Of a stretch of 64,000 bases of DNA, positions 1-64,000 are shown one piece after another (position 1 is the stretch's first letter; each line of letters begins with the position of its first letter). The stretch spans positions 1 through 64,000 of the forward strand of contig NBAZ01000028.1 in NCBI GenBank assembly GCA_002794735.1, in the 5' to 3' direction. The notes beneath the pieces were generated by a model that was not told the origin of the DNA, did not search any database, and saw nothing but the letters and a program-made list of their open reading frames with translations. This DNA comes from Pyrrhoderma lamaoense. Its lineage: Eukaryota; Basidiomycota; Agaricomycetes; Hymenochaetales; Hymenochaetaceae. The translations under genes were made by a program, and so were the position numbers.

Positions 1-1
1 T

Positions 2-1207
2 GAGTCTATCTCATTCGCACCCAGTAGTCGGCACTTCGCCTCAGGATCAAGAGACGGGTTAGTTAGAGTCTGGGACGTCGAAGGTGGAGTGTCAGAAACA
101 GAATTCAACGGACAAAAGGGTGCCATTACAGCAATCTCAGTTTCACCAAAATCTGGAAAGTATCTTGTCTCCGGTTCCGAAGATGGTACGGTGTGTGTAT
201 GGAATACAGAGAGCGGGGATTTGATCAAAGGCCCTTTAAGAGGTAATACTTCTTGTGTTACGTCAGTTACATTTTCATCCAATGAAAATCACTTCGCTTC
301 GGGATCGGCTGATAAATCAATACGAATATGGAACATGATCGACGATGAATGCATCATCCATGACCGTCCTATTTTTTCGATTCGCTCACTCGCTTTCTCT
401 CCTGATAGCTCTCATCTGGCTTCAAGCTCTGACGTCGGCTCGATACAAATATGGAGCATCGAAAATGGCTCATCAGAACTTAGACGGGTCTTTGGACTAC
501 CAATTGTTGCCCACTCAATCTGTTATTCTTCCGACGGAAAGAGAATTGTTTCCGGATCAGCCGATAATACTATTCGTATTTGGTCATCTTCTAATGGAAG
601 TCTACTATCCACCCTTGAGGGTCACTCTCACCCGGTTAACTCTGTTTTCTACTCTATCGATGGACTATATATTGTATCTGGATCTGGAGACAATACAATA
701 CGAGTTTGGAATGCCGAAACTGGTCAAGCAGTGTGCGACCCGATAACAGGCCATACAAACAGCGTGTCCTCTGTATGCTTTTCTCCCGATGGAAAATGGA
801 TAATCTCAGGATCTCAAGACAAGACTGTTTGTGTGTGGAATATATCGACTGGTTGTCTCTTCTCACAGTTCCGTGTTTCATCAGATGTCAAATCCGTTGC
901 TTCCTTCCCTACATCTGAGAGTAATCATATTAAATTTGCTTCAAGTTCATGGGATGGAACAATCTATGTTTGGTCCGTAAACGTCGAATCAGAAGGAATC
1001 ATACGGCGCCTGGAAGATGATGGCTGGCTGACTGGGAACGACGGTAATTTACTGATATGGATACCTCCAGACTTTCGTAAATCGATAATAGGTGGACCAT
1101 GTACTCGCACACTAAATACACGTTTTTCGACAAATCTGTGTCTCTCCATAAATCGAGGCTACCAGTGGACCACCTGCTCTCCTTCTACCGATGTACAAAT
1201 CTCATAA
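2..1207 (+). CDS. NACHT-WD40 (HET-E-like NLR) protein, C-terminal WD-repeat part, 5' truncated by window edge
   Basis: An open frame runs from the window edge to a TAA at 1205-1207. It encodes about eight WD repeats with the usual SPDG..ASGS.D.T.RVW pattern, equal to repeats 7-14 of the paralogs at 26-31 kb and 49-57 kb, and then the family's C-terminal tail (DDGWLTGNDGNLL, WIPPDF, RFSTNL). There is no internal stop or frameshift, so this is the best-preserved C-terminus in the window. WD propellers in STAND/NLR proteins act as the ligand-sensing part and hold the NACHT ATPase inactive (family knowledge). The start lies outside the window; the in-frame GTG at 89 is not a real start because the WD repeat continues upstream of it. 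A degraded copy in the same orientation follows from 1916, so the two were once tandem. Confidence 0.9.
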   Translation, partial: ESISFAPSSRHFASGSRDGLVRVWDVEGGVSETEFNGQKGAITAISVSPKSGKYLVSGSEDGTVCVWNTESGDLIKGPLRGNTSCVTSVTFSSNENHFASGSADKSIRIWNMIDDECIIHDRPIFSIRSLAFSPDSSHLASSSDVGSIQIWSIENGSSELRRVFGLPIVAHSICYSSDGKRIVSGSADNTIRIWSSSNGSLLSTLEGHSHPVNSVFYSIDGLYIVSGSGDNTIRVWNAETGQAVCDPITGHTNSVSSVCFSPDGKWIISGSQDKTVCVWNISTGCLFSQFRVSSDVKSVASFPTSESNHIKFASSSWDGTIYVWSVNVESEGIIRRLEDDGWLTGNDGNLLIWIPPDFRKSIIGGPCTRTLNTRFSTNLCLSINRGYQWTTCSPSTDVQIS

Positions 1208-1915
1208 GACTCCATTCTAATCTTACATAGTCTTATATACCTCTATATATGGTTTCTCACTTCATTTATCCTATGGCGTTAGGATCTCCCCACTTTCGTG
1301 TTTTGGTACCAGAACGGTTCGCAATGATAACACTATCATACTCTAGTACGCAATCCCAAGTCTCCGAGAACTCAGAACTTGAGTAGGGAATGGTTAGATG
1401 ATACAGACAATTGTATTCAGTTTTGGTTTATTCCAAAGCCTTACACTACTTGCTTCTTTATGTTTACCCCCTTTCACTTTTCGTAAGAGCACATTACACC
1501 AATCATTGAATGTCTACTGTGCCTGGCTCTTGCTACATTAAGAAGTAGATTCTCGTGAATTTTTATGCTGCAACTACTGGAATTTAATCGTGATTTACTG
1601 ATGATTGTGCATTGGTTATGCGAAGGAAAATCAGATATACGAGGATAGGCGCGGATGCAATAGATTGCTGGTTCATCAGCCAGAAACTGGTAAAGAAAGC
1701 TACCCGTGAGCTGTATTGCTGGGGTTATAAACCTTTTCTAGAACTAGAAGCTAAGAATCATTGATTCTATTTGATTTGAATCGCCGCTCATTTTACATTT
1801 CATACCGTTTCGATATTTTCTGACCAGTGACATCCAATAAACAGCACACAACCTTCTCAATTCACTAGAAACTGTAGCTCTAAAAGGGAATCCAGCATCT
1901 TCCCAAAAACCAAGA
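1208..1915. other. intergenic stretch, no gene seen
   Basis: About 700 bp between the stop codon of the WD-repeat gene and the remnant start of the next, decayed NLR copy. It is AT-rich. I see no coding frame with family similarity, no tRNA and no repeat boundary. It presumably holds the 3' UTR of the upstream gene and the promoter of the decayed copy. Confidence 0.5.
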
Positions 1916-4900
1916 ATGATATCATACTACACACTTCGAGGTTTGTCTGAGTACATGTATATCAAGTGGACTTGAGTTAACTGTTTGCCCTCTCCTGGGA
2001 TCACGATCCGATATCTGAAAAATCTAAAGCGCTGTATAGATACTTAAGATCTCACTCGGGGAGCATAGTTTAGGAGCAATTTCTGTGAATGAGCTTCCGC
2101 CTCAGTGAAACGAGACATCTCCAGTGTACGATAAACTCAAATCGGTTCGACAAGACATCTTCTACCTTAGTACATGCTCAGACAATCATGCGAGATTCAC
2201 TATCAAACTAGAGAAGGGGACTTTGAAAGATAATAGTATCGGAAGTAAAGAATGCTCCTTGTAGTAGATATTCAGAAAGGATAACGAAGGTGGGACGTGA
2301 GAGGGGAATACAATCTTCTTCAAGGCTAAAAAATAGATACTTGTATTTCTCTGCAATCAAGGTCTGGGTCGTATTCGTTATCTTTATATCTTCGACCATC
2401 GGATAAAATGAAAAATGTCGACCTAACCCTCACGAACTTTGCAGCGATGACAGCTTTGTCAAAAAATCAGTATAAAATTTTGATACGGCAAAAAAGGTAG
2501 AGTGATGCTTGTTGATATTTTACGCGTATAAATCAATACTACTGCTTTTGTGGTGTATAGCAATAGTGTAGCAGATGTGAAGAACGTCGAGTTGTTTGAT
2601 AGCCGTAGTTTTGTTATCTAGAGGTACATAACGAAATCATCTTTATATAGTGAGATACATCATAGGGCAACCCATCTTGATACATTTCATATAGTATCTA
2701 TCTCTGTCGATGATCGCTACTCAGACAAGTATTGATAAGCGTATCAGAGAGCTAGGGTGTGATATTATGGGAATATTCTTAGTTATCGAGGAGACACCCG
2801 TTTTCGACAATCCGTCTAAATCCCTGTGTGTGATTATCACCGATGTCCTCGAATTTCATGATTTTTATTTTATTTAACTATGTAACAGTCCCATTCAACA
2901 GTATGCATGTGCACCTTTTTTCAGTAAGTAAGATGGATACATTTTAGATCTCGCGTATTATCTTATCTATCTTAAAAACCCATGTTATAACACGAAATAA
3001 GAAAATTACAATTGAGGACCTCGAGGCTACATCGGAAGGCTTGAGAAAGGGCATCCAGCCGACATGAAGTCTTAAGAGTTGAATCGAGAATCGGAGGGAA
3101 ATCAGTAAGATGATTCTAGAAATAGAAAATAGAAAGTAAGTGCACATTCATAGATATTAAACATACTTTGACAACCTAGCAGGGTTGATAGTGATTTTCC
3201 AACCCGTATTTGTGACAGATCTAGAGGTAAATCAGTCAAATTTCTATTCTTGTCAGCTGTGTTGACCATTTACAAAGAATCCGCTCATGGGTTAGCACAA
3301 GCTACGCCACGAGAATCGCGTACTCTGGTGTGGGAAAAATAACACGTCGAGGTCTGGGTGTGGACTGCGCTCACCGTCGAGAGCTTTTAAGAGCTATTTG
3401 TCAGATATTCAAGGGTATAATTTGTAGCCTTCTCTAGAGCTGGAAATGTATAAAATCTGGTTCTGATGATTAGATTGTTTGAATGTGAATGGAAAATGGT
3501 GAGTGTTGTGTGCCAGTCGAAGAACCGTTGAGAAGGCATTCAGGCCATATGAGATGTGTCATATTTTCACCTAATAGATGCTATACTGCATCAGGGTCAA
3601 AGGGTAGTGCTCATATTGTTTAGTACGTACTTTTATATAGCATAAAAATGATATCTGATCCGCTCAAAGCCTACTTAAGCAAGGCCGTCTCTATCGTTTT
3701 CTCTTGATAGCGAAAAAGTGCATCAGGCTCACAGAGTGACGATACTCATGTATGGGAAGAATCCGCTGGAGAGGTATTGGAGTCACTCTCCGAAGATGGG
3801 ATGGGCAACGTGATTTTGGTCGGAAGGTAAACATATTTTTCTGGATCTCGGTCCAATATAGTGAGAATGTGAAAAGCTGAAGACATTAAAGCATCTCCAG
3901 AAAGATTCTAAGGTCGCAGAAAGAAGGTCATGTCTGCTTCATACATGGCTGACTATTAGCACTACACTACGCCTCTGGGTCATTAGACGGGACAAATAGA
4001 GTATGGGATGTCGGAGGAGTGACGGATACGAAGATTAAGAGACAAACAGATTATATTCAGAGTAATTTAGATTTCTATACGATCCTACAAAAGATTTTTG
4101 CCTCTCGCACCAGCGGTTGCTCAGAGTGTGTCTGGAGTGTGCAAAGCGGAAACATATTGAAAGGTCATCTTAGTCTCAGTCTAGGTGGTTCAATCACATT
4201 AATATTTCTTCACCTGATAAATTTCATAGTGAGTCGGGATCGACAAATGTGGAAAATGATCGACGATAAATATATCATTAGTACTAGTTGTAACAACCGT
4301 GCTCGCTCGGTTGCTTTGTCGCCCACTGGCTTATATCTTGCTTTAGGCTCTGAAGATGAGTCAAACCGAGTACGAAACCTCTAAAGTGGCTCATCGCTGC
4401 TAGCTTCATGCACCCGGGCATACAGACTTGGTCCACTCGGTTTGTTGGATCCCTGGCGGAAAGGAAGTTGTCTCCGGTTCATGTAACCAAATAATTCGTA
4501 TATGGAATGCTTCGAATGGTAACCCGCTTGCCATCTACAGATGTCATTCTGACTGGTCCAACTCCACTTCACTCTCTCACGACGGATTACGTATCATATC
4601 TGGATCTGATAACAACATAACATGACTTTGGAACACTGGAGCCAGTCAAGCATCGCAGTCCTTTAAAAAGACACGTGGATAGTACATCCTCAGTTTTTTT
4701 TCTCCCGTTGGAAATTGGATTAATGAAGGATCATCTGACAAAAATTCTTGTATATGGGATGTGTCAATTGTCAGTCTCTTCTTTTAGGTACGTATCCTAT
4801 CAGATAGCTCCCCAGCCGCCTCTCTCCTCACCACTGAAACCAGATAGGTCAGGTTTCCGTCAAGCTCCATCTATGGGACAAACTACATTCCGTACATCAG

Positions 4901-5060
4901 TGTCAAACTAGAAGATATATCTGGCGTTTTGAAGGCAAATCATGGCTGACTAGGAGCAACAGTGGTTTATCGAATTGGGTTCCTTCCTATCTCCGTTGCT
5001 CCCTCGATATACGCTTTTCAACGAAGTTGCACTTCTCAGTCCATTAAGGTGGCCAAGGGA
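1916..5060 (+). pseudogene. decayed C2-NACHT-WD40 NLR gene
   Basis: Traces of every module of the family appear in order but are heavily broken. At 1916 there is a first exon of the family type (Met, then a YYTLR-like end) directly followed by a GTTTGT donor. C2-like sequence with several stops lies at about 2000-2120 (SRSDI, LPP, NE). The helical region remains at about 2395-2560 (CCATCGGATAAAATGA joint, as at 49755) and 2725-2870 (IDKRIREL, FDNPSKSL). Linker sequence (IEDLEATS) lies near 3000. WD-repeat pieces are at 3545-3630, 3960-4020 and 4110-4660. A C-terminal tail remnant ends near 5060 (AATTGGGTTCC, then RFSTKL-like DNA). The NACHT core with its P-loop is absent, so an internal deletion happened as well. 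Clearly non-functional. Confidence 0.8.
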
Positions 5061-6261
5061 CTGCTTTCATTCCACTTAATAATGAAGATTTCCAAAAAAA
5101 TACTGCCTTGATGTTATGAACCCGTCTGTAGCAATATCTATCTTTTATAATCTTTTTGCATTCCACCGCTCATGTTCTGTATCGTTTCATGCTTTAATTG
5201 TAATGACGATAGTAAGTCACGCCATTACTTTCTGCTACCTGATTCTCGTTCTTCCTTTGCTCTCTGAATTATTGCAGAAACCTCGTGATCGGGCTATTTA
5301 AGACGGCGATATCATATTCTAGCTCAGGAACCCTCTAATGTGAGTCAACAATCACTTCTTGCGCTGTTAACTTTGAGTAGAAATATCTAAGCAAAACACT
5401 AATGGGTGCGGTTACTTGGGGCCCTCGAAAACTAGTAATAATAATACTTGCTTCAGCTGATACATAGATATTATATTTACCTAATTTCTATACTTAAAAT
5501 CGCCAGAAACTAATATGATAATTTGAGATACAAGCCATTTTTAGGGGTGAAGTGTGGTAAAGTAGCGTGCCGAAATTATTATGCGTGAACGTTAGCTCTG
5601 GTTTTATCAATCGTGTTTCGGTCTCTCGAAAAATCTCAAGTAGATTTTATCTACTATCCTGCAGATGAATATGGCATATGGAACAAAGCCTCTTGAACAT
5701 AACTCCTGTCGGAAAATTATAGATCATCTAGTTTACTTTATTACTTTTTAGAGCTAATGTGATCTACGGCTATCTAAAAACATGTCGGTTATAAAATAAA
5801 CGATACTCTGAGCCGTGTTCGTTAGTTCTTGAATTGATATCAATTACATATATAAATAACACTATAAACAATCATCAATGACCCGGCCTAGACAAGGCAC
5901 TATTAAAAGTAGAGTTGATTTGCTTACTACATAATTCCAGCGCTACAGGAGTATAATCATCTTATAAGCCTTGATTTTGAAATATAGAAATATAGAAGAA
6001 TCAATGATTTCCAAGATGTCCAGCTCGCCGTTACTATCAGGAGAGAAGTAGCTTCGATAGCTTCTCACGATAACCTCGGAACCAATCTCACTATTAATGT
6101 AGAACATTATTTATCCTTTCAGAGACTGCTAATGATTGCTCCGACTAAGTCGTGGCTTCGCGTTTCTGATAGATCAGAAGCTAGGATTTTTATCTTAAGG
6201 GACTATCAGGATTGGGACTATGTTTCAGAAATTTGAACCTCATTGCTCAAAGTTCGTGTCC
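5061..6261. other. intergenic stretch, no gene seen
   Basis: AT-rich sequence between the decayed NLR copy and the first MFS gene. No frame here looks like a gene and I recognise no repeat. The last ~200 bp before 6262 would be the promoter of MFS copy 1. It differs completely from the sequence upstream of MFS copy 2, because the duplication ends about 10 bp before the ATG. Confidence 0.45.
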
Positions 6262-9216
6262 TACACTCCACTATGGCACAAAGTATCCATACCCTCCCTC
6301 TCCAAGATGTCTCTGAGATCACAAAGAAAGGTGATACGTATAATCCATACGATGAGCAGGCACTGCTCCAGCCTACGGTGCATGAAATCCTAAGTGCAGA
6401 CTCGGCCAAAAGGGATATTAGGGATACAAGCCCTCCGCCAAAAGACTTCAAGTTTTGGATGTGCATCATAGCTATTATGTTGTCTTCGTTTCTTATGATG
6501 CTCGAGATTGTATGTTAATTATTGATTATTTCGCACTATACTTACAAAAACATCACTAGGCCGGAATTGGTACAGCAACGCCAGTCATCATCGCCGAGCT
6601 TCATGGAGAACAATTTGAGTGGATCGGTAGTGCATACAGCTTGGCTGCAACAGCGTTTCTTCCTATGAGTGGTGCCCTTGCCCAGGTATATAGATATATC
6701 CTGTACGACTACTTCTTATTTCTCATTTTCTTCTTTCAATCAGGTCTTCGGCAGGAGATTAGTAATGCTTTCACAGATCTTCCTGTTTGCATTAGGTAGC
6801 GCTTTGTGTGGTGCTGCTACATCTCTCAATTTTCTGATAGCAGGACGAGGTGAACTTGATGTCTGTTAGTTTTAAAAGAGTCATTCTGTTGATCATCTCT
6901 CTACTTCAATTAGCCGTTCAAGGGGTGGGTGCGGCTGGAATAACATCACTATCACAGATTATTATTGCAGATCTTGTACCACTTCAGGAGCGTGGAACGT
7001 ATAATGGCCTTATTGCATTGTAAGCATCAACCATTACTACTACCTTCCAATCTGAGGCCTGTTTTGACCCATTTGTTATAGAGCATATGCATTTGGAACG
7101 GCCATAGCTCCTGTTGTATCTGGATCTTTAGCTCAGCATGGTCAATGGCGTTGGTTTTTCTGTGAGTTATTATATGGTATCAACGTACTTTCAATATTGA
7201 TTTTAATCATAAATACAACATTTTGGAGACCTGAATCTTCCTATCTGTGGTCTTACAGCTCTTATATCTGCAAAGTATCTTGATCTTAGGGTTCCTCATA
7301 GCTCAATAAAAGAGAAAATTCTTAAACTCGACTGGGTGTGAGTGGGGATCGAATATTCAGGTTCTTTCGGTGACATTTACGTTTCTAGGGGAAATATTCT
7401 TATAATTTATTTACCTCGGCTATCGTGTTAGCCTTAACATGGGGAGGAATAACGTACCCTTGGTCGTCTCCAAGAGTTCTTGTCCCGTTAGTTTCAGGAT
7501 TGGCCGGTGTGGCCATCTTTCTGGTATACGAAGCTCATGTAGCAACAGTACCACTTGTAAGCTGCATATGCTTCACACTCAAAAGCTGGATTTGACTCTA
7601 AGCGTAGGTTCCTCTGCAAATATTGTCTTCTCGAGAAACTATTGCTGGGTATATACAAGCATTTTTTGGTAACTTTTATCTACTTGGTATCATATGTGAC
7701 GTATCAAATTTACCCTACCCAATACCCAGTTTAGTCTAACTTTCCTTATAGTTTATCTTCCAAGTTATTTCCAGGCCTGCAAAGAGGCCTCTCCAACGCG
7801 ATCAGGTGTTGATATTTTCGGTCTTGCATTTACTATTATGCCATTTGGTATAGTGGCAGGGTTGAGTGTGGCTAAGTCTGGCAGATATCGCCCCCAGCTC
7901 TGGACAGGTTGGGTATCACTCATACTTGGTGCAGGCCTTCTCTCGATGCTTGATGTTGATAGCTCCACTGGAGAGCTGATTGGTTTCCAGATTTTCTCGG
8001 GTCTAGGATTGGGAATCATGCTTACAATATGCTTCTTCCCTGTGCTTGCTCCTCTCCCTCCTGAGTATAATGCAAACGCACTTGCATTCTTTATGTTCGT
8101 TCGCTGGTTCTCTCAGGTCAGTTTCATTTATCGAGTATTATCACTGAGATACTTTGCTTATTTGAAAATTCATGATAAGATTTGGGGTGTCACGGTCGGA
8201 GGGACAGTCCTTCAGAACCAATTAACGTCAAAACTACCATCAGAGTTCTTATCCAAGTTTCCAGGAGGCACTTCTGTCGCATACTCAATTATTCCAATCA
8301 TAAAAGATCTCCAACAGCCTTTGAAACATCAAGTTCAAGACGCATTCGCTGAGGGGTTGAGGACTTTCTGGCTTGTCTTGGTAGGGGTTGGTGCAGCTGG
8401 ACTTCTTTCAAGCTTTTTAATGGAAGGACTTCCATTGCACACCGCAATGGATGGAAAGTGGGGACTTCGAGAGCAAGAGCGTGCTGCATTCAAGGACCAA
8501 GTGGAAGTTTGACCGGTCTCTGACATTAGTAATCCTGATTGATCAAATAATACTACCTCCTTTATTATGTATGGTGTCAAGCAGAGAATATAATGATGTC
8601 AACGAGAGCTATGATTTGGTTTAAGTAAGCATCAATTGTATAAGATAGAGTTAAGGCAGTCATATCACGAAGTTTGTGACTATCTCTTCTCAATCCAGGA
8701 TGTTAACTCCGGCGTACAAGGTACATGTGTATTGTGTTGATATTAATATCTTCAAACAGATTGTGACCTCGCGCGTGTTTGAGGCATATATGTAACAATC
8801 AATCAAAGATATGAAGTACTTTAACTGTAGACACTTCATCCATGTGACATGGAGTACCACAGACTACTAGTGAATGTGGAATGGAAAGCTCTCTTCCCCA
8901 CGTCTACAGAGGAGTAAATTTTATCACACTCTTTCATGCTTTTATCTTCTATGTATCAGTGTGCTATAGTAACACGTATGTGAGTATACAATCAACACGT
9001 AGACAAGAAAAGTCATTCCACGCGTCTTTTCATCCGATTAGGGGCAATATGTAACCCAGATGGAATACGATCATCACAAAGAACTCCTTATAAATTCCAT
9101 CCCCGACGATATCGCATCACCTTTAGAACGATCATCTTTCTCTGAAAAGATTCAAATCATGGATCGAGCAGCTTACCAGAAGTAGCTCATACATTGGGAA
9201 GTATCATTTCGACTTG
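6262..9216 (+). repeat. left arm of a 2.95 kb near-identical inverted repeat
   Basis: This segment is the reverse complement of 21169-24123, with base x pairing with 30385-x and no gap over the whole length. The only differences I found by eye are single bases near the ends (e.g. T at 9202 versus C in the other arm). Identity starts about 10 bp before the MFS start codon (shared CACTCCACTATGG) and stops at 9216 (shared CATTTCGACTTG), about 700 bp past the MFS stop. The two arms are separated by ~11.95 kb. It includes a full spliced gene with introns, so it is a DNA-level segmental duplication, not retrocopying. Confidence 0.95.
6273..8512 (+). CDS. MFS transporter, multidrug/toxin-extrusion (DHA-type) family, copy 1
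   Basis: Ten exons read by eye: 6273-6509, 6560-6685, 6744-6849, 6914-7019, 7082-7161, 7229-7335, 7391-7547, 7608-7686, 7752-8116, 8180-8512. The product has about 560 residues and 12-14 membrane segments. Family motifs are present: AGIGTATPVI in the first helix, VFGRRLVMLSQ (loop 2-3 'GRR' motif), IAGR.VQGVGAAGI (motif C-like helix), LVPLQERG (cytoplasmic loop), ALTWGG and LPSYFQACK. Such proteins are proton-driven exporters of small molecules in the plasma membrane. The ATG at 6273 is followed by a soluble N-terminus (MAQSIHTLPLQDV) before helix 1. The joint near 7335/7391 is odd: the frame that stays open gives LDW-GKYSYN-LFTSA, whereas the family expects DWVGN..., which would need one extra base near 7405. 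Both copies share this. Confidence 0.9.
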
Positions 9217-10530
9217 TTAAGGCTTGAACTTGATGAAAAGCATGCTAATAAGGATGAAGTGGATCTATATGGGATTACTTTAATACGGTAAAAGCGAGAA
9301 TAAGAGCATCTCAGCTTGAGATTAGACTCTCCAGATTGTCAAAGTATCTATATTGGCGTTATATGAAACTTTGCATGAGATTTTTTCTATTAATGGTTAA
9401 TTATGAGGAAAAGAGAAACTTTCACTACAAAGTCCATATTTTGTCTGATGCAACTAAGTTGTAATGAGTTCTCAGACACAATCTTAGTTGATAGATTTCG
9501 GGGCACTTTATTATGTATATCAAAAACGACGACAGAGCTTAAATAGATAGAAGTATTTTCCAATTATTCTAGCTGTACATGTCTACGATCATTTCCTAAG
9601 CAAAGAAAGCAGTGGATCATATGGACTTTGATATTCTAGGCTCTCTGAGAAGTATGTGAAACTGAGGCTAATTTTGAGTTCGTGCACTATACCCCAGCAC
9701 TATATCAAATTTACGGCAGTGTAGAAAACTACTTGAAGAAGCTACTTTGATTAGGGTGAAAGTTTCAGGACCAGGCTTAGAGTTAGATTGGAATCAAATA
9801 TCCGATTTCTTTTACCGATATGAATGTCTACTTATGAGCATATATCTTAATTCTGCTACGATACTCTGCCTTTGAGAAGGCCCCAGTCCAGATGGCAACC
9901 AGGTCAACATGATATGAGCTTGGGCCTAAGTTATCATATATTGCACAAATTCATGGTGACCTTCGGCGATTCATAGTACTGGTAACCCTTACTTGATGAA
10001 CACTTCTATAGATACTTATTCAATAAAAGCTCTTTCTTAGCTTGCTGCAAGTTTGGAGCGCTAGGAATATGGGCCAGCGCATAGTGGTTTTTGCTTTTGC
10101 CTTTTTGCTCATAACAGTACACACAACTTATCTGTGTTGAAACAACCAAATTTGACCTATGATCTCACAGATTTAATATCTCGAAATCAGCAAGGACCCG
10201 CTGATTCCATGAATATATCAGTCCTTTAGGTTACCTTATCAGAGGTGACTTTACGTATGAAACGTATGAAAGAATGATCATCCGAAGATAGTTGTACACT
10301 GCCATGGAATCATTCCCTGTCGACACTTATACTTGTCCTTTTTAGCTATAAAAATGCATATACACTATGTATAGTTGTATAAGAAAAGTAAAACAAAAGC
10401 GGAAATAACTGTAGAACCATCCAATTTTTCAAAGACGTATCAAAACTTATTCCGCGCCTCGGTACTCTTCACTGGAATTTCTTGATGTTTTTCGTATGTC
10501 TACAACACCCCCTTTGCATATCTCCCCATT
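9217..10530. other. spacer inside the inverted repeat, no gene seen
   Basis: About 1.3 kb of AT-rich DNA directly after the arm boundary. No frame with recognisable protein similarity, no RNA gene and no repeat was seen. The last part before 10531 would be the 3' flank of the minus-strand DUF6534 gene. Confidence 0.4.
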
Positions 10531-11751
10531 CTACAGATGTATACACTTTAACTTAGTTGCATGCACTGAGATATGATCTAAAACCTTACTTACAACACTT
10601 CTGTCTTGACTTTCCTGATAGTTCATATCTATATTCAGCGGGAAAGGTGCCGCCATATTCCTTCCAGAGTCCGCTATCCGTCGGAAACTCTTTCGGCAAT
10701 TAAGCCTAGCAGATAGTTAGGGAATATTATAACTAGTATGGAAGAACATACATAGCTATCATAGAGTTAACGTATACTATGAAAGACTATCAGCTTTTGT
10801 CAAATGGTGATATGATGCAACATACACTTAGGTAAAGCGAGAAATGGCGCAAAATACCAAAAACTTGACGGACAGGTATAAGTTAGTATGAAACCTGCCA
10901 TCTCCGTTAATCCAGTAAGTATACCACTAGTGAGTGTATATAGTACAATCCAGTGAACAAGTGAGTCACTCCACGTAAGACCGGAACATATACGAATGAG
11001 AAGCACAACCATAGTCATAGCGATAAAGGAATCAGTTACTGTGCATATTGCACTAGCAAGACGAGCAAGCCTTATAACCGAGGCATCTTGTAGAGTAAGA
11101 ATGCCATCTGTACTTAGAACCCGTGAGATATATACAACTATAGATATTAATTGTGCAATAGAGAGAATAACGCATGTTGCCGTTAAAAGTACGTTTTTCC
11201 GACTTACTAGATTTATTTTTGAGTAAGAATGTAACATTATCATCCAAGAGTACATACGCAACCATATTCTTGCTATATAAAAAAACTGCGCTGATATACA
11301 AATAATAGAGGTTAAAAAACCAGTACCAAGCATCAAGCTATAGAGATTATCAGTACATATACTTGCTTATGAGGGTGTATGGGACCAACCTTGAATTACG
11401 TAGGATAATCTGTATATCACCGAAACCTGCTATAAAGATCTCGTGCATTCCTTTTATGTAGAGAGACTGGTGTACGGTATCCATGATGAAAACTATTAGA
11501 ATGAAGAATTTGAGCCATGACTTGTCGGAGATCCAGTAGTTCTATGTATAGCATACATTTGATTTCATTAGGAAGAATCGACAATAGAGATTACTATCTT
11601 ACCTCAACATAAAAGTACATTTGTACGCTCCCAGCACCCCATAAGCTAAAAAAAAATCGGTTACCAGAAAACTAAAAGAAGAAAAATCTTACGCAGACGT
11701 TATGCTACGAATAGGGATACTTAAAATGAGAGCTATGGACAACAAGTATTG
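10531..11751 (-). CDS. DUF6534-family seven-helix membrane protein A (start exon unresolved)
   Basis: Six exons on the minus strand: 11751-11693, 11645-11603, 11541-11390, 11337-10826, a 25-nt microexon 10776-10752, and 10705-10531 ending in TAG. Joined they give the basidiomycete DUF6534 pattern: LWGAGSVQMYFYVE, then KFFILIVFIMDTVHQSLY, then GFLTSIICISAQFFYIARIW, a long helical stretch, WYFAPFLALPK, the microexon-encoded LYVNSMIA, and MLNCRKSFRR before a polar tail. The family is a plasma-membrane-type seven-helix protein of unknown function, expanded in Agaricomycetes. The microexon is supported by the same structure in gene B at 15-16 kb. The initiating exon upstream of 11751 could not be placed: a short exon with a 42-nt intron is possible but has a weak GTGGGG donor. 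Confidence 0.75.
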
Positions 11752-11759
11752 CTACGTAC

Positions 11760-13834
11760 ATGCAAAAGTTCAAGAGGACACCCCACTAGAGTTGGAGTGA
11801 TACAGGTGTTAATCCTTAGGTTCATAAGTATAGTTCCTGTTCATCTATCTATCAATCATACAATGCGAAACTTAGCACATGTAATTGTATGGTATTCAGA
11901 TTTCTGTAATGATGAGATAATGTGTCGCGTGGCAGTTTTATAATTAATATCATTCTTAGAGACGCGAAAGTACTGAATCATAGCGGCTATAACCTTACTT
12001 TTCAGGTAGGGTTAAAAATATTTCTTTTTGTCCTTAACTACGCCAGCATGCAAGCAGATAAGAGCATATAAGTCTTCGTACTATTCCAAAGATGGGGTAT
12101 GCTATAGATGAACTCCCAACGGTATCTTAACTACACCCTATCAATAGCTCGCTTGTTTGAGCTGCTTGCAGACAGTAATCAATCAACATCATTATGCATG
12201 GGAAATATCCAGAGCTCGGGCACCCCGGAGAAGTGGCCTACAACAACGGAGATAGATAATCAACATGGCATACTATACTTTTGCAAATCAGTATCTCAGC
12301 CGCTTTCCATAGATCTAATACATTACTGTTTTTTGAATTGTAAGCACAAATCCATCTATCTTTCTCGAATTTAACTCAGATTCCCATACTTCACATTTAA
12401 GCCTTTGCTTATATATGAGGCTCCTACCCTATTTTGATACTCTCAAGCCTACGCTATCACCTACTCGCCATTTCTTTCGGAATGCCTTCTCTGGAAAATT
12501 ACGTATGTATAAAGAGCTAAAGCCTAGAGTTTCTTGTATCATGATTATTATTACACAGTGATGATGTAAAAAGATACAATATTGCATGTGTAACGGGACC
12601 ATCACAATCATCTGCGCACAGAAATTTTCAATTATTCGGGGCGTGTAATTTGCCGAGCGTGTTACGGGGATGCTATGACTATACCAGCACAGCTCACAGT
12701 TCTTCGCTTTATTCACCCCCATTTGTTCTTAAGTTACACTATAACTTCAAGTAAAACTTGAATCTCAGTGCGTACTTTCGTTAAGCATTGAGAAAAACTA
12801 AGAGAAAGTAGCAGTTAAAGCTATGAAGATACCATAGTAGGTTTTCTTTGATAACACCCCTTTTCATTATAATCATCATCACTATTTATACAGTACTTAA
12901 TCATTTGAGGCATATACTAAGATCAGAAAAGAAACTCAATAAAAATAATATTTACTTGGGTTCAACACCTTCAATATATTGATCGAGTGATATATCAGGG
13001 TGTGAATTTGAAAATCGTTGAAAGTCGTTAAAGGGACGTGTGTTACGGTTTCCTTAAAACTAAGGGATCAGCGTGATCTGCAACCTTAGTAATAGAGGTT
13101 CGATAGCCCAGATAAAGCAACTCTAATCCTTTCGCCAAAAGGGGTGGGCTAGCAGTGTGCTGAGTAGTTGATCAGACTAAATAGACACCTAGTCCGGTTA
13201 AAGCTAATGAGCAGTTGGTGCTTCTTCAAGGTAGGGGGTCTCGAAGTCGTCGTGCCAAGTGCCAAGGACACTACAAGTAGATTGTGACAAAGAGGTAATC
13301 ACGCGAGGTGTCGACCAAGGTATTGATTCAACCTAAACAATGCCGATGCAATAACTCGTAGTACAATAATGTGGTCCTTCTTGGAGAGTATAGAAGTAGT
13401 CTCCTTACTGTACAGCGATAGAGAACAAGTAACAATGTTAGAGAAAGCTAGATGTTCTACCACAATACAGATACTCTCAAAGCAACACCTTTGCCAGCTA
13501 ACGACAATCTTGACTGAGCGCAGGTATTGTACTTCAAGTGTAATTGTAACTTGTTACTGTTTTACGGCTAGAAGTAAACTTATTACCAGATGATGGCTAT
13601 AAGTGAGTCTGAACAATCTACTCTACGATGTCCAAAAGTCCTGCTTTTATAGCCTTCATCAACACCCATTATGCCATGGGTATTCCTTTATCCTAACCAT
13701 AACCTTAAGGGCACTTGCTCCACAAGTCCCTGAAGACCCTGTGTATCCCACACATGTCTGAACCCTTAACGTCCCTGCTCCGCAGTCCATACGATCGTAT
13801 TACTCCCTGAGACCCTGAGACCCTTAGATCTGAT
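11760..13834. other. long stretch without a supportable gene
   Basis: About 2 kb. It probably contains the first exon and promoter of DUF6534 gene A near 11760-11960. Short open frames (e.g. 12108-12374 plus, 12429-12722 minus, 13369-13593 plus) have no recognisable motif and no paralog in the window. From about 13640 to 13830 the DNA is richer in GC and has many CCCTGA/CCCTTA steps, continuous in style with the orphan gene that follows. Confidence 0.4.
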
Positions 13835-14680
13835 CTAGAGAGATTCCCAATCTCCTGTTCCTGAATTAGGGTCCACTGCCCTGAACCCTAGATAACCCCA
13901 ATTGTGGCTGAACCATGTTGTGCGTTCACTCCACAAAGACCCTGAATGGTCCGTGCCGACCCAGCAGGCCACACGTTGTTCGGCATTGAAGTATTGGTGA
14001 TATCCCCACCGTATGTATCCAGGCACATCGATTAACTTGAAGTGATCGTAGACTTTCCTTGGTAGCTGATGGAGTAAGAGTATTCCCCACTCTGGGGGGT
14101 CCTTTGGTATCACTTGATAGTGAACCACACTACTGCTGCACTGTTCTTCGTGCTGGTGTCCCGTATGCTCCATATTCGTTAGGACTACAATCCTGACTTG
14201 ACCCCAGACCTTTTCTTTCCTTCTTAACTCCAAGAATGTAACATAGTGAAAGGTCCATACATCTTGCTCCCAGTGAGGGAATTCTCGGATAGAATCGTCT
14301 GTCCAGTACTTCTGTACTTGTACTGTAAACTCGGTAGCATCCACTCCCATTTCGAAGAGAGTTGTCCAAGTGATCCTGTAGAGGTCCAATTGTAACGAAT
14401 AAGTCTTCTTGCAATTAATACACCCTACCCTGGTCTGGTACCAGGGGACTCGTTCCACCTGACTGTGTACTTGAGATTCGCTAGTTCGTTCTGCTTCATG
14501 TACTGCTATACGAACACCTACGTCTCCTGTAGGATTTGGTAAGGTCCTAGTTTCTGACCTTTGCCGTGATTCTATCCAACCACGGACTTGATCCAGCAAT
14601 GGCTCTGCTGGCTGCGCATGTAGTCGTTCAAACACCGCAGGCCTTTCTTCATCTTGAGAGAGGACTTCCCTGTGTGACAT
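13835..14680 (-). CDS. orphan protein of unknown function, 281 residues
   Basis: Single uninterrupted minus-strand frame, ATG at 14680. I do not recognise the family. The N-terminal ~90 residues are polar and charged (ERLHAQPAEP, RQRSETRTLPN). Then comes one CXXC pair (VGCINCKK), and the rest is rich in aromatic residues (W, Y, F) spread evenly, e.g. WEQDVWTFHYVTF, VPGYIRWGYHQYF, SHNWGYLGF. No signal peptide or membrane helix is evident. Its GC content is visibly higher than the AT-rich neighbourhood and, unlike the host genes around it, it has no intron, so it may be the coding part of an undescribed mobile element. It could also be a fast-evolving host orphan. Confidence 0.55.
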   Translation of the reverse strand: MSHREVLSQDEERPAVFERLHAQPAEPLLDQVRGWIESRQRSETRTLPNPTGDVGVRIAVHEAERTSESQVHSQVERVPWYQTRVGCINCKKTYSLQLDLYRITWTTLFEMGVDATEFTVQVQKYWTDDSIREFPHWEQDVWTFHYVTFLELRRKEKVWGQVRIVVLTNMEHTGHQHEEQCSSSVVHYQVIPKDPPEWGILLLHQLPRKVYDHFKLIDVPGYIRWGYHQYFNAEQRVACWVGTDHSGSLWSERTTWFSHNWGYLGFRAVDPNSGTGDWESL

Positions 14681-15135
14681 GGCTGAGTTTGCTATTGTTC
14701 ATAATAGGCAGGATTTGCAGCTTCCTATATTTGGTTTGTGTTTGATCTCCAACCTAGCCGATGATCCGTGAATCTTCAAACCTCCAATCCCGTAACAACG
14801 TGATAGGAGCCGTAAAAACTTTAGCACCCTCCTGTAACAAGCTCAAAGCACCGATATTACCACAAAGATAGCTGCTGGGGAAATTCAGGCTTTTGTCACT
14901 CTGGTTAACGATGTAAGCTCTTATTTTGTACTGGCATAGGCCTTACTTCAACTTCTAATATTCACTCATGAAGTGGGCAGTTCTTTTCATGTTTTGCATG
15001 TGTGTATCAAGTTTATACCATTTTTTAGTTATGAGTTCATAATTCCCTTCAACATTTTTCTAAAGTGTAACATCAATGTGAGTGAGAAACAGTCTTGAAT
15101 ACGTTCATAGGTATAATCAAGCTATATTTTCAAAG
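14681..15135. other. intergenic, includes unresolved 5' exon of DUF6534 gene B
   Basis: Between the orphan gene and the first clear exon of the DUF6534 gene B. A possible upstream exon ends near 15077 before a GTGAGT donor (matching the place where gene A has its exon ending at 11693), but the frame that would join correctly meets a TAA, so the 5' end of gene B is either differently built or damaged. Confidence 0.35.
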
Positions 15136-16324
15136 ATTATGGGGAGGTGGAACCGTCCAGCTTTACTTTTATCTCGATGTAAGCATTAAGAAGGTTTTAT
15201 GATAATAAAAATCTAATGGTCTATCCAAAAAACCATAGAGTTTCTGGAATATCAACTCGATCTATCTGAAAGTTTTTGTATCATTTATATGGCTTCTTGA
15301 TACTGTACATCAAGTTCTCTATGTAAACGGTATCTATGATATATTTGTCAGTAAATTTGGAGATTTTATAAATCTTACGAAAAACTCTGGGTTCGTCCCC
15401 AAATGTTACCTTGAACTCTATCTGACAACTCATACAGGCAAATCATTGAAACAAGTATTTTCTGTGCTGTGATCAGCTTGCTCACACAAGCGTACTACTT
15501 GAAGAGGATATGGATCTGTATGTTTGTTGTGCTCTACCAATATATCTGAATCAGAGCTAACATTTTGCTCCTTATGCCGTAAGTGAGCAAATGTAGTCAC
15601 TGGGTCATAGCTATATGCACTACTCTCTCCCTCGCCCAGTTTATCTCTTTGGTTTATTACATTAGCAAAATAATAAAGAGTGCGGATGTGATCGAGCTGA
15701 CTAGCATCACAAATGTAAACACCGCTCGGATCGCTACAACACTTGGCGCGGTAGCTACTACTTTTTGTGCAGTACTACTTGCTTTTCTCATGAGGCGCAA
15801 CCAAACGAGAGATCAGGAAAAAGAGTCCATAGCTCACAAAGCTATAATTTACATAATTAGCACTGGGTTTTTGGCGGGACTATGCCAGATAGTTGGATTT
15901 GTATCAGCATTTGCACTTCCAAAAACGTTTTGGTATTTCGCACCGAATCTCACACTTCCGAAGAGTACGCATTATCATTAGAGGCTAGTTGCTCCCTACT
16001 GACTTTGAGTTTCCAGTATACTTGAACTCGATACTAGCATTGTATGTGTTGCAATGTTATGACTTTCTGGCTGACTGAGATGCTTTGTATTTTTCCAGGT
16101 TGAATTATCGCGAGAGCTTTAGGCGGGTGAGCAATCAGCTATCTACTCAAGTCGTGACGCCTCCAACGGCTTTTCCGGTCTCAAATATTTCGAGCTCGTT
16201 AAATCATCATCAAGGCTGTAGTGAAATAATCAGAAATGTATATCTTACTACCAAGCTCTTATATTTTCGTGCAACTTATCACCTCATACCTATAGGTTTT
16301 GACCTGTTCAAGCGAAGCGATTGA
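15136..16324 (+). CDS. DUF6534-family seven-helix membrane protein B (5' exon unresolved)
   Basis: Exons 15136-15178, 15239-15390, 15438-15517, 15584-15964, 25-nt microexon 16017-16041, 16099-16324 (TGA). The translation follows the family order: LWGGGTVQLYFYLD, SFWNINSIYLKVFVSF, WLLDTVHQVLYVNG, QAYYLKRIWILS, a helix pair (HWVIAICTTLSLAQFIS), STGFLAGLCQIVGF, WYFAPNLTLPK, microexon IYLNSILAL, then LNYRESFRR and a polar tail. It parallels gene A exon for exon but has one extra intron, splitting the segment that gene A keeps whole. The two genes are ~35-40% alike by eye, so they are old paralogs. They face each other across the orphan gene. Function unknown; a membrane receptor-like role is only a guess. 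Confidence 0.75.
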
Positions 16325-16962
16325 GATGGGAAAGATGGACACTCGTAAAGTAGACAGTGAAGACTTTTTACATATATACTAAGCTCAATCTTTACTAGTT
16401 TGGAAATTGGATAGACATATATATATACCTGAGCTAGTAGTTCCTTGGAGTTTTCTCACCTGGAGATTCCAGCCAATTATATGTTCTCAAGTATTCTTAC
16501 TGTCCGATCAATTATATTGTATGTAGAAAAAAGTTGTTTCAATATCAGAAATTTGAACCTTGGTTAGTGGGTTCAAGTTATTGGTATGAATATGCCTCTA
16601 CTATACTAGGAGCACGTAAAAAAGGTGTTCCTGAATTTAGGCTCATAGCTTCTTTGTACTAGATAATCAGCTTGTAGCTTACAGGCTAAAGAAGAATAGG
16701 GCTCGATTTTCATCAGCATAACTTGTACTTTGGAATTGACATGTATCGATATTCAAGCTATACTTCTATCAACATACGCTTCAAAACAATAAGGGACTGG
16801 GCTTGATTAAATTAGACACAACGTAGTGACTTCTACTAGTAAGCCACGGAGTCCATGAGCACAGTACCTGTTAGTGATCTGTATAGTATCCATCAAGGGC
16901 ATTCGTCCCCACCCAAATAGCTAGTAAATGGAGAAAATAGCGGCAAGAGACTGTGGTGACAA

Positions 16963-17690
16963 TGTAGGACCAGCTAAGTGTTTGGCCGGTCGTAGTGCAT
17001 TTATAATGCACTTTCTAACTCACCCGAGAAGTCCATTGCTACTACTCGGCCGCGCACCTCGTTCATTTCTCTTACTATTTAGCTTCACTTTCTACTCTTA
17101 CTCGAGGGTAGGGTTCGTTCATACGACCCCCTCGTTTCTGATAGCTTAAACCCTTCGTCCAGTGGCATATAGCCACCTGGACACCATGCTTTCCTTATTA
17201 TCTAACCTTTATCTCGCGTTTTGCTATATAAGCCTCCAGACTTGAGGCCGTAGTGAATCAGTGAATTCCTAGCTACTCCTCTCGGTCGCTATCTTTCTAC
17301 CCCCCCCCCCCCGAGTAGCTCTCTAATAGTCGCCTGTAATCTTTATCTACTTCTCTGCTGCTTTATTAGGCTGCCCGGGCGCGCTTGTAACGCTCTGACC
17401 GTACTGCAAGTCGTCCGGGCGGACTGAAATACATACACTTTTACCTCAAACTACAGCCTCGGTTGGGGCTCTGTTCTATACGTTTCTACTACTTTTACTG
17501 GTCTGTGAGGTCTCGGCTTGCACCAAGGTCTCTATCAGTCTCTACGGTCCGACCGAGGTCGAGTATCTCGCTACTTAGCCCTCAAATCTTAGCCTGAGCA
17601 TTGTGTCTGGTGTAGGCAGACTCTAAACCCCACGTCCTCGCCACTAAATACAACACCAAGGTCAAAATCTGACTAAAAGTTTAGTTTTCA
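16963..17690 (+). repeat. solo LTR of an LTR retrotransposon
   Basis: 728 bp starting TGTAGGACCAGC and ending AGTTTAGTTTTCA, i.e. TG...CA ends, flanked by a perfect 4-bp target duplication ACAA (16959-16962 and 17691-17694). It contains a TATA-type promoter (GCTATATAAGCC near 17220-17235) and a C14 tract near 17300. Near-identical copies are at 38353, 38778 (inverted) and 57844. No internal region or second LTR is adjacent, so it is the product of LTR-LTR recombination. A short frame across it is not a gene. Confidence 0.93.
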
Positions 17691-17694
17691 ACAA

Positions 17695-18249
17695 CAGTGC
17701 CAGAAAGACTGTAATTTCTGTTATTTCTGCTCAGGATGAGAGAGAGATCAAAGCACATACAGAATACCGAGATAGAATAAGGATGGCTATAGTAGAGCGC
17801 CATTAGAATGTATATTGACCGAAGCTAACAAAATAATACTCGCTGGTGCTATATCAGTGAATATGAGGTTCAGTATCCGCAGGGCTATGAGTTTATAATG
17901 TATTTTTAATCTTGAATCTCGCTTTATCGCTGATATAGTTCTCCTCACCTATTATACACTAGAGGCGTAGCATGTTAAAAACATTAAATACTCTTAAATG
18001 TATTCCGCAAGGGTCTTACCATGAAAAATAGAAGTCCATTTCGATACAGAACTCTGGTGAGGCCTGTGCTGACCAACCTTGGAGTAGATAGACCATGCAT
18101 GACAAGTGAGAACAATGCAATTATATCAAAGACAAGCTAAGAGAATATTCAGTCATATACTTCTCTTTTTTCCACTTTTAAGAAAAAGAGTGTACTTACT
18201 GCGGGGAGGATGGCTCCCTTGATGAGCCGCTGGGCATCACCAGTAAGAC
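17695..18249. other. intergenic stretch, no gene seen
   Basis: About 550 bp after the solo LTR. AT-rich; the minus-strand membrane-protein gene that follows may have its 3' exons here (conserved-looking splice sites near 18010-18200), but I could not join them with confidence. Confidence 0.35.
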
Positions 18250-19035
18250 ATGCTCGTATGTCATATGCCATAAATGACACATATGTAAACAAATCTTTCG
18301 ACATCATTAGTTAAGTATAACAAGCGCATACTGAGTTGGAGTGACAGACTTTTGGCTTTCATCATCCACGTAAAAGCAAATGCCCATATAACAAATGTAG
18401 ACAGAAGGTATAATACACTTAATACTTGAGAACTAAGCTTCTGTAAATCCCACATAGTATGAAGTCGATACATGACTATAGCTTTGATTGAAAGACGTTA
18501 GCGTGTGATAAGAAATAAATTATACCTCACGTAATACCGGAGCCCAAAACTTCGTTAACAATATAGATGCATATGGCAAATGAGACTAATCCCCTACACC
18601 TACATAGGACCACAGATACTAGATGCTGAGCTTAGTTTGTACTGAAAAGCTGATTATCATCTTACTACGAGAAAAAAATTAGAAACCTCATATACGGGTA
18701 CTATCTTAGAGTCATATCCTAGATGTATATTTACCCATTCTGTGCCGATATCAATGGGAGGAAATAAGGCTGAGAAGATTATAGTTAGTGACTCGTTACC
18801 CTAGCTGAGTGATAACCTTACAGAACAAGGCTACGGAGCACACAACAATCATTATATACCTTGCAAAAAGGTACAATAGTCTCATCGCGTTCATTGTGAC
18901 CTCGCCCCTTTTCCACGACAAAAGTCTTTTCCATACATGCCTCTGTTCGTCATTGATACAAAGCAATGTGTCGTACAGGAGAAGAGATGTCCCTGAGCCT
19001 ATCAACGTACTTAGAGGAGCTGTAGCAATGTGATT
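18250..19035 (-). CDS. DUF6533-type membrane protein, fragmentary or multi-intron
   Basis: The first recognisable exon (about 19030-18830, minus) encodes GSGTSLLLYDTLLCINDEQ, then HVWKRLLSWKRG and LLYLFARYIM, which is the DUF6533 signature of Agaricomycete seven-helix proteins (YD.LL...DE....WKR.W...). Another hydrophobic exon at 18473-18261 (SVLYLLSTFVIWAFAF) would be a later pair of helices. Between them are short candidate exons near 18745-18790 and 18600-18660, with GTAAAT/GTAGGT donors. I could not build one uninterrupted reading frame through all of them, so it may be damaged. With the two DUF6534 genes it makes a small cluster of orphan membrane proteins between the MFS inverted repeat arms. 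Confidence 0.5.
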
Positions 19036-19370
19036 TAATGAATACTTGGCTTACACAATATGTAGTGCATTGTTAGGATCTGTATTGATCTGCTTGTATA
19101 AGCAAGGGGATAATACGACTAAGCGTACTTATATAAGATGCCCTTGTACTTAGTATCACAGTGTTCAAAACAGAAACGACTTGTAGGCCAGATATACTGA
19201 CAGTTGATAGTAATGTATCAGATGTAGACAGATTAGCTGTCTTTGGGTTTGTGACAAGATTGATTTCAATGAGGAGATCTTGGTCAAAATCGACCTCCTT
19301 ATATACATCTACTACATGTGAACTAACTACCCGTTTAATCATAAAGAAATACTATTATTATATCTAATTT
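19036..19370. other. intergenic stretch, no gene seen
   Basis: Short frames occur on both strands with no family resemblance. Probably the promoter side of the minus-strand DUF6533-type gene. Confidence 0.35.
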
Positions 19371-19468
19371 GTGGCACTTAGTGTGGCACCAATGTGGCAC
19401 CTAGTGTGGCACCATTGTGGCACCATTGTTTGTGGCACCGTATCCATGTCTACAGCAATTTGTGGCAC
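19371..19468. repeat. cluster of seven GTGGCAC short repeats
   Basis: Within 98 bp the heptamer GTGGCAC occurs seven times, mostly as TGTGGCACC and spaced 10-18 bp apart, with two copies flanked by ATTTGTGGCACTxx at the two edges. Dense short subterminal repeats like this are typical of transposon ends or of protein-binding arrays. The orphan frame 19662-20483 lies right beside it. Confidence 0.8.
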
Positions 19469-19661
19469 TAGTTAAAGTGTCTAATTCGTCCTTCATCCAA
19501 AAGCATTAAGCTTGTTATATTGTTTATAACTGTTTCTGTTGCCGCGTCCATTATTACAATCACCTGACTCGTGAATTACCATATTCGTATCGTGAGAATT
19601 TATTTGACCGGCGCATCTGCTCCCAGCGTGGGAATATCTTCTTAGCCCAGCCTCGGGCTTG

Positions 19662-20483
19662 CTAAGAGGAATGGCTAGTCCGCCATTCATACTGTGGATG
19701 GTCTGACGCTATGCTAGTTCTAGCATGGGCTGATGGATTGTTTCTGTCCCATTCTTCTCTTGGGAGAATAGTATTGATGTGTGGTAGTATAGGGCGTTCC
19801 CTATTAGGCATGACTGGTAATGGAGGGCTTTCTCGTTGTGGTATTACCGGAGGTGTAACTGGTTGAGCTCTGTTAAGAGTGATCCAATCTACTCTCTCGA
19901 ATCCTGGACGAGGAGTTTTATTATAAGTTTCATATATCATTCCTCTCCACAGTGTGTGCATTCGCATTGCAAAGTGATTTGTCTCCTTTTCATCTATAGT
20001 CATTATGCCTGGTCCTCGTAGTGCAAAGCTTTCGTCTGTAGCTCTGATTACAGATATACGAATTGCTTCCTTGATTTCTTCTGAAGCTTGCTTGTGTAGT
20101 ATAACACATATTGAGGATGCTACTAGAATTGGTTCTCCATGATTCCTAGCATCTAGCATTGCTTCGGAGCGAACTTGTAGTTCAGGTTGATCGGGGTATA
20201 TGCCTTTGAATGGTTCTTCTAACCAAAGGTGGTTCTGTACCCTTGTTATGTTATGCAAGGTGGTATCGTACGGATAATTGTTTGTATGCATATCAAACCA
20301 TCCGTAGTTATTATAGTACCTCCAATCTTCCTTCTGGGTCTTGATTAAGGCCTTAGTTATTCGTATGGCCATATTGTTACATATCTCTTCCATCTCCTGT
20401 ATAGTTCTATAACAGGTATGGCATATGTTCTGGGGTCTGTCCTGGCTAGTTGATGAGCCTCGTGTGACCTCGTTATTAGACAT
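19662..20483 (-). CDS. orphan protein of unknown function, 273 residues
   Basis: Single minus-strand frame, ATG at 20483, no intron. I do not recognise a family. There is an N-terminal CXXC (NICHTCYRTIQEMEE) beginning a helix, a middle region with many aromatic and charged residues (KEDWRYYNNYGWFDMHTNN), a helical part (ASSICVILHKQASEEIKEAI) and a proline-rich C-terminal ~70 residues (QPVTPPVIPQRESPPLP). That layout of a folded part followed by a proline-rich tail resembles Gag-like or regulatory proteins, but nothing decisive is visible. The GTGGCAC cluster lies ~190 bp beyond its 3' end, so it might belong to a mobile element. Confidence 0.5.
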   Translation of the reverse strand: MSNNEVTRGSSTSQDRPQNICHTCYRTIQEMEEICNNMAIRITKALIKTQKEDWRYYNNYGWFDMHTNNYPYDTTLHNITRVQNHLWLEEPFKGIYPDQPELQVRSEAMLDARNHGEPILVASSICVILHKQASEEIKEAIRISVIRATDESFALRGPGIMTIDEKETNHFAMRMHTLWRGMIYETYNKTPRPGFERVDWITLNRAQPVTPPVIPQRESPPLPVMPNRERPILPHINTILPREEWDRNNPSAHARTSIASDHPQYEWRTSHSS

Positions 20484-21168
20484 GATGTAAGCGCTTTATA
20501 ATCGTTATTGGTAAGCCTAAAGTTTGGAAATCCTAACATGCATCACATATAGATGACTGAGAGCAGTTGGCAAGCTTTCACCCTTGGTATCAAACCTTCC
20601 ACTTTCTGACATACTTAAGAGTGACCAATGGTAAGAAGAGTTAATAGAAGACACTGATATGAGAAAGTATGGTATAGACGTACATTTTGGCGGTAGACCA
20701 AAGAGCTTGAAGCATGTAGGAGTAAAGTTGTAATGTTTGAAGTGATATCAAATGATATCGCTTATGCATATTAGCGAGGCTACGCACTATGCTACCTTCC
20801 GAGACAAGAACAATCCTAAATCAGCATAAGAAGAGTCCTTGAGCTGTGAATCATGTTTTAGCTAAGCAAATCTTTAAACCTAGATAAAGCATGGCTGATG
20901 AATAAATTTTTCATATACCAATACTGATAGAAATCGCAAATTTTGATGATCTGGATCGGAGCTTATAGACTAAGGAATATAGTACCATAACTCTCTGCTT
21001 GATAGAGCACCCCGAACAGTATCAAGGGTCAAAGCGGAGGCTTTACACGCCACTGTTTGAGCTGATTGCGCTTATAGGTGCAATATTACTGTGTGGCACA
21101 AGGCCAATATAGAGAATCATGATTATGATAGGAACTTTGTTATCAGCTATACATTTCAAAGTATATCT
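20484..21168. other. intergenic stretch up to the right inverted-repeat arm
   Basis: About 690 bp, AT-rich, no gene or repeat recognised. It carries the promoter side of the minus-strand orphan gene. Confidence 0.4.
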
Positions 21169-24123
21169 CAAGTCGAAATGATGCTTCCCAATGTATGAGC
21201 TACTTCTGGTAAGCTGCTCGATCCATGATTTGAATCTTTTCAGAGAAAGATGATCGTTCTAAAGGTGATGCGATATCGTCGGGGATGGAATTTATAAGGA
21301 GTTCTTTGTGATGATCGTATTCCATCTGGGTTACATATTGCCCCTAATCGGATGAAAAGACGCGTGGAATGACTTTTCTTGTCTACGTGTTGATTGTATA
21401 CTCACATACGTGTTACTATAGCACACTGATACATAGAAGATAAAAGCATGAAAGAGTGTGATAAAATTTACTCCTCTGTAGACGTGGGGAAGAGAGCTTT
21501 CCATTCCACATTCACTAGTAGTCTGTGGTACTCCATGTCACATGGATGAAGTGTCTACAGTTAAAGTACTTCATATCTTTGATTGATTGTTACATATATG
21601 CCTCAAACACGCGCGAGGTCACAATCTGTTTGAAGATATTAATATCAACACAATACACATGTACCTTGTACGCCGGAGTTAACATCCTGGATTGAGAAGA
21701 GATAGTCACAAACTTCGTGATATGACTGCCTTAACTCTATCTTATACAATTGATGCTTACTTAAACCAAATCATAGCTCTCGTTGACATCATTATATTCT
21801 CTGCTTGACACCATACATAATAAAGGAGGTAGTATTATTTGATCAATCAGGATTACTAATGTCAGAGACCGGTCAAACTTCCACTTGGTCCTTGAATGCA
21901 GCACGCTCTTGCTCTCGAAGTCCCCACTTTCCATCCATTGCGGTGTGCAATGGAAGTCCTTCCATTAAAAAGCTTGAAAGAAGTCCAGCTGCACCAACCC
22001 CTACCAAGACAAGCCAGAAAGTCCTCAACCCCTCAGCGAATGCGTCTTGAACTTGATGTTTCAAAGGCTGTTGGAGATCTTTTATGATTGGAATAATTGA
22101 GTATGCGACAGAAGTGCCTCCTGGAAACTTGGATAAGAACTCTGATGGTAGTTTTGACGTTAATTGGTTCTGAAGGACTGTCCCTCCGACCGTGACACCC
22201 CAAATCTTATCATGAATTTTCAAATAAGCAAAGTATCTCAGTGATAATACTCGATAAATGAAACTGACCTGAGAGAACCAGCGAACGAACATAAAGAATG
22301 CAAGTGCGTTTGCATTATACTCAGGAGGGAGAGGAGCAAGCACAGGGAAGAAGCATATTGTAAGCATGATTCCCAATCCTAGACCCGAGAAAATCTGGAA
22401 ACCAATCAGCTCTCCAGTGGAGCTATCAACATCAAGCATCGAGAGAAGGCCTGCACCAAGTATGAGTGATACCCAACCTGTCCAGAGCTGGGGGCGATAT
22501 CTGCCAGACTTAGCCACACTCAACCCTGCCACTATACCAAATGGCATAATAGTAAATGCAAGACCGAAAATATCAACACCTGATCGCGTTGGAGAGGCCT
22601 CTTTGCAGGCCTGGAAATAACTTGGAAGATAAACTATAAGGAAAGTTAGACTAAACTGGGTATTGGGTAGGGTAAATTTGATACGTCACATATGATACCA
22701 AGTAGATAAAAGTTACCAAAAAATGCTTGTATATACCCAGCAATAGTTTCTCGAGAAGACAATATTTGCAGAGGAACCTACGCTTAGAGTCAAATCCAGC
22801 TTTTGAGTGTGAAGCATATGCAGCTTACAAGTGGTACTGTTGCTACATGAGCTTCGTATACCAGAAAGATGGCCACACCGGCCAATCCTGAAACTAACGG
22901 GACAAGAACTCTTGGAGACGACCAAGGGTACGTTATTCCTCCCCATGTTAAGGCTAACACGATAGCCGAGGTAAATAAATTATAAGAATATTTCCCCTAG
23001 AAACGTAAATGTCACCGAAAGAACCTGAATATTCGATCCCCACTCACACCCAGTCGAGTTTAAGAATTTTCTCTTTTATTGAGCTATGAGGAACCCTAAG
23101 ATCAAGATACTTTGCAGATATAAGAGCTGTAAGACCACAGATAGGAAGATTCAGGTCTCCAAAATGTTGTATTTATGATTAAAATCAATATTGAAAGTAC
23201 GTTGATACCATATAATAACTCACAGAAAAACCAACGCCATTGACCATGCTGAGCTAAAGATCCAGATACAACAGGAGCTATGGCCGTTCCAAATGCATAT
23301 GCTCTATAACAAATGGGTCAAAACAGGCCTCAGATTGGAAGGTAGTAGTAATGGTTGATGCTTACAATGCAATAAGGCCATTATACGTTCCACGCTCCTG
23401 AAGTGGTACAAGATCTGCAATAATAATCTGTGATAGTGATGTTATTCCAGCCGCACCCACCCCTTGAACGGCTAATTGAAGTAGAGAGATGATCAACAGA
23501 ATGACTCTTTTAAAACTAACAGACATCAAGTTCACCTCGTCCTGCTATCAGAAAATTGAGAGATGTAGCAGCACCACACAAAGCGCTACCTAATGCAAAC
23601 AGGAAGATCTGTGAAAGCATTACTAATCTCCTGCCGAAGACCTGATTGAAAGAAGAAAATGAGAAATAAGAAGTAGTCGTACAGGATATATCTATATACC
23701 TGGGCAAGGGCACCACTCATAGGAAGAAACGCTGTTGCAGCCAAGCTGTATGCACTACCGATCCACTCAAATTGTTCTCCATGAAGCTCGGCGATGATGA
23801 CTGGCGTTGCTGTACCAATTCCGGCCTAGTGATGTTTTTGTAAGTATAGTGCGAAATAATCAATAATTAACATACAATCTCGAGCATCATAAGAAACGAA
23901 GACAACATAATAGCTATGATGCACATCCAAAACTTGAAGTCTTTTGGCGGAGGGCTTGTATCCCTAATATCCCTTTTGGCCGAGTCTGCACTTAGGATTT
24001 CATGCACCGTAGGCTGGAGCAGTGCCTGCTCATCGTATGGATTATACGTATCACCTTTCTTTGTGATCTCAGAGACATCTTGGAGAGGGAGGGTATGGAT
24101 ACTTTGTGCCATAGTGGAGTGAA
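21169..24123 (-). repeat. right arm of the 2.95 kb near-identical inverted repeat
   Basis: Reverse complement of 6262-9216, colinear without gaps. The arm contains the second MFS gene complete with all introns, plus ~700 bp of its 3' flank. The two genes point toward each other (tail to tail). Confidence 0.95.
21873..24112 (-). CDS. MFS transporter, multidrug/toxin-extrusion (DHA-type) family, copy 2
   Basis: Exon for exon the mirror image of the gene at 6273-8512; every exon I compared gives an identical protein, so the description of that copy applies. The ATG is at 24112. Upstream of it the sequence is unrelated to that of copy 1 beyond about 10 bp, so the two identical proteins must have different promoters. 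An in-frame longer reading upstream (to about 24208) exists here only, and I do not favour it because copy 1 lacks it. The copy also carries the same questionable exon joint near 22980. Confidence 0.9.
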
Positions 24124-24610
24124 GGATACAAGGTCTAGGGTAATATTGATTAAGAATGAGTGTCACGTAAGATTTGGAATGTGTGAAGTGAGGCATGTTA
24201 TAAGCCATTCTTAGCTGCTGTGACTAATGCTATCATTGTAACGAGATAAATAGTAATGATGAACATCACTGCTAGCACCTGTACGAATCAAGTTGTGGGT
24301 TATATGTAGAATCACCGGAATTTGGCGCGAGAATGTGAAGCCACTGATTACTGTTTCATAAGAATGATTCGGAGATACTACGGTGACCTAATATTAAAGG
24401 TATGGGAGTTTACTAATAAAAGACCTAAATATCACAGCATCAAGCTTGAGTTGGGTTGGAAGTGATTTTCGCTGTGAACTAATTTCACCAAAAACTTGAT
24501 TTATAGAGCGCCTCAGGTAATCAATCTATAAAGGTAAACAGTGCACATGCGTTTCTTGCTCCGCCACTATAGGTGAGCTCGGTGCACTATTAATGGGCTG
24601 AGAATGCCAC
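24124..24610. other. intergenic stretch, no gene seen
   Basis: About 490 bp between MFS copy 2 and a NACHT fragment. It includes the unique promoter of MFS copy 2. No other feature seen. Confidence 0.4.
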
Positions 24611-25400
24611 GTGTCTTTCCATAATCAAGCCCTAGAAAGTTGCCGATCTCCATGTACGATAGTTGCTCCTTCACTGCGTATGAGCAACGAGAATACCTTT
24701 GAGAAATCGTTCTTCATATCTTTGCCCCAATCAAGCAAAGTTTCAAATACTGCCGCGTACAAACCACCAAGTGATAGTGACTTGGAGTTGACCAAACGCT
24801 TCAGCTCTCCCCCCATATTTCCTCTCTTACTTTCCATGAGTCCCACTGCTGTTTTAGCCCATATAAACAGGCCCTTTGCAGATTCGCCGAGAACCCCCAT
24901 GTTCTCATTCCAAGGCCAGTCTGTTTCCACTACTATTCTACCACTGTCCCTCAACTTCCCCAGCTCATACTCAATATATCTTTGAACATCGCTTTGGGTT
25001 TCTATTGACCCGTGGTCAAGCCATCTGCTGCGTAATCACAATCTCTCTAGTGATCCGGGTGTTCCAATGTCCTCTTCTGGCCTACTGGTGACGAGGAAGA
25101 CGTAGTTAGAAGGTAGTGTCCGCAGATTCTCCTTGATCAGTTTGATATACGGCTTTCGAGTCTCTCTATCCCCACACTCGTCCAATGCATCGAGGACGAT
25201 AAGGGTATTATACTGTATTTTTTCTTTTTCTAATACTGCATGAAGCGGTTCATATAGCAAGATCTCGAAAAACCTATTTGGCGTTGCGGACTCGACTTCA
25301 TTATGGTCAAGCTGTGCTTTGACAACCTTAGCAAGTGCCTGGTTCTGCTTTGCTAGACCCCAGGCGATAGTGCGAAAAATGAGAGAAAACTAGCTAACCA
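24611..25400 (-). pseudogene. NACHT-domain fragment of an NLR gene, truncated at both ends
   Basis: Minus-strand pieces match the middle of the family's NACHT domain: LAWGLAKQNQALAKVV-like DNA at 25310-25400, MLYEPLHAVLEKE, the Walker B stretch LIVLDALDECG (25180-25215), LVTSRPEED, then after a break WPWNENMGVLGESAKGLFIW, ELKRLVNSKSLSL and WGKDMKNDFSKVFSLL. The P-loop and everything N-terminal to it are missing, and the copy stops near 24620 before the WD repeats. The break near 24950-25040 shifts the frame. A dead remnant 1 kb beyond the 3' end of the complete gene at 26376-31465. Confidence 0.85.
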
Positions 25401-26375
25401 AGGGCTTCTTGGTAATTTAAAACGAACCTCGAAGGATATAGTAAGATGCCATGGCTGAATTGCTTGAGCTAGATTATACAACTCATAGACAAGAAGGGTG
25501 GGGAGCTAAACTCAGGAGGGAAAAGGCTGAGCTCAGTCATATCGGTACTGCCTTAAGACTCGTTACTGTTAAATTACTTATGTGTAGCTTGTAACGTAGG
25601 ATGAAACCATGGAGTTTGGAACATGGTTAGAAAATATCTGAGTAGCTATCAGAAAAGGCATCTCCTCTATGATTGGATGCCTATCAATTGTTAGTTTAAC
25701 GTTAAGATAGTCAGTCGTTAGTATGATATAACAACACACGTAATAACCCCACAGAAGCCAAGGGTGTGATTGTTGGGTCAGGGTTGAACCAGTCGTCAAA
25801 TCAAGCCTTGGTAGGAATGAGATCGAACGAAACAAAGTGAATACTGTATTCTGCTAGTTCAGATGCTTTCAAAAGATGACTTAAATTAACAAAAAATCTG
25901 TCCGTGGTTTAATTTATTGATGGCATGATATATCAGCACAAGTGAAAGTAAACGAGTCTACTATCGTATATTCGTAAGCATATGAAGCAAATAAATATGA
26001 GAAACAATATTGAAACTATCTGTAGCCGTAACCGCTTGCGTTTTCTTACTTATACCTTCCAATCGTAAATATCTCTATATCGATCTCCTGACAACTCATT
26101 CTGGGATTCCTGGTAAATTCAAATTGTGCAATTTCCATCGTTTACAAACCAGATTAATAAAAGCGCCATGGACTATCTCATTGAAATAGCGCTAGTGATA
26201 TGATACACTTGAGGCATATGCACACAGGTATAATCAATTGATACATATGATAGTAGTATATACTAGTACACATTGATTCTACAGAATAACACATGTTACA
26301 AAGAAGTGGTCAAGTGCGTGTGATGGAAAGACGAAAAAGTTCGAAAACTAGGAAGGTATAGATGAAAGTATATTA
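25401..26375. other. intergenic stretch, no gene seen
   Basis: About 970 bp, AT-rich. It holds the 3' flank of the large minus-strand NLR gene. No gene, RNA or repeat recognised. Confidence 0.4.
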
Positions 26376-29300
26376 TCAGGATGCCATATTTGTTGGAGTA
26401 CCTGTATTGAACGAGGAGAAACACGTAGTCCATTGATCACCTTGATAGTCTGATAAGTGTAATTTTGTCGAAAAGCGCGTATTCAGCGTGCGCGGCCCAT
26501 GTACGAGGGAGCGACGAAGATCTGAAGGAATCCACATCAACAAGTCACCATTACTTCCAATCAGCCATCCGTCATCTTTCAGCTGATAGACCTTTCCTCC
26601 TGATTTTATATTTACAGACCAGACATGGATTGTTCCATCAATGGAGCTTGAGGCAAACTTTATATATTCACTGTCAGACGTAGTAGATGCAGCGAGAGAG
26701 GTGACAGACGACGCAACACGAGATTGAAAGAATAAGTCTCCAGTTAATGCGTTCCATACGTAGATATTTTTATCAGATGATCCAGAAATTAACCACTTTC
26801 CATCAGGGAAAAGGCAAACTGAGGATACATTGTCTTCGTGGTCTGATACTGATCCGCACACTGCTTGACCAGTTTCAGTGTTCCAGACCCGTATTGTATT
26901 GTTGTTTAATCCGGAGACGATATATAATACATTGTGGGAGTAGGTGGCAGAATATACCGGACCACTGAGATCTAAAGAGGAAAGTAGATTGCCATTCAAG
27001 GCATCCCAGATATGCACCGTTTTATCAGCTGATCCAGAGACAATCTTCTTTCCATCAGGGGAGTAATAAACTGAGTCGACAGTCTTTGTATGTCCAATGA
27101 GCGTCTTCTCAGACAAAGATCCTTTTGTGAAGTTCCATATACGTATTGATTTATCGTTTGAGCCCGAAGCAAGACAAAAACAATCAGGAGAAAAAGTGAG
27201 GGAAGAAACCCAGCCTATATGACCGTTACAGGTAACAAAGTTATCGTCGATCATTGTCCATATTCGTATCGATCTGTCGGCTGATCCCGAAGCGAAGTGA
27301 TTTTCGTTAGCTGAAAATGCGACTGACGTAATCCAAGCACGATGACCTTTCAAGGGACCTTTGAGTAGATCTCCATTTTCAATATCCCATACGCATACAC
27401 TATTATCATCGGAGCCGGAGACGAGAAATTTTCCAGATTTTGGTGAGATCGCAATTGCTCTGATTCTACTTGCTTGTCCTTCAAGCTTTGAATCATTCTC
27501 CCCTTTTTCGAGGTCCCAGGTCCTGATCGTCCCGTCAAGCGACCCCGAGGCGAAGTGTCTGCAATCTGGTGCGATAGATATAGACTCAACTAGATTTATA
27601 TGGCCTTCGAACAATTTTGGAGGCGCGTCGTTGTCTTCTGCATTCCACACTCTTACTATTTTATCCTGGGATCCCGATAAAATGTATTTCCCATCACGAG
27701 AATACACTACAGCTGTTACAACGCTCATTCCGTGTCCGGAGATAGTACGCAGTACTTTGCCAGTTGATATTTCCCATATGCGAATAGAGCAGTCAAGTGA
27801 CCCTGATGCAATTTTATCACTTTCTGGAGTGAAAGATAGTGAGTAAACTGAACCCGCGTGGCCATTATATGGGCCTGAGATCATCTTTCTACTTTGTACG
27901 CTCCATACAATGATCGTTTTATCCGCCGATCCTGACGCAATATAACATCCATCGGGTGAGAACATGACACTAAACACGCAATCTTTATGCCCTCTCATTG
28001 GATCCCCGACCGGTGTCCCATACTGAGCAACCCATAACCGAACAGTCCCATCATAAGAACCCGATGCTATATATCTCTCGTCCTTAGAAAATGCGACGGA
28101 GTTGACCTTTCCCGAATGTCCAACGAGTGGTTCACAAACGCTCTCACCAGTGACTGCATTCCATACTCGCACAGTCTTATCCCAAGACCCCGACGCAATA
28201 AATCTCCCGTTAACAGAGTATGCGACACTCTTAACGTATCGGGAATGTCCCGAAGTGGACCCAGGAGTCGTCTACCACTTACTATATCCCAAACCTCAAC
28301 AATACCAGTGACTGAGCCCGATACAACTCGTCTACCATCGGAGAGTATGAAATAGAATTGACAGGACTGCCGATGTCTATATGTTTAATGCATGTCAATT
28401 GGGGCTTGTCACCACTAAATTCGACACTCGTTAGTGATTTTGATTGCTTGGAGTAGTGTCTAGCGATGATGGAGTCCTCCCTCATCATCGGGAGGAATGT
28501 CATGTACAAATGGGGGCTACTTTGAGAGATGGGTTCCATGAATCTGAGGAGATGATAGTGGGCATCTTGAAGAAATGCAGATAGTTGCGCGTGTTTATTC
28601 TATGCAGATGTTAGTTATAGTCTTGACATGTCATAGATTAACTCACTCCTATCCAGGCGATGGAATTTTCGAGCGATGGTAGAAGGAAAGTGTATAACGA
28701 ACCTGTGAGACTGAGGGCCTCGGTCCAGTATAACAGTCTGGTGAACGCAAATGTTTGAGTTTGATTGAGTAGATCATCCGAGTAAGGGGATTCTCGTAAA
28801 TGAGAAGCCCAATGCCGACAGGCATATAATAGGGACGTAGATATATTGTCTTTTATACGCTTTCCAAGCCCGGGTATGTCCCTATTCAATTTGTATGATG
28901 TCTCCAGCTCACAGATGTTGAACCGAAGCCCTTCCATAGACTCGAAGCATCGCATCGAGATGTGTACCTTCTCTCTTCTCTCTTCAATGAACCATGCCTT
29001 TCCACTTGCCCCTTCCGACATCAGATAGTCATAGAGCGAAGTATGGTACAAGCGAACCGGTTGATCGGGCTCAAGTATAACTAATGAACGCAAACATTCA
29101 AGAATGCTCTGTGCCGTTCCATTGTCAAGTCCCATTAACGTATCAATAGACGTAGCTGAAAGCTGCTCTTTACTAAACATAATTAGTGAAAACACTCTCG
29201 GAAGGTCTCTTGTAGTAGCATCGTCCCAATCGATAGAGTTTTCGAGTGCAGTCGCGTATAGATCGTCAAGTGTTAACATCTTTGTGTTTACTAATCGCTT

Positions 29301-31465
29301 CAATTCGCTCGCCTTGTTTTGTTTCTTGCTTTCAATAAGCCTCACAGCCGTTGCTGCCCAGATAAATAGACCACCTGCAGCATTACCTAGGATCTCCATA
29401 CTCTCTTCCCATGGCCAGTCTGGCTCTAGTAGTAGCCTACCGGCCTTCCTTAACCTCTCTAACTCGGTTTTAATGTACGTCAGGACATCACGTTTAGCAT
29501 CATCTGTGTCGTGTCCAAGCCATATACTATATAGTCCTAACCCCTTCAGCTCTTCAGACGAGGCAATATCCTCCTCAGGTCTAGTCGTGATAAGAAAGCG
29601 GTAGTTGGGAGGTAATGTTCGTAGCTTTTCCTTGATCAGTCTGATATAAGGCTTCCGGACTCCCTATTTCCGCACTCGTCTAACGCGTCGAGGATGGTGA
29701 GAATGTTGGTTTTCATTCCCTCCTTCTTTACTACAGCTTGAAGAGGCTCATATAGCAAGACCTCGAATATCTTATCTGGTGTGATTGATTCGAGATCGAT
29801 ATTATCAAATTGTGCACTGATGGCTTGAGCGACAGCCTGGTCATGTCTTGCTAAGCCCCACGCAATAGTTTGAAAGATGAAAGAAGGCTCGCTCTTTCCT
29901 CTCATAAAGTACTGATGCGAGCCAAGCTGCCAGCTCTCACATGATTCTGCGACTGTTGTTGCAATCGTACTTTTACCCGTACCGGCATGTCCGAGAATAT
30001 AGAGTACATTCGGCATATCCTTGTTCTGCACCCATTCCTTGATTTCTTCTAAAAGATTAGCTCTTGTTCCCTCCAAACACCGTCGGCGTTCTCGCCCACC
30101 CTCATGCTTTGGCTGAAGTTTTCGTCTCAGTTCTATGGATATTCAATCTATAAGCTGTTATCGATAGCGTTCAGGATCTGAACACACCTTCTCTGAGTGC
30201 CCTTATTTCCACTTCAATAATGCCCTGTCTCTCAAACGCTGTCATCAGATCTGTCTTCAAACCTAATAATGTAGCCTCTAGGTCAGCTATTGCAGCTTTC
30301 TTGTTCTGCAAAACTGCACGGACTAAAAATATTATCGAATTAACAAGTGAGATAGCGGTCACTTTATCCAACCTACATATAAACCTTTTTCGTGTATAGT
30401 CTTGTAAGAGAATGCTGCACTGTGTGATAAACTCGAGAAGATTGACGATGACTAAACGCAAGGAATCGGATGGGTTGTTAAAAATGGAAGTGTCTCTAAT
30501 AACGGAGAATAATCCCATCAGATTCTTTACTAGTTCCCTAATCCGATTATCGATATTAATTTGAGCAGCGATTATCTTATTCAACTAAGTATGAAATGTT
30601 CGATGCCATTATCTAGAAACCTCACCTTTAGGAATGCGGTTGTTATACACCACGTTAATTTCAAGTATGGGCTCGCCTATAATCATTATAGTCAATATAG
30701 ACTAAGGGTGTAAATCAGTCTGAAAATGCTCACGTCCGCTATACTGTCTCCAAATTCAACGAAGGCAGCGATACTATAGCCCAATTCCACCAGCGATTGG
30801 CACGCCTTGCTTTCTGCTACGCGCTTTGCCGTATCGAATAAAGTGTTAACACTTTCCTCAAAGTCAGTTAAATTAGAAGGATGGATGTCCAGCAGGGCAT
30901 GAGCAAGATTTATGAGAGTCAATTCAGCATTCTTCATTTTATTCGATGGTTGAAGGCTTAAGAATAGTGAAGGTGATCCTGAATTTGATTGTAGAGATAT
31001 GCGAACATCTATTTTACCTTCGTCAACGCATAAAGATGAGAGAATACAACATCACACTTACCTTCGCCATTTTCTCTGAGTATCTCTTCTAATGAGCATT
31101 CTTTATCTCCAATACTAGTATCTATCAATGCCTCCTTCATTAATTTGATTGTGAATTTATTCTCGCTATCCGAGCATGCGCATGAGCTTGTTTACAAAGA
31201 GCCAAAGTTAGCTTCGAGAACAGATCTGAGCTGATGACTAATTAACATACATTGGAAAAGTCTCATTCCACTCGGGCGGTAATCTATTCAGAGAGCTTGT
31301 TCTACAATTCTCATTTCCGAAAGCTATTCTAACGTATAGGGCTGGCGCTTTAGACTTCCCGGAGACTGTTATGTCCGATCTTGATACTAAAAGGGATATT
31401 CAATCAACCAAGAGCCGTTTGGGGAATATTCGAAACAAACCTCGAAGAGTGTAAAATGAGGTCAT
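26376..31465 (-). CDS. C2-NACHT-WD40 (HET-E-like) NLR protein, near full length, three 1-nt frameshifts
   Basis: Start ATG at 31465 on a 25-nt exon (MTSFYTLR), spliced to a C2-like domain (SRSDITVSGKSKAPALYVRI, RTSSLNRLPPEWNETFPMY, then ECSLEEIL and KIDVRISLQS, ~residues 1-115). Next is an all-helical region (31000-30170: KNAELTLINLA, RIRELVKNLMGLF, FLVRAVLQNKKAAIADLE), then NACHT with Walker A GHAGTGKST (~29985), Walker B LTILDALDECG and TTRPEED. Then 14 WD repeats (28370-26600), i.e. two seven-bladed propellers, and the tail DDGWLIGSNGDLL..WIPSDLRRSL. STAND NTPases of this type trigger cell death on non-self recognition in fungi. Against intact paralogs single bases are missing near 28250, 28338 and 29667; all else is open. 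Either a recent pseudogene or sequencing errors. Confidence 0.85.
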
Positions 31466-33183
31466 GATCGGGGTATTTTCATTTGTTACGAGGGGGAGGG
31501 TTGAGTGAGGGATGGAGAGATTGTCCCCTTGTCATATTGATCTGCCTCAAGACAATGTGATGGATAGTAAAAATAGAAAAGCGTGGGGATTGATTAAAAT
31601 CGAATAGATGCTGAGGCTAGGGCTGCCAATTACGTAAAATGAACATCTATCAGACTTACTACCTATTATCTTATATACCACATTCAGTTTCACTAACGCT
31701 CGGTAATATGATTTTCCCCAGCTTCCATAATGGCTTCATGAGCTCGAGTTACACACGTGAGTATATAGAAAATTCGATATTCGACTTCCTAATATCTCTT
31801 TGGATCTCGATTGTACGTATTTGCGAGTATACATGCGCTACTTAGGTATAAACGTTTTAGCAGGAAACACTGATGTCGCTGCAAAAATATGTAAGATAGT
31901 ATCGAGAACTAAGAGGGCAAAGGCATAGTCAACCATAATGGTCTATTAGTGGGGCATTAATCTAGTGGAGCCTTGATTTCTTCTTGGACTGGACAAGTGC
32001 CACGCCGGATATCTCCGACAATAATTTTATTTCTCTTCTTCATTGGTGCATTTTTACGGAGTAGATGAAACGATAGTTTTAAGTTTAGGACTGTGCACGC
32101 ATGAACTTATTGTAGATGACTAGTATACACATACCCTTGGTCCCTTCTTCCAAGGAATCGACTATCATGTCATATTTGTTTTGCTTGTATTGGAAATATA
32201 TAAGAGCATCGCTACAAATACTTTCTGAAACGTTGTTCTCGTCTTCGCAATCATCACGCGACGGCCCAACTGCATCAACGATCTCTTCGGGATCCTCTTC
32301 ATACCTTTCATTCTCTCCGGGATCCTCTGGGTGCACGGATGTTTCGTAGCTCAGGCCCTATATTAATAATGCGTTGTGTGTATATCGATTGAAGTTCATA
32401 TGACGAGGTCTGGTTTAATCTAGCTACAACAGAATTTCCGCCGTACGTACATCCGTGAAGCAGGTTCAACTGTATCATGTTTCCTCCAAAGTCAATCCAA
32501 TAGCTTCCAGGTCGCTATGAATATACTCCTATCTCTTACTTTCGTTCTACGAGCTTCCTTATCTTGTAATGAGCTTTCTTATCTAACTGACATGCCTTCA
32601 GAAGTCTCTGAAAGAGCTATTAAACAGAAAGATCAGATACTGACTGATTTCTAGACTATATAGCACATTGTACATGTGTACGTAATCGCTTCTCACAGAT
32701 ACATTGCCAGCGTTTTCAGGGACGCAGTCCCATGTTGGCTATCTGGCATAAAAAGGAGGAGTATATTGAAATCACTCTATACTCTGATAGTGTCAACAGC
32801 AATTTTGTTCTGTTACGCCATGCCAAACATAAACATAAAGGGTCGGAAATTGAAAGTGAGGTGAATGTTCCTCCTTAAAAAGTACGATGCGAACTATGCT
32901 GTTTTCTACTTTGACGTGTTTCTATGAAGACCGTAGCGACTAATCATTTTCCTGCGCCAGTCTGTATGAGTCTCCGATCACTAATATACATCGATTAAAA
33001 ATATACAAAATATAGAATGACTTATTGTATCTATACGGACTATCAAAGTATTTTCCTTAAGTGTTGAGGGGGATATACATGTGTTATCAATGTTGAGTCA
33101 AGCTTATACACTTGTATCTTGGTTAAGGTAAGTGAAGGAACTTAAAACTAGATAACACGTTTAGCAAGCTTGAGGAAGGTTAG
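31466..33183. other. intergenic stretch with no confident gene
   Basis: About 1.7 kb. An acidic minus-strand frame at 32336-32085 (HPEDPGENERYEEDPEEI, then SICSDALIYFQYKQNKYD) has coding-like composition and could be one exon of a small gene, but I cannot extend it. The region next to 31466 is the promoter of the large NLR gene. Confidence 0.35.
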
Positions 33184-33956
33184 TTACTCAACATCAATAT
33201 AGTCTGAAGTACGTGAAGCTAAAATCTCTCTCATCTCCTCAATATCCTTTCTCTCCTCGGGTTTTCCATCAATCTCAACCATATAGATCTGCCCGTATAA
33301 TGCACTGTTCAAAAAATCATTAACTTTCACCACCTTCTCCGGCTCTCCACCAAGCTTATACTTGAATTTTTTCAGAACAATATTGTATAAATCAGACGCC
33401 GAGTCAGCTTGTCTTGTAATGCGGCGATCTTCTCCAGTTAACTCCAACATACTGTAAGAGAAGCATACATGTTAATTTCATCTATAACAGTGTAAGACTA
33501 GTACTAGCTCACGCTTTGTCACAGGCTTCACGATATATACGTATGTAATCTTCTCCTGCTAGTTCTTGATCTTGAACAACTAGAATAGCATAGTAGAATG
33601 CAACTGGGATCTGTGAAGTCTATATAAGATGAATTTAGTGAAGCGAGGCGATAAAAGCATTAGGGTTACTCACTCAAGATAGTCCGTGGTACTATCCACC
33701 ATTGCATATCTGTCCTCAATCATTTTATGAAATGCGCGTCGCTCTTCTTCATTATTTGCATTGGGTCTTGAGTAGAGGCGTCCCGGACCCCATTCTCCCT
33801 GGGCGATTGCATTTATACGTTTGAATTCTGCCTCTGGAATATTTGATTCACGGAGGCGATCAGCAATTCTCTGGAATCCACGGTGTAGCGATAGAGCCTA
33901 TCCCTGAGCTCATCAATGACATCGGGAGGCAGTCTGGTTCGACGAGTACGAGGCAT
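33184..33956 (-). pseudogene. inverted copy of the small conserved protein gene at 37.4 kb, one frameshift
   Basis: Three exons mirror the gene at 37421-38200. ATG at 33956 with its own N-terminus (MPRTRRTRLPPD), then RDRLYRYTV. At about 33882 this copy has GTGGATTCC where the other has GTGGGATTCC, so one G is missing and the frame ends within ~20 codons. Otherwise the exons are the same, including the last one (LELTGEDRRITRQADSAS, KYKLGGEPEKVVKVNDFL, ending SDYIDVE). Splice sites are conserved. Either this copy is dead or the missing G is a sequencing error in a GGG run. Confidence 0.8.
33203..33935 (-). repeat. left arm of a second inverted gene duplication
   Basis: Reverse complement of about 37448-38182, with only a few base differences and small indels. 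The identity starts inside codon ~9 of the gene and stops a few codons before its stop, so it covers almost exactly the coding region with its introns. The arms are ~3.5 kb apart and the genes are divergent (head to head). Confidence 0.88.
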
Positions 33957-35000
33957 TGCTATAGGTCACAAATATAGGGTGAGACGAGTTATGTATAGCT
34001 TAAAGGCTCAGAAGGACCCAGCGTATAGAATATTCGCTGTTGGAACAAGAGCAAAAGGTAGTGATGGAAGAAAAGGAGTAGTGTCTTTCACTAGTTAAGT
34101 CAGTGCGTGCTTTTCACCACCGTAACAACGTGGCAATCATTCATAGAAAACAAATTACGTGATGTGCCACTCTATCTCATTACGACAACCTCACGGCATA
34201 CACAAGTCACAGTTTGCAATGGCTTCAAATCATTTTATTACTCGTTTCATATAGAAAATCACAAAAATGAAAGAAAACTCTAAAATAACCTTACCTGAAA
34301 ATTGATAAAATCGCCCTCACACCATTAAATAAATTATGAATAACGCTTGGCCTACACACATTTATCTCCTCAATGCTGGTAGCTCTATGGAGCATACTAT
34401 CATGATAGATAATACTGTATGATGTAACATAACAATTATTGGTGAAACACTATGGAACACAAGTCTTATCATTTCGGCTACCAATAATCGGTCAAGAAAC
34501 TTGCAAAGAGCCTTATTTTTTGATTTCTTAGTCATACAACGCTACTTCTCTTAACAGCGGTAACCGATGTTTTGCACTCAACTATTGCAAGATTCCATAA
34601 GCACACCATCACTCAGTGCTGCATAATGTATATAGGTGGGTGTACAAAAGGACGTCAAGAACCATAAGCGACATACGCTTCTGGATGTTTTTATCGCAAT
34701 CAATCGATATACCTACCTGTACAAGATTTTGTGAAAAATTGTTCTAACAGTGAGTTGCAAAAAGGTCTATGTAGTTCTTATATCACCTACAAAAGCTGAA
34801 ATCTTATATCTTACAATCATGCAAAAGAAGAAATTTTCTAGAGGTCTTTGGAATTGATCTGGAACTATTTGACAGGACCTTATTGAGTCGGAGATAGAAC
34901 TGCTGCGGAAAATCGGTAAGCCAAGTTCCTTTATCATTAAGTTTATGGCATACTAAGGTAGTCTGATACATTACATTTCTATCCCCGCCACAAGTGCTCA
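33957..35000. other. intergenic stretch, no gene seen
   Basis: About 1 kb of AT-rich DNA. No gene-like frame; it carries the promoter side of the minus-strand gene copy at 33.9 kb. The decayed NLR fragment begins at about 35000. Confidence 0.4.
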
Positions 35001-35705
35001 ATTAATGTGTAGCAATGATTGAGCGACATATTGAAAAAACAAACAATGAATGTAAGGTAGCTGAATTAAAGCAAATGGTGAACTCAAAATTGTTGGCACT
35101 CGACGATTTATACACGACTGTATCGGAGAGCTCCCTGGATTGGAACTTTGCAACGACAAGTTACCTCTCTGAATTACTATCTCCATTTCTGTCCAGCAAG
35201 CAAGGAACTGCCGTTAGCCACATCTATTGATGCATGGTTAGGAGTCGAGACGGCGCAAAGCATCTTCTAGTGTCATGGTTAGGAGTCGGGACGGCGCAAA
35301 GCATTTTCTAGTGTTTACGTTTATCACTCATATCTAAGAAAAGACAACAGGACTGCTTTTACAATAAATTATGGTACGAGTGTCTGATCTTTGGAGGTGT
35401 ATGTGGTAAAGAGTGAGTGATTCACGAGAAACCGGAGAACGCATGTATTCCACTGCGATGCTCCGGGCTGAGAGAAGGACAATAAATCAACATAAGTGGC
35501 AATTAGACACCATAACAGCTATATTAGGGCGTGATTGGGCCTCAGAAACATGTAAAAGACAAATTTCTTCTCACCTAAAGTGATGGGAGTTTATTTTTTT
35601 TAATTCCCTCAGAGCCATGTAATTCTCTCGCACACGGATCGCAATTGCTTGATACACGCTTTTCAACAAAACTACTCTTTACAGGTCATTAAGGCGGCCA
35701 GTAGG
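35000..35705 (+). pseudogene. short NLR relic: NACHT C-terminal piece plus tail remnant
   Basis: Plus-strand DNA at 35015-35220 matches the region after the NACHT core of the paralogs: AELKQMVNSKLLALDDLYTT, LDWNFATTSYLSEL, then SIDAWLGVETAQSIF and a stop. The last part is present twice (a 41-bp tandem duplication at 35233-35314). After ~330 bp of unrelated-looking sequence, DNA at 35640-35705 matches the 3' tail of the family (LIHAFQQ.YSLQVI style, same as 5000-5055). The P-loop, WD repeats and N-terminus are gone. A degraded fragment on the strand opposite to its neighbours. Confidence 0.7.
35233..35314 (+). repeat. 41-bp tandem duplication (two units)
   Basis: CATGGTTAGGAGTCG... occurs twice in direct succession (35233-35273 and 35274-35314) with two base differences. 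It lies in the NLR relic and duplicates the AWLGVETAQSIF-coding stretch. Confidence 0.9.
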
Positions 35706-35915
35706 TCTCATCCCCCTCCCCAGTTCGTTACAGATACCTTGTTGCTGTAATAATAATTATCACTATATAAGAAGAGCCTTCAAGGCAATGCTGTATGATT
35801 CAGGTCTTATATTGGAGTCACATTAAGTAGATCCTAAGACATTTAAAATTTACACTTATAAAATCTTTGTAACAAAACATAGACGCTATGAGTAGCTAAG
35901 TGCCAAGTAGCCAGA

Positions 35916-36483
35916 CTAAATTATATCATGTGCTGGCTCAACCCAATCACCCTGTCTCCTTCCAATATTTTGCACGTTAGCGACACGCTGGCGTGCCTCG
36001 ACTAGTCCTGCAGGCGTCCGGACTAACAAATTTCTATACATGCTTCCGCCAAGCTTCACTTCCTCAGTTACATCAAATCTTGCACTAGGTATATGAATCA
36101 TTTCAAGCCCCTTTACAACAGATGGAAGTACTCCACGGGGGAGCAGCCCTCTAAGTCTTGTCATTGCAATCCAGCATTCGACAGCTGGAATCTTCGCTTG
36201 CCAAACACTATACTGATTACGAGCCAGGCCGGCGCGAGTGAGAAACAGAGCTATACGACGATATATAGTAGCTGCCGTATGAATGCAATTTTAGATATTG
36301 TATATATATATATTAAAGAAAAAATAGCATACCTCTTGAGATTCCCCATCCTTGTTCAGGTGGTCGTTCGATTGCATTTGTGTATAAATCATAAGCAATT
36401 CCGAAATAGCCAGCTGGGATCAACATGAATATATACGGGAAGGGAGGGTCTTCAAGTCCACGACTATCAATGAAACGCTCCAT
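35916..36483 (-). CDS. small protein of unknown function, ~168 residues
   Basis: Two exons, 36483-36333 and 36271-35916, with a GTATGC...CGGCAG intron in phase 1. The N-terminus is MERFIDSRGLEDPPFPYIFM, followed by a hydrophobic patch (LIPAGYFGIAYDLY) and a basic region (TIYRRIALFLTRAGLARNQY). The C-terminal exon has WIAMTRLRGLLPRG, ITEE-type charged stretches and LVEARQRVANVQNIG. No known motif is recognised. The clean intron and open frame, plus codon use similar to the 37.4 kb gene, suggest a real host gene. It lies between the two copies of that gene, so the three may form a group. Confidence 0.6.
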
Positions 36484-37420
36484 AAGACACGATGATTTTT
36501 TTCAATAGATGCGAGCAGATAATAGACTACAGGTAGTGAGAACGATGTTATCATTACTCTTAGGTCGCTATTATTTATATTAACTGGTTCCCTAAGCAAA
36601 TCAAATTATTAAGTAATGCAAAATGCTCAATTCATATAATAGTCATCATAGATCTCCTTGATATAGAAGCTCTGTTAAATCATAAGTATACTAATTACTG
36701 TTGATACAAAAGATCTGGCTTCTTGTATATTAGTACTTAATCGTAATTCAGTAGTTTTCTTGTATCTATGACATTAAACTAGATCTTATGGTATTTTTAC
36801 ATATGCACATGTACAAACACGTGTATTGATTACTTTGGAATAAAGTCTGACCAAAATAAGAACAAGACTAACTTTTACCAAAATCTTGTGAAGTATTAAG
36901 CACTATCTCCGTGTTAGTACTAATATAATCTTACGTTTACTTATATAACGATATATCTTTGGATTATCTTGATTGAGATGAAAGTCTTAAGTGGTAGATT
37001 AATAGCATTCTAAATTTTTGGTTCATTATTTTAAGCCACGGTCTTAGTCTCAATATTGCGATATTCATCTAGGGCTCATACTTGTATCTGCTGAAGCTCA
37101 AACCGAGCCAGAGAAGATTCTTACTCCATCGCATGGTCCCATCTTAAATGATCTTTATTGGATTTTTAATCTTGATGCTAATACTCCTATATGATTCAGA
37201 GTATGGACTCTTTAGTCATAAGTCGGAACATAATCGATGAGCATATCTTTACTAAAATAGACACTCTACTTCATATTACGCTCTCATAATCGGCATAGAG
37301 TAGTCATAAGTAAACAAATATATGCCGTTATTGATCAAATATCTCATATCATCTCAAAGTGTATATATATTCTCATTTTTTGAACCTCTTGTTCTATTGT
37401 AACAGACTAGTTTGCTAGAG
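36484..37420. other. very AT-rich intergenic stretch, no gene seen
   Basis: About 940 bp of low-GC DNA with no gene-like frame. It would be the shared promoter region between the minus-strand small gene and the plus-strand gene at 37421. Confidence 0.45.
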
Positions 37421-38200
37421 ATGCCTTTTATTTCTCCTCGAGTAGCAAGACTGCCTCCCAATGTCATTGATGAGCTCAGGGATAGGCTCTATCGCTACAC
37501 CGTGGGATTCCAGAGAATTGCTGATCGCCTCCGTGAATCAAATATTCCAGAGGCAGAATTCAAACGTATAAATGCAATCGCCCAGGGAGAATGGGGTCCG
37601 GGACGCCTCTACTCAAGACCCAATGCAAATAATGAAGAAGAGCGACGCGCATTTCATAAAATGATTGAGGACAGATATGCAATGGTGGATAGTACCACGG
37701 ACTATCTTGAGTGAGTAACCCCTAATGCTTTTATCGCCTCGCTTCACTAAATTCATCTTATATAGACTTCACAGATCCCAGTTGGCATTCTACTATGCTA
37801 TTCTAGTTGTTCAAGATCAAGAACTAGCAGGAGAAGATTACATACGTATATATCGTGAAGCCTGTGACAAAGCGTGAGCTAGTACTAGTCTTACACTGTT
37901 ATAGATGAAATTAACATGTATGGCTTCTCTTACAGTATGTTGGAGTTAACTGGAGAAGATCGCCGCATTACAAGACAAGCTGACTCGGCGTCTGATTTAT
38001 ACAATATTGTTCTGAAAAAATTCAAGTATAAGCTTGGTGGAGAGCCGGAGAAGGTGGTGAAAGTTAATGATTTTTTGAACAGTGCATTATACGGGCAGAT
38101 CTATATGGTTGAGATTGATGGAAAACCCGAGGAGAGAAAGGATATTGAGGAGATGAGAGAGATTTTAGCTTCACGTACCTCAGAATATTGTGATGTGTAA
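37421..38200 (+). CDS. small conserved protein of unknown function, ~210 residues
   Basis: Three exons: ATG 37421 to about 37709, 37767-37875, and 37936-38200 (TAA). The N-terminus is MPFISPRVARLPPNVIDEL, then RDRLYRYTVGFQRIADRLRE (helical, charged), EWGPGRLYSRPNANNEEERR and MIEDRYAMVDSTTDYLEL. The second exon reads RSQLAFYYAILVVQDQEL. The last gives MLELTGEDRRITRQ, FKYKLGGEPEKVVKVNDFL and EERKDIEEMREIL. It looks soluble and mainly helical. I do not recognise the family. A near-identical but frameshifted copy lies inverted at 33184-33956; this one is the open copy. The in-frame earlier start at 37412 is a TTG and is not preferred. Confidence 0.7.
37448..38182 (+). repeat. right arm of the second inverted gene duplication
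   Basis: Partner of 33203-33935. The protein ends differ (MPFISPRVA versus MPRTRRT at the start; SEYCDV versus SDYIDVE at the end), so the duplicated or converted tract is limited to the interior of the gene. Confidence 0.88.
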
Positions 38201-38777
38201 ACGCTTTGAGCTCGCTCCGTATATAAGTAGTAATAGTAGATGATAACCTGGGGATAAAGGAGATGATATTAGTTTTATAAGATAGTTTAATTTGAATAAA
38301 TGTTATAAGAGATAGTTTATATTCCAGCTGAAACCCCTTCGTTATAAGCCAGTGTAGGACCAGCTAAGTGTTTGGCCGGTCGTAGTGCATACATAATGCA
38401 CTTTCTAACTCGCCCGAGAAGTCCATTGCTACTACTCGGCCGCGCGCCTCGTTCATTTCTCTTACTATTTAGCTTCACTTTCTACTCTTACTCGAGGGTA
38501 GGGTTCGTTTATATGACCCCCTCGTTTCTGATAGCTGAAACCCTTCGTCCAGTGGCATATAGCCACCTGGACTCCATGCTTTCCTTATTATCTAACCTTT
38601 ATCTCGCGTTTTGCTATATAAGCCTCCAGACTTGAGGCCGTAGTTAATCACTCAATCCCCAGTTAATTCCCAATCAATTACTTCCCAGTCTATTCTCCCC
38701 CCCCCCCCCCCGAGTAGCTCTCTACTAGTCTCCTGTACCCTGTATCTACTTCTCTACTGCTTTATTAGGCTGCCCGG

Positions 38778-39539
38778 TGAAAACTAAACTTTTGGTCAGA
38801 TTTTGACCTTGGTGTCGGATTTAGTGGCGAGGACGTGGGGTTTAGAGTCTGCCTACACCAGACACGATGCTCAGGCTAAGATTTGGGGGCTTAAAAGCGA
38901 GATACTCGACCTCGGTCGGACCGTAGAGACTGATAGAGACCTTGGTGCAAGCCGAGACCTCACAGACCAGTAAAAGTAGTAGAAACGTATAGAACAGAGC
39001 CCCAACCGAGGCTGTAGTTTGAGGTAAAAGTGTATGTATTTCAGTCCGCCCGGACGACTTGCAGTACGGTCAGAGCGTTACAAGCGCGCCCGGGCAGCCT
39101 AATTAAGCAGCAGAGAAGTACATAAAGAGTACAGGAGACTAGTAGAGAGATACTCGGGGGGGGGGGTGAATAGACTGGGAATTTACTGGGAATTGACTGG
39201 GAATTGATTGGGAATTAACTGGGAATTGATTGGGGATTGAGTCCTTGACTACGGCCTCAAGTCTGGAGGCTTATATAGCAAAACGCGAGATAAAGGTTAG
39301 ATAATAAGGAAAGCATGGAGTCCAGGTGGCTATATGCCACTGGACGAAGGGTTTCAGCTATCAGAAACGAGGGGGTCATATAAACGAACCCTACCCTCGA
39401 GTAAGAGTAGAAAGTGAAGCTAAATAGTAAGAGAAATGAACGAGGCGCGCGGCCGAGTAGTAGCAATGGACTTCTCGGGCGAGTTAGAAAGTGCATTATG
39501 TATGCACTACGACCGGCCAAACACTTAGCTGGTCCTACA
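38778..39539 (-). repeat. inverted solo LTR nested in the LTR at 38353
   Basis: 762 bp on the minus strand (in plus-strand view TGAAAACTAAAC ... GGTCCTACA), with a 4-bp target duplication CCGG (38774-38777, 39540-39543) taken from the host LTR. The open frames seen here and in its relatives are not genes: they are the same LTR DNA read on different copies. Confidence 0.93.
39174..39239 (-). repeat. six-unit 11-bp minisatellite inside the nested LTR
   Basis: ACTGGGAATTG and close variants repeat six times head to tail (66 bp). The outer LTR has a related but shorter run (about 38645-38700) and the copy at 16963 lacks it, so the tract expands within this LTR family. Confidence 0.85.
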
Positions 39540-39879
39540 CCGGGCGCGCTCGTAACGCTCTGACCGTACCGCAAGTCGTCCGGGCGGACTGAAATACATA
39601 CACTTTTACCTCAAACTACAGCCTCGGTCAGGGCTCTGTTCTATACGTTTCTACTACTTTTACTGGTCTGTGAAGTCTCAGCTCGCCTCGAGGTCTCTAT
39701 CAGTCTTTACGGTCCGACCGAGATCTCGGCCGGACGGCCGAAGTCGAGTATCTCGCTATTTAGCCCCCAAATCTTAGCCTAAGCATCGTGTCTGGTGTAG
39801 GCAGACTCTAAACCCCACGTCCTCGCCACTAAATACGACACCAAGGTCAAAATCTGACCAAAAGTTTAGTTTTCACCAG

Positions 39880-40229
39880 TATTGTTACGCGTACATGTAG
39901 TTTCATTGACATCAGATCTAATGACAGGACAGGAATTTTCCAACCTAAAACTTTATATCTCTCTTATAGACGCTAACTAGAATCTATAACCTTTCCGAAG
40001 TCAAGGTCTAGATCGCAGAAACCACTCTACTTGTCTTTCTACTATCAGATAATGAGATGAAGAGCAACTACTCAACACCCACTAACCCCTGAATAGGTGT
40101 TTAGTTTCGTTATTGTATGCACTTGTATACATAGTATTATCTTTATAACTAGAGATGAGAAGCTTTATAGACTTTGGTGAATTTGCAAACACACTAACTA
40201 ACCCTATCTTTCAGATGCAGATCATCGAT
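39880..40229. other. intergenic stretch, no gene seen
   Basis: About 350 bp of AT-rich DNA after the LTR pair. Nothing recognised. Confidence 0.4.
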
Positions 40230-40970
40230 ATTTCAACATCCTAGACATTAAACACCATTACATATTTTGACCCATAAAATGCTCAATATCACTTCACCTA
40301 GTAAAATCATTGAACGTGATACGTGGTTTGAGCTTCTTTTTGACGGCTCTATTACTGTCGCACCACTTATGGCATCTAATAGCTGATAGTATAGTCGTAA
40401 GATCCCGATGATATATGTCTTCATCTCCAGAAAATGCGCTATAACTATCGTTTTCTGGGTGACGACGGGAGGCTCACAGCTACACTTTCCTGTGAGCTCA
40501 GTTAATACTTGTACTATACTACCCTCAGCATCCAATATGATTTGCCTCTTACCTGCAGGTTACTCGGAGTTTCGAACATTGCTAGAAAATCCCTAGGCCA
40601 GGAGCGGGTCGAGGAGACGTCTTCTGCATACTTTATTCCATATACTGAAATCACCTATTGATGATGATGTTTCAATTTGCTTATAACCAGGTGACTACGA
40701 GCTACTCTTTGTCCGGAAAATTATTGTATATCTACTTAGTACATGTATTTTGAGGCTTATCATCAGTATATTCGACCCTTGTCAGCGATTTATCCGTTTG
40801 GGGCAGTGTTTGACGACTACAGCGTTTTATCTATCCAACAAGGTGAATTGCATATATATATATATAGGGTGGCTGCTTTGAGAGATTGACTCAAGAAGTT
40901 GTCGAAGCTGATAGTAGGGTTCTTGGAAGAAATGATGATAAGCGTGCATGTTCTTCAGGCATGATCACTA
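40230..40970 (-). pseudogene. decayed NLR relic: linker and first WD repeats
   Basis: On the minus strand, 40960-40860 matches the DNA that joins NACHT to the WD repeats in the paralogs (ATGCACGCTTATCATC, FQEPYYQLRQLLESISQSS style). 40596-40240 reads as weak WD repeats (LDAEGSIVQVLTELTGKCSCEPPVV, then AISGATVIEPSKRSSNHV). Stops and frame breaks occur throughout. It is much older than the neighbouring copy at 42-47 kb. Confidence 0.6.
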
Positions 40971-42273
40971 GTTACGCTTTCAGACATGTAGAATAACAAA
41001 TTTACACGAAAGCAATTGCAACTTCGAGGTATGGATAGATAAAGACGTCCGACAAGCTTGTAAGACATAGAACCTCATTCCATCATGGTAAACGGTTTAA
41101 TGCGATGTTCTATAATCCGTCCATAGAAATAGTCGGTCCATGCAAATGAGAGTGGTAGTAGTAGTAGCATACAATGCAAATACAACAAGAGCTGTCTATT
41201 ACACGTTTAAAAAGCTCAGGAAAGTATATGTTTAGCTTGTAATAGGCCTTGAGAACACAAATGCTAATTTTCCCTCTCATCAACTCAAATCAGAATTAAA
41301 TTGTGACCATACTCTCTGTATTAACCTCATTCCACCCCCACACTCCAATACTACGCAATTATATATATATAACTACAGCCAGGCGACTACAACACCAGCA
41401 GCTTGCTTAAGCGACATTCGATGACTATTTTACTTACTACTAGTAGACGAGCTTTATCAGCTAACTATCATCTTAACGAGATAAAGACTTTCCAAAGATT
41501 GTGTGATAACATTTACTTCAGCATGTACCTACAAGCTAGCAACGCTTGAGCTAGAACAGGGTCGGGGACTGAAATTAATCTTGTAGCCAGAGCAGTGCTA
41601 GTATAGTCATGGATGGATATAAAATAGCACATCTCTATCCGAGCAATGAGTTGCTGAGTATATCTGATTCTTCTCTTGCATGCTTGGGTTTCTTTCGTGT
41701 TCATACCCTCCACGCAAATGGTAGGATTTCTTAAACTTGTTACTCAAATTATCATAAGGCTTGTGATACGGAAAAGTATGCAGGAGTATAGCCCCTCAAG
41801 TAGGGATGACATGCAGCAGTATGACTAAAAGTACTAGAGATCATATTTAAATTGTAAAAATGGGTATACAGTAGAGAAAGCATACATAAAAATGTGAGTA
41901 CTAACTCGAAATGTAGTCATACGACGTGAAGAGATATAAACATGAACTCGACTATCAGAACTCTAACTGTACAACAACGCTACTCTGAGAAAACTAAAAG
42001 AAGAAAAGCTTCGTAGACGTAAAGAGTATCAGATAGTTTGCATCCAGTTCGAGACAGAGGTCGTAAACATGTGAACTTGGAATACAAGTACGTGTTACAA
42101 GCAGACAAAACTAAGAGAGACAGTACTGACGAGTGCCACTGTAGAATACAATATAATATGCTAGTTAATCAATAATCAACATACTAAATTGGTACCACAC
42201 AGCGTGAAGACTGAAAATACATAATGGTACATGGAGGGCAGTAGAGATTATTCTATAACATTATGGAGTTATA
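40971..42273. other. intergenic stretch, no confident gene
   Basis: About 1.3 kb, the 3' flank of the minus-strand NLR copy. A short match (GAAAACTAAAAGAAGAAAA) to DNA next to the DUF6534 gene A exon near 11667-11685 recurs at about 41993, which hints at an old fragment of that family, but nothing longer supports it. Confidence 0.35.
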
Positions 42274-45200
42274 TTATGAGTTATCTGAGTTGTTATAAGG
42301 GAAGCAAGTAGTCCATTGGTCACCCTGATATGCTGACAAGTGCAATTTTGTTGAAAAGTGTGTATTCAGCGCGCGCGGCCCATGAACGAGGGAACGACGG
42401 AGATCTGAAGGAATCCACATGAGTAGATTACCGTTTTCTCCAATGAGCCATCCGTCATCTTTAAGTTGCCATCTCTTTCCTTCTGACTCGACATCTATAG
42501 ACCAAAAGTGGATCACTCCACTTTCAGAGCTTGAAGCAAATTTGATATATTTACTATCAGATGTAGGGAAAGCGGCGACATGGAAAACCATTGATGGAAC
42601 ACGAGCTTCAAAAAAGAGACTCCGGTCGACGCATTCCATATACAGACAGTTTTTCCTTAGATCCTGATATGATCCATTTTCCATCGGGGGAAAAGCTTAC
42701 TGAGGGCGCATAGCGCAAATAACCCATACGTAATTGTTGGTCTAGTTCAGTATTCCAGACTGTTTCGTTCTCGGATCCAGAGGCAAAGTATGACCCATGA
42801 TATAAATGATAGAGGAAACGGAACGAGTCCATTGGTCCTTTGAAAGTGGAAAGTAGATCACCGTTGGAAGTGTTCCATATACTGACGGTATTGTTGGCTA
42901 ATCCAGAGGCAATCTTCTCTCCATCAGAAGAATAACGTATCGAGTAGACAGCATAAGAATGCGCCATGACAAGTGACTCTTCTACCAGTTCTACCAATGC
43001 GTCACCTTTATATTTGACATTCCATATTCGGATCGACTCGTCTTCAGAACCTGAGGCAAGATGCTTGCCTCATCAGGAGAAAAGGTGAGTGCGCTGATAC
43101 GTCGATTGTGACCTTTGCATGTGATAGATTTGTCGTCGATCATATTCCATATTCGTACAGTAGTGTTCTCCATCCCGAAGCGAAGTGAATTTCATCAGAT
43201 GAAAATGCGACAGACTGCATCCAACGGGTATGTCCTTTTAAAGGACCTTTGATCAACTCCCCGCTCTCTGTATTCCATACGCACACTGTGCTATCACGAT
43301 CATCGGAGCCGGAGACAAGAAACTTTCCCGTTTTGGGGGAAATCGCAATTGATTTTATAGAACCCAATTGCCCTTTGAACTTTGTTTCTGACACTCCTCC
43401 TCCAATGTCCCAGATCCTGATCGTTTTATCAAATGATCCAGAGACGAAGTGCTTACCGTCAGGCGCGAATGAGACGGAAAAAACAGGGCGAATATGACCC
43501 CGGAATACATTCGGGGAGCATCGCTGTCTTCTGTGTCCCACATCCTTACTATGCTATCCCAAGATCCTGACAAAATATGTTTGCCGTCATAAGAATATGC
43601 ATCCGAGTCTATATTATCCTCAGAAGACATATACAGTAAGCTACCAGTCGACACTTCCCATACATAAATAGCGCAACCCTTTACACCCGATGCAATTTTC
43701 TCGCCATCTGGAGAGAATGACACGTATTTGACTGGACCTGAGTGGCCGTTAAATGTGTTGAAGATTGTCTTTCTTCCTTGTACATCCCAGACAACTACAC
43801 TTAAATCCGCTGACCCTGATGCAAGGTAGTGCCCATCAGGTGAGAACGCGATACATTTTACTTCATCTGAGTGCCCTTCCAACGGCTCTTCGGCCAGCAC
43901 ACCACTCTTAGCATCCCAAAATCTAATAGTCCTGTCAAGCGAACCCGATACTATATATTTTCCGTCTCGAGAAAAGACAATCGAACTGATCTTTCCATAA
44001 TGGCCGATAAGTGGGTTACAAGCGCTCTCACCAGTAAGTGCATTCCATACCCGCACTTTCCAATCAAGAGCTCCCGACGCGATGAATCTCCCATCAGGGG
44101 AGAACACTACAGCCGAAACGTCAAGTGAATGACCAAGAAGTGGCCCGAGGAGTAATTTTCCGGTACTTGCATCCCATACGTTAACAGCGCCTTCAAATGA
44201 CCCAGATACAATCCGTTTACCATCAGGAGAGTACGAGGTAGAGCGGATAATGTTTCCAACATTAATAATTTGTTTAGTACCTGCCATTCGGGGCTTGTCA
44301 CCGATATAGTCTACCTCTGTTAGTGACTGTGCTCGTTTGGTGTAGTGCTCGGAGACAATGGAATCTTTTCTCAGGAACGGGAGAAATGACATGTATATAT
44401 GCGGACTACTTTGGGAGATGGGATCAATGAATGTTAGAAGCTGATCGTGAGCATCTTGGAGAAATGTTGATAATTGCTGCTGCTTTTCCTGCATGAATTT
44501 CAGTTATAGAAATAATAATAAAACAATAGCAACTAACCCCTATCCAGGTGAGGGCATTCTCGAGCGACGGCAAAAGGAATGCGTATACTGAGCCAGTTAG
44601 ACTAAGCACTTCGATCCAATACAACAATCGGTTGAACGTAAAGGGCTCGAGATGATGTAGTACATCATTCGAGTAAGGGACCCTGCGCAGATGAGAAGAC
44701 CAATGGCGACATGCATATCGTAGCGATGCAGGAATATTTTCTCTTACTCGCTCCTCAAATCTGGGTACGTCCCTATTCAGCTTGTACGATGTCTCCAAGT
44801 CACAAATATTGAACCGAAGCTCTTCCATCACCTTGAAACATCGCAGAGAGAGATACACCATCTCCTTTTTCTCATCAATAAACCATGCTTTTCCACGCGT
44901 TCCACTCGATGTGAGGTAATCATACAGGGAAGTGTGGTATAAACGAACAACTTGACTAGGGTCAAAAGCTACTAGTGAGCGTAAACACTCGAGAATGCTT
45001 TTGTCGTTCCGTCTTCAAGCCCCATCAACGCATCAATAGATGAAACCGTAAGTTGCTCTTTACCAAATAGAATCAGTGAAAACACCTTTGGAAAGTCACG
45101 TCGCGTCGCGTCGTCCCAATCAAGAGAGTTCTCGAATACAGTTGCATACAGATTGTCAAGTGACAGTGATTTTGTGCGTACTAGTCGCTTCAGTTCAGCC

Positions 45201-47353
45201 GTCTTGTTCCTTTTCTTACTTTCGATAAGCTTCATAGCAGTTGATGCCCATATAAATAGACCACCTGCAGCATCCCCCAGGGCATTCATATCACTCTCCC
45301 GTGCCAATCCGGGTCTATATCTAACACACGTCTTTCCTTCAACTCCAAAGCTTGCTTCGAATGTATTTTAGCACATCTTTCTTGGCGTCATCTGAATCGT
45401 GATCTAGATGTTTGTAGCGTACCCCCAAATGCTCTAGTTCCTCAAGTGAAGCGACGCTCTTTTCTGGTCTGCTCGTGATAAGAAAACGATAGTTGGAAGG
45501 CAGCTTCTTCAAATTCTCCTTTATCAGCCTGAGGTATGGTCCATCGAGACTCTTCGCTCCCGCATTCGTCTATCGCATCTAGGACGGTAAGAAATATACC
45601 GCCTGTACCTCATTCTTCGTAAGTGCGTGAAGCGGTTCGTGAATTAAAATCTCGAATGCTCTATCTGGTGTAGCTGTTCCAGTTCATTATCATCAAGTTG
45701 TGCTTTGAATAGCTCGAGCAACCGCCAGATTTGTCTTGCTAGACCGTATGCGATAGTGCGGAATATGAAGAAAGGATCACTCTGTCCTCTCATAAAGTAT
45801 TGGCGTGAACCAAGTTGTTTCAGACGTTCGTATTTCTCTGCAACCGTAGTAGCGACTGTGCTTTTACCAGTCCCTGCATATCCAAGAAGGAAGAATACAT
45901 TAGACGTATTCACGTCTTGTACCCACTCGTCAATCTCTTTCAACAACTCGGTACGCGTCCCTTCACAACATCTTTGACGATCACGTCCCCTCTCATACCT
46001 TGGCTGAAGCTTCTTTTCCAACTCTGTACCAAGTAATTAGTAGTAATTAGTAAACATATGACTACTGAGACTCAATACTTCAAGCTTACCCATTTTAAGT
46101 GACCTAATTTCTACCTCAATAGTTTCCTGTCTTTCAAACGCCAGGCTCAGATCCTTCTCAAGATCTGCTAATGCTATCTCTAGATCATCTATCGCGGTTT
46201 TCTTATTTTGTAAAACCGCACGGGCTAAAGATTTGACCAATCAATACGCGTTACAACACACTTTTACTCAACTTACCAATAAAACTCTTTTGCGCATAGT
46301 CTTGAATAAGAGTATTGCACTGGGTGATGAAGTTGAGGATGTTGGTAATAATCAAGAGTAAGGATTCAGACGGGTTTGCGAAAATGGACGTCTCCTTGAT
46401 GATTAGAAACAGATTCATTAAGTTCTTTACGAGATCTTTCACTCGTTATCGGTTTTGGTCTGAGTAGCAATTATCTACAAGAGCTTAGTTTTCCGTGCGA
46501 TTGAGAACTAGCAACGGACTCACCTTTAGGAAAGCCGTCGTCATACACCATGCTAGTTTTAAATATGGACTTGCCTATTGATTCAGTCAACAAAGAATCA
46601 TAGCTTATTATCAGCACATAATTACTCACATCCGCTATACTGTTGCCAAACTCAACAATGCTGTGATCTTATAGCCTATATTCACTAGTGATTGGCACGT
46701 GTCGCTTTTTGCTGCATTCTTTGCTATGTCGAATATCATGTTGACATTCTCCACAAAGCTATACTCATTGGAAGTATTGATATTGAATAAAATGCGAGCA
46801 AGATTCACAAGGGTTATCTCAGCGTTCTTCGTTTCATCGGATGGTCGAAGACACAAGAAAATCGAGTATTGCGATCCGGACTTTGATTGCAAAGATATGC
46901 ATATATCTTTTACACTCTATTAGCGCTTTGTTGTTGAATACTTGTTTTACACTCACCTTCCCCGTCCTCCCTAATTATCCATCTAAAGAACAGTCCTTAC
47001 TTCCGATTCTGCTATCTTTTAACCCCCCTTCATCAGATTGATAGTAAATCTGGTGTCAGGACTTGAGCAAGTACTTATCCAGGGAGGTGCTATTAGCTTC
47101 GATAATCAAGTCAATCGAATAACTGTGTGTAGCGTACATAGGAAAAGTCTCGTTCCAGTGAGGTGGTAACTCATTGATAGATCTTGTTCTACAGCTCTCG
47201 TTTCATACGAGACTCTCACGTATAGATCTGGTGCCTTTGATCTCCCCGAGAAAGTCACGTCGGATCGTGATACTAGAGGGGATAATTGGTCAGTTAAGGA
47301 TCGATCATATAAATAACTTATATCGAACCTAAAAGAGTATAAAATGATGTCAT
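42274..47353 (-). pseudogene. C2-NACHT-WD40 NLR gene, full length but with many frameshifts
   Basis: Same order as the 26-31 kb copy: start exon at 47353 (MTSFYTLL), C2 (SRSDVTFSGRSKAPDLYVRV), helical region (46900-46090: EITLVNLARILF, KDLVKNLMNLF, RAVLQNKKTAIDDLE), NACHT Walker A GYAGTGKST (~45870), LDDG/ECG Walker B region, WD repeats 1-14 and the tail GWLIGENGNLLMWIPSDLRR. The frame is broken by 1-2 nt indels at about 42650, 42995, 43070 (two extra bases), 43165, 43510, 45000, 45310-45360, 45540-45600, 45670 and in the C2 exon near 47205. Stretches between breaks stay open for up to ~1.1 kb (43355-44494), so decay is recent. Too many lesions to be only sequencing error, though some may be. 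Confidence 0.85.
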
Positions 47354-49236
47354 GGCAGCTACTCTCACTCGCCTTGAGCTGGAGGATAAGCTTTGAGGTT
47401 TAGATGGGAGAGAAAACTCTGTTCGACATATATTTCATGTCTTAAGACTTCTTGACGGAATCATCTAGTGATAATAGATATAGAAATGTCATGATAGTGT
47501 GGGATGTGGTAATCTATCTCAAATAGTAATGAATATGTTGAGGCTGGGCCAGTCATGGGGTTTTCCAGGTGATTGATGAATATAACATGAGCTTCTATCA
47601 GCTCGCTATCTTCATGATCGTAATACATGTATATGGAACCTTAATGTTCGGAGGTACTAGTTATTTTCACTTCTCAAGATAGCACCCCGAGTAGTAATTA
47701 CATGTGGGTGTATAGGTACGAGTATGCTTAGAGCCTTGGGCTCAACTATTCGGCGTATCTACGGATCTTTCTTGTATATACATACTACTATAGCTTAGCG
47801 TATTAGCAAAAACACAGAACACACATACATTCGCGTGGTAAGAGGTAGGGAAAAGAGATGATCATATGTGATGGCTAAGGGGTAAGACATAATACACCTG
47901 TGCGCTCAACTAAAAATCACGAATATACTGGAGTACACATCATTGAAAGTTTCGAGGTTGATCAAGCTCTATACCGTATCCAGGATTCCTATCATCACAC
48001 ACTTTTAGGCCGCCTTCAGCGTATAGAGCGAAGGCAGTGTTTGATATTATTTGATATTTTTGAAGTTTGAAGAACAGGGGAGAGGTGAAAAAAATTGAGA
48101 TGGGAATGATTAGGGGGTTTGAGATCCTCATCGAAGCCACGTTTTATTAGTATCTCTTCTTGATGATATTCATTTATGTAAAATGGGACGTAAGTAAATA
48201 GCAAGTAGATCTCAGGATCCCACGAGGAAGGACTATGAAATATCCGATGTGCATGTATGTACACTGCGAGTGATAGATATGGGGGACCTTGTGATCATAT
48301 TAGAAGCCATACATGATGCGCAGATACGAACTTTTTCATGCCCGCTGGACAAGCTCATGAAATCTCATTTATTTAGATGCACACAAACTGGGATGCAAGC
48401 TCATAGAAATCTGGTTTTCTTTTGAGAACTAGGCGTCTCTTATTTCGCTCTTTTTACTTTTCCGTAGATATAAGTTAAGTAGGGAACCTTGGACAGATGA
48501 TACCCATCTAGATAATTAGAATCTTTATGATTAGGTTAAAGAAGTTTTAAATCTTATTGAAAATAAAAATTAATAAAATTAAAAGTAATACGTATATATA
48601 ATATTCTTGAAGTAATTGAACACAGTTATTCAAGGCTGGTATATCTTAAATATAGTTATCAACACGTCAGGAAATCAAAGATGAGTGATGCATACCATCA
48701 GTCTCTTATATTTCAGATCATTGAACTACGTACGGGATCCAATTCAGAGAGAAGGCGGAGGAGGGTGGGTGATAAAGAAGGTTGAGGTGATGTGAGGAGT
48801 TCTGGCTCATCGTATCTGTTGCTGATAAAAAATATGAACATCTCAAAACTTGCGATTTCCATGATGCATTACTCTCATCTAAATAAATCTGGCCTCAGAA
48901 ATTTTGATTTCAATCTGGTCTGGTGTGAATGCATGTCGGAGACCTTGTGATCATACTAGAAGCTACATATATATCTCAGATACAAAATTCATCTATCTCT
49001 TGTAGTGTATGTACATACACATCAGACATACCGCAGTCCTTCCTTGTGAGATCTTTTATTATTTTCCATTGACTTCCGACTCATATTACATAACTAGCTA
49101 TCATTAAGAAGTGATATCAACAAACGCATGGCCGCCTCGAGGCACCCGTTCGTATGAACTTAAGCTCTCACTCATATCTGAGACAATTTTTTACTCGTAC
49201 CCCCTAGTCTCCAGATCTTAGTTGAGTTCTAAACCA
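47354..49236. other. shared upstream region of two divergent NLR genes
   Basis: About 1.9 kb between the start codons of the minus-strand copy (47353) and the plus-strand copy (49237). No gene-like frame with family similarity; small frames near 47940-48264 are unsupported. AT-rich, with several TATATATA runs (e.g. near 48595 and 48968). It would carry both promoters. Confidence 0.5.
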
Positions 49237-52200
49237 TGCCTATATTTTACACCCTTCGAGGTTAGTTTTCAAGTACTCTATGGTTTTAGCCATCTCTCTA
49301 ATTGTTCCTCCTACTAGTTTCACGTTCCGATTTATCCCTGCCATCTAAAGCAAAAGCTTCAGATATATACGTCAAAATCTCCTTTGGGGATCAGAGCTTC
49401 AGAACGAGATCTGTAGATGATCTACCACTTACGTGGAACGAGACCTTTCCGATGTTTGTTTATCAATCAGTTAAACTCGCATCTGTATGAGAGCTAATTA
49501 TCCTCTGAATAAGCACGTGTGCAGACACTGGGACTAGACTCATGATTGAATTGAAGAGAGAGTCCTTCACTGGGAGTAAACGTAATGGGTATGGGGTATG
49601 CGCCATAAGTGATCTGCTTGTTGAGAGCGAGAATAGTGAAGGTATGCATTACGTAATATCTATCCTCGATTAAACACTGATAATTGACAAGCAGATGTTT
49701 CCATTTCTCTGCATTCAAAGTTCAAATCAGGACATTCAATTTTCTTACGTATTCGACCATCGGATAAAATGAAGAACGCTGAAATCACTCTCATCAATCT
49801 TGCTCGCGCCCTCCTTAACATTCATACCCCTGATCATGACGACTTTGTGGAGAATACCAACGCAATATATGATACGGCAAAGCGCGTAGCAGAGAGCAAG
49901 GCATGCCAATCATTGGTGGAAGTAGGCTATACTATCACTGCCTTTGTTGACTTTGGAAATAATATAGCAGACGCGAGTAACTTCAAATTTAGTGTTGTCC
50001 TTTATTTCCGTGTTGACTAGATCATTCACAGGCAAGCCCATTCCTGAAAGTAGCGTGGTCTATAACATCAGCGTTCTTGAACGTGAGTCTCAATCAAGGG
50101 ACAACGTTATCAAAAATAACATATTCAATTTTAATAGATCATCGCTACCCAGATCAGCACCGACAAAGGGATCAGGGAGCTTGTGAAGAATCTGATGGAC
50201 TTATTCTTGGTTATTAGGGATACATCCATTTTCAATAACCAGTCTGATTCTTTGCGCTTAATCATCATCGATCTCTTCCAGTTTATCACTGAGTTCAGCA
50301 AATTCATACAAGACTATGCACGAAAGAGTTTTATTCGTAAGTTAATAGGAGAGTGTGACCTACCTCGCGTACTGATCGGAGGGTGTTTTTAGTCCGTGCG
50401 GTTTTGCAAAACAAGAGAGCTGTATTTGTTCACCTAGAAACTACGCTAGCAAGTTTGAAGATAGACCTAATATCGGCGTTTGAGAGACAGGGAACTATTG
50501 AAGCGGAAATAAGGGCACTTAGAAAAGGTGAGCTTGAATCCGAAGGCCTAAAACATTGAAAAATTGACAAATTATGCACTATAGACTTGGAATTAAAGCT
50601 CCAGCCGAAGCACGAAAGCGGGGGTAACCGCCAAAGATGCCTAGAAGGGACGCGTACCGGGCTATTGGAAGAGATTGATGATTGGATGCAAGATGTTAAT
50701 ACATCTAATGTGTTCTTTCTTCTTGGTCATGCGGGGACTGGAAAGAGTACGGTCGCTACAACAGTCGCAGAGAAATATGAGACTCTGAAACAACTGGGAT
50801 CGCGTCAATACTTTTTGAGAGGGAAAAGTGATCCTTCCTTCATCTTCCGCACTATCGCATACGGCCTAGCAAGGCAGAACCAAGCACTTGCTCAGATAAT
50901 TAGAACAAAGCTTGACGAAAACGAGCTGGAAACTGCTACACCGGACAGAGCCTTTGAGATCTTGCTGCACGAGCCACTTCATGCACTTGTGAAGAAAGAA
51001 GGTGGGAGCGGTAATATTATCACCGTTCTTGACGCACTAGACGAGTGCGGAAGTGGAGAGCCCCGAGAACCATATATCAGACTGATAAAAGAGAAGTTGA
51101 GACAACTACCACCCAACTATCGCTTTCTTATCACCAGTCGACCGGAAAGAGACGTTTCATCATTCGGGGAGTTAGAGCAACTGGGGGTACGCTACAAATG
51201 GCTAGATCATGATTCAGAAGATGCCAAGAAGGACGTGCGTAACTACATCCAAACCAGGCTTTTAGAATTGAAGGCAAAGCGTGGATCGGAAGTAAACCCA
51301 GACTGGCCACAGGCGAGTGATATGAACGCCCTAGGAAATGCTGCGGGTGGTCTTTTCATATGGGCATCAACTGCTGTGAGGATCATTGAGTACGGACAAG
51401 ACATGGGAGGTGAACTCAAGCGTCTAGTGACTACAAGATCTCTGTCCCTTGAAAGGTTGTACGAAGATGCACTCGCCCATGCTCTGACTTGGAATGAAGC
51501 CACGATAGCGTGCTTTTCGAAAATTTTCTCGCTGATTATGTTCGGTAAAGAACCATTAACGGCCACAGAGATAAGCGGTTTACTAGGGATTGATTGTGGG
51601 AAGATACAGGGTATTCTTAACTCACTACGCTCGATAGTCGCGTTTGAGCCCAAACAACCAGTCCGCTTATATCATACGTCGCTACATGACTATCTGACCT
51701 CGGAAAGGGCGTATGGAAAGGCATGGTTCATTGACGAAGAAAAGGAGAAAGGGTATATCTCGCTGCGGTGCTTCAAATTGATGGAGAGGCTGCGGTTCAA
51801 TATCTGTAATTTAGAGACATCATACAAGTTAAATAAGGATGTACCTGGACTCGAGAGGCGAGTAAAGGACAATATCTCTACGTCACTATTATATGCCTGT
51901 CTCCATTGGGCTTCACATTTGCGGGAGGTCCCATATTCAGAAGATTTATCCAATCAAATCGAGTCTTTTGCGTACGACAGATTACTGTATTGGATCGAAG
52001 CCCTCAGCCTTTCTGGCTCAGTATACGCTTTCCTTTTGCCATCACTCGAGAGTGCCCTTACTTGGATAGGGGTGAGTTGCTCTATGTTAGTTTCTGATAA
52101 TAACTAACGTCTACGTAGGATGGATGCTCACAAATTTTCATATTCTTTCAAGACGCTTACGATCATCTCCTCAGATTCATTGAACCAATTTCTCATTGTA

Positions 52201-53749
52201 CCCCCCATATATACATGTCATTCCTCCCGTTAATGAAAGAGAGCTCCATCTTCGCCAAACACTACGCCAAGCGTGCGAAATCATTAACATATATCGCGCG
52301 TATTGATACCAGGCCACAAATGGCATGTACTATGGAACTAGTTGATGACGATTCCATATATTCTGTCTCATGCTCTCCTGATTTTACCTACCTTGTATCG
52401 GGATTACGGGGTAATGTTCTTAGCATGTGGGATACATGTACTGGTAAACGACTCCACGAATTACAGGGCCATTTGGGCTGTGTTATGAGCGTTGCATACT
52501 CTCCTGATGGACACTATATTGCATCGGGTTCTACAGATAAGACGGTACGGGTATGGAGTACTTTTTCTGGCCCGAGTAGGACACTTGCCGGCCATTCAGA
52601 CACAGTCAATTCTGTCGCATTCTCTGCAGACATGAAATACCTAGCATCAGGTTCTGACGACTTTACCGTCAGGCTATGGAATAGATATAGTTTTGAGCCA
52701 GTCGGGGAACCATTGAAAGGGCATTCGAATTGTGTGAAAAGTATCGTGTTCTCATCCAATTTACGCTACCTTGCTTCAGGATCATCGGATTGCACTATTA
52801 TTGTCTGGGACGTGGAAAAAAGAGTCAAGGCCTTCGACCCATTTAGAGGCCATACAGGCCCAGTCAATTCCCTGTCGTTTTCTCCAACCAGAGATGAAAT
52901 CACATCCGGGTCACAGGATTGCACTGTTCGTGTATGGGATGTGTCGACTGGAAAGGTAGTGGAGACGTTCTCTGGAGACGGTATGAAAGGTGTAAACTCG
53001 GTTGCGTACTCTGATGACGGCAAATATATTTTGTCGGGATCTGCTGATATGATAGTAAGAGTGTGGAATGCGGAAAACAGCGGTATCCCGCCGCAAAGAT
53101 ACGAAGGCCACACGGGCGTTATAAGGTCTGTCTCATCTACTTACAACATGCGTTTTGTTTCTGGGTCAGATGATGGGACGATTAGAGTCTGGGACATGAG
53201 AGGGCTCGAGAGAGTCAAAGAAGGTAGTATATGTGGAATTGCAGTTTCCCCCAAACCGGAAAATATTTTGTCCTCAGCTCCTACGAATACACAGTGAGTG
53301 TGTATGATACGGAGAGCGGAGATTTAGTTAAAGGTCCTTTACATGGACATTGGGCTTGGGTTACGTCAGTTGCGTTCTCATCCGATGAAATCCACTTCGC
53401 TTCGGGTTCAAATGACAGATCGATACGAATATGGAATATGATCGACGACAGAGTTATCACATGCAACGGTCACACTGACTGGGTTCTCTCACTCGCTTTT
53501 TCTCCTGACGGCTCTCGTCTTGCTTCAGGCTCTCGAGACAAGTCAATCCGAATATGGGACGTCAAAGATGGCTCGCTGGCAACAAAACCATTCATTGGGC
53601 ACACGAACAATGTCTACTCAGTTTGTTACTCTCTTGATGGAAGGAAAATTGCCTCCGGATCAGCCGATAGAACTGTCCGTGTTTGGGATGCTTCCAATGG
53701 AGATCTACTTTCTACTTTTGAAGGACACAAAAGTGAGGTCAACTCTATT

Positions 53750-56700
53750 CACCGCGTGTTTGTGTAACTTAGGCCATGTCTACGTAGGTAAATGTAGATT
53801 ATATAGTCAAACCTAGAATGACTATCAACGAATCCTGGGATTACATGTTTGCCCAAGTAGCGCCTGTCATCTACCCGACCGTAGTCTATATCATCTGTAG
53901 TGTGTAGTTCTAGAGGTAGCTCTTGGTTATTCTAGATAATATATATGTTTTTCTTACATGTAGTTACATGTATTCTTATATATATTTTTACTTATATTTA
54001 CATGTATGCCCAGGTTTTACCATGTATGATCTGGTTTATCCGGGTATTTATTTGTAAACTTACATGTATATCTATATAATTCTTACTGGTATTTCTATGT
54101 AAAACCGTAATCAACTTCCCACTTGCTGCATCCCACATGCAGACTTCATTGTCCCATATAATAGAAACGATACGGGTTCCGTCTGGAGAAAATGATAACC
54201 CTCTTAAGTCCTCGTCTCCGCTTTTGATGACTTTAATGACTGCGCTTCGTTGCCTATCCCCAATGTACTCAATATATGCAATTGGATTGGCATACTTCTT
54301 GTAGTGCATTGATACCACAGATTCGTCTCTGGTGAGGGGTAGAAGACTGCAATAGATATGGGGCGTGCTTCTTGAAATGGTTAGTTGACAAGTATTGGAC
54401 GAGTATAATAATCTTAAGTAAAATAGATTTACCTTTCGTGCTTGACATTTTCAAAAGATGCAACTAAGTCGGACGAAGAACCAGGGAAAGTTGAAGAAGC
54501 TCCACGAGAAGGAGTTTGACTCTCATATGCCTGCTGATTTTGTTGTTGGACTGAAGGAGATGCGGAAGACATCCGTTGAGGAGGAACACCGATGGCGGAT
54601 AGCCCTGGCCCTTGTTGATCCGGTGCTTGTAATACTTTGACGCCTGGAGGAAATGGGGTTGCGATGTTGCTATGGGTGGTATAGGTGAAGGTGCGGAAGA
54701 AGTTCTATTTGCCTGCTGTAATTGATGCGGCAAAGGGGAAGGCACAGATGGCTGCTGTGCTTGAGTTGAAGGAGACGGCAAATCTACAGCCAAACTCGTA
54801 GGATGCAGCTCGTTTGTATGTTGCTGATATCTTTCGTTGAGTAATCGATCTTAAGAAGACAAAGGAGAGAGAAATTACAAACATTTGGTAGGGACGCCGA
54901 AGGAGCTACAGGCGAAGGAGTAGACCCTAAAGATAGGTGCGTATTAACGAAAAATACTTGAAGAATATCGCAAGGGGTATACCTGATGGGATAGTTGTTT
55001 GCTGAGGAACCGTATTTGAAGGGGGGACAGCTTCAGAGATTTCAGGAGATTGAACCTGTGAATGAGACGACTCATCTGCTGCAATCCCTGAAGCAGATGC
55101 AGATGACAACAGAGGACTAGGCCCTGATGCCGATGCTTGCGTAAGACTGGGAGAGGATGATGCGACATCATGCACACTTGAGTGGGTAGTCGATGCTGTC
55201 GTTCCTATAGGCGCTGACCCATTACTGATTGAAGCAGATACACTCGTAGAAGTTGGGGTCGAAGTCGAAGGTGCCGAAGCGCCACTAACAGCAGTAGCAT
55301 AGCGAACGGGTAATGCGGCTGGTGGTCGAGGTGGTAAGCCATTCTTTACCACACTGGACATATGAGAATGTACTGGCTTGTCGATATGCATCTCTGAGGA
55401 ATGCAGATAACTCGGGGTTATTGTTCTTTTGTGCGTTAGCCTAGAAAAATAGAGAATTGATATGCAACGCTTACCCCAAGCCATGAGATTGCATACGTCA
55501 ATGCAGTGCCAACATGGTCATCGAACGTATCCGTGAGGCTCAATGCCTCAAACCAAAATAGAAGTTTGTTTAATGCAAATGTCTTCAAGGAATCACCCAG
55601 TTCGGGTGAGTATGACGTATCCTGAATATGATGAGCCCAGTAACAGCATATGTACCTCAGATGCTTTGGAATGTTCCTCTCGATGCGTTTCTGGAGATCA
55701 GAAACCTGCTTATTGAATAAGAAGGATGACTCAAGATTGCAGATATTGAAGCAGAGTCAATATGCCAACGACTCCCTACGCAAGACACCAAATAATCATA
55801 AAATGACGTGTGGTGTATCTTGACTGGCTGACCCGATCCGTATGATACCAACGATCGAAGACAAGAGAGTAGCTCTCTTGTTGTTCTTGGATCAATGTCT
55901 AGGATCCCGTCGATGTCCTCATCCGATAGTGGAGACTTTCCAAAGAAAATGAGCGAAAATACGCTTGAAAAGAGTGTCTGTGTCTCTTCATCCCACTTGA
56001 ACGAACTCTCTAATACAGTCACATATAACTCGTTCAAGTCCGGTGCTCTCGCGTTGTTCACCAATCGATTCAGACGCGCAATGCGTCTTATCTTTCCCTC
56101 AAACACAAACTTGACTGCTGTAGATTCCCAAATGAACAATTCATTTGCAGCCTCTCCAAGTTTCTCCACATTGTCGTCCCATGGCCAGTCACCTGGCAGT
56201 TTCACACTGTTTCTTCACAATCTGAATTCGTGATTGATATAAGTACGGACATCCTTCTTGTTGCCGTTTGTGGCGTCATTCAAATTGATTTTGTATGCTT
56301 TAAGTGACTGCGAGAATGACACAATGTCACTCGGGACGTCCTGTGATAAGGAAACGGAAGTTGGGAGGTAATCCAGTGAGCCCTTCTCCCAAGACGCGGA
56401 GGAGAGCGTGTCTGGTCTGGGATGTTCCGCATTCATCAAGAGCGTCAAGAACAACGAGGACAGTATGTTGTACGTGACTGGTAGAGAGTGGCTCTTTAAC
56501 ATGGATATTGAATTGGGTTTGGAGTGTCAGCGAGGTCAATTCACCACGGCTCTGAGGAAACATGGGCATACCTGTAATTACACTCAAAAAAATATTTACA
56601 GGTCAGTCTAGATGTTAACAGGTAATACATACGCCTTGGTTATTCCAGGCTACCTAGAACATCTAGATAAACCTAGGTTGACAGTTACGTAGGTTTGGCC

Positions 56701-57023
56701 TACAGGTCAACCTAGATATTACCGGCCTAGGTTTACGCATGGCACCTAGGTTACATAGAAATACATAATACAACACGAAACACAATATTATTTACATGTC
56801 GGTCCAGAGTTAAAATTACACAAAAATTCAGGTATACTCAGGTATGCTCATATTTTCTAGATTCATACTATAATACCTAGACAAACATGTTAGCCTAGAT
56901 GTTGTTGATATAGTTGTCTAGGTAATATTTTACATGTTTATTAGATAAACTAGGAATAGATGGGACGACATGTATTCTAGACGAACTATTACGCGTCGCG
57001 TAGAAATTTGTTGACACGCCGTG
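53750..57023. mobile_element. 3274-bp non-autonomous transposon (CACTA-like ends) carrying NLR fragments
   Basis: The left end CACCGCGTGT and the reverse complement of the right end CACGGCGTGT form a 10-bp inverted repeat (9/10). A 3-bp ATT duplication flanks the element (53747-53749, 57024-57026). Removing it with one ATT rejoins GTC AAC TCT ATT GCT TAC TCC, i.e. VNSIAYSPDG, exactly the expected WD-repeat core. Both ends are rich in short subterminal motifs (ACATGTA, CCTAGGTT, TCTAGA). CAC ends, 3-bp duplications and subterminal repeats are features of CACTA/CMC elements. No transposase is visible; the interior is a piece of a foreign NACHT-WD40 gene. The superfamily call is inference. Confidence 0.85.
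53990..56590 (-). pseudogene. captured fragment of a divergent NACHT-WD40 gene inside the transposon
   Basis: Minus-strand order: Walker B region (VLVVLDALDECGTSQTRHAL, then LPPNFRFLITGRPE, 56480-56330), NACHT C-terminal part (WPWDDNVEKLGEAANELFIW, FSLIFFGKSPLSDEDIDGIL, QPVKIHHTSFYDYL, 56205-55800), a long Ser/Thr/Ala/Pro-rich linker (55480-54460), then the first WD repeat (LSFSPDGTRIVSIIWDNEV, 54240-54140). It stops before further repeats and lacks the P-loop and N-terminus. It is clearly from another NLR lineage than the host gene: the low-complexity linker between NACHT and WD is absent from every other copy in the window. Frame changes show it is not a working gene. Confidence 0.8.
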
Positions 57024-57843
57024 ATTGCTTACTCCCCCGATGGACTCTATATCGTCTCTGGATCTTGTGACAACACTGCTCGAGTCTGGAATGCCGAAAC
57101 TGGCTGTGCAGTATACGATGATGTTACATTTCATTCTCACAGTGTGACCTCAGTATGCTTTTCTCCTAATGGAAAGTGGATAATTTCAGGATCAGATGAT
57201 AAAACTATAAATGTATGGGAGGCGTCAAGTGGAGATCTTTTCTTTCAAGCTCCTGTTCCATTACCTGCTATTTCTGTTGCCTCTATCCCCACTCCTGATA
57301 GTAAATATATCAAATTTGCCTCAATTTCTCGTGACGGTGAAACTTATTTTTGGTCCGTAAATATCGAGTCAAAGGGGGGGAAATGGCGTCTTGAAAGTGG
57401 TAAATGGCTTACTGGAAGTAACGGTGAATTACTTATGTGGATGCCCTCAAATATCCGTCGCTTCCTTTCAAATAATTCGCACACGCCGACTTCACGCTTT
57501 GCAACAAAATTACAATTATCAGCTTATCTAGGAGACCAATGGACTAAATGTTTTCCCTCTTGTAACTCGCCTTCATAATGTAACAAATTTTGTCTATACT
57601 GTTATCTGTGTTATAATACTTTTCAATTTTTCTTCTACACCTGTATCACATAAAATTACCAATGATAAATCTGACAGAATTTTGCTCCTTTCGTATGCTA
57701 TTGTTTTATCTAGATTTTCTGTGCTAATTAGAAAAAGATGTAGATTATGACTGCACATTTACCACCAGTTTATCGATTAAGAAGTTTGATGATCAGGGCA
57801 TTTATATCCCCATAATATTCATAATCTGGATTGTTCATTGTAG

Positions 57844-58551
57844 TGTAGGACCACCTAACTAGCTAGCCAGTCGTAGTGCATTTATAATGCACTTTGTAAC
57901 TCGCCCGGAGAGTCCGTTATTACTATATTTTCTTACTCCCGGCCTGGCCCATTTCTCTTACTATTTAGCTTCATTTTCTCCTCTTACTCGAGTATAGGGT
58001 TCGTTTATATAGCCCCCTCCTCGATTTTGATAGCTTCCACCTTTCGTCCAGTGGCATGTTGCCACCTGGAAACCATTCTTTTCCTTATTATCTACCCTTT
58101 ATCTCGCGTTTCGCTATATAAGCATCCAGACTTAAGTCCGTTGTAGGACCAGCTAAGTGTTTGGCCGGTCCCCGAGTAGCTCTCTAGTAGTCGCCTGTAC
58201 TCTTTATCTACTACTCTGCTGCTTTATTAGGCTGGCCGGGCGCGCTTGTAAGTCTCTGACTGTACTGCAAGTCGTCCCGGTGGACTGAAATACATACACT
58301 TTTGTCTCAAACCACAACTTCGGTCGGGGCTCTGTTCTATACGTTTCAACTGCTTCTATTGGTCTGTGAGGTCTCAGCTTGCACCAAGGTCTCTATCTCA
58401 CTCTACGCTCCGGCCGAAGTCGAGTTACTCACTTTTTTGCACTTAAAACAAAGCCAGAGCATCGTGTCTGGTGCAGGCAGAATCTAAACCCCAAGACCTC
58501 GCCACTAGATACGACTAAATGGCCCAAACCTGACCTAAAATTAAGTTTTCA
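57844..58551 (+). repeat. solo LTR with an internal self-derived patch
   Basis: Begins TGTAGGACC and ends TTTTCA, flanked by a 4-bp duplication GTAG (57840-57843, 58552-58555). Overall more diverged from the other copies than they are from each other. In its middle (about 58141-58170) the usual sequence before the C-tract is replaced by TGTAGGACCAGC... GGCCGGTC, which is the first ~28 bp of the same LTR. It lies 265 bp beyond the stop of the NLR gene at 57578. Confidence 0.92.
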
Positions 58552-58555
58552 GTAG

Positions 58556-59139
58556 TGCATACAATATCTGCTTTTTCATCTCAGGCTTTCTTTCACGCGA
58601 GAAAATGATTTTTTAAATTCAATATCAAAGTTCGCAGTAATCAAGGTATACAAAACCAACGGAAATTGAACTCTTCAAATAGTAGAAACAAGATATACAA
58701 AACTTATAATAAGCAGTAATTTCACTTTTAGTTCAAAGATATTGAAGATAAATCAAACTTTAATGGAAAGAGGCTAAGACACTAAAGAGCGGCAGAACAT
58801 AAACAACCGTACATCGCGTCTGCTCATATTTTTATATTCTTTAAACACTCTACACCGTTCTAGTTGTGAAACAACCTCTAGATAAATCATATTCGAGAAT
58901 TTCTGATAAGTGTGAATGCACAAGTGTAAACAGACTGAATGCTAGTAGAGAAATAAGGAAAATGATATTGAGTGTAACCATTTTAAGAAGTAGTCGACAT
59001 AATTTCATGGTCTGCATGCGCGAGTTGAAGAAGCAAATAGAAAGAGGATTTCGAGTACCAGTTTATGATAGCATCATAATTATGAGTTATTCTACTAAAA
59101 CACAACTATAAGAATGACGCAAGCATAAAAGTATAACGA
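58556..59139. other. intergenic stretch; right part resembles the 3' flank of the last NLR copy
   Basis: About 580 bp. The last ~60 bp before 59140 (GAGTTATTCTACTAAAAC ... GACGCAAGCATAAAAGT) resemble DNA at 63340-63400, which is the 3' flank of the next NLR copy. No gene seen. Confidence 0.5.
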
Positions 59140-62100
59140 TCGGCCTGGAGGCGAAGTGGGTACTGTCATGTGCGAATGAGACAGCACCAACCCAGCTTAT
59201 ACGACCTTCTTATCTTTTCGGGGGGGGGGGGGAATCGCTGTCTTCTGCATTCCACATTCTTTCAGTTTTATCAGAGGGCCCCGACAAAATATGGTAGCCG
59301 TCACTAGAATACGCAACCGGCCGTACACATCCCATGCCGTGTACAGTGAATGTACGCAATACCTTGCCACTTGATACTTCTCATATACGAATAGTTCTGT
59401 CCTCCGACACCGATGCAGTCCACATGCTGTCCTGAGAAAACGAAAACGACAGGGAAGAGACTGAGTGTATGTTACCTCTGGATGAGTCGGATATTATTTT
59501 CCTGGCTTGTACGTCCCAGACAATGATAGTATTACTCCATGATCCTGACGCAAGGTAGTTTCCATTAGGTGAGAACACGACACTTTTCACACCTATTGAA
59601 TGCCCTCTCAACGATTCTCCGACCATTGCACCGCTCTCAGCATCCCACAGTCTGATAGTATCATCATAGGAGCCTGATGCTATATATTTTCCGTCTCTAG
59701 AGAAAGTAACAGAGCTGACCTGCCCTGAATGTCCAGCAAGTGGTCCTAGAACACTCTCACCAGTGAGCGCATTCCATATCCGGACAATGACATCTTCTGA
59801 CCCCGACGCAATATCTCCCATCCCAAGAGTATGCAACACTCCTGATGTCTCGTGAGTGCACGTGAAGCGGGCCGAGAACTACTCTGCCGCTTGCTGCATC
59901 CCATACGCTAACACCACCCACCCTTGATCCTGATGCGATTCGTTTACCTTCAGGAGAATATGAGATAGATTTGAACTCGCTACAAACATATAGTAGCTTG
60001 GTACATGCCATTCGGGGCTTTCCCCCAGTATACCTGACACATGTCAGTGACTGTGCTTGACTAGCGTAGTATCCTACGACGATGGAATCCTCTTTCATCA
60101 ACGAGAGGAATGACATGTACGAGTGAGGGCTACTTTGGGAGATTGGTTCGATGAATGCGAGGAGATGATCATGGGCATCTTGGAGAGATAGTCTTGAGTG
60201 TCTATCCTGCATGGATGTTAGTTTGAATCATGATTTTATTAATAATAACTTACCTCTATCCAGGCGACGGCATCCTCGAGCGACTGCAGAAGGAAAGTAT
60301 ATAAGGTTCCTGTGAGGCTGAGGACCTCGACCCAAAACAATAATCGTTTAAACGCAAATGTTTCAAGTTGATTACATAGATATTGCGAATTAGGGCATCT
60401 CGCAAATGGGAAGCCCAGTGGCGACAGGCATACTTTGGCGACATAGAGATACTCTCTTTTACGCGATCCTCAAGATTATCCACGTCCTTATTTAGCTTGT
60501 ATGACGTCTGCAGCTCACAGATGTTGGACCTCAATCCTTCCATCAACTCGAAGCATCGCAGCGAAATGCATGTTTTCTCCCTTGCTTCGTCAAGGAATCA
60601 TGCTTTTCCACGCACTGAAATTAAGTAGTCGTATAGTGAAGTATGGTACAGGCGGACAGGTTGGCTAGGCTCGAACGCGACTATAGAACGTAGTGAATTG
60701 AGAATTCCCCGTGTCTTCCCATAATCAAGTCCTAACAAGTCGTTGATCTCCGTGTCTGATAGTTGCTCTTTCCCGAACATAGGCAACGAAAATATTCTTG
60801 AGAAATCCCTTTTCATATCTTCGTCCCAAACAAGTGAGACCTCAACTGCCGTCGTGTACAAGTCACCAAATGATGATGATTTGGTATTGACTAAACGCTT
60901 CAGATCTCCCCTCTCTTACTCTCGATCATCCTCACAGCGGTCGATACCCATATGAACAGTCCACCTGCAGCATTGCCCAGTATATCTATACTCTCTTCCC
61001 ATGGCCAATTCGGCTCTACTATTATCCTACCAGTCTTCCTCAATCTTCCTAGTTCAGTACTGAGGTACATAAGAATGTTTTTTTTTGATATCGTCCGAGG
61101 TGTGATCCAGCCCAGTTGCGTATTCCTGGCTATTCCAGCTCCAACGATGAAGAATTATCTTCTTCTGATCGACTGGTGATAAGAAATGGTAGCTGGGAGG
61201 CAATGTCTTTAGCTTTTCCATGATTAGTCTAATATAAGGTCCCCAGGACTCCATATAACCGCATTCGTCCAACGCATCAAGGACGGTGAGAATATTGATC
61301 TTCGTTTCTTCCTTCTTTGTCACCGCATGCAGTGGCCCATACAGCAAGACCTCGAATGTTTTGTTAGGTGTATTAGAATCTATTTTATGGCCATCAATTT
61401 GTGCCTTGACAGCCTCTGCGACGGCCTGATCTTGTTTTGCTAGACTGTATGCTATGGTACGAAAGATGGAGTCGGGGTTGCTCTTTCCTCTCATAAAATA
61501 TTGATGTGAGCCAAGTCGACTACCTCGACATGATTTCGCAACTGTTGTAGCAATCGTACTCTTTCCGATACCGGAGTGACCGAGAATGAAGAGTACATTT
61601 GGCATAGTTTTGTCTCGCACCCATTTCTCTACATCTCCTAACAGCTCCGTCCGTGTTCCCTCCAAACATCTCCGGCGCTCATGCCCGCGCTCATGCTTCG
61701 GCCGCAGTTTCTTTTCAACTCTGTAACAAATAAGTCTACAAATGGACGGTGATGGTGTCCCAGATCCGTACTCACCTTCTCTTAGTGCCCTTATTCGTGC
61801 CTCAATGATACCATGTCTCTCAAAAGCCGGTGTTAGATCTGCTTTCAAACTTGCTAATGTACCCTCCAAGTCTTCTATCGCGGCTCTCTTGTTTTGCAAA
61901 ACCCCACGTACTAGCAAAAGCATTCAGTCAACATGTAATCCAGGTCACACTTTAATCTACGCACCTATAAACCCCTTTCGTGCATAGCTTGGAGAAGGGT
62001 ACTGCATTGAGTGATGAATCCGAGAAGTTCGGTCATAACTGAAAGTAAAGATTCGGATGGATTTGCAAGAACAGAGGTCTCCTTGTTGATCCAGAACATG

Positions 62101-63034
62101 TTCAATAGGTTCTTTACAAGATACCTCACTCATTTGTCGGTTTTTGTTTGAGTAGTAATGATCTACAAGAGTTACAATGTATTTTGATCGAGGTTTTACA
62201 AAAATCTCACATTTAAGAAGGCTGTTGTCATGCACCATGCTAGCTTCAAATATGGACTTGCCTTTTGATTCATCCAATAAGCAGATCATGGATTGTAATT
62301 AGCTAATAAATACTTACATCTGCTATACTGTTTCCAAACTCGATAAAAGCAGTGATCTTATAGCCTATATTCACTAATGACTGGCATGCATCACTTTTTG
62401 CCGCGTTCTTTGCAATGTCAACTATTGTATTGACGCTTTTCACAAATCTATCCTCATTAGAAAGATGAACATGGCGTGAACAATGTTTATGAGGGTTATT
62501 TCAATGTTCTTTGATTTATCGGATGGTCTAAGACACAAAGATATTGAATGTTGAGAACCAGACTTTGATTGGAATGAAAAGGCAAAAATCTATTTCGATC
62601 AATTAGAAATTGAGAATTTGAATCGAGAAACAATTACGAGCGGTGTAAAGTAGTCTCACCTTTTCCATCCTCCGAAAGTATCTTCTCTAAGGTGCATTTC
62701 AAGCTTCCAATAGTAGTATCTACCATAGCCTTCTTTACAAGCTTGATTGTGAATCTAGTCACATCATCCGAACATGAGAAAACTACTGTTATGTCCTACA
62801 ACTATGGCAAACAATTGTGTAGCATACATAGGAAAGGTTTCATTCGACTGAGGTGACAACTCAATTACAGATCTTGTTCTATAACTCGCATCTCAGAATG
62901 AGATTTATACATATAGATATGGTGCTTTTGATTTTCCGGGAACAGTTATGTCAGACCCTGATACTGAGATGGAGAGTCGATCAGTGAACAAAGAGCTACT
63001 TGAAGTACCTGAAACGAACCTCGAAGAGTGACAT
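59140..63034 (-). pseudogene. C2-NACHT-WD40 NLR gene, 3' half of the WD region deleted
   Basis: Starts near 63034 with a shortened first exon (MSLFE; several bases of the family start are missing). The C2 exon contains a stop near 62910. The helical region is at 62530-61780. NACHT reads well: Walker A GHSGIGKST (~61560), Walker B LTVLDALDECG (61300-61260), then one-base losses near 61170, 61085 (in an A run) and 60910. WD repeats 1-5 are good (59980-59380: SYSPEGKRIASGS, SGSEDVIVRIWNALTGESV, SGSYDDTIRLWDAESG), then the gene stops inside repeat 6/7 at about 59140 and runs straight into sequence like the 3' flank of the 63.4 kb copy. Repeats 8-14 and the tail have been deleted. Confidence 0.85.
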
Positions 63035-63465
63035 GACTATCACTCTAGTTTTCTTATTTGAAGCGATACAATCTTGGAGTGCGAAGGGTAGATGGCTACA
63101 ACAAGTTCAGACTTCCGCAGTACAAACGATGCCTCAAGGCTGTTTGATGGGGTTGATAGATAGTAAAAATAGACATCCGTGTGAACACGGCGATTTGAAT
63201 CAAATAGAATCAGATACACTGGGACTAGAGCAGTATGAGTCTAGGAGTCCTCAGATGATTGATGCAAGTAGGATGAACATCTGTCATGTTTACCACTCAC
63301 GAACATATCATCTACCACAATTCAACTATCTAATACTATTACGAGTCATTCTAGTACTGAAACATGAAACATAATTATGACGCAAGAATAAAAGTCTAGG
63401 TTTGATAGAAAAATAGTAAAATATGGATAGTGATGCGAATATTTTTGTAAGACTAAGGAATGGTA
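63035..63465. other. intergenic stretch between two NLR copies
   Basis: About 430 bp: promoter of the 59-63 kb copy and 3' flank of the next one. A frame at 63000-63374 has no family similarity and is not supported. Confidence 0.5.
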
Positions 63466-64000
63466 TCATGAGGTACATGAGTCAGGAGGAGGAAAGCACG
63501 CAGGCCATTGGTTACCTTGATTTATTGAGAGATGCAAATTTGTTGAAAAACGTGCATTCAGAGTGCGTGGCCCATATACGAGTGAGCGACGAAGATCTGG
63601 GGAATCCACATGAGTAATTTGTCGTTGTTTCCAGTGAGCCAACCATCATCTTCAAGGCGCCATTTCTTTCCTTCTAATTCGATATTTACGGACCAGATAT
63701 GGATTGCTCCATCATCGGAGCCTGAGGCAAATCTGATATGTCTCCCATCGGACGAAGGGAATGCAGCGACAGATCTGACGGGTGATGAGACACGAGATTG
63801 AAAGAAGAAACCACCAGTCGACGCATTCCATACACAGACAGTTTTGTCTCTGGATCCGGAGATCACCCACTTTCCTTCGGGGGAAAAACACGCTGAGGAC
63901 ACAACGTCCGTATGGCCTGTAAGTGGACCATACGCTACTTGGCCGGTTTCGGTATTCCAGACTCGTATCGTGTTATCATGAGATCCAGAGACAATATATA
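63466..64000 (-). CDS. NACHT-WD40 NLR protein, C-terminal WD repeats, cut by window edge, one frameshift
   Basis: Minus-strand WD repeats 12-14 (SACFSPEGKWVISGSRDKTV, FASGSDDGAIHIWSVN) and the family tail (DDGWLTGNNDKLLMWIP). Near 63601 one C is missing in a C run, shifting the frame; with it the tail continues DLRRSLVYGPRTLNARF and ends at TGA 63468-63466. Upstream the repeats are open to the edge at 64000, so the rest of the gene lies outside. Confidence 0.85.

Follow-up and report, generated by a model that had tools for sequence, protein, structure and literature searches.

The 3,274-bp insertion at positions 53750-57023 of the window is very probably a non-autonomous EnSpm/CACTA (CMC-type) transposon of the Pack-CACTA type in a fungus, carrying copied NLR and NOT3/5 DNA and present at five or more places in the genome. 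The assembly contains both further copies with the same ends and a transposase-bearing relative of CACTA type, and it is thus as a fungal Pack-CACTA-type element that the insertion is interpreted here. The window is the whole stretch of 64,000 nucleotides that was analysed (C28:1-64000), from an assembly of 30.65 Mb in 72 contigs, which are designated by C and a number.

The element within its host gene

The element is located in a NACHT-linker-WD NLR gene with Pfam matches to NPHP3_N (3.9e-22), NACHT (9.2e-8) and WD40 (7.2e-73). The closest NLR relatives with a name include those of Pyrrhoderma, Fomitiporia and Sanghuangporus. Removal of the element together with one copy of the flanking ATT restores the frame across the site and yields the unbroken WD repeat VNSI/AYSPDG (the stroke marks the insertion point), and the WD region of the host gene appears to have been broken by the window copy. 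The main features are as follows.

50560-53749, plus strand: upstream part of the host NLR gene, comprising NACHT (50560-52104 region) and those WD repeats that precede the insertion
53747-53749: ATT target duplication, left copy
53750-57023: element, very probably non-autonomous EnSpm/CACTA-type, judged by its ends, its duplications and its copies on C5, C35, C1 and C8
53750-53759, plus strand: left terminal inverted repeat, CACCGCGTGT, 9/10 against the right end
53750-54108: left arm, type A, 90% identical to the C8 copy, 72% to C5 and C35, 71% to C1
54110-54378, minus strand: captured NLR piece covering the linker and the beginning of the WD repeats, 94% identical to a relative on C44
54377-55362, minus strand: captured NOT3/5 piece (CCR4-NOT subunit), 98.2% identical to C4:1390577-1391560
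55363-56558, minus strand: captured NLR piece covering C-terminal NACHT plus linker, P-loop missing, 91.6-92.4% identical to the best relative of each segment
55756-55757: site of a 58-bp coding deletion (59 bp relative to the C8 copy)
56551-57023: right arm, joined to the NLR piece at the common TCTGA
57014-57023, minus strand: right terminal inverted repeat
57024-57026: ATT target duplication, right copy
57027-57578, plus strand: last WD repeats and C-terminal end of the host NLR gene (WD40, 3e-20)

The termini are short CAC..GTG inverted repeats that match at nine of their first ten bases and diverge beyond, and the ends read CACNGCRTGT. The two arms have GC contents of 35% and 36%, against 46% in the cargo, and are enriched in ACATGT (5+4 occurrences observed vs ~0.5 expected) and CTAGGT (1+9 vs ~0.5), neither of which occurs in the cargo. 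Repeated subterminal motifs are typical of EnSpm/CACTA elements. Between the ends, the three cargo frames scanned gave no Transposase match. The preliminary description had read this stretch as a transposon without visible transposase that carries pieces of one NLR gene inside another, bounded by imperfect inverted repeats and an ATT duplication, with AT-rich subterminal motifs and a WD repeat that closes on excision; each of these points holds, and the central one is strengthened by the additional copies and by the divergence between cargo and host NLRs described below.

Two other features of the window were observed. The host reading frame shifts once more at ~53228-53297, in overlapping frames apart from the element, and this may reflect either a genuine lesion or a fault in the assembly. 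Moreover, positions 6256-9216 and 21169-24129 form an inverted repeat pair of 2,961 nt, 100% complementary with ~12 kb between the arms, each of which holds a 270-aa frame with weak MFS similarity.

Copies and a transposase-bearing relative

A whole-assembly search (93 matches; the best 40 of 74 first-look candidates scored) found four further copies of the element, of which one is interrupted.

C5:620815-624125: full-length copy, duplication ACT
C35:98179-101491: full-length copy, flanks AAT and ATT, which do not match
C1:2686913-2690226: full-length copy, duplication AAT
C8:207032-211879: interrupted copy, duplication ATT

Exact 3-bp duplications accompany four of the five cargo copies and, with the larger element described below (C28:104892-121647), five of the six places at which both ends are present, C35 being the exception. 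The preliminary description had asked for further copies that share the ends and have 3-bp duplications; those on C5, C1 and C8 answer to this, and the one on C35 has the ends and no duplication. A chance inverted repeat is rejected because the element is multicopy. In the 1.5-kb flanks of the C35 copy an NLR gene lies on one side and no NLR similarity on the other, which points to an assembly join or to a rearrangement that went through the element. Mirror-image flanks, CCAAT..ATTGG, were also seen in this region (C35:96677-102992).

The C8 copy lies in a repeat that has an insert-free relative at ~C3:15571-15670, where the target is single-copy (CATCGG vs CATTGG). This copy carries a 1,508-bp LTR-like insert with TSD CATGT, one reading of which resembles, by eye, window frame 19662-20495. 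Its decay is mainly C-to-T at CpG, at 81/226 sites vs 51/1,061 where C stands before A, T or C (6/45 where the context is undetermined), which suggests methylation-linked mutation.

Searches with the ends also revealed a larger element at C28:104892-121647, ~48 kb from the window copy, flanked by ATT on both sides and located within a WD repeat of another NLR gene (IITC/NDHTSWV). It is 98.4% identical to the C5 copy over the left 366 bp, 98.6% over the inner right 358 bp and 98.2% over the outer right 114 bp, and to the window copy 97.4% over element positions 2810-3168 and 93.4% over the last 106 bp of the right arm. The right arm of the larger element is split by a Gypsy LTR element whose 450-bp LTRs are 99.6% alike. 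Transposase exons lie on the minus strand at ~C28:108.2-111.8 kb; four of them, joined by hand, match Transposase_21 (PF02992) at 8.6e-13, with 48.4 bits against a cut-off of 28.6, and no other Pfam family at E <= 0.01. Hence a CACTA-type element sharing the ends and encoding a tnp2/Transposase_21-type transposase, which had been proposed as a check, does exist. PF02992 is present in 16 of 22 homologues of this transposase (E <= 0.001), and the named homologues come from Obba, Sparassis, Sanghuangporus, Mycena, Amylocystis, Suillus and Austropuccinia. Judged by eye, a stop probably lies further downstream in the frame.

A search with the transposase protein found four pieces in this element; beside the C8 copy, where family fragments lie, it gave two more, both decayed. 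Another open frame of the larger element matched only itself and C3, which holds a decayed relative in pieces of 71-90% identity with an undefined left end; an orphan right end was found on C9. A genome-wide profile search for PF02992 returned no match in this assembly and none in 14 controls either. Two side observations belong here. The decayed stretch C3:13855-15090 resembles, by eye, window frame 13835-14698, a repeat protein without Pfam match, and C58:13462-20560 is a 99.8% duplicate of C28:115000-122100 that breaks off at the outer boundary of the Gypsy LTR, for which a haplotype variant and recombination at the LTR are alternatives.

The C58 duplicate and the mismatched C35 flanks would suit an origin in which segmental duplication, or an error of assembly, produced the five occurrences. 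However, similarity stops exactly at the terminal repeats, the flanks differ at all five places, four of them have exact 3-bp duplications and an insert-free site related to that of C8 exists, so that this origin has a near-negligible probability. Transposition is instead the history to which the copies, the duplications and the insert-free site point. The transposase of the larger element, or of a relative, would then move the copies in trans, as suggested by their number and their common arms. The larger element is the only transposase-bearing relative found and, being split by Gypsy and probably interrupted by a stop, may represent a past source or the kin of the actual one.

Fungal EnSpm elements are described as having CAC..GTG ends and 3-bp duplications, with a catalytic D-D-E and C(2)C and H(3-4)H motifs as the transposase criterion (PMC12730594). 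Since Plavaka transposases are recognisably similar to those of EnSpm (PMC12730594) and gene-capturing Helitrons occur in Pleurotus (PMC4289320), membership in Plavaka, KDZ (Kyakuja-Dileera-Zisupton) or Helitron, kinds common in basidiomycetes, was also weighed. Nevertheless, CAC..GTG ends with a 3-bp duplication fit neither PlavakaA (TGT..ACA, 2 bp) nor PlavakaB (CATCA..TGATG, 2-3 bp), and both ends and duplication length differ from Zisupton (8 bp) and Kyakuja (7 bp, no inverted repeats) (PMC12730594). Helitrons lack the inverted repeats and target duplications present here (PMC4289320), and the transposase of the relative matched Transposase_21 exclusively at E <= 0.01. These classes were rejected, and membership in any of them is extremely improbable.

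Origin of the composite cargo and probable exchange of the left arm

Host coding DNA with its sources elsewhere in the genome occupies the space between the arms. Over positions 361-629 and 1614-2809 the element runs colinear with members of an NLR family located on C30, C44, C57, C14, C27 and C68. Among the 22 loci compared, the best identities over four segments (94.4, 92.4, 92.2 and 91.6%) come from different members each, and thus the exact donor was not found. Members of this family recur at ~8-kb steps on the same contigs, like a large tandem array. Positions 628-1613 (986 bp) are NOT3/5 DNA; in the C4 source, the matching piece is preceded by the Pfam domain Not3 (2e-35) and followed by NOT2_3_5_C (8.7e-24), which identifies the source gene as the CCR4-NOT subunit NOT3/5. 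The minus-strand NACHT-linker-WD fragment reported in the preliminary description is therefore correct as to its NLR part, while the cargo is a composite whose NOT3/5 piece had been missed. In the six strongest aligned stretches, cargo and host NLRs have 41-57% amino-acid identity and, on this comparison, are members of different subfamilies.

The junctions show 0-5 bp of microhomology. The NLR-to-right-arm junction lies in a common TCTGA, and where the NOT3/5 piece enters the NLR sequence it replaces six NLR bases, the common sequence being AT at one border and 0-1 base at the other; in the aligned genomic NLR loci, which lack it, the two NLR pieces are directly adjacent. Both the NLR and the NOT3/5 pieces retain intron-like stretches, which argues for copying at the DNA level. 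Capture from mRNA was rejected on the same ground and because, on inspection, the 58-bp gap falls in coding sequence. Capture may have proceeded through template switching, or through gap repair, at short common sequences. For multicopy animal Pack-TIRs the model put forward is template switching at replication forks with subsequent transposition (PMC8277862), and the junctions and copies would fit such an order of events.

Alignment and inspection place the start of the NLR piece after the P-loop. Relative to genomic relatives, the 58-bp deletion is present in the window, C5 and C1 copies and, by aligned lengths, in C35, and is absent from C8; it shifts the frame and is thus common to four of the five copies. 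The NOT3/5 piece runs in the same sense as the NLR pieces on the cargo strand and, by inspection, follows the NLR out of frame. Given the absent P-loop and the frameshifting deletion in four of five copies, the cargo probably encodes no working receptor, and it would be a passenger pseudogene.

Compared segment by segment, the window, C5, C35 and C1 copies agree in their cargo at 97.6-100% identity, yet between the window and C5 copies the identity of the left arm is as low as 72%. C5, C35 and C1 instead have left arms 97.8-99.2% identical to that of the larger element, whereas the window and C8 copies share type A. Beside the cargo, C5 retains a stretch of ~38 bases from the window-type arm that is similar to C3 but not to the larger element. 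From these alignments we infer that the left arm was exchanged after capture. In the simplest order, capture would have occurred beside a type-A arm (the C8 state), followed by the 58-bp deletion (the window state) and by a switch to a type-B left arm in the lineage ancestral to the C5, C35 and C1 copies; the events may also have occurred in the reverse order.

Implications for NLR genes and comparison with known systems

Same-ended elements with different captured genes, which the preliminary description had anticipated, did not appear: no second cargo came to light when the right arm and each type of left arm were used as queries in searches that score the best candidates and require close similarity, and all five copies hold the same composite. 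A search with the short end pattern gave 30+30 matches vs 28+28 in the control. Leaving the window copy aside, NLR flanks occur at two of seven family places, on both sides of C28:104892 and on one side at C35, and are absent at C5, C1, C8, C3 and C9. NLR genes are numerous in this genome (84 NACHT stretches scored among 360 candidates), and thus these flanks do not support an insertion preference for NLRs.

Carriage, spread and disruption are supported by these data. The shuffling of NLR domains into new receptors is a hypothesis, since a single cargo was found, truncated and frameshifted. It might be thought that the element is a working vehicle that delivers NLR modules into genes of other subfamilies and forms new receptors, perhaps preferring NLR clusters: the window copy and C28:104892-121647 both lie in NLR WD repeats, one C35 flank is an NLR gene, and the two kinds of captured pieces share one sense. 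However, only one cargo was found, few family places are NLR-flanked in a genome with many NLR genes, the cargo lacks the P-loop, has its frame shifted in most copies and holds NOT3/5 out of frame, and in the window it is antisense to the host gene, making this proposal very unlikely. A broader EnSpm/CACTA traffic between NLR subfamilies, with pickup by template switching, end exchange with transposase-bearing relatives, preferred landing in NLR WD regions, repeated carriage of parts and occasional new receptors, is likewise speculative and very unlikely. The reading retained is that of a Pack-CACTA-type element with a passenger cargo.

Gain, loss and mixing of fungal NLR modules are mostly discussed as recombination among repeats (PMC4986451), and the available parts of PMC12258605 and PMC4986451 treat repeat exchange and genome defence in fungal NLRs and not transposon capture. 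Among the titles and abstract openings covered, a scope outside which most subscription journals fall, EnSpm/CACTA elements with NLR pieces are unreported in fungi. The present case consists of a DNA transposon that holds a piece of one NLR subfamily and a CCR4-NOT piece at five places, one of them inside an NLR of another subfamily. Its base-level junctions, the nearby transposase-bearing relative and the variation of one arm among the copies make capture, end exchange and spread directly testable in a fungus.

Transposon gene capture is known elsewhere, and the present element is an unusual fungal case of it. Fungal hAT elements have captured and amplified histone H3 (PMC3538342; PMC6710886). 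They are likewise fungal DNA transposons amplifying a captured host gene, with copies decayed by mutation in some species, but the system is hAT rather than EnSpm and involves one housekeeping gene, and in Pyrenophora a larger form also keeps its transposase. The Pleurotus Helitrons provide another gene capture in a basidiomycete, in this case by rolling-circle elements, and the text of that report contains none of the terms NACHT, WD40 and NLR (PMC4289320). The fungal EnSpm families with TET/JBP share the ends, the 3-bp duplications and an EnSpm-like transposase, yet they carry a TET/JBP gene together with their transposase, and the accessible text mentions no NLR or NOT3/5 fragments (PMC12730594). 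Animal Pack-TIRs resemble the element in breakpoint microhomology and in multicopy spread after capture, in animal hosts, and the main text of that study does not contain the word fungi (PMC8277862). Among plants, the soybean CACTA transposon Tgm-Express also mobilises host gene fragments, for which alternative splicing is reported (PMC1947982). A close likeness in form is found in the plant Pack-CACTA and Pack-TYPE elements, non-autonomous carriers of host gene pieces, often from more than one locus, that are moved by a related transposase, the maize Pack-CACTA holding the most distinct loci among Pack types (PMC8903248). The element described here shares with plant Pack-CACTA the CACTA-type ends, the host gene pieces and the lack of autonomy, and differs from them in its fungal host, its CACNGCRTGT ends (against CACTACAA in Arabidopsis), its NLR and NOT3/5 cargo and its visible left-arm exchange.
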